Made by a program: the position numbers and the translations under genes
The notes under the pieces: generated by a model
What the model was told of the DNA's origin: nothing
Seen by the model: the letters and a program-made list of their open reading frames with translations, nothing else
Databases searched by the model: none
DNA from: Pseudonocardia sp. SCN 73-27
GTDB lineage: Bacteria > Actinomycetota > Actinomycetes > Mycobacteriales > Pseudonocardiaceae
Length of the DNA: 64,000 nt
Direction: 5' to 3'
Assembly: GCA_001725415.1 (NCBI GenBank)
Contig: MEGH01000024.1
Coordinates: 1-64,000 of the forward strand
Part shown: one piece after another, positions 1-64,000 of the stretch
How the letters are laid out: each line of letters begins with the position of its first letter
Numbering within the stretch: the first letter of the stretch is position 1

Positions 1-946
1 CGCACTGGCCGACGGGACCCGTGCGGCCGCCCGGATCGCCGCGGCCACCGGTGCGACGCTGCTGGCCGAGACGTTCCCGTCGCGCTCCGAACGCGGCGGC
101 GGGCTGCCCGCGGTGCCGCGGCTGAGCTATGTCGCGGCGGCGGCGCGTCGTCAGCTGGTAGGTGCCGCGCACCTCGTGCTCGCGGGGGCGCGCAGCCCCG
201 TCGCGTTCTTCGGCTACCCCGGCCGGTCCGGGGACCTGCTGCCCGAGGGGTGCGAGGTCGTCACCGTCGCGCAGAAGTACGGGCCGGCCGCCACGGCGCT
301 GGCGGCGCTGGCCGACCTGGTGGCGCCGGGCACCGGGGCCCCGGCCGGGCCGCAGGGGCGCCCGGAGCTGCCGACGGGCGAGCTCACCGGCGCGTCGGCG
401 TCCGCGGTGATCGGGGCGCTGCTGCCCGACGGCGCGATCGTCGTCGACGAGGCGAACACGTCCGGGGTCGGGCTCGGTCAGGCGACGGCGGGCGGGCCGC
501 GTCACGACTGGCTGACCCTGCCCGGCGGGGCGATCGGCTACGGGATGCCCGCCGCCGCGGGTGCGGCCGTCGCCTGCCCCGACCGGCCCGTGTGGTGCCT
601 GGCCGCGGACGGCGCGTCGATGTACACGATCTCGGCGTTGTGGACGCACGCCCGCGAGGGCCTCGACGTGACCACGGTCGTCTACAACAACGCCGCCTAC
701 GCGGTGCTGCGCGCCGAGCTCGCCCAGGTGGGCGCCGAGTTCACCGGCGACGGCTCCGGCGCGGTGGCCCGCCGGCTGCTCGACCTCGACGACCCGACCC
801 TCGACTTCGTCCGCATCGCACAGGGCATGGGGGTGCCCGCCCGGCGGGCCACCACGGCCGGCGAGCTGGCCGACGCCCTGCGCGCCGCGGCCGCGGAGCC
901 GGGACCGCACGTCGTCGAGGCGATGGTGGCGCCGCTCGTGCGCTGA
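1..946 (+). CDS. ilvX: Acetolactate synthase large-subunit-like TPP enzyme, IlvX type (5' end outside window)
   Basis: The reading frame is open from base 2, so the N-terminal pyrimidine-binding domain, which would carry the catalytic glutamate, lies upstream. The visible 314 residues are the middle domain and the C-terminal TPP-binding domain. The TPP/metal motif runs from AADGAS to YNNAAY, with the usual GDG read as ADG. Blocks such as LVLAGARSPV, PTGELT, DWLTLPGGAIGYGMP and FVRIAQGMGVPARR closely match, from memory, mycobacterial IlvX, an acetohydroxyacid-synthase paralogue whose physiological role is unclear. A true branched-chain IlvB is less likely because of the divergent GDG motif. 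About 215 bp follow before the next gene. Confidence 0.85.
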   Translation, partial: ALADGTRAAARIAAATGATLLAETFPSRSERGGGLPAVPRLSYVAAAARRQLVGAAHLVLAGARSPVAFFGYPGRSGDLLPEGCEVVTVAQKYGPAATALAALADLVAPGTGAPAGPQGRPELPTGELTGASASAVIGALLPDGAIVVDEANTSGVGLGQATAGGPRHDWLTLPGGAIGYGMPAAAGAAVACPDRPVWCLAADGASMYTISALWTHAREGLDVTTVVYNNAAYAVLRAELAQVGAEFTGDGSGAVARRLLDLDDPTLDFVRIAQGMGVPARRATTAGELADALRAAAAEPGPHVVEAMVAPLVR

Positions 947-1093
947 CCGGCCGCGCCCCGCTACGCCGTTCGTCGCCACGGTTGGTGCGTCCGACGGATG
1001 CGCGGGACGGCCACTCGACCGGGTGCCCCTCGTCGATCGGCCGCGCACGGTCCGTTCGACGCCCCGGCGTGCCGCTTCAGCGCGACGTAGTCC

Positions 1094-1119
1094 GTTCGAC
1101 GGCGGCGACCAGCGGGTAG
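1094..1119 (+). promoter_or_regulatory. Candidate SigB/SigF-type promoter upstream of the MEDS-STAS gene
   Basis: GTTC at 1094-1097 is followed after 16 bases by GGGTAG at 1114-1119. This resembles the general-stress sigma pattern GTTT-N15-17-GGGTA. A transcript would start near 1126, about 40 bases before the MEDS-STAS start. The match is short, so this is inference. The ten bases TCCGTTCGAC also occur exactly 40 bp upstream, at 1051-1060. Confidence 0.35.
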
Positions 1120-1168
1120 TCCGCCATACAGTGGACGACGGTCACCGAGGGCTTCCGGTTGGGTGCAG

Positions 1169-2191
1169 ATGACGAGATCGACGCGAGACGTGTCGCCCGG
1201 CGATCACGTGTGTGCGGTCCCGCTCAGCGAGGAGCAGCTCTGGGAGGTCTCGGCCGACTTCGTCGCCGACGGTCTCGACCGCAACGAGCGCGTCCTCTAC
1301 TTCGACGACGGCACCGCCGAGGGCGTACTGAACCGCCTGTCCGACGACCACGTCGCCTTCGAGCGCCCGCTGCGCACCGGCCAGCTCGCGATCGTGCCGC
1401 CCGAGGCGACGCGCGCGATCTTCCACACCACGCTGCCCGAGGCGCGGGCGATGATGCTCGAGCACATCGACGGCTCGACGGCCGCCGGCTACGCGGGCTT
1501 CCGGATGACCGGACAGATGAGCCACGGCGTCGACCGGCAGTGGCCGGCCACGTTCGTCGAGTACGACCGCGAGCTCGACCGACTGGTCCGCGAACGCGGG
1601 ATCACCGCGTTGTGCGTGTACGACCGGCGCCGCTACTCCGACGAGCAGATCGAGCGGATGCGCGACGTCCACCGGAAGGAGCTCAGCGTGCCGACGGCCT
1701 ACGACGACGGGCTGCTGCGCGTCGTCCGGACCGGGCCGACCAGCGCACGGCTCGCGGGTGAGGTCGACCACAGCAACCGGCCCGCCATCGCGCGGCTGCT
1801 CGAGACCACGCTCGACGACGCGCTGCGCTCGCACTCCGCGCCCACCGACATCGAGCTGAACCTGGCGTCGCTGCGGTTCATCGACGTGGCGTCCGCGGTG
1901 AGCCTGGTGCACGCCGCCGAGGGCTTCCCCGACACGCACCGGCTCGTGCTCATCGACGTCCGCCCCGGGGTGCTGCGGGTGCTCGACCGTTGCGGCGCAC
2001 CGTTCGCGGCGCAGCTCACGGTCCGCGAGTTCGAGGGGTCGGCCGACGGCGCGCTGCGCGGCCCGGGCCCCGTGGCCGGCTCGGGCCGCCACGCCGCAGG
2101 CCCGGGGAGCACGAGCGGCGACGGGCCGTCCCCGGGCAACGACGACACCGGCCGCAACAACGGATACCCGGACCTGCGGGAGGCGCGGTGA
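1169..2191 (+). CDS. MEDS-domain sensor with C-terminal STAS-like domain
   Basis: The 340-residue protein starts with a MEDS sensory domain (roughly residues 10-175; DHVCAVPLSEEQ, VLYFDDGT). A STAS-like domain follows at roughly 185-290 (LAGEVDHSN, LASLRFIDVASAVSLV), then a low-complexity tail. STAS domains are usually anti-anti-sigma elements phosphorylated on a serine or threonine; here the acceptor region reads IDVAS. ATG at 1169 is chosen over GTG at 1163. The stop overlaps the next gene, a MEDS-HATPase protein, by four bases, so the two are probably translationally coupled and form a signal-input/partner-switching pair. Ligand and target sigma factor are unknown. Confidence 0.8.
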   Translation: MTRSTRDVSPGDHVCAVPLSEEQLWEVSADFVADGLDRNERVLYFDDGTAEGVLNRLSDDHVAFERPLRTGQLAIVPPEATRAIFHTTLPEARAMMLEHIDGSTAAGYAGFRMTGQMSHGVDRQWPATFVEYDRELDRLVRERGITALCVYDRRRYSDEQIERMRDVHRKELSVPTAYDDGLLRVVRTGPTSARLAGEVDHSNRPAIARLLETTLDDALRSHSAPTDIELNLASLRFIDVASAVSLVHAAEGFPDTHRLVLIDVRPGVLRVLDRCGAPFAAQLTVREFEGSADGALRGPGPVAGSGRHAAGPGSTSGDGPSPGNDDTGRNNGYPDLREAR

Positions 2192-3138
2192 GGGTCGAGA
2201 CCACACGGACCGCGGCGCCGGTCCGGCTGCAGCACGCGTGCGCGGTGTACTCGTCGTCGGCAGACCTGGTCGAGCAGGCGACGCCCGTCGTCGCCGAGGC
2301 GGCCCGCCGCGGCGAGGCCGTCGTGCTCTCGGTGCGCCCGGAGACCGAGGCCAGGCTGCGCGACGCGGCCGGTTCGGCCCGGGTCGTCGCGCTCGGCGCG
2401 GGCACCCCGGCACGCAGCTCCGGGCAGACGACCGCGGCCAGGCTCGCCCGGGAGCTGCGGGAGCTGACGTCGCAGTGCGGCGCGGTGCTGGCCGTGTCCG
2501 AGCACGACAGCGCGCTCGACGGCATCGACGGCCGCTACTGGACCGAGCTCGACGCGGCGGTCAACGTCGCGCTCACCGACCTGCCGGTCAGCATGTTCTG
2601 CTTCTACCCCGAGATGCCGCTGCACTCGGAGATCCTCGACGGCGCGATCGCCAATCACCCGTTGCTGTTCGAGGCCGGCCGGCTGCACGTCAACGCCGAC
2701 CACCGGCCTCCGCGCGACGTCCTCGCGGGCATGCCGGCCGCGCCGCCGGTGCTGCTCGGCGCCCCCGATCTCGACATGGTGTTCTCGGCGTGGCAGCTCC
2801 ACGAGGTGCGGGCCGCGGTGGCCGACCTGGCTGCGGCGACGGCGTTCGACACGGCCCGGTCCGAGGACGTGGTGCTCGCGGTCAACGAGATCGCCACCAA
2901 CGCCGTCGAGCACGGGTCGGGCGAGGCGCGGATCGCGTTGTGGATCGCCGGTGACGGGCTCGTCGCCGAGATCCACGACACCGGGGAGTCGCTGGCCGAA
3001 CCGTTGCCGGGGCTGCGCGCGCCGCACCCGGCCGACCCGCGGGGGCGGGGCGTGTGGATCGCCCGCCAGCTCTGTGACGTGCTGCACGTGTGGCGCGATC
3101 GTTCGGGCACCCATGTGCGGATGCACGCCGCGCCCTGA
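2188..3138 (+). CDS. MEDS-domain protein with anti-sigma-type HATPase domain
   Basis: The GTG at 2188 overlaps the previous stop (GTGA). This start is preferred because the protein then begins just before the MEDS domain (residues about 10-170; LQHACAVYSSSADLV). Residues about 195-310 form an RsbW/SpoIIAB-like GHKL ATPase: the N box is VLAVNEIATNAVEHGSG, and the G1/G2 region is IHDTGE with PRGRGVWIARQLCD. The ATPase would phosphorylate a STAS partner or bind a sigma factor. The co-translated MEDS-STAS protein is the obvious candidate partner. Total length is 316 residues; no membrane segment is seen. Confidence 0.82.
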   Translation: MRVETTRTAAPVRLQHACAVYSSSADLVEQATPVVAEAARRGEAVVLSVRPETEARLRDAAGSARVVALGAGTPARSSGQTTAARLARELRELTSQCGAVLAVSEHDSALDGIDGRYWTELDAAVNVALTDLPVSMFCFYPEMPLHSEILDGAIANHPLLFEAGRLHVNADHRPPRDVLAGMPAAPPVLLGAPDLDMVFSAWQLHEVRAAVADLAAATAFDTARSEDVVLAVNEIATNAVEHGSGEARIALWIAGDGLVAEIHDTGESLAEPLPGLRAPHPADPRGRGVWIARQLCDVLHVWRDRSGTHVRMHAAP

Positions 3139-3316
3139 GCTAACATCGTTATGCGTCCCGGTGCCGGCCTCTCGTGACCTGCCGGAAACTGTGACGAAAC
3201 GACTGGCACAAGCCTCTTGGCAAGTCCGCTGCGTGGGAGAACACTCGGTTCCGCGCCGGGCGCCCTCTGGGCCTGCCATGGGTTGACAACACTCGACATT
3301 CTTCACGGGGACAGAC

Positions 3317-4165
3317 ATGTCTGACGATCAGCGCCGATCTTCCACGCCGGGACCCGGGCTCCAGGTCTCAGTGCTGGGGTCGTTCACCCTGACTCACGAC
3401 GGGGTGGCCGTGGCGCTGGGTGTCGATGCCCGCCGCGTCGTCGCGTACCTCGCCGTGCACCGCCGTCCCCAGCCGCTGGCCACGCTGGCGGCCGACCTGT
3501 GGGCCGGTGTCGGGTCCGACGCGGCCCTGCGGCTGCTCGACGAGGCCGTCGCCGACGTCGACGTACCCGGGCTCCTCGTCGTCGACACCCTCGCCGGCAC
3601 GGTCGTCCTCGACTCGCTGGTGTCGGTCGACCTCGACGAGGCCATGGCCCTGGTCCGGCTCATCCCCGAGGTCGCGGCCCACGAGGTCGCCGACATCACG
3701 CTCCTGCGCGCCGACGTGCTGCCCTCGTGGACGGCGCCGTGGATCGCGGTCGAGCGGGAGCGTTTCCGCCAGCTTCGCCTCAACGCGCTCGAGGACCTCA
3801 GCCTGCGCCTCAGCGCCGCGGGCGACCACGAGCAGGCCGTCGCGCTGGCCCGCATCGCCGTCACGGCCGCGCCGAGCCGCGAGAACGCCCGCCGCGCCCT
3901 CATCGAGGCCCACCTCGCCCAGGGCGACCTGGCCGCGGCCGTCGCCGAGTACGACGACTACCAGGAGCTGTTGCGCTCCAGCGTCGGTGGGCCCGTCGGT
4001 TCGGGTCTCGACGTGCTGTTCCCGCCGTCGCCGGCGTGGCCGGTCGTCCGGGGTTTCCGCCCGACGGCGCCCCGCTCGGCAGTCGCCCTGCCGGGTCTGC
4101 GGGCCGTCCGCACCCCGGGCTCGCGCCGGCTCGTCGCCGGTGGCTCGATCCCGTCGGGTCGCTGA
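3317..4165 (+). CDS. BTAD (SARP-like) transcriptional regulator
   Basis: The 282-residue protein has a winged-helix DNA-binding domain (residues about 15-95; LQVSVLGSFTL, VVAYLAVHRRPQ) followed by a bacterial transcriptional-activation (BTAD) helical-repeat domain at about 105-235 (LRLNALEDLSLRLSAAGDHE, AVALARIAV). The last 45 residues are basic and disordered-looking. ATG at 3317 has a good ribosome site (GGGGA at 3307-3311). It lies 178 bp after the MEDS-HATPase gene, so it is probably a separate unit. SARP-family proteins activate secondary-metabolism operons, but no such cluster is nearby and the target is unknown. Confidence 0.8.
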   Translation: MSDDQRRSSTPGPGLQVSVLGSFTLTHDGVAVALGVDARRVVAYLAVHRRPQPLATLAADLWAGVGSDAALRLLDEAVADVDVPGLLVVDTLAGTVVLDSLVSVDLDEAMALVRLIPEVAAHEVADITLLRADVLPSWTAPWIAVERERFRQLRLNALEDLSLRLSAAGDHEQAVALARIAVTAAPSRENARRALIEAHLAQGDLAAAVAEYDDYQELLRSSVGGPVGSGLDVLFPPSPAWPVVRGFRPTAPRSAVALPGLRAVRTPGSRRLVAGGSIPSGR

Positions 4166-4230
4166 TCCCCCTCGTTCTGCCCGCCCTCGGCCGCATCGCG
4201 GCCGGGGGCGTTCCGTGTCCGGGATCAGCG
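4160..4230. terminator. Bidirectional terminator with both stop codons inside an outer inverted repeat
   Basis: Outer arms CGCTGATCCC (4160-4169) and GGGATCAGCG (4221-4230) each contain the stop codon of one convergent gene (TGA on plus, TCA read on minus). An inner hairpin, CGGCCGC-ATC-GCGGCCG, lies at 4188-4204. No U-tract is present, as is common for actinobacterial terminators. Confidence 0.6.
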
Positions 4231-4491
4231 TGAGCGCATGCTGCGCCGCAGCACCCACGTGAGGTCGACGGCGGCGAACACGGCGAGGACGACGAGCACC
4301 ACCCCGAAGAACGCGAAGCCGTGCGCGATCACGAGTCCGGCGCCGACCACGAGGATCACGAGCGCGACCGTGGACACCCAGGTCCGGGCGTTACGGGCCC
4401 GCTGCTCGGGCGACCGGACGTCGTGACCGTCCTCGACCGGGTCGCCGGGCGACGGGTCGGGGGGCATCGGGGAAAGGGGATCGTGCGGCAT
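4225..4491 (-). CDS. Small membrane protein of unknown function
   Basis: The 88-residue protein has an acidic, proline-rich N-terminus (about 30 residues), two hydrophobic helices (about 40-58 and 61-78, with VALVILVVGAGLVIAHG and VVLVVLAVFAAVDL) and a basic C-terminus. This suggests a two-pass membrane protein with a cytoplasmic acidic head. It converges on the BTAD gene and shares its terminator. No family was recognised. Confidence 0.6.
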   Translation of the reverse strand: MPHDPLSPMPPDPSPGDPVEDGHDVRSPEQRARNARTWVSTVALVILVVGAGLVIAHGFAFFGVVLVVLAVFAAVDLTWVLRRSMRSR

Positions 4492-4592
4492 CGTTTCGGG
4501 GTCTACCCCACCGGGGCCGCGTCGAACACCCGCTGTGGGCGTGGATCACCCGGATCGCCCAGCGGGCTCTCCCGGAGGTCGAGGACCGTGCC

Positions 4593-5174
4593 TCAGGAGG
4601 CCGGGAGGGAGAACGTGACCTCGGTGCCGCCGGCGCCCGCGTTGATCGCGACATCGTGCGCCACCGCACGGATCATCGCGATCCCGCGGCCCCGGTAGCC
4701 GGGATCGGCGGGCGGGGGGCGCCAGCACCCGTGGTCGCACACCCGGACCGCGATGATCCGGCGGCCGCGACGGCGTCGCAGCCGGACGGTGACCTCGACG
4801 AGCCCCGACGTGGTGTCGGGGTAGGCGTGCTCGACGCCGTTCGCCGCAGCCTCGCCGACGGCGAGCTGCAGGTCGGCGACGATCTCCTCGGTCAGGTCGA
4901 GCGCGCGCGCCCAGGCCACGACGGACCGCCGCAGCGGGGCGAGCTGGGCGGGGTCGGGCGGGACCTGGAGGGCGAGCTCGGTGGGCGGCGCGGGGGCGGG
5001 CCCGGCTCGGCCTGCGCGGGGTCGCGCGGGGTCTGCAAGAGTCCGCAGCGGGACGCTGCGCTCCTGCTCGTCCACCGTGTCCCCCACCGGTATCCGTACC
5101 CTCCCGGAGCCCCCGGCCCCCGCGTCGTCGGCACCACGTGCGGCGGACGGCGTCGCGTCCGTAGGCCGATTCAC
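4593..5174 (-). CDS. Anti-sigma-factor-like ATP-binding protein (RsbW/HATPase_c_2 type)
   Basis: The frame is open to 5261; GTG at 5174 (VNRPTD) is chosen because residues before it look non-conserved. The C-terminal 120 residues form a GHKL ATPase of the anti-sigma type: N box LQLAVGEAAANGVEHAYPDT, G1 VRVCDHG, G2 YRGRGIAMIRAVAHDV. The N-terminal part is proline/alanine-rich and poorly ordered. It probably acts as a serine kinase or sigma antagonist in partner switching, like the MEDS-HATPase gene 2 kb away. No sigma or STAS gene is adjacent, so its partner must be elsewhere. Confidence 0.75.
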   Translation of the reverse strand: MNRPTDATPSAARGADDAGAGGSGRVRIPVGDTVDEQERSVPLRTLADPARPRAGRAGPAPAPPTELALQVPPDPAQLAPLRRSVVAWARALDLTEEIVADLQLAVGEAAANGVEHAYPDTTSGLVEVTVRLRRRRGRRIIAVRVCDHGCWRPPPADPGYRGRGIAMIRAVAHDVAINAGAGGTEVTFSLPAS

Positions 5175-5280
5175 GCAGTGTTCTTCGCCCGGAGTGGCCA
5201 GGATGTGACATTGCCAAACGTCGGCGTCGCCCGGCGGGGCGTACGTCACGCCGGGCGGCACCGAACGGGGCGGTGAGGCG

Positions 5281-6271
5281 TCAGCCGAGCTCGCGCAGCC
5301 GCGGCAGGATGTCCTCGGCGAACTGTGAGAGGAACCGCTCCTGGTCGTGGCCGGGACCGTGGAACACCAGGTGGTTGAGCCCGGCGTCGACGTAGGGCCG
5401 GATCTGCTCGAGCGCCTCGTCGGGCGTGGACGCGACGATCCACCGCTTGGCGACCTGCTCGATCGGCAGCTCGTCGGCCAGCCGTTCCATCTCCGAGGCG
5501 GAGTCGACGCTGTGCTTCTGCTCGGCCGTGAGTGACAGCGGCGCCCAGAACCGGCAGTTCTCCAGCGCCTGGTCGGCGTCGCGGTCGTAGGACATCTTGA
5601 TCTCGATCATGCGGTCGATGCCGTCGGTGTCGCGTTCCGCGGCGGCGGCACCCTCCTGCACGGCCGGGATCAGCTTCTCGGTGTAGAGGTCCATGCCCTT
5701 GCCGGAGGTGCAGATGAACCCGTCGCCCGCGCGGCCGGCGTACTTCGCGACGACCGGCCCGCCCGCCGCGATGTACACGGGCACCGGGTCCTTGGGACGG
5801 TCGTAGATCTGGGCGTCGACGAGGGTGTAGTAGTCGCCCTCCACCGAGACGGACTCCTCCGTCCACAGTGCACGGATAAGGCGGACGGCCTCCCGGAGGC
5901 GGGCGAAGCGCTCCTTGAACTCCGGCCACTCGCGCCCGGACACGGCGATCTCGTTGAGCGCCTCCCCCGTGCCGACGCCGAGCGCGACCCGCCCGTCGAA
6001 CATCAGCGCCATCGACGCGAACGCCTGCGCGATGACGGCCGGGTTGTAGCGGAACGTCGGGGTGAGCACGCTCGTGCCGATCTGCACCCGCTGCGTGCGC
6101 TCCCCCACCGCTGCCATCCAGGTCAGCGCGAACGGGGCGTGCCCGCCGTTGTGCCGCCACGGCAGGAAGTGGTCGGAGGTCCAGACGCTGTCGAGGCCGA
6201 CCTCCTCCGCCCGGACGGCGTACTCGACCAGGTCTCGCGGCCCACGCCTTGTAGCCGATCTTCAGGCCCAC
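5281..6271 (-). pseudogene. fgd: F420-dependent glucose-6-phosphate dehydrogenase, frameshifted near the N-terminus
   Basis: From AAVGERTQR to the end the frame matches mycobacterial FGD1 almost residue for residue ([63 protein letters not shown]). The natural start, GTG at 6271, encodes GLKIGYKAW in a different frame. At about 6240 the reading must shift to continue into PRDLVEYAV. Compared with FGD1 the junction lacks about five residues, which fits a 14-base deletion between two CCG triplets. No ATG, GTG or TTG lies in the downstream frame before 6117, and that start would lose the F420-pocket N-terminus. FGD supplies reduced F420. Confidence 0.85.
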
Positions 6272-6459
6272 GAACCCGTCCTCTCACCGTCTTCGGGGAA
6301 TGCACTGTCGTTCTTCGATGCCGTGTCGTTGATACACCGCCGCGACCGTATCGGCGCAGACAACGGTGACCGGGACGACACCGCGAGCGGGTGATCACGG
6401 GTGCGACGGGCTTGCGGACGGGCGGCGCCCGCGCGGGTTCAGGCTCCTAGGATCGCGGC

Positions 6460-8277
6460 ATGGCTCCCCGGGATCCCGCGCAGGTGCTGCACCAGGTCTT
6501 CGGCTACGACGACTTCCGCGGCGACCAGCGCGAGATCGTCGAGCACGTCTCCGGCGGCGGCGATGCCCTGGTCCTCATGCCGACGGGCGGTGGCAAGTCG
6601 CTGTGCTACCAGATTCCCGCGCTGGTCCGCGACGGCGTCGGCGTCGTCATCTCGCCGCTGATCGCGCTGATGCAGGACCAGGTCGACGCGCTGCGCGCCC
6701 TGGGCGTGCGGGCCGGGTTCCTGAACTCGACGCAGGGCCCCGAGGAGCGGCGCGACACCGAGCGGGCGTTCCTCGCAGGCGACCTCGACCTGCTCTACCT
6801 CGCCCCGGAGCGGCTGCGGGTGGGCTCGACGGTCGACCTGCTCGAGCGCGGCACCATCGCGCTGTTCGCCATCGACGAGGCGCACTGCGTCTCCCAGTGG
6901 GGCCACGACTTCCGGCCCGACTACCTGATGCTCTCGGAGCTGCACCAGCGCTGGCCCGACGTGCCGCGCATCGCGCTCACCGCCACCGCCACCCGCGCCA
7001 CCCACACCGAGATCGCCGAGCGGCTCGACCTCACCGGCGCCAAGCACTTCGTCGCCAGCTTCGACCGGCCCAACATCCAGTACCGCATCGTGCCCAAGGC
7101 CGAGGAGCGCAAGCAGCTGGTCGACCTGCTGCGCGCCGAGCACGCGGGCGACGCCGGGATCGTCTACTGCCTGTCGCGGCGCAAGGTCGAGCAGGTCGCC
7201 GAGTTCCTCACGGCGCAGGGCATCACCGCGCTGCCCTACCACGCGGGGCTGGAGGCGCCGGTCCGCGCGGCCAACCAGGCCCGGTTCCTGCGCGAGGACG
7301 GCATCGTGATGGTCGCGACGATCGCGTTCGGCATGGGCATCGACAAGCCCGACGTGCGGTTCGTCGCCCACCTCGACCTGCCCAAGTCGGTCGAGGGCTA
7401 CTACCAGGAGACCGGCCGCGCCGGGCGCGACGGGCTGCCGTCGACCGCGTGGCTGGCCTACGGGCTGGGCGACGTCGTCCAGCAGCGCAAGATGATCGAC
7501 GACTCCGAGGGCGACCTCGCACACCGGCGCCGGCTGGCCCAGCACCTCGACGCGATGCTCGCCCTGTGCGAGACCGTCGAGTGCCGGCGGGTGAACCTGC
7601 TCGCCTACTTCGGGCAGGCCGGCGAGCCGTGCGGTAACTGCGACACGTGCCTGACGCCGCCGCAGACCTGGGACGGCACCATTGCCGCCCAGAAGGTGCT
7701 CTCGACGGTGTGGCGGCTCAAGAAGGAACGCAACCAGAGCTTCGGCGCGGGCCAGATCGTCGACATCCTCGTCGGCAAGCAGACCCCGAAGGTCACCCAG
7801 CACCGCCACGACGAGCTGTCGGTGTTCGGCGTCGGCACCGAGCTGCGCGACGTGGAGTGGCGCACCGTGATCCGCCAGCTCCTGGCCCGCGAGCTGCTCG
7901 CCGTCGGCGGGGCGTACCAGACGTTGTCGCTCACCGAGTCCAGCGGCGACGTGCTGCGCGGCGACCGGGAGGTGGCGCTGCGCCGCGATCCGGAGCGGCC
8001 CGCCCGGTCCTCGCGCAGCCGCTCGGCCGCCGCGGCCGTGGCCCTACCCGCCGAGGCGGCCGGGGTGTTCGAACGGCTGCGAGCCTGGCGCGGTGCCGCG
8101 GCCAAGGAACAGGGCGTCCCCGCCTACGTGATCTTCCACGACGCCACGCTGCGCGACATCGCCACCGGCGCCCCCACCACGCTGGCCGAGCTGGGCCGCG
8201 TCAACGGCGTCGGCGAGGCCAAGCTCGCCCGCTACGGCGACCAGATCCTGGAGACGCTCGCCGCCGACCCGGCATAG
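6460..8277 (+). CDS. recQ: ATP-dependent DNA helicase RecQ
   Basis: The 605-residue protein has all RecQ parts in order. These are Walker A PTGGGKS (41-47), DEAH (about 139-142), an aromatic-rich loop ([15 protein letters not shown]), helicase motifs IV-VI ([25 protein letters not shown]), the four-cysteine zinc site (about 370-398; CETVEC, CGNCDTC), an RQC winged helix, and a C-terminal HRDC-like domain (about 525-600; [20 protein letters not shown]). It unwinds forks and recombination intermediates in a 3'-5' direction. ATG at 6460 is the first in-frame start and matches family N-termini. It stands alone; a degraded amidotransferase frame follows its stop immediately. Confidence 0.95.
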
Positions 8278-8279
8278 CG

Positions 8280-8627
8280 TCGGCAGCGTGGAGTCGATCA
8301 ATCGGACGCCCGTGGTGGGCCGCGATCGACCGCGCCATCCCCGTCCTCGGGGTGTGCCGGGGCGCGCAGCTGCTCGACGTCGCCCTGGGCGGGACGCTGC
8401 ACCAGCACGTGCCCGAGCTCGTCGGCACCACCGCCCACGGGGCGGCCCCGCCGGAGTTCGCGGCCGTCGACGTCGACCTCGACGCCGGGTCGCTCGCCGG
8501 CCGACTGCTCGGCGAGCACGCCCGGGTGCGCTGCCTGCACCACCAGCCCATCGACCGGCTCGGCGACGGGCTGCGCGTCACCGCCCGGGCCTGCGACGGC
8601 GTCGTCGAGGCGGTGGAGCCCTCGTGA
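8280..8627 (+). pseudogene. Remnant of a class-I glutamine amidotransferase (peptidase C26, PuuD-like)
   Basis: About 115 residues resemble the core of gamma-glutamyl-GABA hydrolases: AIPVLGVCRGAQLLDVALGG with the nucleophile cysteine, then QHVPEL and HHQPIDRLGDGLRV. The first third of the enzyme is missing. No start codon exists in frame between the recQ stop and the match. The frame ends at VEAVEPS, just before the catalytic His-Glu segment would appear. It is therefore truncated at both ends and is called a remnant between recQ and helD. Confidence 0.7.
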
Positions 8628-8648
8628 ACGCCGCCGGCGGCGAGACGA

Positions 8649-11015
8649 TCAGCGGTGCTGCAGGCGCTTGAGCATCCGCGGCAGCTCCCCCGCGTGCGCG
8701 ACCGTCAACCGCTGCGTGGCCCGGGTCAGCGCCACGTAGAGGTCGTTGGCGCCGCGCGGCGACTCGGACAGCACCTCGCCGGGCTCGACGAGCAGCACCG
8801 AGTCGAACTCCAGGCCCTTCGACGCGGTGATCGTCAGCACCACGACGGGCGCGTCGAGATCCGCGGCCTCGGGGTCGGCCACGGCCGCCACCGTGTCCGG
8901 GACCAGCGCGGCCCGCAGCGCCTCGACCCGCGCGGCCGGCGCCAGCACGACGACCCTGCCTTCGCCGACGGCTTCCCGCTCCTGGGCGACCAGATCGGCC
9001 AGCACGCCGTCGGTACCGTCGAGGGAGCCCGCGGCGATCCGCACCGCCCGCGGCGGCACCCCGGTGCTGCGCACCGATCGCGGTGGGGCCAGCGACGGCT
9101 CGATCTCGGCGAGCACGTCGTCGGCGATGTCGGCGATCTCGGCGGGCGTGCGGTAGTTGACCGTCAGCTGCTCCAGCCGCCACCGCTTCGCGACGAACGG
9201 CCCCAGCACCTCGTCCCACGACCGCGCACCCGACCGGTCCCCGGTCTGCGCGATGTCGCCGACGATCGTCATCGACCGGCTCGGCACCCGGCGCATCACC
9301 AGCCGCCACGCCATCGCCGACAGCTCCTGCGCCTCGTCGATGATCACGTGCCCGTAGGTCCACTCACGGTCGGCCTCGGCGCGGTCGGCCGTCGTGTCGT
9401 AGCGACGCACCTGCTGGCGCTCGGCCAGCCGGTCGGCGTCGACGATGTCGGTGGCGCGCAACAACTCCGGGTCGAGGTCCTCCTCGAGGTCGAGGACGTC
9501 GAGCACCCCCTGGGCATACTCGACCTCCTCCCGCAGCGCCGCCGCCGCGGCCGCGGCGGCCGCCGCCCCGTCGTCGCCGAGGAGCTCGGCAGCCTCGTCG
9601 AGCAGCGGCACGTCGGCCGGGGTCCAGCGGTCGTCGGGCTCCACGTCCGCGGCCGCCACAGGCCGGTACAGCAGCTCCCGGTCCTCGGCCCGCAGCCGCC
9701 GGGCAACCGAGTTGAGCCGGCGCCGGTCGGAGAACAGGTCGGTGAGCAGCTGCTCGGCCGACAGCGTCGGCCACAGCGCGTCGAGCTCGCGCGCAAGCTC
9801 GGGGCTCTCCCCCAACTCCTCGCGGATGTCCTCCAGGTCGGCCCGCCCGAGCAGGCCGCGCCCGCCGAGGGTGTTCATGACCTGCTGGGCCAGCAGCCTG
9901 ATCGCCTCGGTGCGGAAGATCCGCTTGGCCTCGTTGTGCGGCTTGCGCGACCGCCGCGCCCGCGTCCGCGCCTGGTTCGCGACATCGCGGTCGAGGCGGA
10001 CCTGCTGCTGCTCCACGACGAGGTGGATGGGCTTGCGCGGCACCTGCTGCCGGTCGCGCACCGCCGCGGCGACGACCGCCGCCATCTCCACGCCGCCCTT
10101 GAGCTGCGCGGCCTCCGGGGCCTCGACGCGGCGGGCGTGCAGGCCCGGGAACAGCCGCGCGACCGTCGCCAGCACGACGCTCGTCTCACCCAGCGACGGC
10201 AGGACCTGCCCGATGTAGCGCAGGAACGTCGGGTTCGGGCCCACGACCAGCACGCCGCGCCGCGCCAGCCGGTCGCGGTGGGTGTAGAGCAGGTACGCCG
10301 CACGGTGCAGCGCCACCGCCGTCTTGCCCGTACCCGGCCCGCCCTGCACCACCAGCACGCCGGACGGCTTCGACCGGATGATGCGGTCCTGCTCGGCCTG
10401 GATCGTCGCGACGATGTCGCCCATGCGTCCGGTGCGCGCCTGCGTCACCGCCGCCATCAGGGCGGCCTCGCTGGTCAGCCCCGACTGGTTCCCCCGCGCC
10501 GCCGCGTCGGCCAGGTCGAGCACCTCGTCGTCGATCGCGACGACCGTGCGCCGCCGCGTCCGCAGGTGCCGGCGCCGCCGCATCCCCTCCGGCGACGCCG
10601 CCGTCGCCGTGTAGAACGGCTGCGCCGCAGGGGCGCGCCAGTCCATCAGCAGCGGCTCGTACTCGTTCTCCTCGTCGAGCAGCCCGAGCCGGCCGACGTA
10701 GCGGACCTCGCCGCCGTCGGCGTCGAGCCGGCCGAAGGCGAGCCCGTGCTCGGCAGCGCGCAGCGCGGCCAACCGGTCGGTGTACATCGCGGCGGCTGCG
10801 TCGCGCTCGGTCAAGGCCTGCGGAGTGCCGACGGTCTCGCCGTGCAGCACGTCGTGCAACCGGCGCGCGGTCTCCACCCGCCGGGCGTCGAGACGCTGGT
10901 AGAGCATCTCCACGTAGTCCCGCTCGTGCGCCAACGCCACGTCGGGATCGGTGTCGGGGATCCCCGGACGGTCCGCGGGAACGGGATCGCTGTCGTGGGA
11001 CACGCTGTTGGACAC
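8649..11015 (-). CDS. helD: HelD, RNA-polymerase-recycling UvrD-like ATPase
   Basis: GTG at 11015 gives a 788-residue protein, near the size of actinobacterial HelD. A coiled-coil N-terminal arm (YVEMLYQRLDARRVETARRL) precedes UvrD-type motor domains: Walker A QGGPGTGKTAVALHRAA (about residue 225), Walker B VIIDEAQELSAM, then GDIAQTGDR, QLTVNYRTPAEIA, TITASKGLEFDSVLLVEP and YVALTRATQRL. HelD removes stalled RNA polymerase from DNA and can displace rifamycins in some actinobacteria. The segment with WRAPAAQPFY is typical of HelD rather than UvrD or PcrA. An eight-alanine run occurs mid-protein. The divergent neighbour is a stress sigma factor. Confidence 0.9.
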   Translation of the reverse strand: MSNSVSHDSDPVPADRPGIPDTDPDVALAHERDYVEMLYQRLDARRVETARRLHDVLHGETVGTPQALTERDAAAAMYTDRLAALRAAEHGLAFGRLDADGGEVRYVGRLGLLDEENEYEPLLMDWRAPAAQPFYTATAASPEGMRRRRHLRTRRRTVVAIDDEVLDLADAAARGNQSGLTSEAALMAAVTQARTGRMGDIVATIQAEQDRIIRSKPSGVLVVQGGPGTGKTAVALHRAAYLLYTHRDRLARRGVLVVGPNPTFLRYIGQVLPSLGETSVVLATVARLFPGLHARRVEAPEAAQLKGGVEMAAVVAAAVRDRQQVPRKPIHLVVEQQQVRLDRDVANQARTRARRSRKPHNEAKRIFRTEAIRLLAQQVMNTLGGRGLLGRADLEDIREELGESPELARELDALWPTLSAEQLLTDLFSDRRRLNSVARRLRAEDRELLYRPVAAADVEPDDRWTPADVPLLDEAAELLGDDGAAAAAAAAAALREEVEYAQGVLDVLDLEEDLDPELLRATDIVDADRLAERQQVRRYDTTADRAEADREWTYGHVIIDEAQELSAMAWRLVMRRVPSRSMTIVGDIAQTGDRSGARSWDEVLGPFVAKRWRLEQLTVNYRTPAEIADIADDVLAEIEPSLAPPRSVRSTGVPPRAVRIAAGSLDGTDGVLADLVAQEREAVGEGRVVVLAPAARVEALRAALVPDTVAAVADPEAADLDAPVVVLTITASKGLEFDSVLLVEPGEVLSESPRGANDLYVALTRATQRLTVAHAGELPRMLKRLQHR

Positions 11016-11105
11016 CAGTGCGACTACCTTCGCGGGCGACGTGACGGATCGCCCGCCGACGTGACACAGCCCGGCCGGGCGACTGTCCAACGTACCAGCG
11101 CACGG

Positions 11106-11132
11106 GTTTACCGCGGCGGGCGCCGAGGGTAG
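11106..11132 (+). promoter_or_regulatory. Candidate SigB/SigF-type promoter for the downstream sigma gene
   Basis: GTTT at 11106-11109 and GGGTAG at 11127-11132 are separated by 17 bases, close to the SigF/SigB pattern. A start near 11140 would leave a leader of about 50 bases before the GTG at 11187. Autoregulation is usual in this sigma family. The assignment is by eye only. Confidence 0.45.
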
Positions 11133-11186
11133 ATCAGCGCGTGCGCAGTCAACCGCCGTCGCGCCGCCGGCCCCGACCGGGGCCCC

Positions 11187-11996
11187 GTGACTGACCGGGC
11201 GTCCCTCGACCCCCCTGCCCCCGACGGGCCCGGGGACGGCGGCACGCGCGACGGCTACGACCACCTCGCCCCCCTCTTCGACGAGCTCGTGCACCTCGGC
11301 GACGGCGACCCGCGCCGCGCCGACCTGCGCGAACGGCTCGTCACCGGCCACCTGCCCGTCGTCGCGCACATCGCGCGCCGGTTCGCGGGCCGCGGCGAGC
11401 CCGTCGACGATCTCGAGCAGGCCGGCACCGTCGGGCTCATCAACGCCGTCGACCGCTTCGATCCCGGCCGCGGTGTCGACTTCCTCTCCTACGCCGTGCC
11501 GACCATCACCGGTGAGGTACGCCGCCACTTCCGGGACCGGACGTGGTCGATGCGGGTGCCGCGCCGGCTCAAGGAGCTGCAGAGCGCCATCAACGGCGCC
11601 GTCGGGGCGCTGGCCCAGGACCTCGGGCGGGCGCCCCGGCCCACCGAGATCGCCGAGCACCTCGACCTGCCCGTCGAGGACGTCATCTCCGGGCTGGAGG
11701 CCCGTCAGGTGTACCGGTCGACGTCGCTCGACGAACTCGTCGCCGGCTCGGAGTCCCAGCTCAGCGACACCCTCGGCGTCGCCGACGCCGAGCTGGAGAA
11801 GGTCGACTACCGCCAGACCCTGGCACCGCTGCTCGACGAGCTCCCCGCCCGGGAACGCACCATCGTCGTGCTGCGGTTCTTCGCGGGCATGACCCAGACC
11901 CAGATCGCCGACGAGGTGGGCATCTCCCAGATGCACGTCTCCCGGCTGCTGGCCCGCACCCTGGCCCGGCTGCGCCGCCGGATGGGCGGCACCTGA
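11187..11996 (+). CDS. RNA polymerase sigma factor, SigB/SigF/SigG family
   Basis: The 269-residue protein contains region 2 (VAHIARRFAGRGEPVDDLEQ, AVDRFDPGRG, FLSYAVPTITGEVRRHFRDR), region 3 (VPRRLKELQSAINGAVG, RPTEIAEHLDLPVEDV) and region 4 with its helix-turn-helix (MTQTQIADEVGISQMHVSRL). The FRDRTWSMRVPRRLKEL block is characteristic of general-stress/sporulation sigma factors controlled by anti-sigma partner switching. GTG at 11187 (VTDRAS) is used; the first 35 residues are variable. No RsbW-like gene is directly upstream, but two such ATPases lie 6-9 kb away, so a functional link is plausible though unproven. Confidence 0.92.
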   Translation: MTDRASLDPPAPDGPGDGGTRDGYDHLAPLFDELVHLGDGDPRRADLRERLVTGHLPVVAHIARRFAGRGEPVDDLEQAGTVGLINAVDRFDPGRGVDFLSYAVPTITGEVRRHFRDRTWSMRVPRRLKELQSAINGAVGALAQDLGRAPRPTEIAEHLDLPVEDVISGLEARQVYRSTSLDELVAGSESQLSDTLGVADAELEKVDYRQTLAPLLDELPARERTIVVLRFFAGMTQTQIADEVGISQMHVSRLLARTLARLRRRMGGT

Positions 11997-12020
11997 GCCG
12001 TTGGCGCGGCCCTGCGCGGG

Positions 12021-14381
12021 TCAGCCGGGGTGACGGCGGCGCGGGCCGCGGCCGTGGGGCTGCTCGACGGGCTCGACGGTCGGCACCGGCGGCATGTCCC
12101 GCACCACCGGGGCGTCGGCCAGCGCGAGCGGCTCACCGTGGTGGCGCAGCCGCATCGGCGGGCCGCTGACCAGCCGGTACTCGACCTCGTCGGCGGTCAT
12201 CGTGACCCGCAGCGACCGGCCCTGCCACAGCACCCCGAACGAGATGCGCGGCAACGGGGACGGCAACCGCGGCGCGAAGGAGATGCCGTCGCGGTCGGTG
12301 CGCATCCCGCCGAACCCGGAGGCGACGGCGTTCCAGGTCCCGGCCATCGACGCGATGTGCATACCGTGGTCGGTGTTGCCCGCCAGGTCCCCGAGGTCGA
12401 CGAGCGCGGCCTCGGCGAAGTAGTCGTAGGCCAGGTCGAGGTGCCCGGTCCAGGCCGCGACGACGGCCTGCGTGGCCGCCGACAGCGACGAGTCCCGCAC
12501 CGTGATCGCCTCGTAGTAGGCGAAGTTGCGGGCCATCTGCTCCGGTGTGAACGCGTCCGGCTGCAGCTGCATGGCCAGCACCAGGTCGGCCTGCTTGATC
12601 ACCTGCTTGCGGTACAGGTCGAAGTACGGGTAGTTCAGCAGCAGCGGGTACTTCTTCTCGGGCGTGTTCTCGAAGTCCCAGATCTGGTGGTCGGTGAACC
12701 CCTCTGACTGCGGGTGCACCCCGAGCACCTCGTCGAACGGGATGCGCATGGACGCGGCGGCGTCGCGCCAGCTGGCCATCTCCTCCGCGTTCACCCCGAG
12801 CCGGGACGCGACACGCGGGTTGCGGGCGGCGACGTCGGCGGCGTAGCGCAGGTTCAGCTGCGCCATGAGGTTCGTGTACACGTTGTTGTCGACGATCGCG
12901 GTGTACTCGTCGGGGCCGGTCACGCCGTCGATGCGGAACTGGCCCGCCGAGTCGTGGTGGCCCAGCGAGCGCCACAGCCGGGCCGTCTGCACCAGCAGCT
13001 CGAGGCCGACCTCGCGTTCGAACTCGAGGTCGCCCGTGGCGGCGACGTGGCGGCGGACGGCGTCGGCGATGTCGGCGTTGATGTGGAACGCCGCGGTGCC
13101 TGCGGGCCAGTAGCCGGAGCACTCGTGGCCGCGGATCGTCCGCCACGGGAACGCCGCGCCCGCCAGCCCGAGCTGCTCGGCCCGCTCCATCGCCTGTGGC
13201 AGGATCGAGCGCCGCCAGCGCAGCGCGTCGGCCGCCGCGTCGGGGGCGAGGTGCGACAGCACGGGCAGCGCGAAGGTCTCGGTGTCCCAGAAGGTGTGGC
13301 CGTCGTAGCCGTCACCGGTGAGGCCCTTGGCGCCGATGGCGCGCCGCTCGGCGCGGGCGCCGGCCTGCAGGACGTGGAACACCGCGAGCCGCACGGCCTG
13401 CTGCAGCTCGGCGTCGCCGTCGATCTCGACGTCGGCGGTGATCCAGAACTCGTCGAGGTAGGCGCGCTGCTCGGCGAGCAGCCCCTCCCAGCCGGTGAAC
13501 CGGGCCGCGGCCAGCGCCGCGCGGACCTGGTCGTGCACCGCGGGCAGCGACCGCCGCGACGACCAGCCGTAGGACAGATACTTGACGATCCGCAGGGTCT
13601 CCCCGGGTTTGAGCCGGGCGATCACCGTGGTGCGGCCGATGTCCTCGGTGGCCTCCGACGACGTCTGCGTCGAGTCGGGGCCGTACACCTCGTGGTCCAT
13701 CGCCGCGGCGAGGCGCAGACCCGACTGCCGGGTCTGGTGCACGAGCGTGGCGCCGGCGCTCTCGCTACGGTGCTGCTCGGACACCAGCGGCTCGGCCAGC
13801 GCGGCGTCGACGCGGGGATCGCCGTTGGCGCGCTGCGGGAGCTGCTCGTTGGCGACGAGCTCGGACTGCACGACGAGCGTCGTCGGCGCGTCGACGGCCT
13901 CGACCTCGTAACAGATCGCCGCGATCGCCCGCTGCGTCAGCGACACCAGCCGGGTGCTGCGGACGCGGATCGTCCTGTCGGCGGGCGAGGCCCACTCGAC
14001 CTCACGGGTGAGCGTCCCGGCCTGCAGGTCGAGCACCCGCTCGTGCCGCGACAGGTTGCCGTAGCGCAGGTCGAACGGCTCGTCGTCGACCAGCAGCCGG
14101 ATCAGCTTGCCGTTGGTGACGTTGATGATCGTCTGGCCCGACTCCGGGTAGCCGTAGCCGCCCTCCGCATAGGGCAGCGGCCGCCGCTCGTACAACGAGT
14201 TCAGGTAGGTGCCGGGGATGGCGTGCGGCTCGCCCTCGTCGAGGTTGCCGCGCATGCCGATGTGGCCGTTGGACAGCGCGAACACCGACTCGGTCTGGCC
14301 CATCGCCTCCAGGTGCAGTGCCGGCTCGCGCACGCACCAGGGCTCGACCGTGAACGGCCGTCCGAACTCCGCGGCGGTCAC
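12021..14381 (-). CDS. Glycoside hydrolase family 65 protein (maltose/trehalose-type phosphorylase)
   Basis: At 786 residues it has the full GH65 layout: an N-terminal beta-sandwich ([29 protein letters not shown]), an (alpha/alpha)6 barrel with [12 protein letters not shown] and the presumed catalytic acid Glu in GVTGPDEYT (about residue 492), and a C-terminal beta-sheet domain. GH65 enzymes cleave alpha-disaccharides with inorganic phosphate to beta-glucose-1-phosphate. The GTG start overlaps the stop of the upstream HAD gene by four bases. That gene encodes a beta-phosphoglucomutase-like enzyme, which would convert the product to glucose-6-phosphate. The pair and its order match, from memory, mycobacterial Rv3400-Rv3401. 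Disaccharide specificity cannot be read from sequence. Confidence 0.9.
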
Positions 14382-15151
14382 CGGCCCTCCCCGTCCAGCA
14401 GCTCCGCCAGGTCGTCGACGACGACGGTCGCGCCGTGCTCGCGCAGCGCCGCGGCCTGGTCGAGCCGGTTCACCCCGACGACGGCGACGAACCCACCCGC
14501 GCGGCCCGCCGCGACCCCGGCGAGCGCGTCCTCGAACACGACGGCCTCGCCGACGCCGACCCCGAGGTCGGCCGCAGCGGCCAGGAACGTGTCGGGCGCG
14601 GGCTTGCCGGGCAGCGACCGCTCCTTCGCGGTGACGCCGTCGACCCGGTGGTCGACGTACTGCGCGAGGTCGGAGACCTCCAGGACCTGCTCGGCGTTGG
14701 CCGACGACGACACCACCGCCGTGCTCAGCCCGGCCTCGCGCACCGCCTTCAGGAAGCGCACCGAGCCCGGGTAGACGTCGACACCGTCGGTCTTGATCTT
14801 CTCCTGGACCAGGTCGTTCTTGCGGGTCGACAGGCCCCAGATCGTGTCGGCCGAGGGGCCGTCGTCCGGGCCACCCTGGGGCAGCTCGATCCCGCGGGAG
14901 CGCAGGAACCCGGCCGTGCCCTCCATCCGCGGCCGGCCGTCGACGTACGAGCCGTAGTCGGCCGACAGGTCGAACGGCCGGAACGGCTCACCCGTGCGCT
15001 CCGAGCGGGCGCGCAGGAAGTCGTCGAACATCTGCTTCCACGCCGCGGCGTGGACGCTCGCGGTGTCCGTGAGGACCCCGTCGAGATCGAACAGGCAGGC
15101 GCGCGTGGCGTCCGGCAGACCGAGCATGGCGGCACCGTATCTCTCGATCAT
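14378..15151 (-). CDS. Beta-phosphoglucomutase-family HAD hydrolase
   Basis: The nucleophile motif [19 protein letters not shown], the cap-domain block DGRPRMEG, motif [14 protein letters not shown], motif III lysine in [14 protein letters not shown], and motif [17 protein letters not shown] are all present. This is the beta-phosphoglucomutase/sugar-phosphatase subfamily. ATG at 15151 is chosen; GTG at 15154 or ATG at 15127 are possible, and 15127 would begin four residues before the conserved core. It is translationally coupled to the GH65 gene. The likely role is isomerising beta-glucose-1-phosphate to glucose-6-phosphate; phosphatase activity cannot be excluded. Confidence 0.88.
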
Positions 15152-15199
15152 CACGGTCGCGCGACGGACCGTTGAACACTGCCCGTTCACACAGCGCTC

Positions 15200-16774
15200 C
15201 TAGAGGGTCGCGACGGCGGGGCGGATCGTCCACGTCCGTGCGGTGGCCGTCTCGGTGATCGTGACGACGCAGTGCTCGCCGTCCGCGGCCGCCTCCACGC
15301 TGACCCCGCCGCCCTCGGGGCGCGGTTCCACGACCTCCTGAACGACGGCCCTGACCTGGGCGAGCACCTCCATCGAGGTGACCGGGAGGTCGTCGAGACC
15401 GGGTGCCGACGACACCGCCGCCGTGAGCCGCTTGCCGAAGCGGGCATGTTCGAGCTGGAGGTAGGCGCGCACGGAGTCGAGCTCGTCGCGCAGGGTGATC
15501 GTGTCGTCGGTGGGGCGGTCGGCCGCGCGGGTCAGGTCGGCGAAGCCCAGCAGCAGCTCGCGGGCCCGGCCCGGGTCGGTGCGCACGAGCGATGCGATGG
15601 TGTTCAGCGAGTTGTAGACGAAGTGCTGCTCCAGCCGACGGGCCTGCACCCGCGCGGCCGGCTCCGGGCCCGCAGGCGCGGCGGGCTCGGGGGGCGGCGG
15701 CGCGGTCGCCGGTCCTGCAGGCGCGTCCTCCGGGCCGTCGAGGTCGACCGTCCGCGCCTCGGAGCCGTCACCGGCGTCCCAGCGCTCGTCGTCGGCGAAC
15801 CCGTCGTCCCACAGGCCGTCCTCGACGTCCTCGGGGGCGACGAGACCGCGCCACACCGGCAGCCGCAGCCGCCCGCCGGCCGTCCACTCCGTGAACTCGA
15901 CCTGCCCGACCAGCCGCGGCACGGCCCACCTGGCATCGCGCGCCACGCTGGCGGGCACCCCGCCCGCGAACGCCGAGTCGTCGGTACCCAGGTCGGGCAG
16001 CAGCGCGGTCACCGCCGCGCGCGGGGCGCCCGCACCCAGGCCCACCCGGCCGACGTAGCGCAGCCCCGCCGCGCCCGGGACACCCAGCAGCAACGCGGCC
16101 ACCGTGTCGGGCCGGTCGGGCGACGCCGGCGTCCACCCGCCGACGACGACCTGCCGGGACTGCCGCAGCGGCACGCGCAACCAGTTCCGCGACCGCCGCC
16201 CCGGCTGGTAGGCCGAGTCGAGCCGCTTCGCGTACACGCCGTCGAGTCCGTAGCGCCGTGCCGTGGCCAGCACGTGCCCGGCGTCGCCCGCGGGCCACGA
16301 CGGCGACAGCACGACCGGCTGCTCGGCCAACCCGAGATCGTCGACCAGCTCACGGCGCCGCTGGTAGGGCAGCGCCGTCGTCGGCTCGCCGTCGAGCCAC
16401 AGCAGGTCGCTGACGAAGAAGCCCACCGGCACCTCGGTCACCAGCGACGCGCTCGGCCGCTGCGTCGCCGTGCGGCGCATCAGCAACCGCCTGCTCGGCA
16501 CACCCGCGTCGTCGAGCGCGACGACCGTCCCGTCGAGGATGACCCCGTCGCGCGGGGCCTTGCCCGCCAGCACGTGCAGCTCCGGGAACGCCGAGGTGAC
16601 CGACCGGTCCCGGGCCGTGAGCAGCCGGACACGGCCGGGGCGCGCGTAGGCGATGCAGCGCAGCCCGTCCCACGCGAACTCGACGGCCCATCCCGGGCCG
16701 GTCGGCAGCTCCCCGGTGGCCGCCTGCATCGGCGGCACGAGATCGGGCATCCCGCCCGTGCCGGCCCGGCCCAT
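15200..16774 (-). CDS. Pseudo-ATP-dependent DNA ligase fused to a degenerate LytS-type histidine-kinase module
   Basis: Residues 1-300 follow the LigD-type ligase fold (EFAWDGLRC, ILDGTVVALDD, FFVSDLLWLDGE, GLDGVYAKRLDSAYQPG, VVVGGWTP, QVEFTEWTAGGRLRLP). The nucleophilic lysine of motif I is Ala34, the motif III glutamate is Thr83, motif IV has Asp178 for Glu, and the motif V lysines are Arg200 and Pro202. Adenylation should be impossible. A Pro/Ala-rich linker (about 340-374) leads to a LytS-type DHp segment with His384 (QHFVYNSLNTIASLVRTD, LRDELDSVRAYLQLEHARFG). The following ATPase remnant lacks an N box and G boxes. ATG at 16774 is chosen; the frame is open to 16900. Function unknown, possibly scaffolding or nucleotide/DNA sensing. 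Confidence 0.8.
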   Translation of the reverse strand: MGRAGTGGMPDLVPPMQAATGELPTGPGWAVEFAWDGLRCIAYARPGRVRLLTARDRSVTSAFPELHVLAGKAPRDGVILDGTVVALDDAGVPSRRLLMRRTATQRPSASLVTEVPVGFFVSDLLWLDGEPTTALPYQRRRELVDDLGLAEQPVVLSPSWPAGDAGHVLATARRYGLDGVYAKRLDSAYQPGRRSRNWLRVPLRQSRQVVVGGWTPASPDRPDTVAALLLGVPGAAGLRYVGRVGLGAGAPRAAVTALLPDLGTDDSAFAGGVPASVARDARWAVPRLVGQVEFTEWTAGGRLRLPVWRGLVAPEDVEDGLWDDGFADDERWDAGDGSEARTVDLDGPEDAPAGPATAPPPPEPAAPAGPEPAARVQARRLEQHFVYNSLNTIASLVRTDPGRARELLLGFADLTRAADRPTDDTITLRDELDSVRAYLQLEHARFGKRLTAAVSSAPGLDDLPVTSMEVLAQVRAVVQEVVEPRPEGGGVSVEAAADGEHCVVTITETATARTWTIRPAVATL

Positions 16775-17047
16775 CACGTCGCTCAGCGTAGTTCGCGCTC
16801 CCCGCCCTGAATGCCGCCCGTCGGCCGTACGGACGCCACGACGGGACGAACGGAGATCAACTGGTGCTCCGGGAGCGCCGAACGGTCGGCTCCGCGGCAT
16901 CGGATGCGCGCCGGATCGCCGTGACCTGCGACAACCGTTCCCGGATCAGGCCGCCACTGCCGCCGTTCACCCGCTCGGCGCACACCGGCGGCCCCCGGAG
17001 ACCCCGGCGCCGCACCGACTCCGTCCGCGGGGGACGATCGACCCATC

Positions 17048-19588
17048 ATGACCAGCACCCTCGCCGACCGGCTGCCCTCCCCCGACGACCCCGACGCCCT
17101 CGTCGAGACCTTCGCCGAGTGGGCGTTCGAGGAGCAGGGCCTGTCGCTCTACCCGGCGCAGGAGGAGGCGCTGCTGGAGCTGGTCACGGGCGCCAACGTC
17201 ATCCTGTCGACGCCCACGGGCTCCGGGAAGTCGCTCGTCGCCATCGCCGCACACGCCGTCGCGCTGGCCCGCGGCGAGCGGACGTTCTACACAGCGCCGA
17301 TCAAGGCGCTGGTCAGCGAGAAGTTCTTCGCGCTGTGCGCGGTTTTCGGCGCCGACAAGGTCGGCATGCTGACCGGCGACGCCGCCGTCAACGAGACCGC
17401 GCCGATCATCTGCTGCACCGCCGAGATCCTCGCCAACATCGCGCTGCGCGGCGGTAAGGGCGCCGACGTCGGCTCCGTGATCATGGACGAGTTCCACTTC
17501 TACGCCGACCCCTCGCGCGGCTGGGCGTGGCAGGTCCCGCTGATCGAGCTGCCGCAGGCACAGTTCCTGCTGATGAGCGCCACCCTGGGCGACGTCACGT
17601 TCTTCCGCGACGACCTCACCCGCCGCACCGGACGGCAGACCGCGGTGATCACGTCGGTGGAGCGGCCCGTCCCGCTGAACTACCGCTACGTCCTCACGCC
17701 GCTGCACGAGACGATCGACGAGCTGCTGCAGACCCACGAGGCGCCCGTCTACGTCGTGCACTTCACCCAGCAGGCCGCCGTCGAACGCGCGCAGTCGCTG
17801 ATGAGCGTCAACGTCTCCTCCAAGGAGGACAAGGCCGCCATCGCCGACCTCATCGGCGCGTTCCGGTTCACCGCCGGGTTCGGCAAGACCCTGTCCCGGC
17901 TGGTCCGCCACGGCATCGGCGTCCACCACGCCGGGATGCTGCCGCGCTACCGACGCCTCGTCGAGACGCTCGCACAGGCCGGCCTGCTCAAGGTCATCTG
18001 CGGCACCGACACCCTCGGCGTCGGCATCAACGTCCCCATCCGGACGGTGCTGTTCACCGCGCTCACCAAGTACGACGGTGTGCGCGTGCGCGGCCTGAAG
18101 GCCCGCGAGTTCCACCAGATCGCCGGCCGCGCCGGCCGGGCCGGCTACGACACCGTCGGCACCGTCGTCGCGGAGGCGCCCGACCACGAGGTCGAGAACG
18201 CACGGCTGCTCGCCCGCGCCGGCGACGACGCCAAGAAGCGCAAGCGGATCGTCCGCAAGCAGCCGCCGGAGGGTTTCGTCGGCTGGAGCGAGAAGAGCTT
18301 CGAACGCCTCCAGACCGCCCAGCCCGAGGCGCTCACCAGCCACTTCGTGGTCACGCACTCGATGCTGCTCAACGTCGTCTCCCGCCCGGGCGACGCCTTC
18401 GCCGCCATGCGGCACCTGCTCGAGGACAACCACGAGCCCCGCGACCGGCAGCGCAAGCACATCCTGCGCGCCATCGCGATCTACCGGGCCCTGCGCGACT
18501 CCGGCGTCGTCGAGGAGCTGCCGTCGCCCGACGCCGAGGGGCGTCGTGTCCGCGTCGTCGGCGACCTCCAGCTCGACTTCGCCCTCAACCAGCCGTTGTC
18601 CCCCTTCGCCCTCGCCGCCGTCGAGCTCCTCGACCGGGAGTCCCCCACCTACGCCCTCGACGTCCTCTCCACCATCGAGGCCACCCTCGACGACCCCCGC
18701 CAGGTCCTGTACGCGCAGGAGAACAAGGCGCGCGGCGACGCCGTCCAGAAGATGAAGGCCGACGGCATCGAGTACGAGGAGCGCATGACGCTGCTCGAGG
18801 ACGTCACCTACCCCAAGCCTCTGGCCGAGAGCCTCGACGCGGCGCTCGAGACCTACCGCCGCGGCCACCCCTGGGTCGCCGACGCCCGGCTCTCCCCCAA
18901 GTCCGTCGTGCGCGACATGTCCGAGCGGTCGATGACGTTCGTCGAGTACGTCGGCTTCTACCAGCTCGCCCGCTCCGAGGGCCTTGTCCTGCGCTACCTC
19001 GCCGACGCCTACCGCGCGCTGCGCCAGACCGTCCCCGACGAGGCCAAGACCGAGGAGCTCACAGACCTCGTCGAATGGCTCGGCGAGCTCGTCCGCCAGG
19101 TCGACTCCAGCCTCCTCGACGAGTGGGAGGCCCTCGCCGCGGGCGCCGGGGCCGGCGACGAACCCACACCGCCGTCGCTGGACCAGGGCCCGGCCGGTGT
19201 CACCCGCAACGTCCGGGCCTTCCGGGTCCTGGTGCGCAACGCGCTGTTCCGCCGCGTCGAGCTCGCCGCCCTGCGGCGCTGGGACCTGCTCGGCGAGCTC
19301 GACAAGGACGCCGGCTGGGACGCCGCCGCCTGGCAGGAGGCGTTCGCCCCGTACTGGGACCTGCACGACGACATCGGCACCGGCCCCGACGCCCGGGGGC
19401 CCAAGCTGGTGACGATCGAGGCCGAGCCGGAGCGCTGGCGCGTCCGCCAGGTCCTCGACGACCCCGCGGGCGACCGCGACTGGGCCATCACGGCCGAGGT
19501 CGACCTCGCGGCCTCCGACGAGGCCGGCGAGGCCGTCGTCTGGGTCACCGGCGTCTCCGACGCGACGGACTGGGCGCTCCCCTCGTAG
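17048..19588 (+). CDS. Ski2-like DEAD/DEAH-box helicase with C-terminal DUF3516 domain
   Basis: The 846-residue protein begins with superfamily-2 motifs: STPTGSGKSLVAIAAHAVAL (Walker A about 55-62), TAPIKALVSEKFF, GDAAVNETAPIICCTAEIL, DEFH (147-150), LLMSATLGD, then GVHHAGMLPRYRRLVE, GTDTLGVGINVPIRTVLF and QIAGRAGRAGYD. The C-terminal half (from about 400) is the actinobacterial DUF3516 extension. It probably remodels RNA or ribonucleoprotein; the substrate is unknown. ATG at 17048 follows the only 272-bp divergent spacer here, which it shares with the pseudo-ligase/kinase gene. I see no clear promoter or hairpin in that spacer. Confidence 0.88.
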   Translation: MTSTLADRLPSPDDPDALVETFAEWAFEEQGLSLYPAQEEALLELVTGANVILSTPTGSGKSLVAIAAHAVALARGERTFYTAPIKALVSEKFFALCAVFGADKVGMLTGDAAVNETAPIICCTAEILANIALRGGKGADVGSVIMDEFHFYADPSRGWAWQVPLIELPQAQFLLMSATLGDVTFFRDDLTRRTGRQTAVITSVERPVPLNYRYVLTPLHETIDELLQTHEAPVYVVHFTQQAAVERAQSLMSVNVSSKEDKAAIADLIGAFRFTAGFGKTLSRLVRHGIGVHHAGMLPRYRRLVETLAQAGLLKVICGTDTLGVGINVPIRTVLFTALTKYDGVRVRGLKAREFHQIAGRAGRAGYDTVGTVVAEAPDHEVENARLLARAGDDAKKRKRIVRKQPPEGFVGWSEKSFERLQTAQPEALTSHFVVTHSMLLNVVSRPGDAFAAMRHLLEDNHEPRDRQRKHILRAIAIYRALRDSGVVEELPSPDAEGRRVRVVGDLQLDFALNQPLSPFALAAVELLDRESPTYALDVLSTIEATLDDPRQVLYAQENKARGDAVQKMKADGIEYEERMTLLEDVTYPKPLAESLDAALETYRRGHPWVADARLSPKSVVRDMSERSMTFVEYVGFYQLARSEGLVLRYLADAYRALRQTVPDEAKTEELTDLVEWLGELVRQVDSSLLDEWEALAAGAGAGDEPTPPSLDQGPAGVTRNVRAFRVLVRNALFRRVELAALRRWDLLGELDKDAGWDAAAWQEAFAPYWDLHDDIGTGPDARGPKLVTIEAEPERWRVRQVLDDPAGDRDWAITAEVDLAASDEAGEAVVWVTGVSDATDWALPS

Positions 19589-19678
19589 CGGTTCGTGTCG
19601 GCTGGGATCGGAAGGATTCGGTCCCAGCCCTCGGCGCGGCACACTTCTGTGTTGGGCGTGTCAATGTATGGTTTACAC

Positions 19679-20068
19679 ATGAAGTACGACGAAGCCCAGC
19701 GCTGGCTGGCCAAAGCCGGGCCCTTTCCCGACTCCGGCGAGCCGTCCCTGGTCGAGCAGCTCGACCGGCTCAAGGAGCTCGCCGCGAAGGACGCGTTGCC
19801 GCACAGCGGGATCGCCGTCTGGTACGCCCTGGTCCAGGAGATGCGACGGCTGGCCGACTACTACGAGCGCGACCTCATCCGCGGCCTGCGCTCCGACGGC
19901 ATGACCTGGGCGCAGGTGGCCCACGCCGTCGAGGCGCAGCTGTCCAGCCGGCAGGCCGCGCACGCGAAGTGGAAACGCCTCATCGACCCTGGACGCCGCA
20001 CGACGACCGGCGACATGCGCCGCGGCGGTCGCCCCAAGGACCCGCCCGCCCTCTCCCCCGGCGAGTGA
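19679..20068 (+). CDS. Small protein with a helix-turn-helix-like segment, unknown function
   Basis: The 129-residue protein is charged and helical. A segment near residues 65-95 (RGLRSDGMTWAQVAHAVEAQ) resembles helix-turn-helix regions of small actinobacterial regulators, and the tail is basic (MRRGGRPKD). ATG at 19679 is preferred over an upstream start at 19595. A TATGGT hexamer at 19667-19672 would place the transcript start on the ATG itself, so the gene may be leaderless. A perfect 42-bp palindrome just after the stop may end the transcript. Confidence 0.6.
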   Translation: MKYDEAQRWLAKAGPFPDSGEPSLVEQLDRLKELAAKDALPHSGIAVWYALVQEMRRLADYYERDLIRGLRSDGMTWAQVAHAVEAQLSSRQAAHAKWKRLIDPGRRTTTGDMRRGGRPKDPPALSPGE

Positions 20069-20071
20069 GCC

Positions 20072-20113
20072 CGTGAGTGGCAATAGTGGCTATAGCCACT
20101 ATTGCCACTCACG
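20072..20113. repeat. Perfect long palindrome, copy A of an intergenic GTGAGTGGC element
   Basis: Left arm GTGAGTGGCAATAGTGGC (20073-20090), centre TATA, and the exact reverse complement to 20112. One further C-G pair extends it to 42 bp. It lies between convergent genes and could form a 19-bp stem terminator. A second element at 40941-40980 has the same outer ten bases and the same GGC/GCC inner clamp but different, still complementary, stem bases. Confidence 0.9.
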
Positions 20114-20288
20114 ACCGTCTGCGAACGCGGACCGGGCGGACCCCGACGAGTTCGCCGAGTTCGACTCCAGGCTGGTTCGATCATGGTCCAGACCAGTTCG
20201 ACGTCAGTGTCCGGAGCTGGATCGCCCGAGTCGCGTCAATGATTCGTTGTCATCGAGGGGGGCTGCCGCCGAGTGCCGGCGGGCGGGG

Positions 20289-20729
20289 TCAGTCCGGGCG
20301 GCGCAGCCTCGCCGCCACGAACTCCACGACCCGGGTGGCGGCAGGGAGGTCGGCGTCGACGTCGTCGGGGTGGACCTCTCCCCCGAGGTACTCGACCTCG
20401 TTGCGACGCCGACGGACCCGGTCGAAGGGCCGCAGCGCCTCGGCGCGGGCGTGCATGGCGACGACCGCGCGCTGCACCGCCAGGTGCCCTCCCCTGCTGG
20501 TCGCCCGCAGCCCCTGCGCGGCGAGCAGCGCGGCGCAGGCCTTGCGCATGGCGTCGTAGAGGGCGGTGTAGGCGAGGTCGGGGTCGTCGTCGGCGAGGGT
20601 GCGCGCCGACTCCAGGTGCCGGCGCGCCGACGCGACCGCACGGGCCGCGGCCTCGGGATCGGCGGGCACGCGTTCGAGCCGGCCGGCCGCGAGCAGGGCG
20701 TCGAGCTCGCGCTGCCCCTGCCGGTCCAC
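20289..20729 (-). CDS. HEPN-domain protein, probable toxin of an MNT/HEPN pair
   Basis: The 146-residue all-helical protein has the HEPN layout: helix ARAVASARRHLESARTL, then DLAYTALYDAMRKACAALLA, and a C-terminal helix with the basic motif FDRVRRRRNEVEYLGGEV. The motif takes the place of the R-x4-6-H catalytic site and here reads R-N-E-V-E-Y. It follows the nucleotidyltransferase gene by nine bases on the same strand, the usual MNT-HEPN arrangement in which the MNT protein neutralises the HEPN by AMPylation. With no histidine in the motif, whether it is an active RNase is uncertain. Confidence 0.75.
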   Translation of the reverse strand: MDRQGQRELDALLAAGRLERVPADPEAAARAVASARRHLESARTLADDDPDLAYTALYDAMRKACAALLAAQGLRATSRGGHLAVQRAVVAMHARAEALRPFDRVRRRRNEVEYLGGEVHPDDVDADLPAATRVVEFVAARLRRPD

Positions 20730-20738
20730 CGGGCGAAC

Positions 20739-21326
20739 CTACCCGCGCGGGACCGGCACCCGTGGCGACTCGCGGACGCGGGTCACGAACCCGTCGGCAC
20801 CGGTCCCCCAGCGGCCGGGGGCGACGACGGTCGCGTTGACGGGCAGGCCGATCCGTTCCTCGGCGCGGGTCGCCGCGTCGTGGACGGCGTCGCGGTCGGG
20901 GGTGCCGACGACGAGGACGTCGACGTCGGCCGGGGGTGCGCCGCGTTCCCCCCGGTGCCGCGCGGCCCACGACCCGAACACCTCGAGGACGTCGATCCCG
21001 TCGACGTCGGCGAATTCCTCGGCGAGCACCTGCACCGGGCCGAAGCTCAGCGTCACGAGCTCGGCGAGGGGCGCGACCGCGGGCGAGGCGGGGTCGGCGG
21101 AGACGAGCCGGGCGTTGCCGATGCGGCGCGAGCGCAGGATGCCGGCGTCCTCGAGGCGGGTGGCCTCGCGCTGGACGGCGGCGAGTGATCCTCCGGTGCG
21201 GGTGGCGAGGGCGGTGAGCGTCAGCTCGGTGCCGGGCACGACGAGGAGGACGGCCAGCAGATCGCCCTGGAGTCGGCTGCGGAACACCGGCAGCAGCGGC
21301 GGTGCGGGAGCTACCACATCACGCAA
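20739..21326 (-). CDS. Winged-helix/minimal nucleotidyltransferase (MNT), probable antitoxin
   Basis: Residues about 15-95 form a MarR/ArsR-like winged helix (SRLQGDLLAVLLVVPGTELT, SLAAVQREATRLEDAGILRS). Residues 110-190 are a minimal nucleotidyltransferase with the pattern VFGSWAARHRGERGAPPADV then DVLVVG, giving the metal-binding D-x-D. TTG at 21326 or GTG at 21317 can be the start; both lie inside a perfect 32-bp palindrome, so the protein probably represses its own operon. It pairs with the downstream HEPN gene. The DNA-binding extension is longer than in a bare MNT. Confidence 0.78.
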   Translation of the reverse strand: MRDVVAPAPPLLPVFRSRLQGDLLAVLLVVPGTELTLTALATRTGGSLAAVQREATRLEDAGILRSRRIGNARLVSADPASPAVAPLAELVTLSFGPVQVLAEEFADVDGIDVLEVFGSWAARHRGERGAPPADVDVLVVGTPDRDAVHDAATRAEERIGLPVNATVVAPGRWGTGADGFVTRVRESPRVPVPRG

Positions 21327-21345
21327 GATACCTTGCGTGATGTGG
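21314..21345. promoter_or_regulatory. Perfect palindromic operator over the MNT/HEPN start
   Basis: Arms CCACATCACGCAAG (21314-21327) and CTTGCGTGATGTGG (21332-21345) flank ATAC. The left arm covers both possible start codons of the winged-helix MNT gene. A 14-bp perfect dyad fits a dimeric winged-helix repressor. On the minus strand TATCTT in the centre could be a -10 element, implying a leaderless transcript. Confidence 0.7.
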
Positions 21346-21387
21346 GATCACCAGCCGGCCTGTCAATCGGTCGTTCACATCGTGTGG

Positions 21388-22586
21388 TCAGCCGATGTCG
21401 CTGCGCGGCAGCAGCCGGTCCGCGATCATCTTCGCCTGGATCTCGCTGGTCCCTTCGAAGATGGTCGTCAGCCGGGCGTCGCGCCAGTGCGGTCCACCTG
21501 GTGCTCGGTGGTGTAGCCGTTGCCGCCGTGCAGCTGGATGCCGTCACCGGTGACCTCCGCGGCCATCTCCGTGGCCAGCAACTTGACCATCGCGGCCTCG
21601 CGCCCGCACGGCTCGCCGAGGTCGATCAGGTGCGCGACGTGCTGGTAGAACGCCCGCGCCTGCTCCACCCGCGCCGCCATCCGGGCCAAGGTGAACCGGA
21701 CCGCCTGGAAGTCGCCGATCGGACGCTCGAACTGCCGGCGCTGCTGCAGGTACGCGATGCAGTCCTCCACCGCCGCGCGCGCCAGCCCCACCGCGCGGGC
21801 CGCCGTGTGGACGCGTGCGATCGTCAGCCAGCGCTGCGTCTCGGCGAACCCACCCGCGGTGATCTCGTTGGCCGCGGGCACGCGCAGCCCGTCGAACTCC
21901 AGGTCCCATGTGACGAAGCCGTGATAGCCGATCTTGTCGATCGGCGAGCCGGTGAGCCCGGCCGGGAACGTTCCCGGGTCCTTCTCCACGAGCAACGTCG
22001 CCAGCCCGGCCGACCGCTTCTCCCCCGGCTCCGGGTCGGCGGTGCGCACGAGCACCTGGATGAAGTCCGCCGCCTTCGCATTGCCGATCCAGCGCTTGCG
22101 CCCGGTGAGGACGAAGTCGTCGCCGTGGCGCTCGGCCCGGGTGGAGACGGCCGCGAGGTCGGACCCGGCGTCGGGTTCCGACAGCGCGATCGCCCCGATC
22201 CACTCCCCCCGCGCGCTGCGCGCCAACAGCTCCGCGCGGCGCTGGGCGTCGCCGACACCGGTCCCGGCGCCCTGGGCACGGGCGATGATGCTGCCGACGC
22301 TCATCCACGCCCGCGCCAGCTCCTCGGCCACCATGCAGTACTCGTAGGCGCCGAGGCCGAGGCCGCCGTACTCGGTGCCGACGGTGATGCCGAAGAACCC
22401 CAGCTCCCCCATCTCCGCGAGCAGCGACCGCGGGATCTCGCCCTTCTGCGGGTCGAGCTCGTTCGCGACGGGGAGCACCCGGTCCATCGCGAACCGGCGG
22501 GCGGTGGCCTGGAGCGCGACGCGGGCGTCGGTCCGGTACTGCGGCGGGACCTCCGGCAGCGGGGGCGGGAGGAGATCGTCGTCCAT
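21388..22586 (-). pseudogene. Acyl-CoA dehydrogenase, frameshifted before the catalytic C-terminal segment
   Basis: ATG at 22586 starts a typical dehydrogenase: GFFGITVGTEYGGLGLGAYE, AIALSEPDAGSDLAAVSTRA, VGLARAAVEDCIAYLQQRRQ and QLHGGNGYTTEHQV. At about 21490 one base is missing. The open frame runs to TGATPG and stops at 21468, after 372 residues. Reading one base over restores HWRDARLTTIFEGTSEIQ and RLLPRSDIG, ending at 21388 for a 399-residue protein. The lost part includes the FEGTSEIQ motif, whose Glu is the catalytic base in most family members. The cause is either a real deletion or a sequencing error. Confidence 0.85.
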
Positions 22587-22660
22587 CCGCCGGTTGTGCC
22601 ACACCCCGCGGAGACGCGCACCCCGGGACGGCCGCGAACCTGACCGGGCGGACGGGCCGG

Positions 22661-23167
22661 TCAGAGCCGGCGCAGGCCGTCGAGGACGCGGGCGAGCAGG
22701 GCCTGGTCGGGTGCCGCGGCCGTCGCGGTGCCGTGGACGTGCAGGGCGCCGGCGGCGACGAGGTCGCCGATCAGGACGCGCGCCACCCCGAGCGGAACAC
22801 CGACGGTCGCGGCGACCTCGGTCACGGAGCAGGCGACGGCGCACCGGTCGAGGACGGCGCGGTGGGCGGGCGAGGGCACCGCCGGACCGGCGCCGGGCCG
22901 GGTGCCGACAAGCGTCTCCAGCCCGAGGTCGACCGGCGCGTGTGTCCGCCCACCGGTGAGGACGTAGGGCCGGACCGACAGCCGCGCTCCGTCGCCGGGG
23001 AGCTCGGGTCCGGGGACGGGGATCGCCGCGGTCGCGGGCTCCTCGGGGGCGGCGGCCGGCTTCTCCCGGGCCTCCCGCCGACGCCGCGGGGCTCCGCCGA
23101 AGCGGGCACCGGTCCGCCCGACGACCGGTCCCCCGTCGTCGGGTCCGCGATCTGGCACGTCCGGCAC
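22661..23167 (-). CDS. DUF742-family protein (conservon CvnD-like), orphan
   Basis: The last 110 residues match DUF742: SVRPYVLTGGRTHAPVDLGL, ETLVGT, AVACSVTEVAATVGVPLGV, ARVLIGDLVAAGAL and ALLARVLDGLRRL. The first 55 residues are Pro/Ala/Arg-rich. GTG at 23167 is chosen; the frame continues to 23461 but upstream residues look non-coding. DUF742 proteins normally sit in four-gene conservons with a sensor kinase, a Roadblock/LC7 protein and a small GTPase. None of those partners is adjacent, so this is an isolated copy whose partners must act in trans. Confidence 0.8.
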   Translation of the reverse strand: MPDVPDRGPDDGGPVVGRTGARFGGAPRRRREAREKPAAAPEEPATAAIPVPGPELPGDGARLSVRPYVLTGGRTHAPVDLGLETLVGTRPGAGPAVPSPAHRAVLDRCAVACSVTEVAATVGVPLGVARVLIGDLVAAGALHVHGTATAAAPDQALLARVLDGLRRL

Positions 23168-23337
23168 GCTCCACCTCCACCCGCCATCCGACGTGACCCG
23201 TGTTGCAGGGTCGTGTCGTGGACGTTCCGCGGCCGTGACGATCCGTCGGTCGCACCAGGGCGATCCGCCCCACACCGGACCCGGCGCACCGGGCCGGGAA
23301 CTGTCCGCGACGGCGTGGGCCCAGTAGTTTGCCCGGC

Positions 23338-24864
23338 ATGATCCGCACCTCGGCCGTCGGACGCATGTGGTTCGCCGCGACGGCGGTCGTGGTGGTGGTC
23401 GCCATCGTGATCCAGGCGGTCGTCGCGGCGCAGGGCAATCCGTACTCGCTGTTCGACACACCCGGTGAGCGGCTGGCGAACATGCTGGCGTTCTTCACGA
23501 TCCTGTCGAACCTGCTGGTCGGGATCACGTTCGCGGCGATCGCACTGCGCCAGGGCCCGTACCCGCGGCTGCTGCGCGTGCTGCACCTCGACGCGGTGCT
23601 GGGCATCGCGGTGACGGGCATCGTCTACAACCTGGTGCTTGCGCCGCTGTTCGACCTGTCCGGCGCGGCGTGGCTGGCGAACCTGCTGCTGCACGTGGTC
23701 GTCCCGATCATGGCGGTGCTGGGTTGGCTGGTGTTCGGGCCGCGCGGCCTGGTGGACACCACGACGGTCCTCCTGTCGACGATCTACCCGATCCTGTGGC
23801 TGGCGTTCACGCTGGTCAGGGGCGCGGTGACCGACTGGGGCCCCAACGCGCCCTGGTACCCGTACCCGTTCGTCGACGTCGGCGAGCTGGGCTACGGGCG
23901 CGTCGCGATCAACTGTGCCGTGATCGCGGTGCTCTTCCTGGGGCTCGCGTTCGGGGCGAAGGCCCTCGACGCGTTCCTGACGCGGCGGTTCCACCCGGAC
24001 GCGGCGACGACCGCCGCGGCGGGCAGCGCGACCCGGACCACGCCGCGATCGGGTCCCGACGCCGCGCCGGCCGCAGGCGCCGCCGCGCACCCGCCCGTCC
24101 GGATCGGCGTCCAGCTCCAGCCCCAGCACGCCGACTACGCCCGCATCCGGGCCGCGGTCGCCGAGGCCGAGGAGGCGGGGGTCGACGTCGTCTTCAACTG
24201 GGACCACTTCTTCCCGCTGCGCGGAGACGCCGACGGCAAGCACTTCGAGTGCTGGACGATGCTGGGCGCCTGGGCGGAGGCGACGGAGCGCGTCGAGATC
24301 GGGGCCCTCGTGTCGTGCGCCGGGTACCGCAACCCGGAGCTGCTGGCCGACATGGCCCGCACCGTGGATCACATCAGCGGCGGGCGGCTGATCCTGGGCA
24401 TCGGGGCGGGCTGGTTCCGCCGCGACTACGACGAGTACGGCTACGACTTCGGCACCCCGGGCTCGCGGCTGGCCACCCTGGCCGACGCGCTGCCCCGCAT
24501 CCAGGCCCGCTGGGAACGGCTCAACCCGCCCCCGACGCGGACCATCCCGATCCTCGTCGGCGGCGGTGGGGAGAGGAAGACGTTGCGCTGCACCGCCGAG
24601 CACGCCGACATCTGGCACGGCTTCGGTGACGCCGAGACGATCGCGCACAAGAGCCGGGTGCTCGACGAGCACTGCGCCGACGTGGGCCGTGACCCCGCGG
24701 CGATCGCCCGCTCGGCGGGGGTGCAGTCGGCGCCGGAGGAGGTCGCCGACGCGATGCTCGCCGCCGGGGTCACGCTGTTCACGATCGGCGTCGGCGGCCC
24801 CCGCTACGACCTGGGGCTGCTGCGCGACTGGATCGCCTGGCGCGACGCGCTCCCCCGGGCCTGA
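23338..24864 (+). CDS. Fusion of a Pr6Pr-like membrane domain and an LLM-class F420-dependent oxidoreductase
   Basis: Residues 1-225 form about six membrane helices typical of Pr6Pr/FAR-17a-like proteins (NPYSLFDTPGERLANMLAFF, TILSNLLVG, HLDAVLGIAVTGIVYN, DWGPNAPWYPYPF). After a 35-residue Ala/Thr/Pro linker, residues about 258-508 are a complete luciferase-like oxidoreductase (RIGVQLQPQHADYARI, VVFNWDHFFPLRG, HISGGRLILGIGAGW, ILVGGGGERKTL). These are normally separate proteins. ATG at 23338 is used. The oxidoreductase would sit on the cytoplasmic face of the membrane; substrate unknown. The sequence is one uninterrupted frame with no start-like codon context at the junction. Confidence 0.85.
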   Translation: MIRTSAVGRMWFAATAVVVVVAIVIQAVVAAQGNPYSLFDTPGERLANMLAFFTILSNLLVGITFAAIALRQGPYPRLLRVLHLDAVLGIAVTGIVYNLVLAPLFDLSGAAWLANLLLHVVVPIMAVLGWLVFGPRGLVDTTTVLLSTIYPILWLAFTLVRGAVTDWGPNAPWYPYPFVDVGELGYGRVAINCAVIAVLFLGLAFGAKALDAFLTRRFHPDAATTAAAGSATRTTPRSGPDAAPAAGAAAHPPVRIGVQLQPQHADYARIRAAVAEAEEAGVDVVFNWDHFFPLRGDADGKHFECWTMLGAWAEATERVEIGALVSCAGYRNPELLADMARTVDHISGGRLILGIGAGWFRRDYDEYGYDFGTPGSRLATLADALPRIQARWERLNPPPTRTIPILVGGGGERKTLRCTAEHADIWHGFGDAETIAHKSRVLDEHCADVGRDPAAIARSAGVQSAPEEVADAMLAAGVTLFTIGVGGPRYDLGLLRDWIAWRDALPRA

Positions 24865-24881
24865 CCCCGCACGGACCGCTG

Positions 24882-25859
24882 TCAGGGGGCCGCTTTCAGC
24901 AGGTCCCCGAGCGCACCGAGAGCCGTGGCACCGGCGGCGTCGGCGGCCGCGACGAGCCCGATGAACGCCGCGTACCCGTGGATCAGGCCCGGCCCGGGGA
25001 CGTGGGTGACGGTGACCCCGGCGGCGCGCAGCCGTTCGGCGTAGGCGTCGCCCTCGTCGCGCAGCGGGTCGAACTGGGCGGTCGCGACGACAGCGGGCGC
25101 GACCCCGGCGACGTCGGCGTGCTGGAGGTCGACATGCGGGTCGTCCGAGCCGCCGGGCAGGTACTGCTCGTAGAACCAGCGCATGTCCGCCGCGGTCAGG
25201 AAGTAGCCCTCGGCGTTGTCACGCACCGACTGCGAGCTCTGCGTCGGGTCGGTCGACGGGTACCAGAGCAGCTGCGCGGCGAGCGGGATCCCCTCGTCGC
25301 GGGCCACGAGCGCGACACCGGCGGCGAGGCTCGCCCCGGCGCTGTCGCCGGCGATCGCGAGGGGCCGGTCGGGGAACGCGGCGTGGGTCCAGCGCAGCCC
25401 GGCCACGGCGTCGCCGAGCGGGACGGGGTGGGGGTGCTCGGGGGCGAGCCGGTAGTCGACGGCGACGACGACCGACCCGGTCTCGCCTGCGACCTTGCGG
25501 CACACCGGGTCGTGGGTGTCGAGGTCTCCGACGACCCAGCCGCCACCGTGCAGGTAGGTGACGACGCCGCCCCGGTCGTCGACGGGCCGGTAGACGCGGA
25601 CGCGGATCGGGCCGGCGGGGCCGTCGATCGCGTCGTCCTCCACCCCGGCGACGGGGAACGGCACGTAGTCGGCGCCGCGGCGGGCGAGCGAGAGGCTGCG
25701 GTAGTGCTCGCGGGTCTCGAGGGCCGAGCCGCGGATCAGCGGTAGCGCGCCGTTCGCCTCGAGGGTGTCGAGCACCGTCCGGAACTGGGGGTCGAGGTCC
25801 GCGCCGGTCACGGGGCGGGGAGTGTGGACGTCGTCGGTCACCTCGGCACCGTATGTCAC
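24882..25859 (-). CDS. Alpha/beta hydrolase of the hormone-sensitive-lipase family
   Basis: The 325-residue protein carries the HSL oxyanion motif TYLHGGGWVVGDLDTHD, the nucleophile elbow AIAGDSAGASLA, a catalytic Asp near TAQFDPLRDEG, and His in GLIHGYAAF. It is a probable cytoplasmic carboxylesterase on short acyl esters; no signal peptide is seen. GTG at 25841 (VTDDVH) is an alternative start. The gene converges on the membrane-oxidoreductase fusion with only 17 bases between stops. Confidence 0.88.
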   Translation of the reverse strand: MTYGAEVTDDVHTPRPVTGADLDPQFRTVLDTLEANGALPLIRGSALETREHYRSLSLARRGADYVPFPVAGVEDDAIDGPAGPIRVRVYRPVDDRGGVVTYLHGGGWVVGDLDTHDPVCRKVAGETGSVVVAVDYRLAPEHPHPVPLGDAVAGLRWTHAAFPDRPLAIAGDSAGASLAAGVALVARDEGIPLAAQLLWYPSTDPTQSSQSVRDNAEGYFLTAADMRWFYEQYLPGGSDDPHVDLQHADVAGVAPAVVATAQFDPLRDEGDAYAERLRAAGVTVTHVPGPGLIHGYAAFIGLVAAADAAGATALGALGDLLKAAP

Positions 25860-25960
25860 ACGGGGCGGCTCTGGGCAGCACGTGATCGGAGGTGGAGGAT
25901 CACCGGTCGACGCCGGCCCCGGCCGGCCTCGACCCTGCCCGACGACGAAGCGAGGTGCCC

Positions 25961-26572
25961 GTGCACGTGACCCGCGGTTTCACCGGACACGGCCGCGCGG
26001 CTCGCGACCCGCGGCTGCCACCCGGGCAGTACGACGCCCACGACGACTGGCCCGTCCTCAACGCCGAGCCGACGCCACGGCTGCGGACCGACCGGTGGAC
26101 GTTCACGGTCGAGGGGCTCGTCGAGAACGAGACGACGTGGACGTGGGACGAGTTCCGCGCGCTGCCGGCGTCGCGCTACGACGGCGACATCCACTGCGTG
26201 ACGAGCTGGTCGAAGCTGGGCATGACGTTCACCGGGGTGTCGGTCGACCTGCTGCTGGAGGCGGCCGTCCCCGATCCGGCGGCGGCGTTCGTGACGGCGG
26301 TGTCGCGCACCGGGTACACGACGAACCTGCCGCTGGCCGACGTCCGGTACGGCAAGGCGTGGGTCGTGTGGGAGGCGCAGGGCCGGGAGCTGACACCGCA
26401 GCACGGGGGGCCGGCGCGGCTGCTGGTGCCGCACCTGTACTTCTGGAAGAGCGCGAAGTGGGTGTCGGGGCTGCGGCTCACGGCCGAGGACGAGCAGGGG
26501 TTCTGGGAGCGCAACGGCTACCACGACCGCGGGGACCCGTGGCGGGAGCAGCGCTACCAGGGAGACGACTGA
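25961..26572 (+). CDS. Sulfite-oxidase-like molybdopterin oxidoreductase (YuiH type)
   Basis: The 203-residue protein is the small molybdopterin domain of the sulfite oxidase superfamily: FTVEGLVENETTWTWDEFRA, then GDIHCVTSWSKLGMTF with the conserved Mo-ligating cysteine, YTTNLPLADV, HGGPARLLVPHLYFWKSAKW. GTG at 25961 has GAGG five bases upstream; GTG at 25955 is also possible. There is no Tat signal, unlike YedY/MsrP, so it is cytoplasmic. The stop overlaps the start of an FAD/NAD reductase gene by one base, suggesting a two-component redox pair. The substrate is unknown. Confidence 0.88.
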   Translation: MHVTRGFTGHGRAARDPRLPPGQYDAHDDWPVLNAEPTPRLRTDRWTFTVEGLVENETTWTWDEFRALPASRYDGDIHCVTSWSKLGMTFTGVSVDLLLEAAVPDPAAAFVTAVSRTGYTTNLPLADVRYGKAWVVWEAQGRELTPQHGGPARLLVPHLYFWKSAKWVSGLRLTAEDEQGFWERNGYHDRGDPWREQRYQGDD

Positions 26573-27312
26573 TGTCGGCGCCGGGAGCGTCGGTGCCGGT
26601 CACCGTCGGTCGGCCGGGTCGTTGGCGGGTGGTGACCGTCGCCGGCGCGCGGTGGGAGACGCCACGGGCGCGGACGTTGCGGCTGGACCTGGGCGAGGAG
26701 TTCGCGTTCCTCGCGGGCCAGCACCTGCTGCTGCGGCTCACCGCACCCGACGGGTACACGGCGCAGCGGTCGTACTCGATCGCGTCGGCGCCGGCCGGGT
26801 CGGCGTTCGTGGAGCTGACCGTCGAGCGGCTCCCGGGCGGGGAGGTGTCGGAGTTCCTCTGCGACGAGGTCGTCGTGGGCGACACGCTGGAGGTCCGGGG
26901 GCCGATCGGGCGTTGGTTCGTCTGGGATGCCGAGGAGCCGTTCGTCGGCGTCGCCGGGGGTTCGGGGACGGTGCCGCTGATGGCGATGCTGCGCCAGGCG
27001 CGCGCGGCGGGGCGTCCGGAGCTGGCGCGGCTGCTGGTGTCGGCGCGCCGGCCCGAGGACCTGTACTACGCCGACGAGCTGCCGGGGCCGGAGTCGACGG
27101 TCGTGTGGACGCGGGAGGCACCACCCGGGTCGGCCCGCGCGCCGGGGCGGCTGCGCGCCGCCGATCTGGCACCGCTGTTCGACGGCGGGCAGGAGCGCAC
27201 GGTCTTCGTGTGCGGGTCGCCGTCGTTCTGCGACGCGGTGACCGACGTGCTCGCGGAGCTGGGGGTCCCGGCCTCGCGGGTACGGGTGGAGCGGTTCGGA
27301 CCGTCCCGGTGA
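26572..27312 (+). CDS. FAD/NAD(P)H ferredoxin-reductase-like oxidoreductase
   Basis: At 246 residues it has the ferredoxin:NADP+ reductase fold: an FAD-binding barrel with AQRSYSIASAP (the R-x-Y-S motif), TVERLPGGEVSEFL and a GPIG segment, then the nucleotide domain with VAGGSGTVPLMAMLRQA and VFVCGSPSFCDAVTDVL. No iron-sulfur domain is attached. Its ATG overlaps the stop of the sulfite-oxidase-like gene, so it is probably the electron partner of that protein. The same gene pair is common in actinobacteria. Confidence 0.88.
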   Translation: MSAPGASVPVTVGRPGRWRVVTVAGARWETPRARTLRLDLGEEFAFLAGQHLLLRLTAPDGYTAQRSYSIASAPAGSAFVELTVERLPGGEVSEFLCDEVVVGDTLEVRGPIGRWFVWDAEEPFVGVAGGSGTVPLMAMLRQARAAGRPELARLLVSARRPEDLYYADELPGPESTVVWTREAPPGSARAPGRLRAADLAPLFDGGQERTVFVCGSPSFCDAVTDVLAELGVPASRVRVERFGPSR

Positions 27313-27413
27313 GGCCTGTCGCCGGCAGCCGTGCGGTGAGCAGCGGTCGCACTTTCGGGTGAGTTCCGCGCGTCGGGGGCGACGCGGGCGGGCGAGATGG
27401 ACACTCTGGGCGC

Positions 27414-27617
27414 ATGGGCTTGGGGACGCGTCACAGCGACGATCACTCGGACGGGCGGGAGCAGCGTCGCCCTGATCACCGCCGGGCCGCGTCGGCCGTG
27501 GCGGTCGGTGCGCTGGTGGCGACGCTCGCCGCCGGCTGGGTGGCCTCGACCGACCCGACCGCGGCCAACCGGGGCTGGGACGCCGGGAACGTCTGGAAGA
27601 CGTCGCAGCTCGGCTAG
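27414..27617 (+). CDS. Small single-pass membrane or secreted peptide, unknown function
   Basis: The 67-residue protein has a polar, His/Arg/Asp-rich N-terminus (about 25 residues), one hydrophobic helix (AASAVAVGALVATLAAGWVA, about 25-45) and a short polar tail ending WDAGNVWKTSQLG. It could be a membrane-anchored peptide. Its stop codon shares bases with the stop of the convergent dehydrogenase gene (CTAG at 27614-27617). No family recognised; coding status rests on codon bias and the clean helix. Confidence 0.5.
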   Translation: MGLGTRHSDDHSDGREQRRPDHRRAASAVAVGALVATLAAGWVASTDPTAANRGWDAGNVWKTSQLG

Positions 27618-28477
27618 CGCCCGATGTCGAGGGTGCCGTCGGCGAGCCGCCGGTAGACCTCCGCCGCCGCCCGGGAGAACCCGTCGGGCAGGCCCTGTGC
27701 CGCAACGGTGTCGGCGGCCTCGTCCATCTCCCCCGCCCATCGCCAGGCGCGGTCGCCCGACTTGCCCGCCAGCGCGGCCAGCTGCGCGTCGAGGTCGCCG
27801 CCCATGCGCCCCACCTCGGCGCGCAGGTCGTCCAGGACGCCGTAGCCGCGGGCCGCGGCCGTCATGACGGCCCAGATCGTCGGCAAAGCCTTGGTGTGCA
27901 ACGCGAAGCAGGCCTTGAGTGCGCTGGCGGCGCCGAGCCCGCCGTCGAGGACCTTCGCCGCGAACGGGGAGCCGTCGAACAGGCGCGCGACCGACGGCGC
28001 CGCCGCACCGGACAGCCACAGCACGGTCCGGCCGGCCTCGTACGCCGCCGGGCCGATCACCGCCCCGTCGACGACCCGGTCGTGGTCGAACAGCTCCGCG
28101 ATGGCCGAGACGGTCGCGGGCGAGACCGCGTTGGCGTCGACGTAGAGCGGCGGATGCTCGTGGTCGCGGACGGCGTCGGCGACCTGGCGCGCGACGTCGA
28201 GAGCGGCGTGCGGCGGGCAGATCGAGATGACGACGTCGCTGCGCCGGGCCAGCTCGGGAACGTCGGGGACCCCGACGAGGTCGGCGATCTCCGCGCGCTT
28301 GGACGTGACGTCGCTGCGGCCGGCCGCCGCCCACACCACCGCGCCGGCGCGCGGCTTGAGCGCCGAGCCGAGGGCGGAGCCCATCGCGCCGGGATGCAGG
28401 ATCCCGACGACGGGCCGGTCGGGAAGCACACCTGTGTCGCCAACCGCTGCGTCGCTCACCCGGGCATCATCACCCAT
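27614..28477 (-). CDS. NAD(P)-dependent 6-phosphogluconate-dehydrogenase-like oxidoreductase
   Basis: Of 287 residues, the Rossmann part starts with VVGILHPGAMGSALGSALK and continues RSDVVISICPPHAALDVA and YVDANAVSPAT. The C-terminal helical domain (LGAASALKACFALHTKALPT) fits the DUF1932-type relatives of beta-hydroxyacid dehydrogenases. ATG at 28477 overlaps the upstream gene's stop by eight bases; GTG at 28459 avoids overlap. Likely a cytoplasmic NAD(P)H enzyme on a small hydroxyacid; the substrate is not deducible. Confidence 0.82.
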   Translation of the reverse strand: MGDDARVSDAAVGDTGVLPDRPVVGILHPGAMGSALGSALKPRAGAVVWAAAGRSDVTSKRAEIADLVGVPDVPELARRSDVVISICPPHAALDVARQVADAVRDHEHPPLYVDANAVSPATVSAIAELFDHDRVVDGAVIGPAAYEAGRTVLWLSGAAAPSVARLFDGSPFAAKVLDGGLGAASALKACFALHTKALPTIWAVMTAAARGYGVLDDLRAEVGRMGGDLDAQLAALAGKSGDRAWRWAGEMDEAADTVAAQGLPDGFSRAAAEVYRRLADGTLDIGR

Positions 28478-29300
28478 CCCCCGAGCGGACCGCGAGCAGG
28501 TCCCCGACGCGGTCGCGCAGCTCCAGGGCGAGCTCCCCGGCGCCCGGCACGACGAGCAGCACCAGCAGGAACACCGCGAGCGCCAGCGCGGGTGCGACCA
28601 GCAGCGTCTCGACCCGCCCGCCGGTGCGCATCCGCATCGGCCGCGGCCCGCCGACGGGGTACCAGCGGCGGCGGCGGATCGGGACGGGCCACAGCAGCGG
28701 CGCCCCGGACTCGGTGACCGCATCGCCGACCGAGTGGACGAGCACCCCGAGCGTGACGGCGGTGCCGAGCCAGCCGGCGGTGCCGTCGACACCGCCGGGC
28801 ATCCAGGTGTCGACGGCGTAGGTGAGGCCTGCGGCGACCAGCAGCGAGGGCGGGCCGGGGACGACCGCGTCGAGACCCTTGATGGCGAGCGCGATGCAGA
28901 CGAACAGGGTGCCGAGCAGCACGGGCGCACCCCACGCCGCCGAGGCCGCGTTGACGGCGGCGCCGATCCCGACGGCGAACAGGGCGGTGTGGGTGAGCCC
29001 CCGGTGGGCGCCCCGGCCCGTGTCCCGGGGTGTGCGGGTCAGCCTGTACACCAGCGCCGACAGCGGCCGCACCACGCGGGAGGCCACCACGGACGCCCAC
29101 GAGAACCGTGTCGTCGCCATCGACGAGGGATGGTCGAGGTCGGGCAGCAGCGCGGCACCCGCGCAGACGGCGGCGAAGGTCAGCACCCCGCCCGCGTCGA
29201 GCGGCGCCCCCGACCAGCCGGCCGCGAACCCGGCGACACCGAGCCCCAACGCCGCTCCCGACAGGGCATGACTGACCCCGAGCACCTTGCGCCCCACCAC
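28470..29300 (-). CDS. YdjM-family membrane-bound metal-dependent hydrolase
   Basis: The frame is open to 29390. GTG at 29300 is chosen because the family motif SHALSGAALGLGVAG follows nine residues later. The metal motif LLPDLDHPSS, a second conserved block RGAHRGLTHTALFAVGIGA, and LGVLVHSVGDAVTESGAPLL are present, with six to seven hydrophobic helices. Members of this family (PF04307) are inner-membrane proteins often linked to the DNA-damage response, with poorly known chemistry. It is followed on the same strand by the NAD(P) oxidoreductase, likely co-transcribed. Confidence 0.85.
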   Translation of the reverse strand: MVGRKVLGVSHALSGAALGLGVAGFAAGWSGAPLDAGGVLTFAAVCAGAALLPDLDHPSSMATTRFSWASVVASRVVRPLSALVYRLTRTPRDTGRGAHRGLTHTALFAVGIGAAVNAASAAWGAPVLLGTLFVCIALAIKGLDAVVPGPPSLLVAAGLTYAVDTWMPGGVDGTAGWLGTAVTLGVLVHSVGDAVTESGAPLLWPVPIRRRRWYPVGGPRPMRMRTGGRVETLLVAPALALAVFLLVLLVVPGAGELALELRDRVGDLLAVRSGDG

Positions 29301-29407
29301 TTCCCACCGCGCCCGGCCCTGCGCGCGGACGGTCCGGGAACTGTAGGCGGGCAGCTGTGCACGGATCATCAGGCGCGCCGGGGACGGCATGCGGCAGGGT
29401 GGATTCC

Positions 29408-30169
29408 ATGAGCGACAGCGGACTGGTGGACGTGCTGCGCGGCGACGCCGTGGGTGGCTGGCTGCAGCTGCCGGGATCGGCGACGGCCGAGGTGGTCGGC
29501 TCGGTGGGGTTCGACGTCGTGTGCATCGACACCCAGCACGGTCTCGTCGGCCCGGACTCCGTGCTGCCGATGCTGCAGGCGCTCGCCGCGACCGGCACCC
29601 CGTCGATGGTGCGCGTCCACTGGAACGAGCCCTCCCCCATCACCGAGGCCCTCGACCGCGGCGCCGCCGGCGTGATCGTCCCCATGGTGAACTCCGCCGA
29701 GGAGGCGGCCGCGGCGGCGTCGGCGTGCCGGTGGCCCCCGCACGGCACCCGCAGCTTCGGCCCGACCCGGCACGGGTTCATGACGTCGCTGCCCGGCGAC
29801 CCGGTCTGCGCGGTGATGGTGGAGTCGGTCGCGGCCGTCGAGGCGGTGTCCGACATCGTCGCCGTCGAGGGGGTGGACGCGGTGTTCGTCGGCCCGTCGG
29901 ACCTGGCGCTGTCGATGGGCAGACCGACGTCGGCGCAGGACGGCGACCCCGACTACGACAAGCTGCTGGCCAGGGTGCTCGAGGCGTGCAAGGCGAAGGA
30001 CATGCCCGTCGGCATCTTCTGCGCGTCGGCCGGGCACGTACAGCGCTTCCGCGAGCTGGGGTTCACGTACTTCTTCATCCGCGGCGACGGTGCGCTGCTG
30101 GCGGAGATGGCCGCCGCCGAGCTCGAGGCGAGCCGCCCCGGTGGCGCGGAGCCGCTCAGGCGCGACTGA
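29408..30169 (+). CDS. HpcH/HpaI-family aldolase
   Basis: The 253-residue TIM barrel contains GWLQLPGSATAEVVGSVGFD, CIDTQHGLVGPDSVLPML, the basic loop THGF-like block GPTRHGFMTSLP, VMVESVAAVEAV (metal-binding Glu) and VDAVFVGPSDLALSMG (metal-binding Asp). These class II aldolases cleave 4-hydroxy-2-oxo acids to pyruvate or glyoxylate plus an aldehyde. ATG at 29408 is the first conserved start. The last 14 bases overlap the convergent membrane-protein gene. No aromatic-degradation genes are nearby, so the substrate is open. Confidence 0.85.
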   Translation: MSDSGLVDVLRGDAVGGWLQLPGSATAEVVGSVGFDVVCIDTQHGLVGPDSVLPMLQALAATGTPSMVRVHWNEPSPITEALDRGAAGVIVPMVNSAEEAAAAASACRWPPHGTRSFGPTRHGFMTSLPGDPVCAVMVESVAAVEAVSDIVAVEGVDAVFVGPSDLALSMGRPTSAQDGDPDYDKLLARVLEACKAKDMPVGIFCASAGHVQRFRELGFTYFFIRGDGALLAEMAAAELEASRPGGAEPLRRD

Positions 30170-31295
30170 CCGGGCCCTCGTCGGGTTTCGCCTGCGAGGG
30201 GGCGGCGGGCGGGTCCGACGGGCCGTCGGGCCCCTCGATGGGCTCGCGCTGGGCCAGCGCGCCGCGGCGGTCGCTGAGCCGGGCGGGCCACAGCTCCTGG
30301 ATGGACGCGTTCAGGTGCGCGCCGAGGACGATGGCGAAGCCGATGAAGAACGCCGCCAGCAGGAACGCGATCGGCGCAGCCAGCGCGCCGTAGGTGTAGC
30401 CGGTGCCGGTGAGCCAGTCGATGTAGACGCGCAGCCCGGTCACCCCGACCAGGAACACGACGGCGGCGAACAGCGCGCCCGGCAGTCCACGCCACCAGGG
30501 CGGTTTGGCCGGCAGAGCCACCTTGTAGAGGGTGGTGAGCGCCAGAACCAGGATGATGCCGATGACCGGGTAGTACAGGTCGGAGATCAGCGTGATCGCC
30601 GTGGGCCGCCACGACTCGGGCAGGATGCCGGGCAGCCGGTCCGGGCCCAGCGCGAGCAGCGGCAGCGCGATGATCCCGCCGACCAGCCCGACCAGGTACA
30701 GCAGCAGCGCGAGGATGCGCTGCCAGACCGGGTTGCGGATGCCGTACTGGCCGTGGGCGCGGGTGATGGCGTCGACGAACGACGACATCGCCGACGACCC
30801 CGACCACAGCGAGATCACGAAGCCCAGCGAGATCAGCTCGCTGCGGCCGGTCGTCAGGATCTGGGAGACGGTCGGGGCGATGATCTCGTCGACGGCGTTG
30901 CGGCTGAAGATGCCGCTGGTGGCCGTCACGATCCGCGTCTCGACGATCTGCGCGGTGTCCGGGCCGAACCAGCCGCCGATGTAGCCGAGCGCGCCGAGCA
31001 GTCCGAGCAGCAGCGGGGGCAGCGACAGCGTCTGCCAGAACGCGGCCGCCGCCGACTCGGAGAAGATGTTGTCGTCCCAGGCGCCGCCGATGGTGCGGGT
31101 GATCAGCCGCCGTGCGCCGGGCTTGCGCGTCCGCTTGCCGTCGCGGACCTCGGCGACGGCGGGGAGCTCCTCGGTCTCGTCGACGGGCTGCTCGACGGGG
31201 ACGGTCGGCGACGGGTCGGAGCGGTCGGGGCCCGGGCATTCGTCGTCACCGGGCGGGCTCGTGGCCCCGTCCTCCCCGGTGTGCAGCTCGGTCAC
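30156..31295 (-). CDS. YihY/BrkB-family inner-membrane protein
   Basis: GTG at 31295 gives 379 residues. A 75-residue acidic, Pro-rich N-terminus precedes about six membrane helices. Family blocks are NIFSESAAAAFWQTLSLPPL, FVISLWSGSSAMSSFVDAIT, LYLVGLVGGIIALPLLALG and AFFIGFAIVLGAHLNASIQE. YihY proteins were once called ribonuclease BN; their function is unresolved. The C-terminus is hydrophilic and overlaps the convergent aldolase gene by 14 bases. Confidence 0.85.
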   Translation of the reverse strand: MTELHTGEDGATSPPGDDECPGPDRSDPSPTVPVEQPVDETEELPAVAEVRDGKRTRKPGARRLITRTIGGAWDDNIFSESAAAAFWQTLSLPPLLLGLLGALGYIGGWFGPDTAQIVETRIVTATSGIFSRNAVDEIIAPTVSQILTTGRSELISLGFVISLWSGSSAMSSFVDAITRAHGQYGIRNPVWQRILALLLYLVGLVGGIIALPLLALGPDRLPGILPESWRPTAITLISDLYYPVIGIILVLALTTLYKVALPAKPPWWRGLPGALFAAVVFLVGVTGLRVYIDWLTGTGYTYGALAAPIAFLLAAFFIGFAIVLGAHLNASIQELWPARLSDRRGALAQREPIEGPDGPSDPPAAPSQAKPDEGPVSRA

Positions 31296-31399
31296 GTCGT
31301 CCAGGATGCTCTCCCGCAGCGCGTCGTGCCTGATCCGTGGCCGGGCCGTGACCGGCCGGAACGGGTGAACCGCACGTTCTGCGCGCCGCGGGGACGGGG

Positions 31400-32413
31400 T
31401 CAGCCGAGGAGATCCAGGACGGTCCTTGCGGCCACGCTGGGTGGCATCTCGCCGGCACGGACCTCGCGTTCCAGCGCCGGGAGCTTCTCGCGCACCCCCG
31501 GGTCGGAACGCAGCCGGTCCATGAGCTGGTCGCGCACCATGGCCCACATCCACCCCACCTGTTGCGCGGCGCGGCGGTCGGCGAGCTCGCCGGTGCCGTC
31601 GAGGGTCGCCCGGTGCTTCTCGACCGCACCCCACACGTCGTCGAGCCCGGCGCCGGTCTGGGCGGAGCACGGCAGCACGGGCGGGCGCCACGACTCGCTC
31701 GCCGGCGTCATCAGCCGCAGCGCCGCCCGCAGCTCGGCGGCCGCCCCGCGGGCCTCCTTCTCGTGCGGGCCGTCGGCCTTGTTGACGGCGACGACGTCGG
31801 CGATCTCGAGGATGCCCTTCTTGATGCCCTGCAACGCGTCGCCGGTGCGGGCGATCGTGAGGAACAGGAAGGTGTCGACCATCTCCGACACCGCGATCTC
31901 CGACTGCCCCACCCCGACGGTCTCGACGAGGACGACGTCGAACCCGGCGGCCTCCATCAGCACGATGGTCTCGCGGGTGGCGCGGGCGACGCCGCCGAGC
32001 GTCCCGGCGCTCGGCGACGGCCGGACGAACGCGTTGTCGTCGGTCGACAGGCGGGCCATCCGGGTCTTGTCGCCGAGGATGGAGCCCTTGGTGCGGGTCG
32101 ACGACGGGTCGACGGCCAGCACGGCGACGCGGTGCCCCGCGCCGGTGAGCCGGGTGCCGAGGGCCTCGATGAACGTCGACTTGCCGACGCCGGGCACCCC
32201 GCTGATCCCGACGCGGCGCGCTCCCCCGGCGTGCGGCTGCAGCCGCGACAGCAGCTCCTGGGCAGCGAGCCGGTGGTCGGCGCGCTGGGACTCGACGAGG
32301 GTGATGGCCCGGGCCAGCAGCGACCGCGACCCGCCGAGTACGCCCTCGGTGAGCGCGTCGACGTCGATCCGCCGTGGCACGGGCCTCCTCAGGTTCTGCG
32401 TCGAGTTCGACAT
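31400..32413 (-). CDS. meaB: Methylmalonyl-CoA-mutase-associated GTPase MeaB
   Basis: The 337-residue G3E GTPase has Walker A GVPGVGKST (72-80), AVDPSSTRTKGSILGDKTRM, ETVGVGQSEIAVSEMVDTF and the guanine motif VAVNKADG. The C-terminal dimerisation region ends TVLDLLG. MeaB gates B12 loading and protects methylmalonyl-CoA mutase from inactivation. It is the third gene after mutA and mutB, 31 bases behind mutB, and probably belongs to the same operon. Confidence 0.95.
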   Translation of the reverse strand: MSNSTQNLRRPVPRRIDVDALTEGVLGGSRSLLARAITLVESQRADHRLAAQELLSRLQPHAGGARRVGISGVPGVGKSTFIEALGTRLTGAGHRVAVLAVDPSSTRTKGSILGDKTRMARLSTDDNAFVRPSPSAGTLGGVARATRETIVLMEAAGFDVVLVETVGVGQSEIAVSEMVDTFLFLTIARTGDALQGIKKGILEIADVVAVNKADGPHEKEARGAAAELRAALRLMTPASESWRPPVLPCSAQTGAGLDDVWGAVEKHRATLDGTGELADRRAAQQVGWMWAMVRDQLMDRLRSDPGVREKLPALEREVRAGEMPPSVAARTVLDLLG

Positions 32414-32444
32414 ACGACTGGTTCGATCATGATGCTGGGCAGCG

Positions 32445-34637
32445 TCAGGTCGAACTCGGCGGGGTGTCGTCGGTGTGCAGAGCCGCGCTCAGCTTGCCGA
32501 CGAGGTCGATCGCGGCCTCGGCGATCACCGTGCCCGGCCCGAACACCGCGGCCGCGCCCATGTCCAGCAGGGTGGGCACGTCGGCGGGCGGGATGACGCC
32601 GCCGACGACCACCATGATGTCCTCGCGATCGAGCTCCGCCAGCGCCGAGCGCAGCTCCGGCACCAGCGTCAGGTGCCCGGCGGCCAGCGAGCTGACCCCG
32701 ACGACGTGCACGTCGGCCTCGGCGGCCTGGCGCGCGACCTCGCCGGGGGTCTGGAACAACGGGCCCACGTCGACGTCGAAGCCGAGGTCGGCGAACGCCG
32801 TCGCGATGACCTTCTGACCGCGGTCGTGGCCGTCCTGGCCCATCTTGGCGACGAGGATGCGGGGGCGGCGGCCCTCCTCCTCGGCGAACTCGTCGACGAG
32901 CTCGCGGGCACGGGCGATCGCCGGGTTGCGTCCGGCCTCCTCGGAGTACACGCCGGAGATGATCCTGATCTGTCCGGAGTGCCGCCCGAACACCTTCTCC
33001 AGCGCGTCGGAGATCTCCCCGACGGTGGCCTTCGCGCGGGCGGCGTCGACGGCGAGGGCCAGGAGGTTCTGCGACGCGTCGCGGGCAGAGCCCTCGGCGA
33101 TCGCGGCGGCGGCACCGGTGAGCTTCTCCAGCGCGGCGTCGACGTCGCGGGAGTCACGTTCGCGGCGCAGCCGCTCCAGCTTCTCCAGCTGTTCGCGGCG
33201 CACGCCGGCGTTGTCGACCTTGAGGACGTCGATCTGCTCGTCGGACTCGGTGACGAACTTGTTGACGCCGATGACGGGCTGGCGGCCGGAGTCGATGCGG
33301 GCCTGGGTGCGGGCCGCCGCCTCCTCGACGCGCAGCTTCGGGATGCCGGCGTCGATGGCCTGGGCCATGCCGCCGGCCTTCTCGACCTCGCTGATGTGCG
33401 CCCACGCGCGGCGGGCCAGGTCGTAGGTGAGGCGCTCGACGTAGTAGCTGCCGCCCCACGGGTCGATGACGTCGGTGGTGCCCGACTCCTGCTGCAGCAG
33501 CAGCTGGGTGTTGCGGGCGATGCGGGCGGAGAAGTCCGTCGGCAGCGCGAGGGCTTCGTCGAGGGCGTTGGTGTGCAGCGACTGCGTGTGCCCCTGGGTG
33601 GCGGCCATCGCCTCGACGCAGGTGCGGACGACGTTGTTGTAGACGTCCTGCGCGGTCAGCGACCAGCCGGAGGTCTGCGAGTGCGTGCGCAGCGACAGCG
33701 ACTTGGCGTTCGTCGGGTCGAACTGGCGGACGAGCTTGGCCCAGAGCAGGCGCGCGGCCCGCATCTTGGCGACCTCCATGAAGAAGTTCATGCCGATCGC
33801 CCAGAAGAAGGACAGCCGCGGCGCGAACCTGTCGACGTCCAGCCCGGCGTCGATCCCGGCCCGCAGGTACTCCACGCCGTCGGCGAGGGTGTAGGCGAGC
33901 TCGAGGTCGTTGGTCGCCCCCGCCTCCTGGATGTGGTAGCCGGAGATGGAGATCGAGTTGAAGCGCGGCATCTTCTCCGACGTGAAGCTGAAGATGTCGG
34001 AGATGATCTGCATCGACGGCTGTGGCGGGTAGATGTAGGTGTTGCGGACCATGAACTCCTTGAGGATGTCGTTCTGGATGGTCCCCGTGAGCTTCTCCGG
34101 TGCCACCCCCTGCTCCTCGGCCGCCACGATGTAGAGGGCGAGCACGGGCAGGACGGCGCCGTTCATGGTCATCGACACCGACATCTCGTCGAGCGGGATG
34201 CCGTCGAAGAGCTGGCGCATGTCGTAGATGGAGTCGATCGCGACGCCCGCCATGCCGACGTCGCCGGCGACGCGCGGATGGTCGGAGTCGTAGCCGCGGT
34301 GGGTGGCCAGGTCGAAGGCGATCGACAGGCCCTTCTGCCCGGCGGCGAGGTTGCGCCGGTAGAAGGCGTTCGACTCCGCGGCCGTGGAGAACCCGGCGTA
34401 CTGGCGCACCGTCCAGGGCTGGGTGACGTACATGGTCGGGTAGGGGCCGCGCAGGTAGGGCGCGATGCCCGGGTAGGTGCCGAGGAAGTCGACGTCACGC
34501 AGGTCGGCGGCGGTGTAGAGCGACGGGACGGGGATGCCCTCGGGCGAGTCCCACGCTGCCGGGGCGTCGCCGGCCGGTGCGCCTGCCGGGGCGGCGCCGC
34601 CGTCGAGGTCGATCCGGGTGAAGTCGGGAACGGTCAT
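32445..34637 (-). CDS. mutB: Methylmalonyl-CoA mutase, large catalytic subunit
   Basis: The 730-residue protein contains the TIM-barrel substrate domain ([74 protein letters not shown]) and the C-terminal cobalamin domain, with the lower-axial-ligand motif GQDGHDRG (His about 603), then [11 protein letters not shown] and VVVGGVIP. It interconverts R-methylmalonyl-CoA and succinyl-CoA with adenosylcobalamin, linking propionate and odd-chain or branched catabolism to the TCA cycle. Its ATG overlaps the mutA stop by four bases. Confidence 0.96.
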
Positions 34638-36553
34638 CGCGCGTCCTCCCCGTTCTCGAGAGCCGTGTAGACGTCGTCGATCACCGCGAGCGCGTCGCAC
34701 CCGGCGTAGAGCGTGGCGTCGATACCGTCGACGTCGGCCTTGCCCGCCAACAGGATCCGGGTCGCGCCTGCCTCGCGCAGCGCGGCGGCGGTCGCGGCGG
34801 CACGCTCCGTGTAGGCGGCGTCGGTGCCGCACACGACGGCGACCGTGGTGCCGGCCTCCCGGAACGCGGCGACGACGTCGTCGGTCGAGCCGGTGGCCCC
34901 GGCGTCGGGTGCCGTGATGCCACCGGCGCCCAACAGGTTGCGGGCGAACCCGGCGCGGGCGCTGTGCGCGGCGACCGGGCCGAGGGTGGCGAGGAAGGCG
35001 GTCGGCCGGGCTCCGGTCTCGGCGAGGACGGCGTCGGAGCGGTCGCGGCGCTCCTCGAACGCGGCGGCGGCCCGGTAGACGGGCAGGCCCGCGGACTCCC
35101 CGGGGGCCGGATGCGGGTCACGTTCGACGGGCTTCTCGTCGATGTCCGGGAACTCGCTGACGCCGGTGACGGGCGTGCGCCGGGTGGCGATGTCGCGCTC
35201 CCGGCGCTCCCGCACCGCGGCGACGGCGTCGGCGACGAGGCCGGAGTCGAGCGCGGCGACCGCTCCCCCCGCGCCCTCGACCTCCTGGAAGAACGCCCAG
35301 GCGGCGCGGGCGAGGTCGGCGGTGCGGGACTCGACGTACCAGGACCCGCCGGCCGGGTCGACGACCCGGGCGAGGTGCGCCTCCATGATCAGCAGCGACT
35401 GGGTGTTGCGGGCGATGCGCCGGGAGAACGGCGCCGCGACCCCGATGGCCTCGTCGAAGGGCGCGACGGTGACCGCGTCGGCGCCACCGACACCCGCGGC
35501 GAAGCCGGACACGGTGCCGCGCAACATGTTCACCCACGGGTCGCGACGCGTGGTGCCGACGGGCGAGCTGACTGCGTGCTGGACCTGGCCGGGGGCCTCG
35601 GTGGCGCCGCAGGCCTCGAGGACGCGCGACCACAGCCGCCGCGCGGCGCGCAGCAGCGCGATGGTGGCGAACTGGTCGCCGGTGGCGGCGTAGCGGAACT
35701 CCAGCAGGCGTGCGGCCGTCGCGACGTCGAGGCCGGCATCGGTGAGCGCCCGCAGGTAGGCGACACCGGCGGCCATGGACCAGCCGAGCTGCTGGGCGTC
35801 GGACGCGCCGGCGCCGTGGACGGGCAGAGCGTCGACGACGACCGCGTGCAGCGCCGGGAACTTCTCCGCGACGCGGCGCGCGAGCGGGACGACCGAGTCG
35901 ACGGCCGGGCCGTCGCCGGTGGCGGCACGCAGGCCGATCGGGTCGAGGCCGAGGTTGCCGCGGACCTGCGCCGCGTCGACGCCGGAGGCCTCGACATGGG
36001 CCAGGAACGCCTCGGCGGCGGCCTGCGCGTCGGCACCCGCGTCGAGGACGACGGGGGCGAGGTCGAGCAGGACGCCGTCGAGGGCGGCGGGGATGTCGGC
36101 GACGGCGACGCCGCGCTCCCCCGCACCGAGCCACAGCGAAGTGACGCCGTTCTCCAGGTCCTCGGCGACGGCCGCGGCGACCGCGGCGGGATCGGCGGAG
36201 GTGTGCCGGGCGCGGACGTCCCAGCCATCGGGGACGTGGCCGTGGGCACGGCTGCCGCGGACGTAGGGCGCGGCGCCCGGGACGCCGGTCGCCTCCAGAG
36301 CGGCGGCCGGGACGTCGTCGGCGGTGTAGAGCGGTCGGACCGGGATGCCGTCGAGGGTCTCGCGGACCAGCTTGTCGACGCCCGAGCCGGCCGGGGCGTC
36401 CTCGGCCAGACGGCGCGCCTTCCGCAGCACCCCGTCGACCAGGACGGCCCACTCGTCGCGGGTGGGCGACGGGAACTCGGCGGCGAGGGCGAGCTCGTCG
36501 GGCTCCTCGGGCGCGCCCCGCTCCACCACCTCGGGGTCGACCTGCGGGGTCAT
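34634..36553 (-). CDS. mutA: Methylmalonyl-CoA mutase, small subunit
   Basis: The 639-residue homologue of the large subunit is the non-catalytic partner. It shows the same barrel outline ([73 protein letters not shown]). The C-terminal flavodoxin-like domain lacks the D-x-H-x-x-G cobalamin motif. A strong ribosome site (AGGAGGG) precedes the ATG at 36553. It is the first gene of mutA-mutB-meaB. The promoter must lie in the 197-bp divergent spacer shared with cydA. Confidence 0.94.
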
Positions 36554-36698
36554 CGTTCTCCCTCCTGCACCGCGGGCCGCCGATGGCCGCGGGGTTTCGC
36601 GGAGTCTAGGTCGGCGCACCGGACCCCGGCACGGTCTGTGTCGCCGGGCTCACGCGGCGGACGCGGTGTCGCGCAGCACAACATCCACTCCGGACTTT

Positions 36699-36732
36699 CT
36701 ACGTAGTGTAGAACTACTACAGCTCGTAGAAC
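36699..36732. promoter_or_regulatory. AT-rich repeat cluster upstream of cydA, possible operator
   Basis: A local AT-rich patch carries overlapping dyads: CTACGTAG (36699-36706) and GTAGT-N5-ACTAC (36703-36717). It also carries a direct repeat GTAGAAC at 36708-36714 and 36726-36732. GTAGT/ACTAC half-sites resemble BlaI/CopY-family operators (TACTACA/TGTAGTA), but that assignment is inference. It ends 18 bases before the cydA ATG, where it could block transcription or overlap the promoter. Confidence 0.5.
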
Positions 36733-36750
36733 ATCAGGCCGGAGGCCACC

Positions 36751-38220
36751 ATGGACGCGCTCGACCTCGCCCGCTGGCAGTTCGGGATCACCACCGTCTA
36801 CCACTTCCTCTTCGTCCCGCTGACGATCGGACTGTCCGCGATCGTCGCGATCCTGCAGACGGCCTGGCACCGCACCGGCAAGGTCGAGTACCTGCGCGCC
36901 ACCCGCTTCCTCGGCAAGCTCTTCCTGATCAACTTCGCGATGGGCGTGGTCACCGGGATCGTCCAGGAGTTCCAGTTCGGGATGAACTGGAGCAGCTACT
37001 CGACGTTCGTCGGCGACGTCTTCGGCGCCCCGCTCGCCATGGAGGCGCTGCTCGCCTTCTTCCTGGAGTCCACGTTCATCGGGCTCTGGATCTTCGGCTG
37101 GGACCGGCTTCCCCGCCGCATCCACCTGGCCTGCATCTGGATCGTCGCGATCGGCACGAACTTCTCGGCCTACTTCATCATCGCGGCCAACGCCTGGATG
37201 CGGCACCCGGTCGGCTTCACCGTCGACGAGACGACCGGCCGCGCCCGCCTCACCGACATCTGGGCCGTCCTCACCAACGCCCAGGCCTGGTCGACCTACC
37301 TGCACGTCGTCTCGGGCGCGTTCATCGCCGCCGGGCTGTTCGTCGTCGCCGTCAGCGCGTTCACGCTGATGCGCGCCCGCCGGCCCCGCCGCGCAGGTGA
37401 CGCCGTGCCGCACGCGTCGGAGGACGGGCTGTTCCGCAAGACCCTGCGCCTCGGCCTCGCCGTCACCGCGATCGCCGGTGCGCTCGTCGTCTTCTCCGGC
37501 GACCACCAGGCCAAGCTCATGGCCCAGTACGAGCCCATGAAGCTCGCCGGCGCCGAGGCGCTGTGGGAGGACGAGCACGGCGCCGGGTTCTCGCTGTTCG
37601 CCGTCGGCGACATCCGTGAGGGCCGCAACCACATCAACGTCCAGGTCCCCAACGTCCTGTCGTTCCTGGCCACCGGCGACCTCGAGGGCGACGTCCAGGG
37701 CATCAACGACGTCCAGCAGCGGCTCGAGCAGCAGTTCGGCCCCGGCGACTACCGGCCGAACATCGCCGTCCTCTACTGGTCGTTCCGGCTGATGATGGGG
37801 CTCGGCCTGGCCGGCGTCGGCATCGGCGTCGTCGGGCTCTGGCTGACCCGCCGCGGCCGGCTGCCGTCGAAGCGCTGGATGTACCGCATCGCCATCCTCG
37901 GGCTGCCCGCCGCCCTGGCCGCCAACGTCTTCGGCTGGATCCTCACCGAGATGGGCCGCCAGCCCTGGACCGTCGTCGGCGAGCTGCTCACCGCCGCGAG
38001 CGTCTCGCCCGGGGTGAGCCTCACCGAGGTCGCGATCTCGCTGTCGACGTTCACGCTGCTCTACGCCGCGCTCGCCGTCGTCGAGGTGAAGCTGCTGCTG
38101 CGTTACGTCGCCGCCGGCCCCGCCGCGGTCATGCCCTACCCGCCCGACGACGACCCCGGGCCCGACATCCCCGCTGCGCGCGAGCGCGACGACGACCGCG
38201 TCCCCGCGTTCGTCTACTGA
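36751..38220 (+). CDS. cydA: Cytochrome bd ubiquinol oxidase subunit I
   Basis: The 489-residue protein has nine or so membrane helices and the heme-ligand regions: RWQFGITTVYHFLFVPLTIG (His18), WSTYLHVVSGAFIAAG and GDHQAKLMAQYEPMKLAGAE. The conserved GRQPW motif occurs as TEMGRQPWTVVGEL. The quinone loop is the short type expected in actinobacteria. It oxidises menaquinol and reduces oxygen to water with high affinity. ATG at 36751 is five bases behind GGAGG. It leads cydABDC. Confidence 0.96.
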   Translation: MDALDLARWQFGITTVYHFLFVPLTIGLSAIVAILQTAWHRTGKVEYLRATRFLGKLFLINFAMGVVTGIVQEFQFGMNWSSYSTFVGDVFGAPLAMEALLAFFLESTFIGLWIFGWDRLPRRIHLACIWIVAIGTNFSAYFIIAANAWMRHPVGFTVDETTGRARLTDIWAVLTNAQAWSTYLHVVSGAFIAAGLFVVAVSAFTLMRARRPRRAGDAVPHASEDGLFRKTLRLGLAVTAIAGALVVFSGDHQAKLMAQYEPMKLAGAEALWEDEHGAGFSLFAVGDIREGRNHINVQVPNVLSFLATGDLEGDVQGINDVQQRLEQQFGPGDYRPNIAVLYWSFRLMMGLGLAGVGIGVVGLWLTRRGRLPSKRWMYRIAILGLPAALAANVFGWILTEMGRQPWTVVGELLTAASVSPGVSLTEVAISLSTFTLLYAALAVVEVKLLLRYVAAGPAAVMPYPPDDDPGPDIPAARERDDDRVPAFVY

Positions 38221-38236
38221 GCCCCGGGAGCGCGAC

Positions 38237-39238
38237 ATGGACCTCCAGACCATCTGGTTCCTCGCCATCGCCGTCCTCTGGACCGGCTACTTCGTGCTCG
38301 AAGGCTTCGACTTCGGTGTCGGCATGCTGCTACCCGTCATCGGCCGCGACGACACCGACCGCCGCGTCATGATCAACTCGATCGGTCCGGTGTGGGACGG
38401 CAACGAGGTCTGGCTGATCACCGCGATCGGCGCGACCTTCGCGGCCTTCCCCGCCTGGTACGGGTCGATGCTCTCGGGCTTCTACCTGCCGTTCCTCGCG
38501 ATCGTCCTCGCCCTGATCGTGCGCGGTGTCGCGTTCGAGTACCGCGGCAAGGTCGACGACGACCGCTGGCGGCGACGCTGGGACGTCGCGATCGTCGTCG
38601 GCAGCACGGTGCCCGCCCTCGCGTGGGGGCTGATCTTCGCCGACCTGCTGCGCGGGCTGCCGATGGGCCCGAACCACGTCGTCGACGCCGGGCTCGCCGA
38701 CATGCTCAACCCCTACGCCCTGCTCGGCGCCCTCGTCACCGGCAGCCTGTTCCTGCTGCACGGCGCGGTGTTCCTCTCGCTCAAGACCGACGGCCCGGTC
38801 CGGGTCCTGGCCCGCGCGGTCGCGCTGCGCGCCGCGATCGTCGCCGTGCCCGCGCTCGTCGGGTTCCTCGGCTGGACGCTGGCCCACCGCCCGGCCGGCT
38901 GGACCCTGCCCGTCGCGGTCGTCGCCGTCGTCGCCCTCGTCACCGGGGCCGGCCTGGCCGGGCGCGGTCGCGAGGGCTGGGGGTTCGCGTCGACGGCCGT
39001 GTCGGTGCTGGGCACGTCGGTCGTGATCTTCGGGTCGATGTTCCCGGTGCTCATCCCGTCGACGACCGACCCGGCGCTGTCGCTGACCGTCGCCGGGGCC
39101 GCGTCGGGCCCCTACACGCTCGAGGTCATGAGCTGGATCGCCCTCGTGCTGCTGCCCTTCGTGATCGGCTACCAGGCCTGGTCGTACTGGGTGTTCCGGC
39201 GCCGCGTGACCCGCGCACACATCGCCCCGGCGCACTGA
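38237..39238 (+). CDS. cydB: Cytochrome bd ubiquinol oxidase subunit II
   Basis: The 333-residue membrane protein opens with LQTIWFLAIAVLWTGYFVLE and GFDFGVGMLLPVIGRDDTDR, then IGPVWDGNEVWLITAIGATF, YRGKVDDDRWRRRWD and, near the end, LPFVIGYQAWSYWVFRRRVT. These are signature blocks of CydB. It forms the heterodimer with CydA and starts 17 bases after the cydA stop, with a GGGAG ribosome site. Confidence 0.95.
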   Translation: MDLQTIWFLAIAVLWTGYFVLEGFDFGVGMLLPVIGRDDTDRRVMINSIGPVWDGNEVWLITAIGATFAAFPAWYGSMLSGFYLPFLAIVLALIVRGVAFEYRGKVDDDRWRRRWDVAIVVGSTVPALAWGLIFADLLRGLPMGPNHVVDAGLADMLNPYALLGALVTGSLFLLHGAVFLSLKTDGPVRVLARAVALRAAIVAVPALVGFLGWTLAHRPAGWTLPVAVVAVVALVTGAGLAGRGREGWGFASTAVSVLGTSVVIFGSMFPVLIPSTTDPALSLTVAGAASGPYTLEVMSWIALVLLPFVIGYQAWSYWVFRRRVTRAHIAPAH

Positions 39239-39263
39239 TTCCCGCCACTCGACGGAGACGACC

Positions 39264-40997
39264 GTGAAACCCCTCGATCCGCGCTTGCTGCGGGCGGCAC
39301 GTGCCGTACGGACGCACGTCGCCGTCACCGCGGCCTGCGGGGTCGCGCTGACCGGGCTGATCCTCACCCAGGCATGGCTCGTCGCACACGTGATCGGCGG
39401 GGCCACCGACGGCCAGGGGCTCGACCAGCTCGGCCCGCTGGTCGCCGCCGTCGCGGGCGTCGCGATCGGTCGGGCGGTCCTGGCCTACGGTGCCGAGGCC
39501 GCAGCCCTGCGCAGCGCCGCCCGGGCCAAGTCGCAGCTGCGGCGCCGGATCGTCGCCCACGTGACCGACCGGCCCGGCCGGGGCAGCGCCACCGCGGGCG
39601 AGGTCGCCACCCTCACCACCCGCGGCCTCGACGCCCTCGACGACTACCTCGCCCGTTACCTCCCCCAGCTCGTCCTCGCCGCGCTCGTGCCGATCGCCGT
39701 GCTGGTCGTGGTCGCGTCGGCCGACTGGATCTCCGCCGTCGTCATCGCGGTGACGCTGCCGCTGATCCCGCTGTTCATGGCGCTGGTCGGCATGCACACC
39801 CAGGCCCGCACCCGCAAGCAGTGGACCCTGCTGCAGCGCCTCGGCGGGCACTTCCTCGACGTCGTCGAGGGCCTGCCGACGCTCGCGCTGTTCCGCCGGG
39901 CCAAGGCTGAGGCGGCGCTGGTCCGTCGCGTGACCGACGACCACCGCGACGCGACGATGGGCACCCTCAAGATCGCGTTCCTGTCCGCGTTCGTGCTGGA
40001 GCTGCTCGCCACCCTCGCGGTCGCGCTCGTCGCCGTCGAGGTCGGGTTCCGGCTGCTCTACGGCCACATGGACCTGACGACGGCGCTGCTCGTCCTGATC
40101 CTCGCCCCCGAGGCGTACCTGCCGCTGCGCGAGGTCGGCGCCCGGTTCCACGCGAGCATGGAGGGCATCGCCGCCGCCGAGTCGGCGTTCGCGATCCTCG
40201 AGGCCCCGCGTGCAGCCGTCCCCGGCACCGCCCCGACGACGCGCCGCGGCACCGTCGACCTGCAGATCGACGACGTGACGTACACCCACGCCGGCCGCGA
40301 CACCCCGGTGCTCGACGGGCTGAGCCTCGCGGTCGCCCCGGGCCGGTCGGTCCTGCTCACCGGAGCCAGCGGCGCCGGCAAGTCGACGCTGCTCTCGCTG
40401 TTGCTGCGCTTCGCCGAACCGCAGGCGGGCACCATCCGCGCCGACGGCGTCCGCCTGCGCGAGCTCGACGCCGACGCCTGGCGCGCCCGCGTCGCCTGGG
40501 TGCCGCAGCACCCGCACCTGTTCGACGGCACCGTCGCCGACAACATCGCGCTCGGCGCCCCCGACGCCGGCTCCGAGGAGATCGCCGCCGCGGTGGCCGC
40601 CGCCGGGCTGACCGACGTCGTCGCCGCACTGCCCGACGGCCTCGACACCCGCGTCGGCGAACGCGGCGCCCGGCTCTCGGCCGGTCAGCGCCAACGTGTC
40701 GCGCTGGCCCGGGCGTTCCTGCGCGACCCCGACCTCGTCCTCCTGGACGAGCCCACCGCCCACCTCGACCCCGACAACGCCGCCCTCGTCCGCGCCGCCA
40801 CCGCTCGGCTCCTGCTGGGCCGCACCGGGATCATCGCCGCCCACGACACGGGCTGGGGCGAGATCACCGACTCGACCGTCGTCCTGGCCGGCGGCCGGGT
40901 GTCTCCACCGACAGGCGGGAACGGCACGCCTCCGGCGCTCGTGAGTGGCATTCATGGCCATAGCCATGAATGCCACTCACAGGGGGTGGTCTCGTGA
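39264..40997 (+). CDS. cydD: Thiol-reductant ABC exporter subunit CydD with a repeat-derived tail
   Basis: The 577-residue exporter half has six membrane helices and an ATPase domain with Walker A LLTGASGAGKSTLL, Q-loop WVPQHPHLFDGTVADN, signature ARLSAGQRQRVALARAFL and Walker B LVLLDEPTAHLD. CydDC exports cysteine/glutathione to the cell exterior and is needed for bd oxidase assembly. From codon 560 the protein is encoded by a palindromic repeat, giving a tail VSGIHGHSHECHS before the stop. This His-rich end is not a CydD feature. GTG at 39264 has GGAG upstream. Confidence 0.94.
   Translation: MKPLDPRLLRAARAVRTHVAVTAACGVALTGLILTQAWLVAHVIGGATDGQGLDQLGPLVAAVAGVAIGRAVLAYGAEAAALRSAARAKSQLRRRIVAHVTDRPGRGSATAGEVATLTTRGLDALDDYLARYLPQLVLAALVPIAVLVVVASADWISAVVIAVTLPLIPLFMALVGMHTQARTRKQWTLLQRLGGHFLDVVEGLPTLALFRRAKAEAALVRRVTDDHRDATMGTLKIAFLSAFVLELLATLAVALVAVEVGFRLLYGHMDLTTALLVLILAPEAYLPLREVGARFHASMEGIAAAESAFAILEAPRAAVPGTAPTTRRGTVDLQIDDVTYTHAGRDTPVLDGLSLAVAPGRSVLLTGASGAGKSTLLSLLLRFAEPQAGTIRADGVRLRELDADAWRARVAWVPQHPHLFDGTVADNIALGAPDAGSEEIAAAVAAAGLTDVVAALPDGLDTRVGERGARLSAGQRQRVALARAFLRDPDLVLLDEPTAHLDPDNAALVRAATARLLLGRTGIIAAHDTGWGEITDSTVVLAGGRVSPPTGGNGTPPALVSGIHGHSHECHSQGVVS
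40941..40980. repeat. Long palindrome, copy B of the GTGAGTGGC element, inside cydD/cydC
   Basis: Left arm GTGAGTGGCATTCATGGC (40941-40958), loop CATA, and the exact reverse complement to 40980. Outer ten bases and inner GGC/GCC match copy A at 20073-20112, while the middle five bases differ on both arms with pairing kept. It lies in frame at the 3' end of cydD and ends 13 bases before the cydC GTG, so an 18-bp RNA stem would stand at the translational junction. Confidence 0.9.
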
Positions 40998-42718
40998 GCG
41001 GGTCGCCTCTGGTCCGTATGGTGGCGCTGGCCCGGCCGCGGGGGGCGCGGTTCGCGCTCGGCGTGCTCGCCGGGGCGGCCGCGACCGCGTCGGGGGCCGG
41101 GCTGCTCAGCCTCGCCGCCTGGCTCATCGCCACCGCCGCCACGCACCCGTCGGTGACCGCGCTGTCGGTCGCGGTCGTGCTCACCCGGGCGCTCGGCGTC
41201 ACCCGCGGCGTGACCCGCTACGTCGAACGGCTCGTCACCCACGACGCCGCGCTGCGCACGCTGTCCGACGTCCGTGTCCGCGTGTACGAGCGGCTCGCCC
41301 GCACCGAGCCGGTCCGCCGGTTCCGCTCCCCCGACCTCGTCACCCGGCTCGTCAGCGACACCGACGCCACCCAGGACCTGCTGGTCCGCGGGCTGACGCC
41401 GCCGCTGGCAGCGGTCGTCGCCGGGGCCGGCGCGGTCATCCTGGCGACGGCGCTGCTCGTCCCGGGTGGGTTGCTGCTCGCCGCGGGGCTGGTCGTCGGT
41501 GGGCTCGTCGTGCCCGTGGTCGCGGCGGCGCTGAGCCGGGCGTCGGGAGCCCGGCAGGCCGCGGCCCGCGCCGAGCTCTCCACCGCCCTGGTCGACGCCC
41601 TGCACGGCGCGGCCGATCTCGCCGCATACGGCGCCACCGGCCGCGCGGTCGCCCGGGTCGAGGCCGCCGACGCCGCGCTCACCGCGGCCGCCCGCCGCGA
41701 CGCCGGTCTGCTCGGGCTGGGCGCGGGCGCGTCGGCACTGGTCGCGGGCCTGACGCTGTGGGCGACCCTGCTGATCGGTGTCGCCGCGGTGCAGGACGGC
41801 ACGCTCGGCACCGTCCCGCTGGCGGTCCTCGTGCTGACCGCGCTCGCCTCGTTCGAGATCGTCGCCCCCCTGCCCGCCGCCGCCGCGCGCCTGGGCGCGG
41901 TGCGGGCGTCGGGCGAGCGCCTGTTCGACGTCCTCGACACCCCACCCGCGGTGCGCGACCCCGGGGGTGCGGGGGTGCTCGCGCCGGGGGCGTGCCGGGT
42001 CCGCGATCTGCTGGTCCGCTACGCCCCCGGCGAGCCGTGGGTGCTCGACGGCCTCGACCTCGACATCGGTCCCGGCGAGAAGGTCGCCGTCGTGGGGCCC
42101 AGCGGATCGGGCAAGAGCACCCTGGCCGCGGTGCTGTTCCGGTTCCTCGACCCCGACTCGGGCAGCGTCGAGATCGGCGGCACGGCGCTGACCGACGTTC
42201 CCGCCGACAGCGCCCGGGAGGTGGTCAGCGGGGTGCCGCAGCACCCGCACCTGTTCACGAGCACGGTCGCGGCGAACCTGAGGCTCGCCCGGCCCGACGC
42301 GAGTGACGACGACCTGTGGGACGTGCTGCGCCGCGTCCGGCTCGCCGACGACGTCGCCGCCATGCCCGGCGGGCTCGGCGCCGACGTCGGCGAGCACGGC
42401 GAACGGCTGTCGGGCGGGATGCGGCAGCGGCTCGCGCTGGCCCGCGCCCTGCTCACCGACGCGAGCCTGCTGGTCCTCGACGAGCCGACCACCCACCTCG
42501 ACCCGGACACCCGCGACGCGGTCCTGGGCGACCTGCTCGACGCCACCGGCGACCGGGCGGTGCTGCTGGTGACCCACGACCTCGACCGGCTCGACCGGAT
42601 GGACGCCATCCATGTCGTCGTTGACGGGCGGGTGGTGCAGCACGGCACCCACGCCGCGCTGCTCGCCCGCGACGGCTGGTACCGGCGGGCACACCGGCTC
42701 GCCCCGGCGGCCGGTTAG
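40994..42718 (+). CDS. cydC: Thiol-reductant ABC exporter subunit CydC
   Basis: GTG at 40994 overlaps the cydD stop (GTGA); an ATG at 40970 inside the palindrome is possible but less likely. The 574 residues include six membrane helices (SLAAWLIATAATHPSVTALS, RGVTRYVERLVTHDAAL), Walker A VVGPSGSGKSTLAAVLFRFL, VPQHPHLFTSTVAAN, signature LSGGMRQRLALARALL and Walker B LLVLDEPTTHLD. It forms the heterodimer with CydD. Its stop shares bases with the stop of the convergent TetR gene. Confidence 0.94.
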   Translation: MSGSPLVRMVALARPRGARFALGVLAGAAATASGAGLLSLAAWLIATAATHPSVTALSVAVVLTRALGVTRGVTRYVERLVTHDAALRTLSDVRVRVYERLARTEPVRRFRSPDLVTRLVSDTDATQDLLVRGLTPPLAAVVAGAGAVILATALLVPGGLLLAAGLVVGGLVVPVVAAALSRASGARQAAARAELSTALVDALHGAADLAAYGATGRAVARVEAADAALTAAARRDAGLLGLGAGASALVAGLTLWATLLIGVAAVQDGTLGTVPLAVLVLTALASFEIVAPLPAAAARLGAVRASGERLFDVLDTPPAVRDPGGAGVLAPGACRVRDLLVRYAPGEPWVLDGLDLDIGPGEKVAVVGPSGSGKSTLAAVLFRFLDPDSGSVEIGGTALTDVPADSAREVVSGVPQHPHLFTSTVAANLRLARPDASDDDLWDVLRRVRLADDVAAMPGGLGADVGEHGERLSGGMRQRLALARALLTDASLLVLDEPTTHLDPDTRDAVLGDLLDATGDRAVLLVTHDLDRLDRMDAIHVVVDGRVVQHGTHAALLARDGWYRRAHRLAPAAG

Positions 42719-43419
42719 GACGAGCCCCGGCGTTCGGCGCGCAGCTCCCGGGTCCGTGCCGACACCCGCGAGCCGAGCAGGCCGGCGGCGGCGTCGACGA
42801 GCTGGCTGACGAACAGCCGATGGTCGTCGCGGCCCGCCCGGGCGCGCTGCGCCATCTCGACGGCGACGAACCGGACCGTCAGGAACCGGCGGTGCAGCTC
42901 GACTGCCTCGGGTTCCAGCAGTGGTTCGAGCAGCTCACGCCAGCGACCGATGCTGCCGCCCGGCTGGTCGAGGGCCAGGGGCGCCATCGACGGCACCGGA
43001 CGGGTGAGCAGGTCGGCGACCGTGCGGAGGTAGCCCGCGCCCGCGGCGCCCTGGTCGAGCTTCGCGGCGAGGGGCTCGACGAGGGCGGCGGCCAGCTCGT
43101 GGACGGCGTCGTCGGCATCCGGCCCGCCGACGACCGCGTGCGCGTGCGGGCCGGCGGCGAACTCGTCGAGCAGCCGGTGGCGGTGCTGTTCCACCTCGGG
43201 GGCGTGCCGGTCGAGCAGTGCCTGGACCAGGCCGTCGCGATCGGTGAACCAGTACTGGGCGGCGATGACGTTGCGCGCGCCCGCGGCCCGGCCGATCTCG
43301 CGCAGCGACACCGCGTCGCTGCCGCGGTCGGCGAACAGCTCCTCGGCCGCGGTGAGCAGCCTCGACCGGGTGTCGCGCCCGTCGGCCGCGCCCCCGTCGG
43401 GCCCCGCAACGCGCGTCAT
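42715..43419 (-). CDS. TetR-family transcriptional regulator
   Basis: Of 234 residues, the first 60 hold the TetR helix-turn-helix (TRSRLLTAAEELFADRGSDA, VSLREIGRAAGARNVIAAQY, WFTDRDGLVQALLDRH). The rest is a helical ligand domain with FLTVRFVAVEMAQRAR. It is divergent from nothing and converges on cydC; a FabG-like gene lies upstream on the same strand, 32 bases away, and may be co-transcribed. Target and ligand are unknown. Confidence 0.88.
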   Translation of the reverse strand: MTRVAGPDGGAADGRDTRSRLLTAAEELFADRGSDAVSLREIGRAAGARNVIAAQYWFTDRDGLVQALLDRHAPEVEQHRHRLLDEFAAGPHAHAVVGGPDADDAVHELAAALVEPLAAKLDQGAAGAGYLRTVADLLTRPVPSMAPLALDQPGGSIGRWRELLEPLLEPEAVELHRRFLTVRFVAVEMAQRARAGRDDHRLFVSQLVDAAAGLLGSRVSARTRELRAERRGSS

Positions 43420-43451
43420 CGGCGCAGGCTACCGGGCCGCCCGCCGTCCGA

Positions 43452-44207
43452 TCAGGCCTTGGGGCCGCCGGCGACGTAGATGACCTGCCCGGACACGAAC
43501 CCGGCGCCCTCGCTGACGAGGAACGACACGGTGTGGGCGATGTCCTCGACCTGCCCGGCGCGGGCGACAGGGATCTGCGCGGCCCGGGCGGCGACGTAGG
43601 TGTCCCAGTCCTCCCCGATCCGCTCGGCGGTCGCCTTCGTCATGTCCGAGACGATGAAGCCGGGGGCGATGCAGTTGGCGGTGACCCCGAACTTGCCCAG
43701 CTCGATCGCGAGGGTCTTGGTGAAGCCCTGCAGCCCGGCCTTGGCCGTGGAGTAGTTGGACTGGCCGCGGTTGCCCAGCGCCGAGGTGCTCGACAGGTTC
43801 ACGATCCGCCCGTACCTGGCCTCGACCATGTGCTTCTGCACCGCGCGGGCCATGAGGAACGAGCCGCGCAGGTGCACGTTCATGACGGTGTCCCAGTCGA
43901 GCTCGGACATCTTGAACAGCAGGTTGTCGCGGGTGACGCCGGCGTTGTTGACCAGGACGGTCGGCGGGCCGAGCTCGGCGACCACCCGCTCGACCGCGGC
44001 GGTGACGGCGTCGGCGTCGGAGACGTCGGCACCGACGGCGATCGCCTTCCCGCCCGCGGCGGCGATGGCGTCGACGGTGGCCTTGCAGGCGGCCTCGTCG
44101 AGGTCGAGGACCGCGACGGCGAACCCGTCGGCGGCGAGCCGGGTGGCGGTGGCCGCCCCGATCCCCCGTGCCGAACCCGTGACGATCGCGACGCGTGCCT
44201 CAGCCAT
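43452..44207 (-). CDS. FabG-like 3-oxoacyl-reductase (SDR family)
   Basis: The 251-residue classical SDR has the cofactor motif IVTGSARGIGAATATRLA, VLVNNAGVTRDNLLFKMSEL, the Ser-Tyr-Lys site in VNLSSTSALGNRGQSNYSTA followed by KAGLQGFTK, and VTANCIAPGFIVSDMT. It is most like NADPH-dependent 3-oxoacyl-ACP or -CoA reductases. ATG at 44207 is the natural start. Lack of other fatty-acid synthesis genes suggests a role in acyl-CoA or polyhydroxyalkanoate metabolism rather than core FabG. Confidence 0.88.
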   Translation of the reverse strand: MAEARVAIVTGSARGIGAATATRLAADGFAVAVLDLDEAACKATVDAIAAAGGKAIAVGADVSDADAVTAAVERVVAELGPPTVLVNNAGVTRDNLLFKMSELDWDTVMNVHLRGSFLMARAVQKHMVEARYGRIVNLSSTSALGNRGQSNYSTAKAGLQGFTKTLAIELGKFGVTANCIAPGFIVSDMTKATAERIGEDWDTYVAARAAQIPVARAGQVEDIAHTVSFLVSEGAGFVSGQVIYVAGGPKA

Positions 44208-44348
44208 GCCAGACGTTCCTTCCGTTGCAGTCACCACTCCGTGCCGGCCCGATCGTCGCACCCGGGGTGCGACGGCGGCCGCCCAGGCGGGCTGACGTCA
44301 CACGGAGCGGCGCGTCACGACGACGACCGGAGGCCCGGGAACGCGGCA

Positions 44349-44384
44349 CGGCGCCGCCGGCTCCCGGAGGAGCCGACGGCGCCG
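44349..44384 (-). terminator. GC-rich hairpin terminator after the antiporter gene
   Basis: Arms CGGCGCCGCCGGCTCC (44349-44364) and GGAGCCGACGGCGCCG (44369-44384) pair at 15 of 16 positions around a CGGA loop. It lies about 150 bases after the antiporter stop. No U-tract follows. Confidence 0.55.
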
Positions 44385-44471
44385 GATGGGTGACAAGTCG
44401 GCTGGCGGGCGCCGGTACGCGCCCGGTCCGGGAAGCTCTGTCCCGGAGCTGTCGGATCCGAACGCTACCTC

Positions 44472-44485
44472 GTGACCCATGTCAC
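44472..44485. promoter_or_regulatory. Possible CRP/GlxR-type site
   Basis: GTGA-N6-TCAC (GTGACCCATGTCAC) matches the core of CRP-family operators; with one extra pair the dyad is CGTGAC/GTCACG. It is 265 bp upstream of the FabG-like start and 46 bp after the antiporter stop, so its target is unclear. Confidence 0.3.
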
Positions 44486-44531
44486 GTCAACGTCGTTCGG
44501 CGAGTGGCTTTCACCGCTCTGACCTGCACGA

Positions 44532-46142
44532 TCAGTCGAGCAGGACGGTGCGGAGATCGAGTCGGTGCAGCACGCGGTCGGCCGCCTCGGGATCGACCCC
44601 GGGCTCGCGACGGGCCACCAGGATCTCCGCCCGGGCGGCCGACAGGGCCTCTGCCTGCACCGCACCGAGCGTGGCGCGGCTGGCACGCAGCGTGGCGAGC
44701 CGCTCGCGTTCCTCGTCGCCGACGGTGTCGCCGGCGAGCACGGCCTCCAGCCGGCCGATGCTCTGGTGCAGCACCGACGACACCTCGTCGGGGAGGTCCG
44801 CGGCGCGCTCACGTTCGACGAGCCGGGTCAGCGCGGCGTGCCAGGCGCGGCGGGCCAATGCCCGCTCGGCGGCGTGCTCGGCGTCGGCGTCCTCGGCCAC
44901 CTTCAGCACCCGCACGACGACCGGCAGCGTGAACCCGGGCAGCAGCAGCGTCACCACCAGCACCGAGCAGGCGATGACGACGAGCTCGGTGCGCGCCGGG
45001 AACGTCGCACCGGTCGCGGTGACCGTCGGCAGCGCGAGGGCGAGCGCGAGCGTCGCGAGCCCGCGCATCCCGCACCACGCCAGCACGACGGCCTCGCGTC
45101 CGGTGCGGGGGGCGCCCGTCGGGTCGTCGCGGTGGCGCACCGCGAGCAGGGCCCCCGTCATCCAGAGCGCCCGCAGCACGATGACGACGCCGCACACGAT
45201 CGCGGCGTGCACGAGCATCCGGGGCAGGTCCGCCCCGGCGTCGGTGACGACCTGCCGCAGGTCGAGCCCGATCAGCCCGAACGCCACCCCGGTGACGAGC
45301 AGCTCGACGACGTCCCAGAACGAGCGCTGCACCAGCCGTTCGGCGGCCTCGTCGGCGTCGGCGTGCGCACGCAGCTGCAGCGCCACCACGACGACGGCGA
45401 CGACACCGGAGGCGTGCACCTCCTCGGCGAGCAGGTAGACCGCGAACGGCAGGACGACGGTGAGCGCACTGCGCCCGGTCGTGTCGGCGACCTTCGTCGA
45501 CACCCAGCGGGCGATCTTCGCGACGACGATCCCGATGACGACGGCCAGTACCGCGCCCAGCAGGAACCGGCCCGCCACGAGGGGGAAGCTCAGCTCGTCG
45601 CCGCTGACCGTCGCGAACACGGCGGCCTGGAACACGACGAGCGCGGTGGCGTCGTTGAACAGCCCTTCGCTCTGCAGGACGGCGAGCAGCCGCCGCGGCA
45701 TCCGGACGGGCCCCGCGACGGCCTCGACCGCGACCGGGTCGGGCGGGGCGACCATCGCACCGAGCGCGACCGCGGCCGACAGCCCGATGCCCGGGATCAG
45801 CGCCATCGCCGTCCCCGCGACGACGGCGATCGTGACCGCGACCAGTGCGATCGCGAGCATCAGGATGCTGCGCCACCGCGCCCGGAACAGCGCCCATGAC
45901 GTGCGCTGGGCCGTCGCGAACAGCAGCGGGGGCAGGAACAGCGGCAGGATCAGGTCGGGTTCGAGCTCGAACCGGTCGGGCAGGCCCGGGACGAACGCGA
46001 CGGCCGCGCCGAGGACGACCATCAGCGCCGGCCACGGCAGGCTCAGCCGGTCGCCGATGCCGACGAGCACGACCGCGGCCAACATCAACCCGACGACGAG
46101 CAGCAACAGCTCCACATGCGACAGACTGCCGCCCCGGTGCAC
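44532..46142 (-). CDS. CPA1-family Na+/H+ antiporter
   Basis: The 536-residue protein has about 12 membrane helices with the CPA1 core: [40 protein letters not shown] (the ND motif for ion binding), [16 protein letters not shown] and [21 protein letters not shown] cytoplasmic tail of about 110 residues is charged and helical. It exchanges Na+ or K+ for protons. GTG at 46142 is used; the next GTG or CTG starts are within ten residues. It diverges from the PEBP gene. Confidence 0.9.
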
Positions 46143-46283
46143 GCTGCGGACGACCGGCCCGGGTGGTTACGGTGGCGCCAGATCCCCCGCGATCCCCCGT
46201 GCCCGGTCCCGCCGGGCCCGGGGCGCCGACCATCCGTGACCGCGCCCGCGACGTGGCGGGCGCCCATCCGACAGGGAGCAGCG

Positions 46284-46808
46284 ATGGCGCACGACCCCTA
46301 CGCAGACCTTCCCCAGGTCCCGTCCTTCGACGTCACCAGCACCGACTTCACCGACGGCGGCACGCTGTCGATGCCGCAGGTCAGCGGCATCTTCGGCGCC
46401 GGCGGCGAGGACCGCTCGCCGCAGCTGTCGTGGAGCGGCGCGCCCGAGGGCACGCAGTCCTACGTCGTCACCTGCTTCGACCCCGACGCCCCGACCGGGT
46501 CGGGGTTCTGGCACTGGGCCGTCGTCGACATCCCGGCGTCGGTGACCTCGCTCGACGCCGGAGCGGGCGACGGTGCGCTGCCCGAGGGCGCGTTCACCCT
46601 GGCCAACGACGCCGGTCTGAAGAACTACCTGGGGGCGGCCCCGCCGGCCGGACACGGCCCGCACCGTTACATCTTCGTCGTGCACGCGGTCGACGTGCCG
46701 TCGCTGGAGATCCCGGCCGAGGCGACCAACGCCTTCCTCGGCTTCAACCTGTTCTCCCACACCCTGGCCCGGGCGACGATCACCCCGGTCTACGAGATCA
46801 CGGAGTAG
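46284..46808 (+). CDS. YbhB/YbcL-type phosphatidylethanolamine-binding-protein homologue
   Basis: The 174-residue protein shows the PEBP ligand-site motifs: [60 protein letters not shown]. No signal peptide. Prokaryotic PEBPs bind small anionic ligands; their roles are mostly undefined. ATG at 46284 follows GGGAG. The residue after the last conserved block ends ITPVYEITE, typical of the family. Confidence 0.88.
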
Positions 46809-46820
46809 GTCGCCCCTGGG

Positions 46821-47189
46821 CTAGGGCCGGCGGGCGGTGGCCAGGGCGAGCGCGTTGAGCGCCGCCCAGCCGCCCGCCACCGCGACGATCTTGCGGGCGG
46901 TGTCGCGGTCCGACGTCGCGGTGCCGAGCGTGACGGCATCGCCGATGTCGGCCGCGACCCGCACCGCCAGCGCGACCTGCATGGCCGGGCCGCGGGGCGC
47001 GATGGCGACGGCGAGCCCGGACACCGCGTCGCGGACCCCGACGGCACGCGCGAGCGTCGCGACCTGCGGCGACGGGTCGCCGTCCCGCGGGCCCAGCCCT
47101 GCCGGGCCGGTGAGCACGGACGGGCGCACCACGACGGCGACGCCGTAGGCACTGGTGAGCGCGCCGAGGACGCGGGCGAAGACGGACAC
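46821..47189 (-). CDS. Small membrane protein (DUF4267-like)
   Basis: GTG at 47189 (VSVFARVLG) gives 122 residues with three or four hydrophobic helices (VLGALTSAYGVAVVVRPSVL, DAVSGLAVAIAP, QVALAVRVAADIGDAVTLG, GGWAALNALALA). The layout resembles DUF4267-type proteins but the match is weak. It is 20 bases downstream of the DUF1990 gene on the same strand and probably co-transcribed. Confidence 0.6.
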   Translation of the reverse strand: MSVFARVLGALTSAYGVAVVVRPSVLTGPAGLGPRDGDPSPQVATLARAVGVRDAVSGLAVAIAPRGPAMQVALAVRVAADIGDAVTLGTATSDRDTARKIVAVAGGWAALNALALATARRP

Positions 47190-47209
47190 GGGTGGTTCCT
47201 CCGAGAGGG

Positions 47210-47929
47210 TCAGGCCGCGACGCGGCGGGTGCGGACGGTGACGCCGCCGACCGGGCGTCCCCCTGCATGTTTCGTGATGCGCAGCAGCACCTCGGTCCAC
47301 AGGTTGAACTGGATCTCCTTGGCCGCCAGCAGCGTGTCGTAGAGGACGTGGGACACGACGTCACCCGGGCGGGCCCACGACTCGATGCCCATCATCAGGG
47401 CACCGTCGACGTCGCGGGCCCGGAACTCGATCTGACCGGCCTCCAGGTGCCCGCGCAGTGTCGCGAACCGGAAGCTCGTGTCGTCGCGGCCCACCACCCG
47501 CACCGGCCCGTCCCAGGGACCCGGGAGCCGGATCAGGAACTCGTCACCCTCCCGCATCGTGCCGGCCTCACCGCGGGTGCGCCGGAACACCGCGACACCG
47601 CTCGGGAACCACTCGTTGATGTCACGCACCAGGTCGGCCATCAGGCCCTCGGCGTCGAAGTCCGACCCGCCGATGCGCACCGAGTACTGCCGGTGCAGCA
47701 GGTCACCATGGCCGTTCGCGGCCTCCTGGACACGGTCGTCACGGTGCCGTTCGGGCAGTTCGGGGGCCTCGTCGGACGCATCGCCGTCGACCTCGCTGCG
47801 GTGGAGCGGGACGGTGCGCCACATGTAGCGCCAGCTGACCGCGGCCAGCCCGACGGGCCATCGCACGAGGGCCGCGACCCGGCGGTGGCGGCGCGTCCCG
47901 GTGGCCGCCTTGCGACTCAGCACTCCCAT
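47210..47929 (-). CDS. DUF1990-related protein (SRPBCC-like), first copy
   Basis: ATG at 47929 gives 239 residues. After a basic N-terminus (MGVLSRKAATGTRRHRR) with an amphipathic or membrane-touching segment, the body carries GDEFLIRLPGPWDGPVRVVG, TLRGHLEAGQIEFRARDVDG, LMMGIESWARPGDVVSHVLY and EIQFNLWTEVLLRITKHAGG. The H-x-E-x-G-x-I/F block and the S-R/W-x-x-P block parallel the neighbouring gene at 48211-48978. Family function is unknown. Its ATG is only six bases from the ATG of the opposite-strand gene. Confidence 0.65.
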   Translation of the reverse strand: MGVLSRKAATGTRRHRRVAALVRWPVGLAAVSWRYMWRTVPLHRSEVDGDASDEAPELPERHRDDRVQEAANGHGDLLHRQYSVRIGGSDFDAEGLMADLVRDINEWFPSGVAVFRRTRGEAGTMREGDEFLIRLPGPWDGPVRVVGRDDTSFRFATLRGHLEAGQIEFRARDVDGALMMGIESWARPGDVVSHVLYDTLLAAKEIQFNLWTEVLLRITKHAGGRPVGGVTVRTRRVAA

Positions 47930-47935
47930 GGGCGC

Positions 47936-48214
47936 ATGAGAACACGCGCCACGGGGAAAGCGCTCGTCGTGACCGTCGGACGACTGCTGCACCGCCTCGG
48001 GTTCCGGGCCCTCCACCTCCAGATCGTCTCTCTGGGGTCGATCGTCTTGTGTATCGCGCTGTGGCTGCGCGCGAAGACCGTCGACCAGGACGAACGCGGC
48101 AACGCCGAGCGGCGTGCCCTGTTCGTCGGGCTCTGGCCGCCCATGTTCTGGCTGATCGGCGAATCGGTACGCCAGGTCGAGGAGCGAGGGCCGCTCGGCA
48201 GGCACCGGTCGTGA
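47936..48214 (+). CDS. Small membrane protein heading the encapsulin operon
   Basis: ATG at 47936 gives 92 residues: a basic amphipathic N-terminus (TRATGKALVVTVGRLLHRLG), one clear hydrophobic helix (LQIVSLGSIVLCIALWLRA), a charged stretch (KTVDQDERGNAERRA) and a second hydrophobic segment (LFVGLWPPMFWLIGESV). It is probably an inner-membrane protein with both ends in the cytoplasm. Its stop overlaps the next start (GTGA), so it is coupled to the DUF1990-like, hemerythrin and encapsulin genes. No family recognised. Confidence 0.65.
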   Translation: MRTRATGKALVVTVGRLLHRLGFRALHLQIVSLGSIVLCIALWLRAKTVDQDERGNAERRALFVGLWPPMFWLIGESVRQVEERGPLGRHRS

Positions 48215-48978
48215 GGGCGCGGGGGCTCGTGGCCGAACTCGACCGCCTCCCCGCGCTCGAGGTCAACTACGACGAGGCCGACGCGCCGCGCTCCGCCGAC
48301 CACCCCGGCTGGCATGTCGACGTCGCCTCGGCCGAGCTCGGCACCGAACCGCCCGGCGACCCGGTCCCCGGCGGTGTCTTCGAGTCGGCGTGCGTGCTCG
48401 TGCGTGACTACGAGTTCTCCGACCACCGGCTCATCCGCGGCGTCTTCCGGCCCGCCGACGACCTGCTCGGTCGCAACATGCTGCTCGAGGGCCGGTTCCT
48501 GTTCCTGCGCTTCTACCTCGGGGTGCGGGTCACCGGCGTCCTCGAGGGCACCCGCGACGGCCCCGGCGGCCCGCAGCGCGTGTTCGGCTGGACCTACCAG
48601 ACCCTCGACGGCCACCTCGAGCAGGGGAAGCTCACCTACGAGGTGACCAAGGACCTGACGACGGGCGTCGTGTGCTTCGGCATCGACGCCTACTCGCGCC
48701 GCGCACCGATCGGGAACCCGCTGCTGCGCACCGGTTTCCGTGTGTTCGGGCGGCGCACCCAGCTCGACTTCTACCAGCGTGTCGGCCGCCGGATGCACGA
48801 CCTGCTCGCGACCCACGAGCCCGGCACGCCGCTGCCCCACCCGGCCACGCTCATGGGCGACGTCGTGATCGCCCCGTCGGAGAGCCGGATGCGGGCGTGG
48901 GACCCGATCGCGCTGCCGCTGCGTCACCCGGGGGTGCACGTGTCGCGGCTCGCCCGCGTACGGAAAGGACACAAGTGA
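48211..48978 (+). CDS. DUF1990-family protein in the encapsulin operon
   Basis: GTG at 48211 gives 255 residues. It opens with LEVNYDEADAPRSADHPGWH, a variant of the N-terminal LxYDEVGATR block of DUF1990. It also has LEGRFLFLRFYLGVRVTGVL, RVFGWTYQTLDGHLEQGKLT, YEVTKDLTTGVVCFGIDAYS and LRTGFRVFGRRTQLDFYQRV. The G-T/TL-x-GH-x-E-x-G block is the family hallmark. Both ends overlap neighbours by four bases, so it is locked into the hemerythrin-encapsulin operon. Function unknown; a lipid or redox ligand is conceivable from the SRPBCC-like fold. Confidence 0.75.
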   Translation: MRARGLVAELDRLPALEVNYDEADAPRSADHPGWHVDVASAELGTEPPGDPVPGGVFESACVLVRDYEFSDHRLIRGVFRPADDLLGRNMLLEGRFLFLRFYLGVRVTGVLEGTRDGPGGPQRVFGWTYQTLDGHLEQGKLTYEVTKDLTTGVVCFGIDAYSRRAPIGNPLLRTGFRVFGRRTQLDFYQRVGRRMHDLLATHEPGTPLPHPATLMGDVVIAPSESRMRAWDPIALPLRHPGVHVSRLARVRKGHK

Positions 48979-49625
48979 CCGTCTCGTCAGGACGGGATCA
49001 CGAATCCGGCGTAGCGTCGCGGGCCGTGCCCGACATCACCGAACTGATCCTCGACGACCACGAGTGGTTCCGTCGCCAGTTCGCCGCGCTCGACGAGCTG
49101 CGTACCGCCACCCCTGTCGACACCACCGCGTTGCGCGCCGTGTGGCAGCCGCTGGCCGACCATCTCGATGTCCATGCGGTCGCCGAGGAGGAGATCTTCT
49201 ACCCGCAGCTGCTGCGCCGCGGCGGCGACGAGGCCGAGGACGAGACCCTCGACGCGATCGGCGACCACAACGACATCCGCGACGGCGTCCACGCGGCCGC
49301 CCGCCACCCCATCGGCACCGACGCCTGGTGGGAGGCCGTCCAGTCGGCGCGCGACGCCAACGACGAACACATGTCCGAGGAGGAGAACGAAGGCCTGCCC
49401 GACTTCCGGCTGCACGCCGCGGGCGGGCTGCGCGAGGCGCTGGGCCGGCAGTTCACCTCCTTCATGGAGCGCCACAAGGGCGCCCGCAACCTCGACGTCG
49501 GAGACAAGGACCCCGAGACCTACGTCGCGCGGGTCGAGGAACGCAACGCGATCACCCCGGGCGACCCGGACGAGGCCGGGCGCCTCGACGGGTCGCTCGG
49601 CATCGGCAGCCTGAAGGGGAAGTGA
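48975..49625 (+). CDS. Hemerythrin-domain encapsulin cargo protein
   Basis: The 216-residue protein has a four-helix hemerythrin with di-iron ligands in DDHEWFRRQF (His29), DHLDVHAVAEEEIFYPQLL (His63, His67, Glu71), GDHNDIRDGV and DEHMSEEENEGLP. The last 12 residues, DGSLGIGSLKGK, match the targeting peptide that docks cargo inside encapsulins. GTG at 48975 overlaps the previous stop and has GGAAAGGA upstream; GTG at 49026 is a shorter alternative. The encapsulin gene follows after seven bases. Expected role: oxygen, NO or peroxide handling in the shell. Confidence 0.93.
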   Translation: MTVSSGRDHESGVASRAVPDITELILDDHEWFRRQFAALDELRTATPVDTTALRAVWQPLADHLDVHAVAEEEIFYPQLLRRGGDEAEDETLDAIGDHNDIRDGVHAAARHPIGTDAWWEAVQSARDANDEHMSEEENEGLPDFRLHAAGGLREALGRQFTSFMERHKGARNLDVGDKDPETYVARVEERNAITPGDPDEAGRLDGSLGIGSLKGK

Positions 49626-49632
49626 CACACCC

Positions 49633-50457
49633 ATGACCACACCCGCCGACCACCTTTTGCGCGGGCTCGCCCCGGTCCCCGCCGAGGCGTGGAAGCAGAT
49701 CGACGACGAGGCCCGCGAACGGCTCACCCCGCTGCTGGCCGGCCGCCGCATCGTGGACTTCGACGGCCCCGGCGGCTGGTTCCACTCGGCCACGAGCCTG
49801 GGCCGCACCGAGGACCTGCTCGCCCCGCCCGAGGGCGTCACCTCCGACGGGGTGCGGACGCGGCGCCGCCGGGTCCTGCCGCTGGCCGAGGTCCGGGTGC
49901 CGTTCACGGTCGCGCGGGCCGAGATCGACGACATCCAGCGCGGCGCCGCCGACCCCGAGTTCGACGACCTCGCCCGCGCCGCACGCGTGGCCGCCGAGAT
50001 CGAGAACCGCGCGATCCTGCACGGCTGGGCCGCCGCCGGCATCGAGGGCCTCGGCGCCGTCTCCCCGTACCCGGCGATGACGCTGGGCAGCGACTGCAAC
50101 GCCTACCCCGGGATCGTCGCCCGCGCCGTCGACACCCTGCGCCGCAACGGCATCGAGGGCCCGTACTCCCTGATCATCGGGCCCGAGGGGTACACGCGGA
50201 TCGTCGAGACCACGGAGCACGGCGGCTACCTGCTCTTCGACCACCTCGCCCGCATCCTCGGCGGCTCGATCATCTGGGCGCCGGGCACGGAGGGCGCGAT
50301 CGTCGCCAGCACGCGCGGTGGGGACTTCCGCCTCGACGTCGGCCAGGATCTGTCCATCGGTTACTCCCACCACGACGCCGACACCGTGCATCTCTATCTG
50401 GAGGAGAGCTTCTCCTTCCGCGTCGTCGAGCCCGACGCGGCACTCGCCCTCTCCTGA
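49633..50457 (+). CDS. enc: Family 1 encapsulin shell protein
   Basis: The 274-residue HK97-fold shell protein starts LLRGLAPVPAEAWKQIDDEA. Typical blocks are RIVDFDGPGGWFHSATSLGR, VLPLAEVRVPFTVARAEIDD, AARVAAEIENRAILHGWAAA, SLIIGPEGYTRIVETTEHGG and DLSIGYSHHDADTVHLYLEE. Encapsulins self-assemble into icosahedral compartments. The upstream hemerythrin with its C-terminal tag is the cargo. A strong convergent hairpin follows at 50535-50568. Confidence 0.95.
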   Translation: MTTPADHLLRGLAPVPAEAWKQIDDEARERLTPLLAGRRIVDFDGPGGWFHSATSLGRTEDLLAPPEGVTSDGVRTRRRRVLPLAEVRVPFTVARAEIDDIQRGAADPEFDDLARAARVAAEIENRAILHGWAAAGIEGLGAVSPYPAMTLGSDCNAYPGIVARAVDTLRRNGIEGPYSLIIGPEGYTRIVETTEHGGYLLFDHLARILGGSIIWAPGTEGAIVASTRGGDFRLDVGQDLSIGYSHHDADTVHLYLEESFSFRVVEPDAALALS

Positions 50458-50534
50458 GTCCCGTTCTCGCGACCGCGGGTCGCACGACCAGCGCCCAGCG
50501 ACCTGCGCCTCGCGGGACCCGCCGAGTACGACGT

Positions 50535-50568
50535 GGGACTGGCCCCGACCGTGGTCGGGGCCAGTCTC
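50535..50568. terminator. Bidirectional hairpin terminator after the encapsulin gene
   Basis: GACTGGCCCCGACC (50537-50550) and its exact reverse complement (50553-50566) are separated by GT; one G-U and one G-C pair extend the stem. It sits between the convergent encapsulin stop (50457) and the stop of the minus-strand gene (50598). Confidence 0.75.
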
Positions 50569-50597
50569 GTGTCGAACTCGTCGTCGGTGGGTGACGG

Positions 50598-51224
50598 TCA
50601 GAAGCTCAGCAGGCGGTCGAAGAAGGTCCGGTAGCGGCCGAGCGCGAGCCGGAGGTCCTCGGTGGACGCCGCGTCGTCGTGCAGGTCGCGTTCGAGGTCG
50701 GCGCGCTGGGTGCGGAAGGTCTCCTCGATCTCGTCGAGGACCTGGCCGACGAGTTCGTTCGCGTCCCGCACGGCTGTGCGCGGCTCGTCGACGAACTGTG
50801 CCTTGAGCGTCTGCCAGCGGTCCTGGTAGTCGGCCGCCCGCTGCCGCGGGATCAGCGCGGTCTCGTCGGCGGCCTGCTCCGACACCGCCGACGGTTCGGA
50901 CATCCGCGCCGCCCGGCTCTCCCCCGGCGGTGTGTGCGTGGCGCCGGCTTCGGCAGAGCGGGTGTCGGCCGCGTGGGTGCCCGCTGCGTGGGGGTCCGTC
51001 GCGTGGGGGTCCGTCGCGTGGGGGTCCGTCGCGTAGGGGTCCGTCGCGTGGGTGTCGACCGGGGCGGAACCGGCCTGGCCGCCCCATCCGCCGGGGCCGC
51101 CCGCCTCGGCGACGTGGGAGTCGGCGACGTACTCGTGCCGGTCGTCGAGGCGCTGGTCGTCCAGGTGGTCGTGCATGGTGCCCTCCGTCGTGGTGGTGGT
51201 GTCGGTGTCCAGCGGGCGGCTCAT
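50598..51224 (-). CDS. Uncharacterised protein with pentapeptide repeats and a helical C-terminal domain
   Basis: ATG at 51224 overlaps the upstream stop (ATGA); ATG at 51176 is an alternative. The 208-residue protein has a disordered N-terminal half with tandem TDPHA-like repeats encoded by a 15-bp minisatellite. A C-terminal helical domain of about 85 residues follows (DYQDRWQTLKAQFVDEPRTA, VRDANELVGQVLDEIEETFR, LRLALGRYRTFFDRLLSF). The same domain occurs in the upstream gene (DRWLQVQGDFVDDPDRAVER). Function unknown; the soluble paralogue of a membrane-anchored partner. Confidence 0.7.
   Translation of the reverse strand: MSRPLDTDTTTTTEGTMHDHLDDQRLDDRHEYVADSHVAEAGGPGGWGGQAGSAPVDTHATDPYATDPHATDPHATDPHAAGTHAADTRSAEAGATHTPPGESRAARMSEPSAVSEQAADETALIPRQRAADYQDRWQTLKAQFVDEPRTAVRDANELVGQVLDEIEETFRTQRADLERDLHDDAASTEDLRLALGRYRTFFDRLLSF
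50986..51060. repeat. 15-bp minisatellite in the first paralogue
   Basis: The unit GCGTGGGGGTCCGTC occurs three times exactly (50986-51030), once with one change (51031-51045) and once degenerate (51046-51060). On the minus strand it encodes T-D-P-H-A repeats. In-frame length change is possible without frameshift. Confidence 0.9.
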
Positions 51225-51985
51225 CGGGTCGGCTCCTCGTGGTGGTTCGACCGGCCCCACGTGGCGTCGGGCGCGACCGCACCGTCGTGGCGGCCACCGT
51301 CGTGGCGGCCACCGTCGCGGCGGCCACCGTCGTGGCGGCCACCGTCGTGGCGGCCGTCGTGCTCACGGTGCGCGACCGTGTCGCGGGTGTCCCCGTCACG
51401 GGCGCCGCCGTCACGGGCACCGTCGCGGGAGTGGGACCCGTGCTCGCCGGACTCGTCGAGCAGCGCGTCCACCAGGGCGCGGTAGGAGGTCACCGCGTGA
51501 CGCAGCTCCTCGGTGTCGACGCCGCCGCGGGCGTTGCGCTGGGCGATATCGCGGGCCTCGCGGTAGCGCTGGACGACGACGGGGTGCTCCACGGACACGT
51601 CCTCGGCACGCTGGTCGAAGTCGGCGACAGGGTAGCCGCGGGCGCTCATGACCTCGGCGACGAAGGCGTCGGCGCGCTCGACGGCCCGGTCGGGGTCGTC
51701 GACGAAGTCGCCCTGCACCTGCAGCCAGCGATCACGGAAGGCGGCGCGTTCGCGGTCGTCGAGGGGACGCAGGTCGAGCGAGCGGTGCCGCTTCTCGCGT
51801 TCGGCGAGGTGGCGTTCGGCCTCGCGCTCGTCGTCGGTCGCGGCGAGGGTGCGCTCGTACTCGGGCCCGAAGCGCTCACGCAGCCGTGCGCTGCGGCGCC
51901 GGTTGCCGACCAGGTAGGCCGCCACGCCGATGCCGATCAGGACCACCACGATGACGATGATCACTACGATGAGGGTCGTGTCCAT
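51221..51985 (-). CDS. Membrane-anchored uncharacterised protein with pentapeptide-repeat tail
   Basis: The 254-residue protein begins with a single helix (TLIVVIIVIVVVLIGIGVAA) followed by NRRRSARLRERFGPEYERTL, indicating a cytoplasmic body. The helical domain (residues about 75-175: FRDRWLQVQGDFVDDPDRAV, YREARDIAQRNARGGVDTEE, LRHAVTSYRALVDALLDE) is shared with the downstream gene. The C-terminus is Asp/Gly/Arg/His-rich, from a 15-bp minisatellite. ATG at 51985; a perfect CRP-type site lies 54 bp upstream. Similar proteins are common in actinobacteria but unnamed. Confidence 0.72.
   Translation of the reverse strand: MDTTLIVVIIVIVVVLIGIGVAAYLVGNRRRSARLRERFGPEYERTLAATDDEREAERHLAEREKRHRSLDLRPLDDRERAAFRDRWLQVQGDFVDDPDRAVERADAFVAEVMSARGYPVADFDQRAEDVSVEHPVVVQRYREARDIAQRNARGGVDTEELRHAVTSYRALVDALLDESGEHGSHSRDGARDGGARDGDTRDTVAHREHDGRHDGGRHDGGRRDGGRHDGGRHDGAVAPDATWGRSNHHEEPTR
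51281..51355. repeat. 15-bp minisatellite in the second paralogue
   Basis: The unit ACCGTCGTGGCGGCC occurs five times head to tail (51281-51355), the third with one change. On the minus strand it encodes G-R-H-D-G repeats. The unit is unrelated in sequence to that in the neighbouring paralogue but has the same length. Confidence 0.9.
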
Positions 51986-52038
51986 GCGTCCGAGTGCCCG
52001 GACGATGTTCGTCACAACCAGTTCGAGCGGTTCGAGAA

Positions 52039-52054
52039 TGTGACACCCGTCACA
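52039..52054. promoter_or_regulatory. Perfect CRP/GlxR-type operator between divergent genes
   Basis: TGTGA-CACCCG-TCACA is an exact 5-6-5 match to the CRP consensus. It lies midway in the 116-bp spacer between starts at 51985 (minus) and 52102 (plus), so it could control both. A cAMP-responsive Crp/GlxR-like regulator is the likely binder. Confidence 0.65.
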
Positions 52055-52101
52055 ATCCATCGGGTCGGGAGGCGCGCAATGGGCCACGTGGGTGCACGAC
52101 G

Positions 52102-53037
52102 ATGAGTGAGGACGCACCCGATCGGGTGGAGGACGCCGCCGAGGAACTGTACGGCGTCGCCCCCGACGACTTCGTGCCCGTCCGCGACGAGCTGGTCGCC
52201 GCGGCCAGGGAGGCGGGCGACCGCGACGCCGCCCGCGCGATCGGGAAGCTGCGCCGGCCCACGCAGGCCGCGTGGCTGGCCAACCTGCTGGCCCGGGAGC
52301 GCGCCACCCAGCTCGACGGGCTGCTGTCGCTGGCCGCCGACCTGAACGACGCCCAGCGCACCCTCGACGGGTCCGCGCTCCGGGCGCTCTCGGCCCAGCG
52401 CGGCAAGCTGGTCGCGGCGATGGCCCGGGAGGCGCGGGCGCTGGCGGGCCGCGACGGGCACAGGGTCGCGGAGAGCACCGAGCGGGACCTGCGCGGCATC
52501 CTCGACGCCGCGCTCGCCGACGCCGACATCGCCGACCAGGTGCGGTCCGGGCGGCTGCACCGCACCGTCAGCTACTCGGGGTTCGGCCCGGACGCGCTGG
52601 CAGGCGCGGAGCCGCGGCCGGCGCACAAGCGCCGTCCCGAACCGGAGGCCTCGTCCGCCGCCGGGGAACCCGACACGGACGACGACCCCTGGGCCCTGCC
52701 CGACGACGCCGCCGCCCGCGCCGCGAAGGAGCGGCGCGCCCGCGAGCTCGCCGAGGCCCGCCGCGCCCTCGACGACGCCCGGGCGACCGCCGGCGAGGCC
52801 CGCGAGCGCGAGGAGGCCGAGCGGCGCGCCCACGAGGAGTCCGAACGCCGCCTCGCCGACTCCAAGGCCCGCGTCGCGGATCTCGCTGCCGAGCTGGAAG
52901 AGGCCCGGGCCGCGCAGCGCGACGCGACGGAGTCCGAGCGCAGCGCGGCCGCCGAGCTGCGCGAGGCCGCGGCCCGCACCCGCGCCGCGGCCGCGGACGT
53001 GGAGCGCGCCCAGGCCAGGGTCTCCGACCTGTCCTGA
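52102..53037 (+). CDS. Coiled-coil protein of unknown function
   Basis: The 311-residue protein has a helical N-terminal domain (residues 1-160: ELYGVAPDDFVPVRDELVAA, AIGKLRRPTQAAWLANLLAR, ALSAQRGKLVAAMAREARAL). An acidic linker (about 175-210) and a long coiled coil rich in Ala/Arg/Glu (about 215-311) follow. The RRPTQAAWLANLLAR block is recurrent in actinobacterial hypothetical proteins of this layout. No catalytic motif is seen. It is divergent from the membrane-anchored paralogue and shares the CRP-type site. Confidence 0.7.
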   Translation: MSEDAPDRVEDAAEELYGVAPDDFVPVRDELVAAAREAGDRDAARAIGKLRRPTQAAWLANLLARERATQLDGLLSLAADLNDAQRTLDGSALRALSAQRGKLVAAMAREARALAGRDGHRVAESTERDLRGILDAALADADIADQVRSGRLHRTVSYSGFGPDALAGAEPRPAHKRRPEPEASSAAGEPDTDDDPWALPDDAAARAAKERRARELAEARRALDDARATAGEAREREEAERRAHEESERRLADSKARVADLAAELEEARAAQRDATESERSAAAELREAAARTRAAAADVERAQARVSDLS

Positions 53038-53050
53038 AAGCTGTGGACGG

Positions 53051-54769
53051 TCAGCTCGCCACGGCGCGGCTCGGGTCGCGGTGGGACTCCACCAGCTCGG
53101 TGCCGTCGCGGAAGAGGACGCCGTTGCGGCACCGGGCCTCGACCTTCCCGTCGGCGAACTGCTCGGTGTAGAGCCGCGCGTACAGCCCGCGCCGGGCGAG
53201 CAGCTCGCTGTGCGTCCCGCGTTCGACGATCTCGCCGTTCTCGACGGCGAGGATCTGGTCGGCGCCCAGGATCGTGGAGAGCCGGTGCGCGATCGCGATG
53301 GTGGTGCGGGCCTGCGTCGCGGTCTCCAGGGCCTGCTGGACGAGCCGTTCGCTCGCGGTGTCCAGGGCGCTGGTGGCCTCGTCGAGGATCAGCACGGGCG
53401 GGTCCTTCAGCAGCACGCGCGCGATGGCGAGGCGCTGCTGCTCCCCGCCGGAGAGCCGGTAGCCCCGCTCGCCGACGATCGTGTCGTAGCCGTCGGGGAA
53501 GCTCGCGATCCGGTCGTGGATGTTCGCCGCCCGGGCGGCGGCCTCGAGCTCGTCGTCGGTGGCGTCGGGCTTGGCGTAGCGCAGGTTCGCGGCGATCGTC
53601 GCGTGCAGCAGATGAGTGTCCTGGGTGACCATGCCGACGGCGGCGCGCAACGAGTCCTGGGTGAGGTCACGGACGTCGTGGCCGTCGAGCAGGACGGCGC
53701 CGCGGTCGACGTCGTAGAGCCGCGGCACGAGGTAGGACATGGTCGTCTTGCCGGAGCCGCTGGGGCCGACGATCGCGGTGAGCGTGCCGGGTGCCAGCTC
53801 CGCGGTGACCCCGCGCAGCGCCCACGGCCGCACCGGGGTGCCGGGCTCGGTGGTGTCGTCACGGTCGGCGAGCGGGTAGCTGAACCAGACGTCGCGCAGC
53901 GTCACCGCGCCGCGCACCGCCGTGGGCTCCAGGGTGCGGGCGGCCGGGGCGTCGACGATCCGCGGCGTCAGGTCGAGGTAGGAGAAGATGCGCCCGAACA
54001 GGGCCAGCGAGGTCTGGACGTCGAGCGAGACGCGCAGCAGGTTGACCGTCGGGAAGAGCAGCCGGGTCTGCAGCGTCGTGAACGCGACGACGGTGCCGGC
54101 GCTGACCCCGCTGCCGGCCCCGATGAGCAGGCCCGTCACCAGGTAGACGAGCGCGGGTGTGACGCCGAGGAACGTCTGGACGACGGCGAAGAACGTCTGC
54201 CCGGTCATGGCCTGGCGGACCTGCAGGCCGACCTGGTTGGCGTTCTCCTCGCGGTAGCGGCGCACCTCGTCGGCCTGCCGGTTGAACACCTTGGCCAGCA
54301 GCACCCCGGACACCGAGAGGGCCTCCTCGGTGATCGCGGTCATGTCCGACAGCGACTCCTGGGTGCGGCCGGCGATCCGGCGACGGACCCGCCCGACCCG
54401 GACCTGCAGCAGTACGAACACCGGCACGAGCGCGACGGCGATCAGTGTGAGCTGCCAGCTCAGCAGCAGCATCGCGATCAGCGCCGCGACGACGGTGACG
54501 ACGTTGCCCAGGATCGACGTCGCCGTCTCGGTGAGGACGTTCTGGACGCCGCCGACGTCGTTGGCCAGCCGCGACTGGATCGCGCCGGTGCGGGTGGCGG
54601 TGAAGAACGACAGGTCCATGCGCTGCAGGTGCTCGAACAGCCGCCCGCGCAGGTCGGCCATGACGCGGTTGCCGAGCAGCGTCGTCTGCCAGGTCTGCCA
54701 CACGCCGATCAGGGCCGACACGACCGGGATCGCGATCATGCCGGCGACGAGCCACACCAGCAGCTGCAT
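53051..54769 (-). CDS. ABC exporter (fused permease-ATPase), N-terminally truncated
   Basis: The ATPase end is intact: Walker A TAIVGPSGSGKTTMSYLVPR, Q-loop VGMVTQDTHLLHATIAANLR, signature YRLSGGEQQRLAIARVLL, Walker B PPVLILDEATSALDTASE. The permease has IQSRLANDVGGVQNVLTETA. The first usable start is ATG at 54769 (MQLLVWLVAG). The same frame upstream encodes a convincing exporter segment, GLGIITPFLTQATFDKALFP, but then runs into the divergent gene and a stop with no ATG, GTG or TTG. TM helix 1 and the native start appear deleted. It is a heterodimer- or homodimer-type multidrug/lipid exporter by family. Confidence 0.82.
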   Translation of the reverse strand: MQLLVWLVAGMIAIPVVSALIGVWQTWQTTLLGNRVMADLRGRLFEHLQRMDLSFFTATRTGAIQSRLANDVGGVQNVLTETATSILGNVVTVVAALIAMLLLSWQLTLIAVALVPVFVLLQVRVGRVRRRIAGRTQESLSDMTAITEEALSVSGVLLAKVFNRQADEVRRYREENANQVGLQVRQAMTGQTFFAVVQTFLGVTPALVYLVTGLLIGAGSGVSAGTVVAFTTLQTRLLFPTVNLLRVSLDVQTSLALFGRIFSYLDLTPRIVDAPAARTLEPTAVRGAVTLRDVWFSYPLADRDDTTEPGTPVRPWALRGVTAELAPGTLTAIVGPSGSGKTTMSYLVPRLYDVDRGAVLLDGHDVRDLTQDSLRAAVGMVTQDTHLLHATIAANLRYAKPDATDDELEAAARAANIHDRIASFPDGYDTIVGERGYRLSGGEQQRLAIARVLLKDPPVLILDEATSALDTASERLVQQALETATQARTTIAIAHRLSTILGADQILAVENGEIVERGTHSELLARRGLYARLYTEQFADGKVEARCRNGVLFRDGTELVESHRDPSRAVAS

Positions 54770-54889
54770 GTCGACCTGCCCGCCGGGCGGGAACAGCGCC
54801 TTGTCGAACGTCGCCTGGGTGAGGAACGGCGTGATGATGCCGAGCCCGCTCCGCCGGCGGCGCAGCGCCCGCCGTCGCGGCGTGAGCGG

Positions 54890-55954
54890 CTGCGCGCTGT
54901 CTCCTGGGGTCGCTGGGCGCTGCTGGTCGTCCTCACCGTCCCGCTGACGTTCGGGTTCGGAGCGCTCGGCGTCCCGTCACCAGCGCTGTTCGCAGGCCTG
55001 CTCGTCGGGACGGTGCTGGCGCTGCTGGGGCGCGCGCCGAAGGCGGTCCCGCAGCCCGCGACGACGGGCGCGCAGGCGGTCATCGGTGTCGTCATCGGGC
55101 TGATCGCGCAGAGCGACACCCTCGCCGCCGTCGCCCGGGGCTGGCTGCCGGTGCTCGGCATCGGGCTCGCGACCCTGCTGGCCAGCATGGGTGCGGGCCT
55201 GCTGATGGGTGTGCAGCGCGGGGTGTCGCCGTTGACCGGGTTGCTCGCGCTCACCGCGGGCGGGGCGTCGGGGCTGGTCGCGATCAGCCGTGAGCTCGGT
55301 GGCGACGAACGCGTCGTCGCCGTCGTGCAGTACCTGCGGGTCGGGCTCGTGACCGCGACGATGCCGGTCGTCGCCACGCTCGCGTTCGGCGCACAGCACT
55401 CCCCGCCCGGTGGGGAGGCCGCGGCGACCGCGCCCTGGTACCTCGGGCTCGGGGTGCTCGCGTTCTGCTGCGCCGTCGGGATCCCGCTCGGTGTGCTCAC
55501 CCGCGTCCCGGCCGGGGCGCTGCTGGGCCCGATGGTCGTCGCGCTCGCCCTCGCGCTGACCGGGTGGTCGTTCGGGTCGACGCCGCCGTCGCCGGTCGTC
55601 GACGTCGCCTATGCCGTGATCGGCTGGCAGGCCGGGGTGCGGTTCACCCGGGAGAGCCTGCGGACCGTCGCCCGGGTGCTGCCGCTCGCGATCGGGCTGG
55701 TCGTCGTGATCATCGGGGCGTGCGCGGCGCTGGGTGTGGCGCTGTCGCACCTCACCGGGGCGACGCTGCTGGAGGGCTACCTCGCGACGACCCCGGGCGG
55801 CATCTACGCCGTGCTCGCGACGGCCATCTCCGCGGGCACCAACGTCACATTCGTCGTGGCCATGCAGGTGCTGCGGGTGGTGCTGATGCTGCTCATCGCG
55901 CCGTTGGTGGCCCGGCTCGCGGGCAGGCGCTGGGGCACTACCGGAGCCGACTGA
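54890..55954 (+). CDS. AbrB-family membrane transporter/regulator, native start missing
   Basis: About ten hydrophobic helices with internal pseudo-repeat match AbrB (PF05145): ALFAGLLVGTVLALLG, LTALTAGGASGLVAIS-like block, YLRVGLVTATMPVVATLAFG, LLEGYLATTPGGIYAVLATA. The frame is complete from SWGRWALLVVLTVPL, but no ATG, GTG or TTG precedes it in frame. The only nearby candidate is CTG at 54890; the next normal start, GTG at 55013, would remove the first helix. Together with the truncated exporter opposite, this suggests a deletion through the shared promoter region. Family members are putative ammonia monooxygenase-like or membrane transport proteins of unclear role. Confidence 0.7.
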   Translation: MRAVSWGRWALLVVLTVPLTFGFGALGVPSPALFAGLLVGTVLALLGRAPKAVPQPATTGAQAVIGVVIGLIAQSDTLAAVARGWLPVLGIGLATLLASMGAGLLMGVQRGVSPLTGLLALTAGGASGLVAISRELGGDERVVAVVQYLRVGLVTATMPVVATLAFGAQHSPPGGEAAATAPWYLGLGVLAFCCAVGIPLGVLTRVPAGALLGPMVVALALALTGWSFGSTPPSPVVDVAYAVIGWQAGVRFTRESLRTVARVLPLAIGLVVVIIGACAALGVALSHLTGATLLEGYLATTPGGIYAVLATAISAGTNVTFVVAMQVLRVVLMLLIAPLVARLAGRRWGTTGAD

Positions 55955-56822
55955 CCCGCCCCGGTGGCGGCTGCGCCACCGCACCCGGGTGCAGCACCGA
56001 CGCGAGCGCCTCCACCCCGTCGACGAGCCGCGGCCCGCCACGCACCACGTAGGACGCCGAGTCGACCGCGACGACCGGTCCCGCCGGCAGCCGGTCCAGC
56101 ACGGCGCGGCCCTGGACGACAGCGTCGTCGAGGCCGAACCCGCACGGTGCCACCACGGTCAGGTCGACGCCGAACGCGGCGATGTCGCCCCAGGTCACGG
56201 CGATGCTGCGGGCGCCATCGGTGCCGCCGGCGGCGACCCCGCCCGCGCGCCGGACGAGCTCCGGCACCCAGTGCCCCGGCAGGTAGGGCGGGTCGGTCCA
56301 TTCCAGCACGAGGACTCGCGGCCGGGGCCGGCCGTCGACGGCCCTGGCGACCGTCGCGAGCCGGTCGCGCAGCTGCGCGACGAGCGCCGTCCCCGCCCGC
56401 GCGTGCCCCGCCCGGGCGGCGATCGTCGCGATCGCGGCGAGGACCTCGTCGACGGTGTGCGGGTCGACCTCGACGACGCCCGCGTCCGACCCGATCGCCG
56501 CGAGTGCCGCGGTCACGTCGCCGGACGGCAGCGCGCACACCCGGCACAGGTCCTGGGTGAGGATCAGGTCCGGTGCCGCCGCGGCCAGCGCCTCACGGTC
56601 CAGCGCGTAGAGCGGCAGCCCACGGGCCGCCCTGTCGCGCACCACCGCGTCGACCTGCGCGGGGTCGAGGCCGGCCGGCAGCGCCGTGTCGACGACGACC
56701 GCGCACCGCTGCCGCACGTCGGCCGGCTCGTCGCACTCGTAGGTGACCGCGACGAGGTCGTCGGCCAGCCCGAGCGCCCCGACGATCTCCGTGGCCGCCG
56801 GGAGCAGGGACGCGATCCGCAC
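55938..56822 (-). CDS. Cobalamin-binding/helical-backbone metal-receptor protein (BtuF-like, cytoplasmic)
   Basis: The 294-residue protein has the BtuF-type fold: IASLLPAATEIVGALGLADD, VAVTYECDEPADVR, APDLILTQDLCRVCALPSGD and LEWTDPPYLPGHWVPELVRR. There is no signal peptide or lipobox, unlike ABC-importer receptors, so it is probably cytoplasmic. GTG at 56822 directly follows the stop of the epoxide hydrolase gene. No transporter is adjacent. The C-terminus overlaps the convergent AbrB gene by 17 bases. Confidence 0.82.
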   Translation of the reverse strand: MRIASLLPAATEIVGALGLADDLVAVTYECDEPADVRQRCAVVVDTALPAGLDPAQVDAVVRDRAARGLPLYALDREALAAAAPDLILTQDLCRVCALPSGDVTAALAAIGSDAGVVEVDPHTVDEVLAAIATIAARAGHARAGTALVAQLRDRLATVARAVDGRPRPRVLVLEWTDPPYLPGHWVPELVRRAGGVAAGGTDGARSIAVTWGDIAAFGVDLTVVAPCGFGLDDAVVQGRAVLDRLPAGPVVAVDSASYVVRGGPRLVDGVEALASVLHPGAVAQPPPGRVSRLR

Positions 56823-57956
56823 TCAGCGCACCATGCGGAAGAAGGTCCGGATGTCGTCGACCAGCACCTCCGGCTGCTCCAGCGAGGCGAAGTGCCCGCC
56901 CACCTCCGGGTGGTTGAGCATCCGCAGGTCGGTGAAGCGCCGCTCCAGCCAGTGCCGCGGCAGCCGGCGCATCTCGTGCGGGAACACCGTCGCGCCCGTC
57001 GGCACCTCGACGAGGTCGTAGCGGGTCTTGCCGTAGCTCTCCCAGTACAGCCGGGCCGACGACGCCGCACTGCCCGTCAGCCAGTACGTCATCACGTTGT
57101 CGAGCAGCCGGTCGCGCCGGATCGTGTTCTCCGGCCGGCCCGCGCAGTCGGTCCAGTCCCAGAACTTCTCGACGATCCACGCGCACTGCCCCACCGGCGA
57201 GTCGGTCAGCGCGTAACCGATGGTCTGCGGGCGGGTGGACTGCTGCGCGGAGTAGCCGGTGCCGAAGCGGCGGAACTTCTTCGCGTCGAGCATGCCCTTC
57301 TTCTCCTCGCGGGAGAGCGGGCGGCGTTCCTCGTCGGGCGGTACCTCGGCCAGCGGCATCGTCAGGTGGATGCCGACGACGTTCTCCGGCGCCCCCGTCC
57401 CCAGCATCGCGGTGATCATCGAGCCCCAGTCGCCACCCTGGGCGCCGTAGCGGTCGTAGCCGAGGCGGTCCATGAGCTGCGCCCACGCGGTCGCGATCCG
57501 CTCGATCCCCCACCCGGGCAGCCGGGGCTTGCCGCTGAACCCGAACCCGGGCAGCGACGGGATGACGACGTGGAACGCGTCGGCGGGGTCGGGCGGGTCG
57601 ACGAGGTCGTCGATGACGGCGAGATACTCCACGATCGAGCCCGGCCAGCCATGGGTGAGGATCAGCGGCAGGGCGTTCTCGTGGCGCGACCGCACGTGCA
57701 GGGCGTGGACGTCGACGGTGTCGTCGGCGCCGCCGTCGAGCACGGTGCGGATCTGGGGGCGCGCGTTGATCTCCGCCTCGCAACGCCGCCAGTCGTAACC
57801 GTCGGCCCAGTAGGCGCACAGCTCCTGCAGGTAGTCGAGCGGCACGCCCTGGGTCCAGCCATCGACGGTCGCCGGTTCGGGCCACCGCGTCCGGCGCAAC
57901 CGGTCGCGGAGGTCGTCGAGGTCGGCCTGGGGAGTCTCGATGCGGAACTCGCGCAC
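56823..57956 (-). CDS. Epoxide hydrolase (alpha/beta hydrolase, N-terminal EHN domain)
   Basis: The 377-residue protein starts with the EHN lid (EFRIETPQADLDDLRDRLRR, WPEPATVDGWTQGVPLDYLQ). It then has the oxyanion motif LTHGWPGSIVEYL, the nucleophile Asp in GAQGGDWGSMITAML, a cap domain, and the His base in EVGGHFASLEQPEVL. It hydrolyses epoxides to diols. GTG at 57956 (VREFRIE) matches family N-termini. It is followed immediately by the cobalamin-binding-protein gene, though a functional link is not obvious. Confidence 0.92.
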   Translation of the reverse strand: MREFRIETPQADLDDLRDRLRRTRWPEPATVDGWTQGVPLDYLQELCAYWADGYDWRRCEAEINARPQIRTVLDGGADDTVDVHALHVRSRHENALPLILTHGWPGSIVEYLAVIDDLVDPPDPADAFHVVIPSLPGFGFSGKPRLPGWGIERIATAWAQLMDRLGYDRYGAQGGDWGSMITAMLGTGAPENVVGIHLTMPLAEVPPDEERRPLSREEKKGMLDAKKFRRFGTGYSAQQSTRPQTIGYALTDSPVGQCAWIVEKFWDWTDCAGRPENTIRRDRLLDNVMTYWLTGSAASSARLYWESYGKTRYDLVEVPTGATVFPHEMRRLPRHWLERRFTDLRMLNHPEVGGHFASLEQPEVLVDDIRTFFRMVR

Positions 57957-58000
57957 GTGCCTACAGTTGCACGCCCGCGCCCAGGGCCGCACGCCGCCGT

Positions 58001-58762
58001 CTAGAGCTGTACGCCTCTCGTCAGTGCACCGTCGACGACCAGGTTCGCACCGGATATCCGGCTGGCCAGCGGGCTCGCGAGCATGACGACGGCGAACGCG
58101 GTCTCGTCCGGGGTGCCCATCCGGCCGGTGGGGTTCAGGCCCATGGCCAGGTCGAACAGGTCGGGGTTGCCCGACTCGATGCCCTGCCAGACGCCGCCGT
58201 CGAAGTAGACGTTGCCCGGGGACACGGCGTTGGCCCGGATGCCCTTGGGCGCCAGGTCGAGCGCGAGCCCCGACATGTAGTGCACCAGGGCGCCCTTCAT
58301 GACGCCGTACGAGCCGCTCGCGAAGTCGATCTCGCGCCCGGACACGCTCGACACCGCGATGATCGACGCCGCGTCGCTGCGCTCGAGGTGGGGCATCGCC
58401 GCCTCCACCAGCCGCACGGTGTGCAGCAGGTCCACCTCGAAGCTGTTGCGCCAGTTCTCCTCCCCCGGGCCGATCGCCAGCGCGCTGACGTTGGCGACCA
58501 CGATGTCGATCCCGCCGGCCTCGCGCGCCTCGTCGCCCACCCACGCCGCCAGCGCGTCACCGTCGGCGACGTCGAGGGACCGTCCCGCGACCTCGTAGCC
58601 CTTGCCCCCCAACAGGTCCACCCGGGCAAGGACCTCGTCCTCCGAGCGCGCGCAGAACGCCACCCGGGCGCCCTCGGCGGCGAGCATCTCGACGATCGCG
58701 GCGCCGATGCCGCGGGTACCACCGGTGACGAGGGCCTTGCGGCCGGCCAGTTGCAGGTCCAT
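58001..58762 (-). CDS. SDR-family oxidoreductase
   Basis: The 253-residue classical SDR has ALVTGGTRGIGAAIVEMLAA, IDIVVANVSALAIG (with N-V-S in place of N-N-A-G), catalytic Ser-Tyr-Lys in IAVSSVSGREIDFASGSYG followed by VMKGAL, and IRANAVSPGNVYFDGGVW. NAD(P)H-dependent; substrate unknown. ATG at 58762. It lies 45 bp upstream of the epoxide hydrolase start and 22 bases after the acetamidase gene, so these may form one operon. Confidence 0.88.
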   Translation of the reverse strand: MDLQLAGRKALVTGGTRGIGAAIVEMLAAEGARVAFCARSEDEVLARVDLLGGKGYEVAGRSLDVADGDALAAWVGDEAREAGGIDIVVANVSALAIGPGEENWRNSFEVDLLHTVRLVEAAMPHLERSDAASIIAVSSVSGREIDFASGSYGVMKGALVHYMSGLALDLAPKGIRANAVSPGNVYFDGGVWQGIESGNPDLFDLAMGLNPTGRMGTPDETAFAVVMLASPLASRISGANLVVDGALTRGVQL

Positions 58763-58784
58763 GGGTCTCCTTCTGGATCGTGTT

Positions 58785-59786
58785 CTAGATCGTGGCGGAC
58801 TGCTCGCGCAGGTGGGCGTGCATGCCGTTGTAGGCCCGGCCCGCCGGCAGGAGCGCCTTCGAGACCTTGGTGACGGCCGAGTAGTTGGTGTCGACGACGT
58901 TGGCCAGCGGCGACTCGCTGACCTGGGTGAGCAGCTGGTACGCGTCGAGCCGGTCGAGCCCGTACAGCTCGCCTAGCCAGACGATCATGCCCACCTGGCT
59001 CGCCCGCCACGCGTCCTCCAGCGGCCGTGACGACCCGACGACGACGTAGTGGGTGTCGGACTCGATCCGCGGCCACGCCGGACCCGTGCCGCCCTTGATC
59101 AGCTCGACGAGGAGCGTGACGTCCATGGCGCCCTCGACGGCGGTGCCACAGCTCTCGCCCTCACCCTGCCGGTAGTGCCCGTCGCCGACCGAGAACATGG
59201 CGCCCTCGACGTTGACCTGCAGGTAGCAGGTGACGCCCGGCTTCATCTCGGGCGTGTCCATGTTGCCGCCGAACGTGTCCGGCACCAGGCTCGACCGCAC
59301 CTCACGCCCGGCGGGCGCGACGCCGACCGTCCCCAGCATCGGGTTGCACGGCAGCTCCAGGCGCATGTCGACGCTGGACGCCTCGAACAGCACCGTGTCG
59401 GCCGCGCGGTCGAGCTGGTAGATCCACGTCCGCTCCGGCAGCGGGTCGTGCAGCAGCGCGGTGCGGTCCGTCGTGGACAACGCACCGAAGAACGGGATGG
59501 TCGTCGACGCGCCCCAGTCCCGCGCGGGGGTGAGGTCGACGATGTGCAGGGCCAGGGTGTCGCCCGGTTCGGCGCCCTCGACGAAGAACGGGCCGGTCTG
59601 CGGGTTGACCTCGGCCAGGTTCAGGACCTCGCCGGGCCGGTCGGTGACCTTGGTGATGCGCCCGGAGAACGCGTCCTCGGTCCAGAGTCTCAGCAGCGTG
59701 CCGGGGGTGATCCGGTGGCTCGGCGCGACACCGCCGAAGGTCCACACGTACTGGTCGCGTTCGGGTCGGTACTCGACGACGTCCAC
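58785..59786 (-). CDS. Acetamidase/formamidase-family protein
   Basis: The 333-residue protein carries family blocks RDQYVWTFGGVAPSHRITPG, GPFFVEGAEPGDTLALHIVD, CNPMLGTVGVAPAG, NMDTPEMKPGVTCYLQVNVE and GDGHYRQGEGESCGTAVEGA with the metal/active-site residues. It hydrolyses short amides to acid plus ammonia. GTG start at 59786. It is the first of a probable four-gene minus-strand run with the SDR, epoxide hydrolase and cobalamin-binding-protein genes. Confidence 0.88.
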   Translation of the reverse strand: MDVVEYRPERDQYVWTFGGVAPSHRITPGTLLRLWTEDAFSGRITKVTDRPGEVLNLAEVNPQTGPFFVEGAEPGDTLALHIVDLTPARDWGASTTIPFFGALSTTDRTALLHDPLPERTWIYQLDRAADTVLFEASSVDMRLELPCNPMLGTVGVAPAGREVRSSLVPDTFGGNMDTPEMKPGVTCYLQVNVEGAMFSVGDGHYRQGEGESCGTAVEGAMDVTLLVELIKGGTGPAWPRIESDTHYVVVGSSRPLEDAWRASQVGMIVWLGELYGLDRLDAYQLLTQVSESPLANVVDTNYSAVTKVSKALLPAGRAYNGMHAHLREQSATI

Positions 59787-59816
59787 CCGGCCGATCGTCG
59801 ACGGTGGACGGTCCCC

Positions 59817-59872
59817 GCCGCAAGACCCTCGAGGGCCGCAAGCCCCTGGGGACGCCGCAAGCCCCTAGGGAC
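59817..59872. repeat. Three tandem 19-bp units with internal dyads
   Basis: The unit GCCGCAAGCCCCTNGGGAC occurs at about 59817, 59835 and 59854, the first copy divergent. Each contains a small dyad (CCCTCGAGGG, CCCCTGGGG, CCCTAGGG). The third copy covers the stop of the methyltransferase gene. It fills the short spacer before the acetamidase start. Confidence 0.6.
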
Positions 59873-60461
59873 GTCGGTGGACCGACACCGCGTAGTCGCC
59901 GCCGCCGTAGGGGGCGCGGTCCCACGTCGCGAACCGGTCGTCCGCGACCAACCCGGCAGCGGCGCACCACGTGTCGTAGTCGTCGAGCGCCGGCCAGCCG
60001 GGACGCAGACCGAACCCGGCCACCAGCAGCCCGTCGGGGCGCAGCGAGCGGGCACACGCCACGATGCCGGCGGCCCGGTCCTCGGCGGCCATGTAGGGCA
60101 CGACGTTCCCGGCCAGGACGACCACGTCGAACCACTCGTCGACGTCCAGCGCCTGCAGCCCGCGGTGGTGCCACGACAGCTCCGGCGCCTTCTCCCGGGC
60201 GACGGCGATCATGTCCGGGTCCGGGTCCAGCCCCTCGACCTCGATGCCGCGGCGGGCCAGCTCGATCGCGACCCGGCCCGTGCCGCACCCGCCGTCGAGG
60301 ACCCGCGGGGCGGGCCGGTCACCCAGCAGCGCGACCACCAGGTCGGCCTCGCCGTACGGGTTGCCGCCCTCGGCCGCGATCCGCGCCCAGCGCTCGTCGT
60401 AGGTCCCGACGTCGACGGCGCTCCGCCAGCGGTTCCAGTCGTCCGGGAGCTGTTCTGGCAT
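59865..60461 (-). CDS. Class I SAM-dependent methyltransferase
   Basis: The 198-residue protein has motif I RVLDGGCGTGRVAIELARRG, the acidic residue after strand 2 in VEGLDPDPDMIAVA, and motif post-I FDVVVLAGNVVPYM. No target-recognition domain is present, so the substrate is a small molecule or unknown. ATG at 60461. The start lies 34 bases from that of the divergent PLP enzyme gene, so any promoters overlap. Confidence 0.88.
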   Translation of the reverse strand: MPEQLPDDWNRWRSAVDVGTYDERWARIAAEGGNPYGEADLVVALLGDRPAPRVLDGGCGTGRVAIELARRGIEVEGLDPDPDMIAVAREKAPELSWHHRGLQALDVDEWFDVVVLAGNVVPYMAAEDRAAGIVACARSLRPDGLLVAGFGLRPGWPALDDYDTWCAAAGLVADDRFATWDRAPYGGGDYAVSVHRRP

Positions 60462-60495
60462 GCCGCCGAGCCTACTGCTGGGCGATGATCGGGCC

Positions 60496-61872
60496 GTGGA
60501 ACAGACCGCGTCGCCCGGTGCCGTGCACGAGTCGCTGACCGACGGCATCGGCGCCACCCCCCTGGTCCGGCTCGACCGCGTCGTCGACGGCACCACCGCC
60601 GCCGTGTACGTCAAGGCCGAGTACGCCAACCCCGGCGGCAGCGTGAAGGACCGCGCCGCGTACGCGATGGTCACCGCGGCCGAGCGCGACGGCCGGCTGC
60701 GCCCCGGCGGCACGGTGTTCGAGGGGACGTCGGGCAACACCGGGATCGGGCTCGCCATGGTCGCCGCCCGCCGCGGGTACCGGTGTGTGCTCGTGGTGCC
60801 CGACCGGACGGCCGCCGAGAAGATCGCGTTGCTGCGCGCCTACGGCGCCGACGTCGTCCTCACCCCCGGTACCGTGCCCCAGCACGACCCCCGGCACGTG
60901 CGGCGCCTCGCGGAGCGGCTCGCCGCGGAGACCGACGGCGGCTGGCTCGCCGACCAGTACACCAACCCCGCCAACCCGCTGATCCACGAACACACGACCG
61001 GCCCCGAGATCTGGGCCCAGACCGGCGGGCGGGTCACGCACCTCGTCGCGGGCGTCGGTACCGGCGGGACGATCAGCGGCACCGCCCGCTACCTGCACGC
61101 CGTGTCCGACGGCCGGGTGCGGGTCGTCGCGGCCGACCCGGCGACGTCGCGCTACTCCGGTGGCGACGGCAGCCCGTACACGGTCGAGGCCGTCGGGCAC
61201 TACCTGCACCCCGACACCGTCGTCGACGAGTGGCCCGAGACCTACGACTCGTCGGTGGTCGACGAGTTCGTGCAGGTCCCCGACGGCGACGCCGTCCGGC
61301 TGGTCCGGCGGGTGGCCCGCGAGGAGGGGATGCTGCTGGGCGGGTCGTCGGGCACCGCGCTCGTCGCCGGGCTGCAGGTGGCCGCCGGCCTGCGTCCCGA
61401 CGCGGTCGTCGTCGTGATCGCCCCGGACTCCGGTCGCGCCTACCTCAGCAAGTACTTCGACGACGACTGGTGCATCCGTCTCGGGTTCGTCGACGCCGCC
61501 GACGGCCCGCTCGTGCGAGACGTCCTGCCCGCCGCCGCACCCGGGCTCGTGGTCGTGCCGGTCGGGCGGTCCGCCGGTGAGGTCCTCGCCGGTCTGCCCG
61601 CCGGAGCCCCGGACGTGCTGCCGGTCGTCGCCGACCGCGACGCGACGGGTCCCGACCGGGCCTCTGGCGACGTCGTCGGCGCGGTGTCGGTGGCCGACCT
61701 GCGTGCCGCCCCCGCCGACGGTCCTGTGCAGCCCGGGCCGCTGCTCGCCACGGTCGGGATCGGCGAGTCCGTCGCAGGCGCACTCGACCGGGTCCCCGAC
61801 GACGGCCGTCCCCTGCTGGTCGTCGCCGACGGCCGGATCGTCCGCTCGATCCCGCGCCCGGCCCTGACCTGA
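60496..61872 (+). CDS. Cystathionine beta-synthase / cysteine-synthase-like PLP enzyme with C-terminal CBS-like region
   Basis: The 458-residue protein has a fold-type II PLP core: IGATPLVRLDRVV, the PLP lysine in NPGGSVKDRAAYAMV, GTSGNTGIGLAMVAARRGYR, GVGTGGTISGTARYL and LLGGSSGTALVAG. The YSGGDGSPYTVEAVGHYL block favours cystathionine beta-synthase over O-acetylserine sulfhydrylase. Residues about 330-458 form a weak CBS-domain pair (GPLLATVGIGESVAGAL), possibly regulatory. GTG at 60496. The stop codon lies inside a pentanucleotide repeat, so the last residues vary with repeat number. Confidence 0.88.
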   Translation: MEQTASPGAVHESLTDGIGATPLVRLDRVVDGTTAAVYVKAEYANPGGSVKDRAAYAMVTAAERDGRLRPGGTVFEGTSGNTGIGLAMVAARRGYRCVLVVPDRTAAEKIALLRAYGADVVLTPGTVPQHDPRHVRRLAERLAAETDGGWLADQYTNPANPLIHEHTTGPEIWAQTGGRVTHLVAGVGTGGTISGTARYLHAVSDGRVRVVAADPATSRYSGGDGSPYTVEAVGHYLHPDTVVDEWPETYDSSVVDEFVQVPDGDAVRLVRRVAREEGMLLGGSSGTALVAGLQVAAGLRPDAVVVVIAPDSGRAYLSKYFDDDWCIRLGFVDAADGPLVRDVLPAAAPGLVVVPVGRSAGEVLAGLPAGAPDVLPVVADRDATGPDRASGDVVGAVSVADLRAAPADGPVQPGPLLATVGIGESVAGALDRVPDDGRPLLVVADGRIVRSIPRPALT

Positions 61873-61902
61873 CCTGACCTGACCTGACCTGACCTGACCT
61901 GA
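61863..61902. repeat. Pentanucleotide repeat (CCTGA)8 across a stop codon
   Basis: Eight exact CCTGA copies run from 61863 to 61902. The gene stop TGA is at 61870-61872. Since TGA appears in every frame within three units, slippage changes few residues. Confidence 0.95.
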
Positions 61903-62149
61903 CCCTGCGGCCGGCTGCCCACGCCCGCAACCTTCGGGTGGTCGTCCCCGGCCGCCGAACACGACCATGAGGTTGCGCGCGATCGTCTGGTCGGCCGGAC
62001 GTAACGGACCCGGTACCCGTCGCGAGTTCCGAGCCGTGACCTTGCCGCCGCGCCGGGCACGCGGCACGCTGCCTGCCGAGGAGATCGGCGGGGACCGGCT
62101 CTCCTGACGGTCGGCGGCGGGGCCGGCGTACGACGAGGGGGCAAGGGGC

Positions 62150-64000
62150 ATGGCCGAGGCCACGGTGCAGGAACCCGACACGACGGACGATCCCGCACCG
62201 GAACCGACACCCACAGGGGTGGTCGCGGTGCTGAAGCGACTGCCGTTCACGGCCGTCTGCGCGGTGATCATGATCGTCGTCGGGCTGGTGACGGGGACGC
62301 TGTGGTCGGCGCTGGAGGACCGCACCTGGTACGACCAGGTCGGCTACGGCCTGCCCACGCTCGAGAACGGCCACGTCTGGACGCTCGTCACCGGGCCGTT
62401 CTTCGCCGTCGGGCCGATCTTCTACATCCCGATGGTGCTGTCGTTCGTGCTGTTCACCGGGTGGGCCGAGTGGAGGCTCGGCACCGCCCGCGCCGCCGGG
62501 GTCACGATCGTCGGGCACCTCGTCGGCATCCTGGGCTCGGCGCTGATCCTGCTGGTCACCCGCCCCACCGGCTGGCCGTGGGCCGTCACGCTCGGCTCCC
62601 AGATCGACGCCGGGTTCTCCGCGGGCGCGTTCGCCGCGCTCGCCGTGACGGCCGCGTCGCTGCGTTCGCCGTGGCGGCTGCGGCTGCGGCTGGGCATCGG
62701 CATCTACCTGATCGTCGCCCTCATCTACGGCGGCAACCTCGCCGATCTCGAGCACTTCGTCGCGGGCTTCGCCGGACTGTTCACCGGGCATGCCGTGACC
62801 CGCGGTCTCGGCGCGGACCGCACCGGCCGCCCCAGCCGCCGCGAGTGGCGGCTGCTCGCCGTCGCCGGAGTCGTGGTCATCCTGCTCGGCACGATCCTGT
62901 CGTGGCTGATCCCCTCCGACGGCCCGCTGGGCCCGACCGGCGACACCGAGAGCGACTGGGTCGACGTCCTCATCACGCTCGTGCTGGCGTTGCTGCTGGT
63001 CAACGGGCTGCGCAAGGGCAAGCGGACGGCGTGGCGGTGGGCGGTCGGCATCGGGATCCTCAACGTCGTCCTGGGGCTCGCCGTCGCGGTCGTCGTGATC
63101 GTCGCGGTGATCCTGGACGAGCCGTGGGAGATCATCGGCGGCCCGCTGTTCATCGCCGACCGGCTGCTGTGGCTGATCCTGCTGGTCGTGCTGATCATCG
63201 GTCGGCACGCGTTCCGCACACCGTCGCGACGGCGGATCCGCAAGCGCCAGGAGTCGGCCGCGGACCGCGACGACGCCGTCGCCGCGCTGCACCGCTACGG
63301 CGGCGGCACGATCTCGTGGATGGCGACGTGGCCCGCGAACCGCTGGTTCGGCGCCGGCGAGGCCGAGCCGGCAGCGGCAGATGCGGCGGCGACAGATGCG
63401 GCGGCGGCCCCGGTCGCGGCGGCCGACGTCGCACCCGCCGAGGCCGACGCGCCCCCCACGGAGGACGCCGAGGCACCGGCCGCCGTCGTGGTGCACGAGC
63501 CCGAGCCCGAGATCGTGATCGCCTACCAGGCCCACGCGGGCGTCGCGATCGGGCTCGGCGACCCGATCGGCCCGGCCGGGTCCCACATCGATGCCGTCGG
63601 CGCCTTCTCCCGGATGGCCGACCGTGCCGGGCTGGTCCCGTGCATGTTCTCCGTCGGTGACGCCACGGCCGCCGCGGCGGAGACGATCGGCTGGAAACAC
63701 GTCCAGGTCGCGGAGGACACCCTCATCGACCTGCCCGGCCTCGCCTTCACCGGGAAGCCCTGGCAGAACGTGCGGTCGGCGATCAACCGGGCGAAGAAGG
63801 AGGGCATCGAGTTCCGGATGGTGACCCTCGCCGACGAGCCGTGGTCGCTCGTCGAGCGCATCCGTGGGATGAGCGAGGAGTGGGTGGGCGACAAGAGCCT
63901 GCCCGAGATGGGCTTCACCCTCGGCGGGGTCGACGAGGCGCTCGACCGGCCGGTGCGTGTCGGCATCGCGCAGGACGCACACGGCACCCTGCACGGGGTG
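62150..64000 (+). CDS. Rhomboid-like membrane protein with C-terminal DUF2156 (MprF-like) domain, partial
   Basis: ATG at 62150 opens a frame that runs off the window after 617 residues. Residues about 30-240 contain six or seven membrane helices in a rhomboid-like arrangement (LENGHVWTLVTGPFFAVGPI, SQIDAGFSAGAFAALAV), without a clear Ser-His protease pair. More helices follow to about 365. The cytoplasmic DUF2156/lysyl-transferase-like part then begins with GGGTISWMATWPANRWF. A roughly 45-residue Ala/Asp/Glu/Pro-rich insertion comes next, before GVAIGLGDPIGPAGSHIDAV and ALSDLP-like acceptor-domain sequence. Related proteins modify or flip lipids; the C-terminal catalytic part is outside the window. 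Confidence 0.75.
   Translation, partial: MAEATVQEPDTTDDPAPEPTPTGVVAVLKRLPFTAVCAVIMIVVGLVTGTLWSALEDRTWYDQVGYGLPTLENGHVWTLVTGPFFAVGPIFYIPMVLSFVLFTGWAEWRLGTARAAGVTIVGHLVGILGSALILLVTRPTGWPWAVTLGSQIDAGFSAGAFAALAVTAASLRSPWRLRLRLGIGIYLIVALIYGGNLADLEHFVAGFAGLFTGHAVTRGLGADRTGRPSRREWRLLAVAGVVVILLGTILSWLIPSDGPLGPTGDTESDWVDVLITLVLALLLVNGLRKGKRTAWRWAVGIGILNVVLGLAVAVVVIVAVILDEPWEIIGGPLFIADRLLWLILLVVLIIGRHAFRTPSRRRIRKRQESAADRDDAVAALHRYGGGTISWMATWPANRWFGAGEAEPAAADAAATDAAAAPVAAADVAPAEADAPPTEDAEAPAAVVVHEPEPEIVIAYQAHAGVAIGLGDPIGPAGSHIDAVGAFSRMADRAGLVPCMFSVGDATAAAAETIGWKHVQVAEDTLIDLPGLAFTGKPWQNVRSAINRAKKEGIEFRMVTLADEPWSLVERIRGMSEEWVGDKSLPEMGFTLGGVDEALDRPVRVGIAQDAHGTLHGV

Follow-up and report, generated by a model that had tools for sequence, protein, structure and literature searches.

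A catalytically dead DNA ligase domain fused to a LytS-type histidine kinase module in Pseudonocardia and related genera

What role can a protein have that combines the folds of a DNA ligase and of a LytS-type histidine kinase and has lost catalytic residues of both? This question is raised by a gene of Pseudonocardia sp. SCN 73-27, a member of a group of soil bacteria; we studied the gene in a window of 64,000 nucleotides (contig MEGH01000024.1, positions 1 to 64,000). The gene is a single open frame that starts with an ATG at 16774 (Table 1). The original prediction was that this frame of 524 residues joins a complete LigD-type ligase fold to a LytS-type segment. Both the open frame and Pfam confirm this layout. 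When the halves are considered separately, Pfam finds DNA_ligase_A_M at residues 27–200 (E 9e-20) and DNA_ligase_A_C at 223–311 (2e-14) in the first, and His_kinase (PF06580) at 380–450 in the second (7e-16, 58.7 bits against a cut-off of 25.2). The ligase-family test also found both the nucleotidyltransferase (NTase) and the OB fold in the window protein. We compared the modelled residues 2–333 to solved structures, and the fold of this part matches solved DNA ligases, in line with the structure prediction that had been proposed as a check; the kinase part is described from its sequence and the predicted model.

The kinase part contains His384 and, as had been claimed, no ATP-binding boxes: the Pfam scan gave no HATPase match (PF02518) in the window protein at E 1. 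In one homologue (L073), a weak partial match to PF02518 was found (profile positions 9–50, E 0.064). The sensor of a LytS-type histidine kinase is usually a membrane or GAF domain. Pfam detected no GAF domain in the window protein or in the scanned proteins from other genera, and found ligase domains instead. The anti-phage defence models of PADLOC, compared to three proteins at E 0.01, gave zero matches.

Table 1. Features of the fusion gene and its neighbours in the window.
Feature	Positions	Strand	Evidence
Whole gene, pseudo-ligase/LytS fusion, 524 aa	15200..16774	-	Open frame; conservation in relatives
Ligase nucleotidyltransferase domain, residues 27–200, catalytic residues lost	16175..16696	-	PF01068; fold match to solved DNA ligases
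Ala34 codon, in place of the ligase nucleophile Lys481	16673..16675	-	Alignment; Lys in 0/68 fusions
Ligase OB-fold domain, residues 223–311	15842..16108	-	PF04679
Linker, residues 316–375, mostly disordered in the model	15650..15829	-	pLDDT <50 at 325–359 and 364–378; raised dN/dS
LytS-type dimerisation/His segment, residues 380–450, with His384	15425..15637	-	PF06580; His in 68/68
Remnant of the HATPase first half, about residues 456–510, without N-, G1- and G2-boxes	15245..15409	-	Comparison with L049–L051 and other genera
DEAD-box helicase with DUF3516, divergent neighbour	17048..19588	+	Near the gene in 13/17 loci
HAD hydrolase, downstream, co-directional	14378..15190	-	13/17 loci
Glycoside hydrolase family 65 (GH65), downstream, co-directional	12021..14381	-	13/17 loci and one end fragment

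Ligase residues were numbered by alignment to the LigD ligase domain of M. tuberculosis (1VS0), counted from Lys481, and their roles were taken from a LigD review (PMC8656161). As described there, Lys481 is the nucleophile, Glu613 binds the metal, Lys618 contacts adenine, and Glu479, Arg486 and Arg629 make contacts to adenine, ribose and gamma-phosphate. In the window protein, Lys481 is replaced by Ala34, Glu530 by Thr83, Glu613 by Asp178 and Lys635/Lys637 by Arg200/Pro202, and Arg501 is lost as well (Ala54). The predicted loss of four catalytic positions thus holds for Ala34, Thr83, Asp178 and Arg200. Pro202, which had been counted among these losses, is not diagnostic, and we rejected it as proof of lost catalysis because, of 26 other ligases whose nucleophile is intact, 8 also have proline at this position.

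We then compared 68 full fusions to 26 other ligase domains (stand-alone ligases, own paralogues and Rhodococcus LigD); outside the 68 are L114 and L116, which duplicate L092 and L096, as well as four fusions cut by contig ends (L058, L065, L066 and L072). Lys481, Arg501 and Glu530 are found in none of the 68 fusions and in all 26 other ligases. By contrast, Glu479, Arg486 and Arg629 (Glu32, Arg39 and Arg194 in the window protein) are kept in 68/68. Thus, the covalent chemistry has been lost and a part of the pocket has been kept. Since the same three residues are equally invariant in the 26 active ligases, their retention may be explained by the fold alone. The metal-binding Glu613 of motif IV is kept in 8/68 fusions, and Lys618 is an arginine in 24 of the 50 fusions of the Pseudonocardia main clade. 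The kinase histidine is kept in all 68.

The same fusion was found in related genomes, as had been predicted for a maintained protein. Among 59 other Pseudonocardia genomes, both halves are present in 52 and the gene is cut by contig ends in four (G006, G024, G029 and G033); three draft genomes (G021, G028 and G057) gave weaker matches only and no fusion. Among the best 80 of 571 named relatives, the closest named copy is that of P. sulfidoxydans (91% identity), and two-domain matches came from Pseudonocardia and Actinomycetospora only. In the family sample, the fusion was seen in 43 of 249 genomes and in 4 of 46 genera, namely in 16 Pseudonocardia genomes, 15/15 of genus g68 (Actinomycetospora), 10/11 of genus g29 and 2/2 of genus g63. 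Genus g68 was recognised as Actinomycetospora by L114 and L116, which come from that genus and encode the same proteins as L092 and L096. The 16 include two genomes (G002 and G017) that looked ligase-only in the first search and for which both halves were established by a separate search. Outside the family, the matches listed for the order sample (397 genomes) cover the ligase part only and, among those listed for the phylum sample (296 genomes), only the window's own copy passed the strict threshold of E 1e-110; as copies with long linkers look ligase-only in such searches, this absence and the 4 of 46 genera describe what was seen and are not proof.

We reconstructed a tree of the ligase part with a quick method without bootstrap (53 rows, rooted on Rhodococcus LigD). 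In this tree, the fusions form one clade (SH-aLRT 99) that lies among stand-alone ligases whose nucleophile is intact. The placement of a eucalypti-like group has a support of 27, and two sequences (L003 and L005) were flagged as long branches. The fusion family appears lineage-specific and, judged by the tree of the ligase half alone, has a single origin.

The kinase half differs between genera. Of 27 copies in other genera, 15 proteins were examined, and each of these has the patterns of the N-, G1- and G2-boxes. In the Pseudonocardia main clade (n=50), the N- and G2-boxes are present in none and a G1-like pattern in three (L020, L033 and L074); in the eucalypti-like group (n=3), the N-box was found in one, the G1-box in none and the G2-box in two. 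The median length from the histidine to the end of the protein is 143 residues in the main clade compared to 195 in other genera. At E 0.001, HATPase_c was detected in 6/6 scanned proteins from other genera, five of them above the cut-off, and in 1 of 36 within Pseudonocardia. We compared the LytS half of two fusions (L090 and L102) to ordinary LytS kinases from 13 loci; identity is 47–60% for 12 of them, among which one protein occurs twice, and 38–43% for L203. The PDB relative 6SWJ aligns over the entire HATPase of L102. Judged by these patterns, the kinase half of the sister genera still looks complete, and the engine appears to have been lost in the Pseudonocardia main clade.

The simplest scenario is that the fusion formed and ligase chemistry was lost first, while the kinase stayed intact, and that the ATPase disappeared later, inside Pseudonocardia. 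As three sister genera have a complete kinase half, the Pseudonocardia protein would be a secondarily reduced sensor kinase and not a fusion that arose as a scaffold. Of the binding or scaffold role that was originally suggested, the first part stands, as retention of the ligase fold and the LytS module without catalysis points to binding or sensing; the part that is not supported is a primary scaffold.

We next describe the genes around the fusion, using 17 named loci with wide flanks for the counts in Table 1. The gene is divergent from the DUF3516 helicase, as had been noted before. Neither the helicase nor the HAD and GH65 genes were found at two Actinomycetospora loci and in P. eucalypti. 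In two eucalypti-like genomes, G010 (L236, C36) and G012 (L237, C1), GH65 and the DUF3516 helicase flank an interval without a match to the fusion or HAD. As this interval occurs without the fusion, the sugar-enzyme neighbours may be incidental, and we consider it doubtful that they are functional partners. The interval in G010 and G012 contains homologues of the window's MEDS-STAS (1163–2191) and BTAD (3317–4165) genes, and the fusion lies elsewhere in these genomes. The first of these window genes (+ strand) encodes a protein with MEDS sensory and STAS domains. The window further contains a UvrD-type helicase (8652–11102, -) and, divergent from it, a sigma-70 factor (11187–11993, +) in which regions 2, 3 and 4 are present. 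Between 14000 and 17300, we found no promoter-like sites and two terminator-like sites, both inside genes, compared to 0.5 in shuffled sequences. Rfam and tRNA searches gave no matches within the window.

The ligase half is of the LigD type, which acts in non-homologous end joining (NHEJ). The position of Ku genes relative to the fusion was also recorded. In genus g29, Ku is located directly upstream and in the same direction, and the two matches are <0.4 kb apart in all 10 genomes with the fusion. In one of these loci (L195), 7 bases separate the Ku stop from a TTG, the earliest possible start of the fusion, and 22 bases separate it from the first ATG. The eleventh g29 genome, the draft G232, matched neither Ku nor the fusion. 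Of the two g63 genomes, G168 has Ku next to the fusion in convergent orientation, and G135 has it on other contigs. In Actinomycetospora, Ku is found 8–14 kb away in 14/15 genomes, and in the remaining one the contig stops short of this distance. This proximity may be plain synteny, as unrelated genes lie between Ku and the fusion in the one Actinomycetospora interval that was read in part (L193). In Pseudonocardia, Ku is near the fusion in 0/7 genomes in which Ku was located (there it is distant or lies on different contigs), and no Ku was found in the flanks of the Pseudonocardia fusion loci examined; in the window genome, Ku sits on other contigs. In a Ku tree, the Ku of g29 is on a different branch from the fusion-near Ku of G168 and Actinomycetospora, which hints at, but does not prove, more than one origin of the link.

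The window genome has other ligases that look active, as judged by the motif I sequence KWDG in L004 and in a small LigD-type ligase (C11:140930-142136) that is divergent from a Ku gene. The same genome also encodes a LigD with phosphoesterase and primase-polymerase domains (C15, L007:775-2691) and, between these, a second degenerate ligase domain without the lysine of motif I (PF01068 19.4 bits, below the cut-off).

No LytTR gene was found near the fusion in five genomes (G000, G012, G140, G168 and G101), and no response regulator is adjacent to it at the loci examined. In G140 and G101, there is a single LytTR match each, which is located at most 5 kb from an ordinary LytS kinase. Because the sole LytTR match of these two genomes lies near their ordinary LytS kinase, cross-talk with such a LytS/LytTR pair would be the simplest putative output route.

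LytS kinases work as dimers, and the sensor in front of the kinase sets its activity. The fusion probably senses or binds something that is tied to DNA breaks or nucleotides. Our preferred reading, whose chances we regard as evenly balanced, is that it is a LytS-type kinase whose sensor is a pseudo-ligase and which has been reduced in Pseudonocardia to a dimeric double pseudo-enzyme. A stand-alone LigD-type ligase gene would have been joined in front of the half of an ordinary actinobacterial LytS kinase that comprises the dimerisation and ATPase segments, with the ligase replacing the kinase's own sensor. Ligase chemistry would then have been given up in all examined members, with the fold and the three pocket residues kept. 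The pseudo-ligase may bind a ligand that it does not process; candidates are nucleotides, nicked or broken DNA ends and complexes of Ku with DNA. In LigD, according to PMC8656161, the OB lobe swings over the NTase pocket; in the fusion, opening and closing of the two lobes could be relayed via the linker to the four-helix dimer of the LytS segment. In Actinomycetospora and the two other genera, this dimer would switch the autophosphorylation of the histidine. The Pseudonocardia main clade no longer has the ATPase, so that the dimer could act only in trans. It might serve as a dimeric adaptor, or it might pair with and tune a normal LytS kinase, which histidine pseudo-kinases are able to do. 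Several observations count against this reading: Ku does not lie near the fusion in Pseudonocardia, no LytTR gene accompanies it in five genomes, the invariant pocket residues may be explained by the fold, Lys618 is often replaced in the main clade and, beyond the two closest copies, the whole fusion has 46–54% identity compared to 70–87% for its neighbours at the same loci.

The loss of catalytic residues from both halves in Pseudonocardia could also mean that the gene is a chance fusion that decays under relaxed selection. We estimated dN/dS for all six pairwise comparisons among the four nearest copies. It is 0.08–0.21 in the ligase part and 0.08–0.20 in residues 376–455, compared to 0.15–0.87 in the linker and 0.22–0.77 in the C-terminal remnant; in a comparison of one pair, the neighbouring helicase has a dN/dS of 0.10 and GH65 of 0.05. 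Thus, both folded parts are maintained by purifying selection, and the linker and the remnant drift. This fast evolution of the linker and remnant would fit decay. One g29 copy in a draft genome (G198:C92:917-2350) contains an in-frame TGA, which might also be taken as a sign of decay. However, no internal stop was found among the listed same-genus fusion matches, and neither relaxed selection nor disrupted frames, named beforehand as signs of decay, were borne out, with a dN/dS of about 0.1–0.2 in both domains. Together with the presence of both halves in 52 of 59 genomes, the four cut copies and the spread over four genera, this makes decay very improbable, and we rejected it on the counts of distribution, selection and residue conservation.

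More specific functions can be proposed. The fusion could be a histidine kinase that senses DNA breaks: a dead NHEJ ligase, whose gene lies with that of Ku, would recognise DNA ends, or such ends bound by Ku, and control the LytS kinase. In Pseudonocardia, this protein would later have become a kinase-less adaptor. We put this forward tentatively and consider it rather unlikely in this specific form. On the other hand, the LytS segment might be a mere dimeriser, so that paired pseudo-ligase lobes hold two DNA ends or Ku rings without any signalling. Such a structural accessory of end joining would fit the Ku gene directly upstream in g29 and the main clade, where the ligase fold and the dimerisation segment are still under selection without ATP boxes. 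Inactive human ligase IV still promotes repair, as reported in PMC9638927. A pure dimeriser, however, has no need of the ATP-box patterns seen in all 15 proteins from other genera, and no Ku link is seen in Pseudonocardia, so this role is doubtful. A sensor unrelated to DNA appears clearly unlikely; in that case, the pocket would recognise a nucleotide such as ATP or NAD and report the energy state to the LytS part. The invariant equivalents of Glu479, Arg486 and Arg629 would agree with such a sensor, and the HAD and GH65 sugar enzymes that follow the gene in 13/17 loci hint at metabolism. Yet Arg501 and Glu530 are gone, as is the metal ligand in most fusions, and the GH65–helicase interval without the fusion in G010 and G012 suggests that these neighbours may be incidental.

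Living relatives contain a graded series of intact ligase, dead ligase with intact kinase, and dead ligase with gutted kinase, in which each step is testable. If the reading as a kinase with a pseudo-ligase sensor is correct, such a natural and conserved case would reveal a path by which enzymes turn into receptors, and it could connect end joining in bacteria with signalling. A kinase that senses DNA breaks, if true, would be a dedicated signalling branch for bacterial end joining.

No description of a dead ligase joined to a histidine kinase was found in the literature searched, from which bioRxiv and the majority of subscription journals are absent. The folds of both halves are known; what had no counterpart in this literature is their combination, in which a naturally inactivated DNA ligase occupies the place of a histidine kinase's sensor. 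Compared to the LigD ligase domain of M. tuberculosis (1VS0) and to stand-alone ligases of the LigD/LigC type, the fusion lacks Lys481, Arg501 and Glu530 (68/68) and has gained a LytS module. With the actinobacterial LytS-type kinases (L207 of the same genome and the solved 6SWJ) it shares the H-box segment and, in other genera, a complete HATPase. It differs from ordinary LytS kinases in that its sensor is a dead ligase, no LytTR lies beside it and the ATP boxes are lost in the main clade. Signalling through a kinase scaffold without kinase function is likewise described for DivL of Caulobacter and for a pseudokinase version of ChrS of Corynebacterium (PMC9491836). Those proteins belong to other kinase families with other sensors, whereas in the fusion the sensor is also a dead enzyme. 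Finally, DNA ligase IV is an example of a dead ligase that can support repair. The inactive form was studied in human cells (PMC9638927), whereas the loss of catalysis in the fusion is natural and fixed in a clade.
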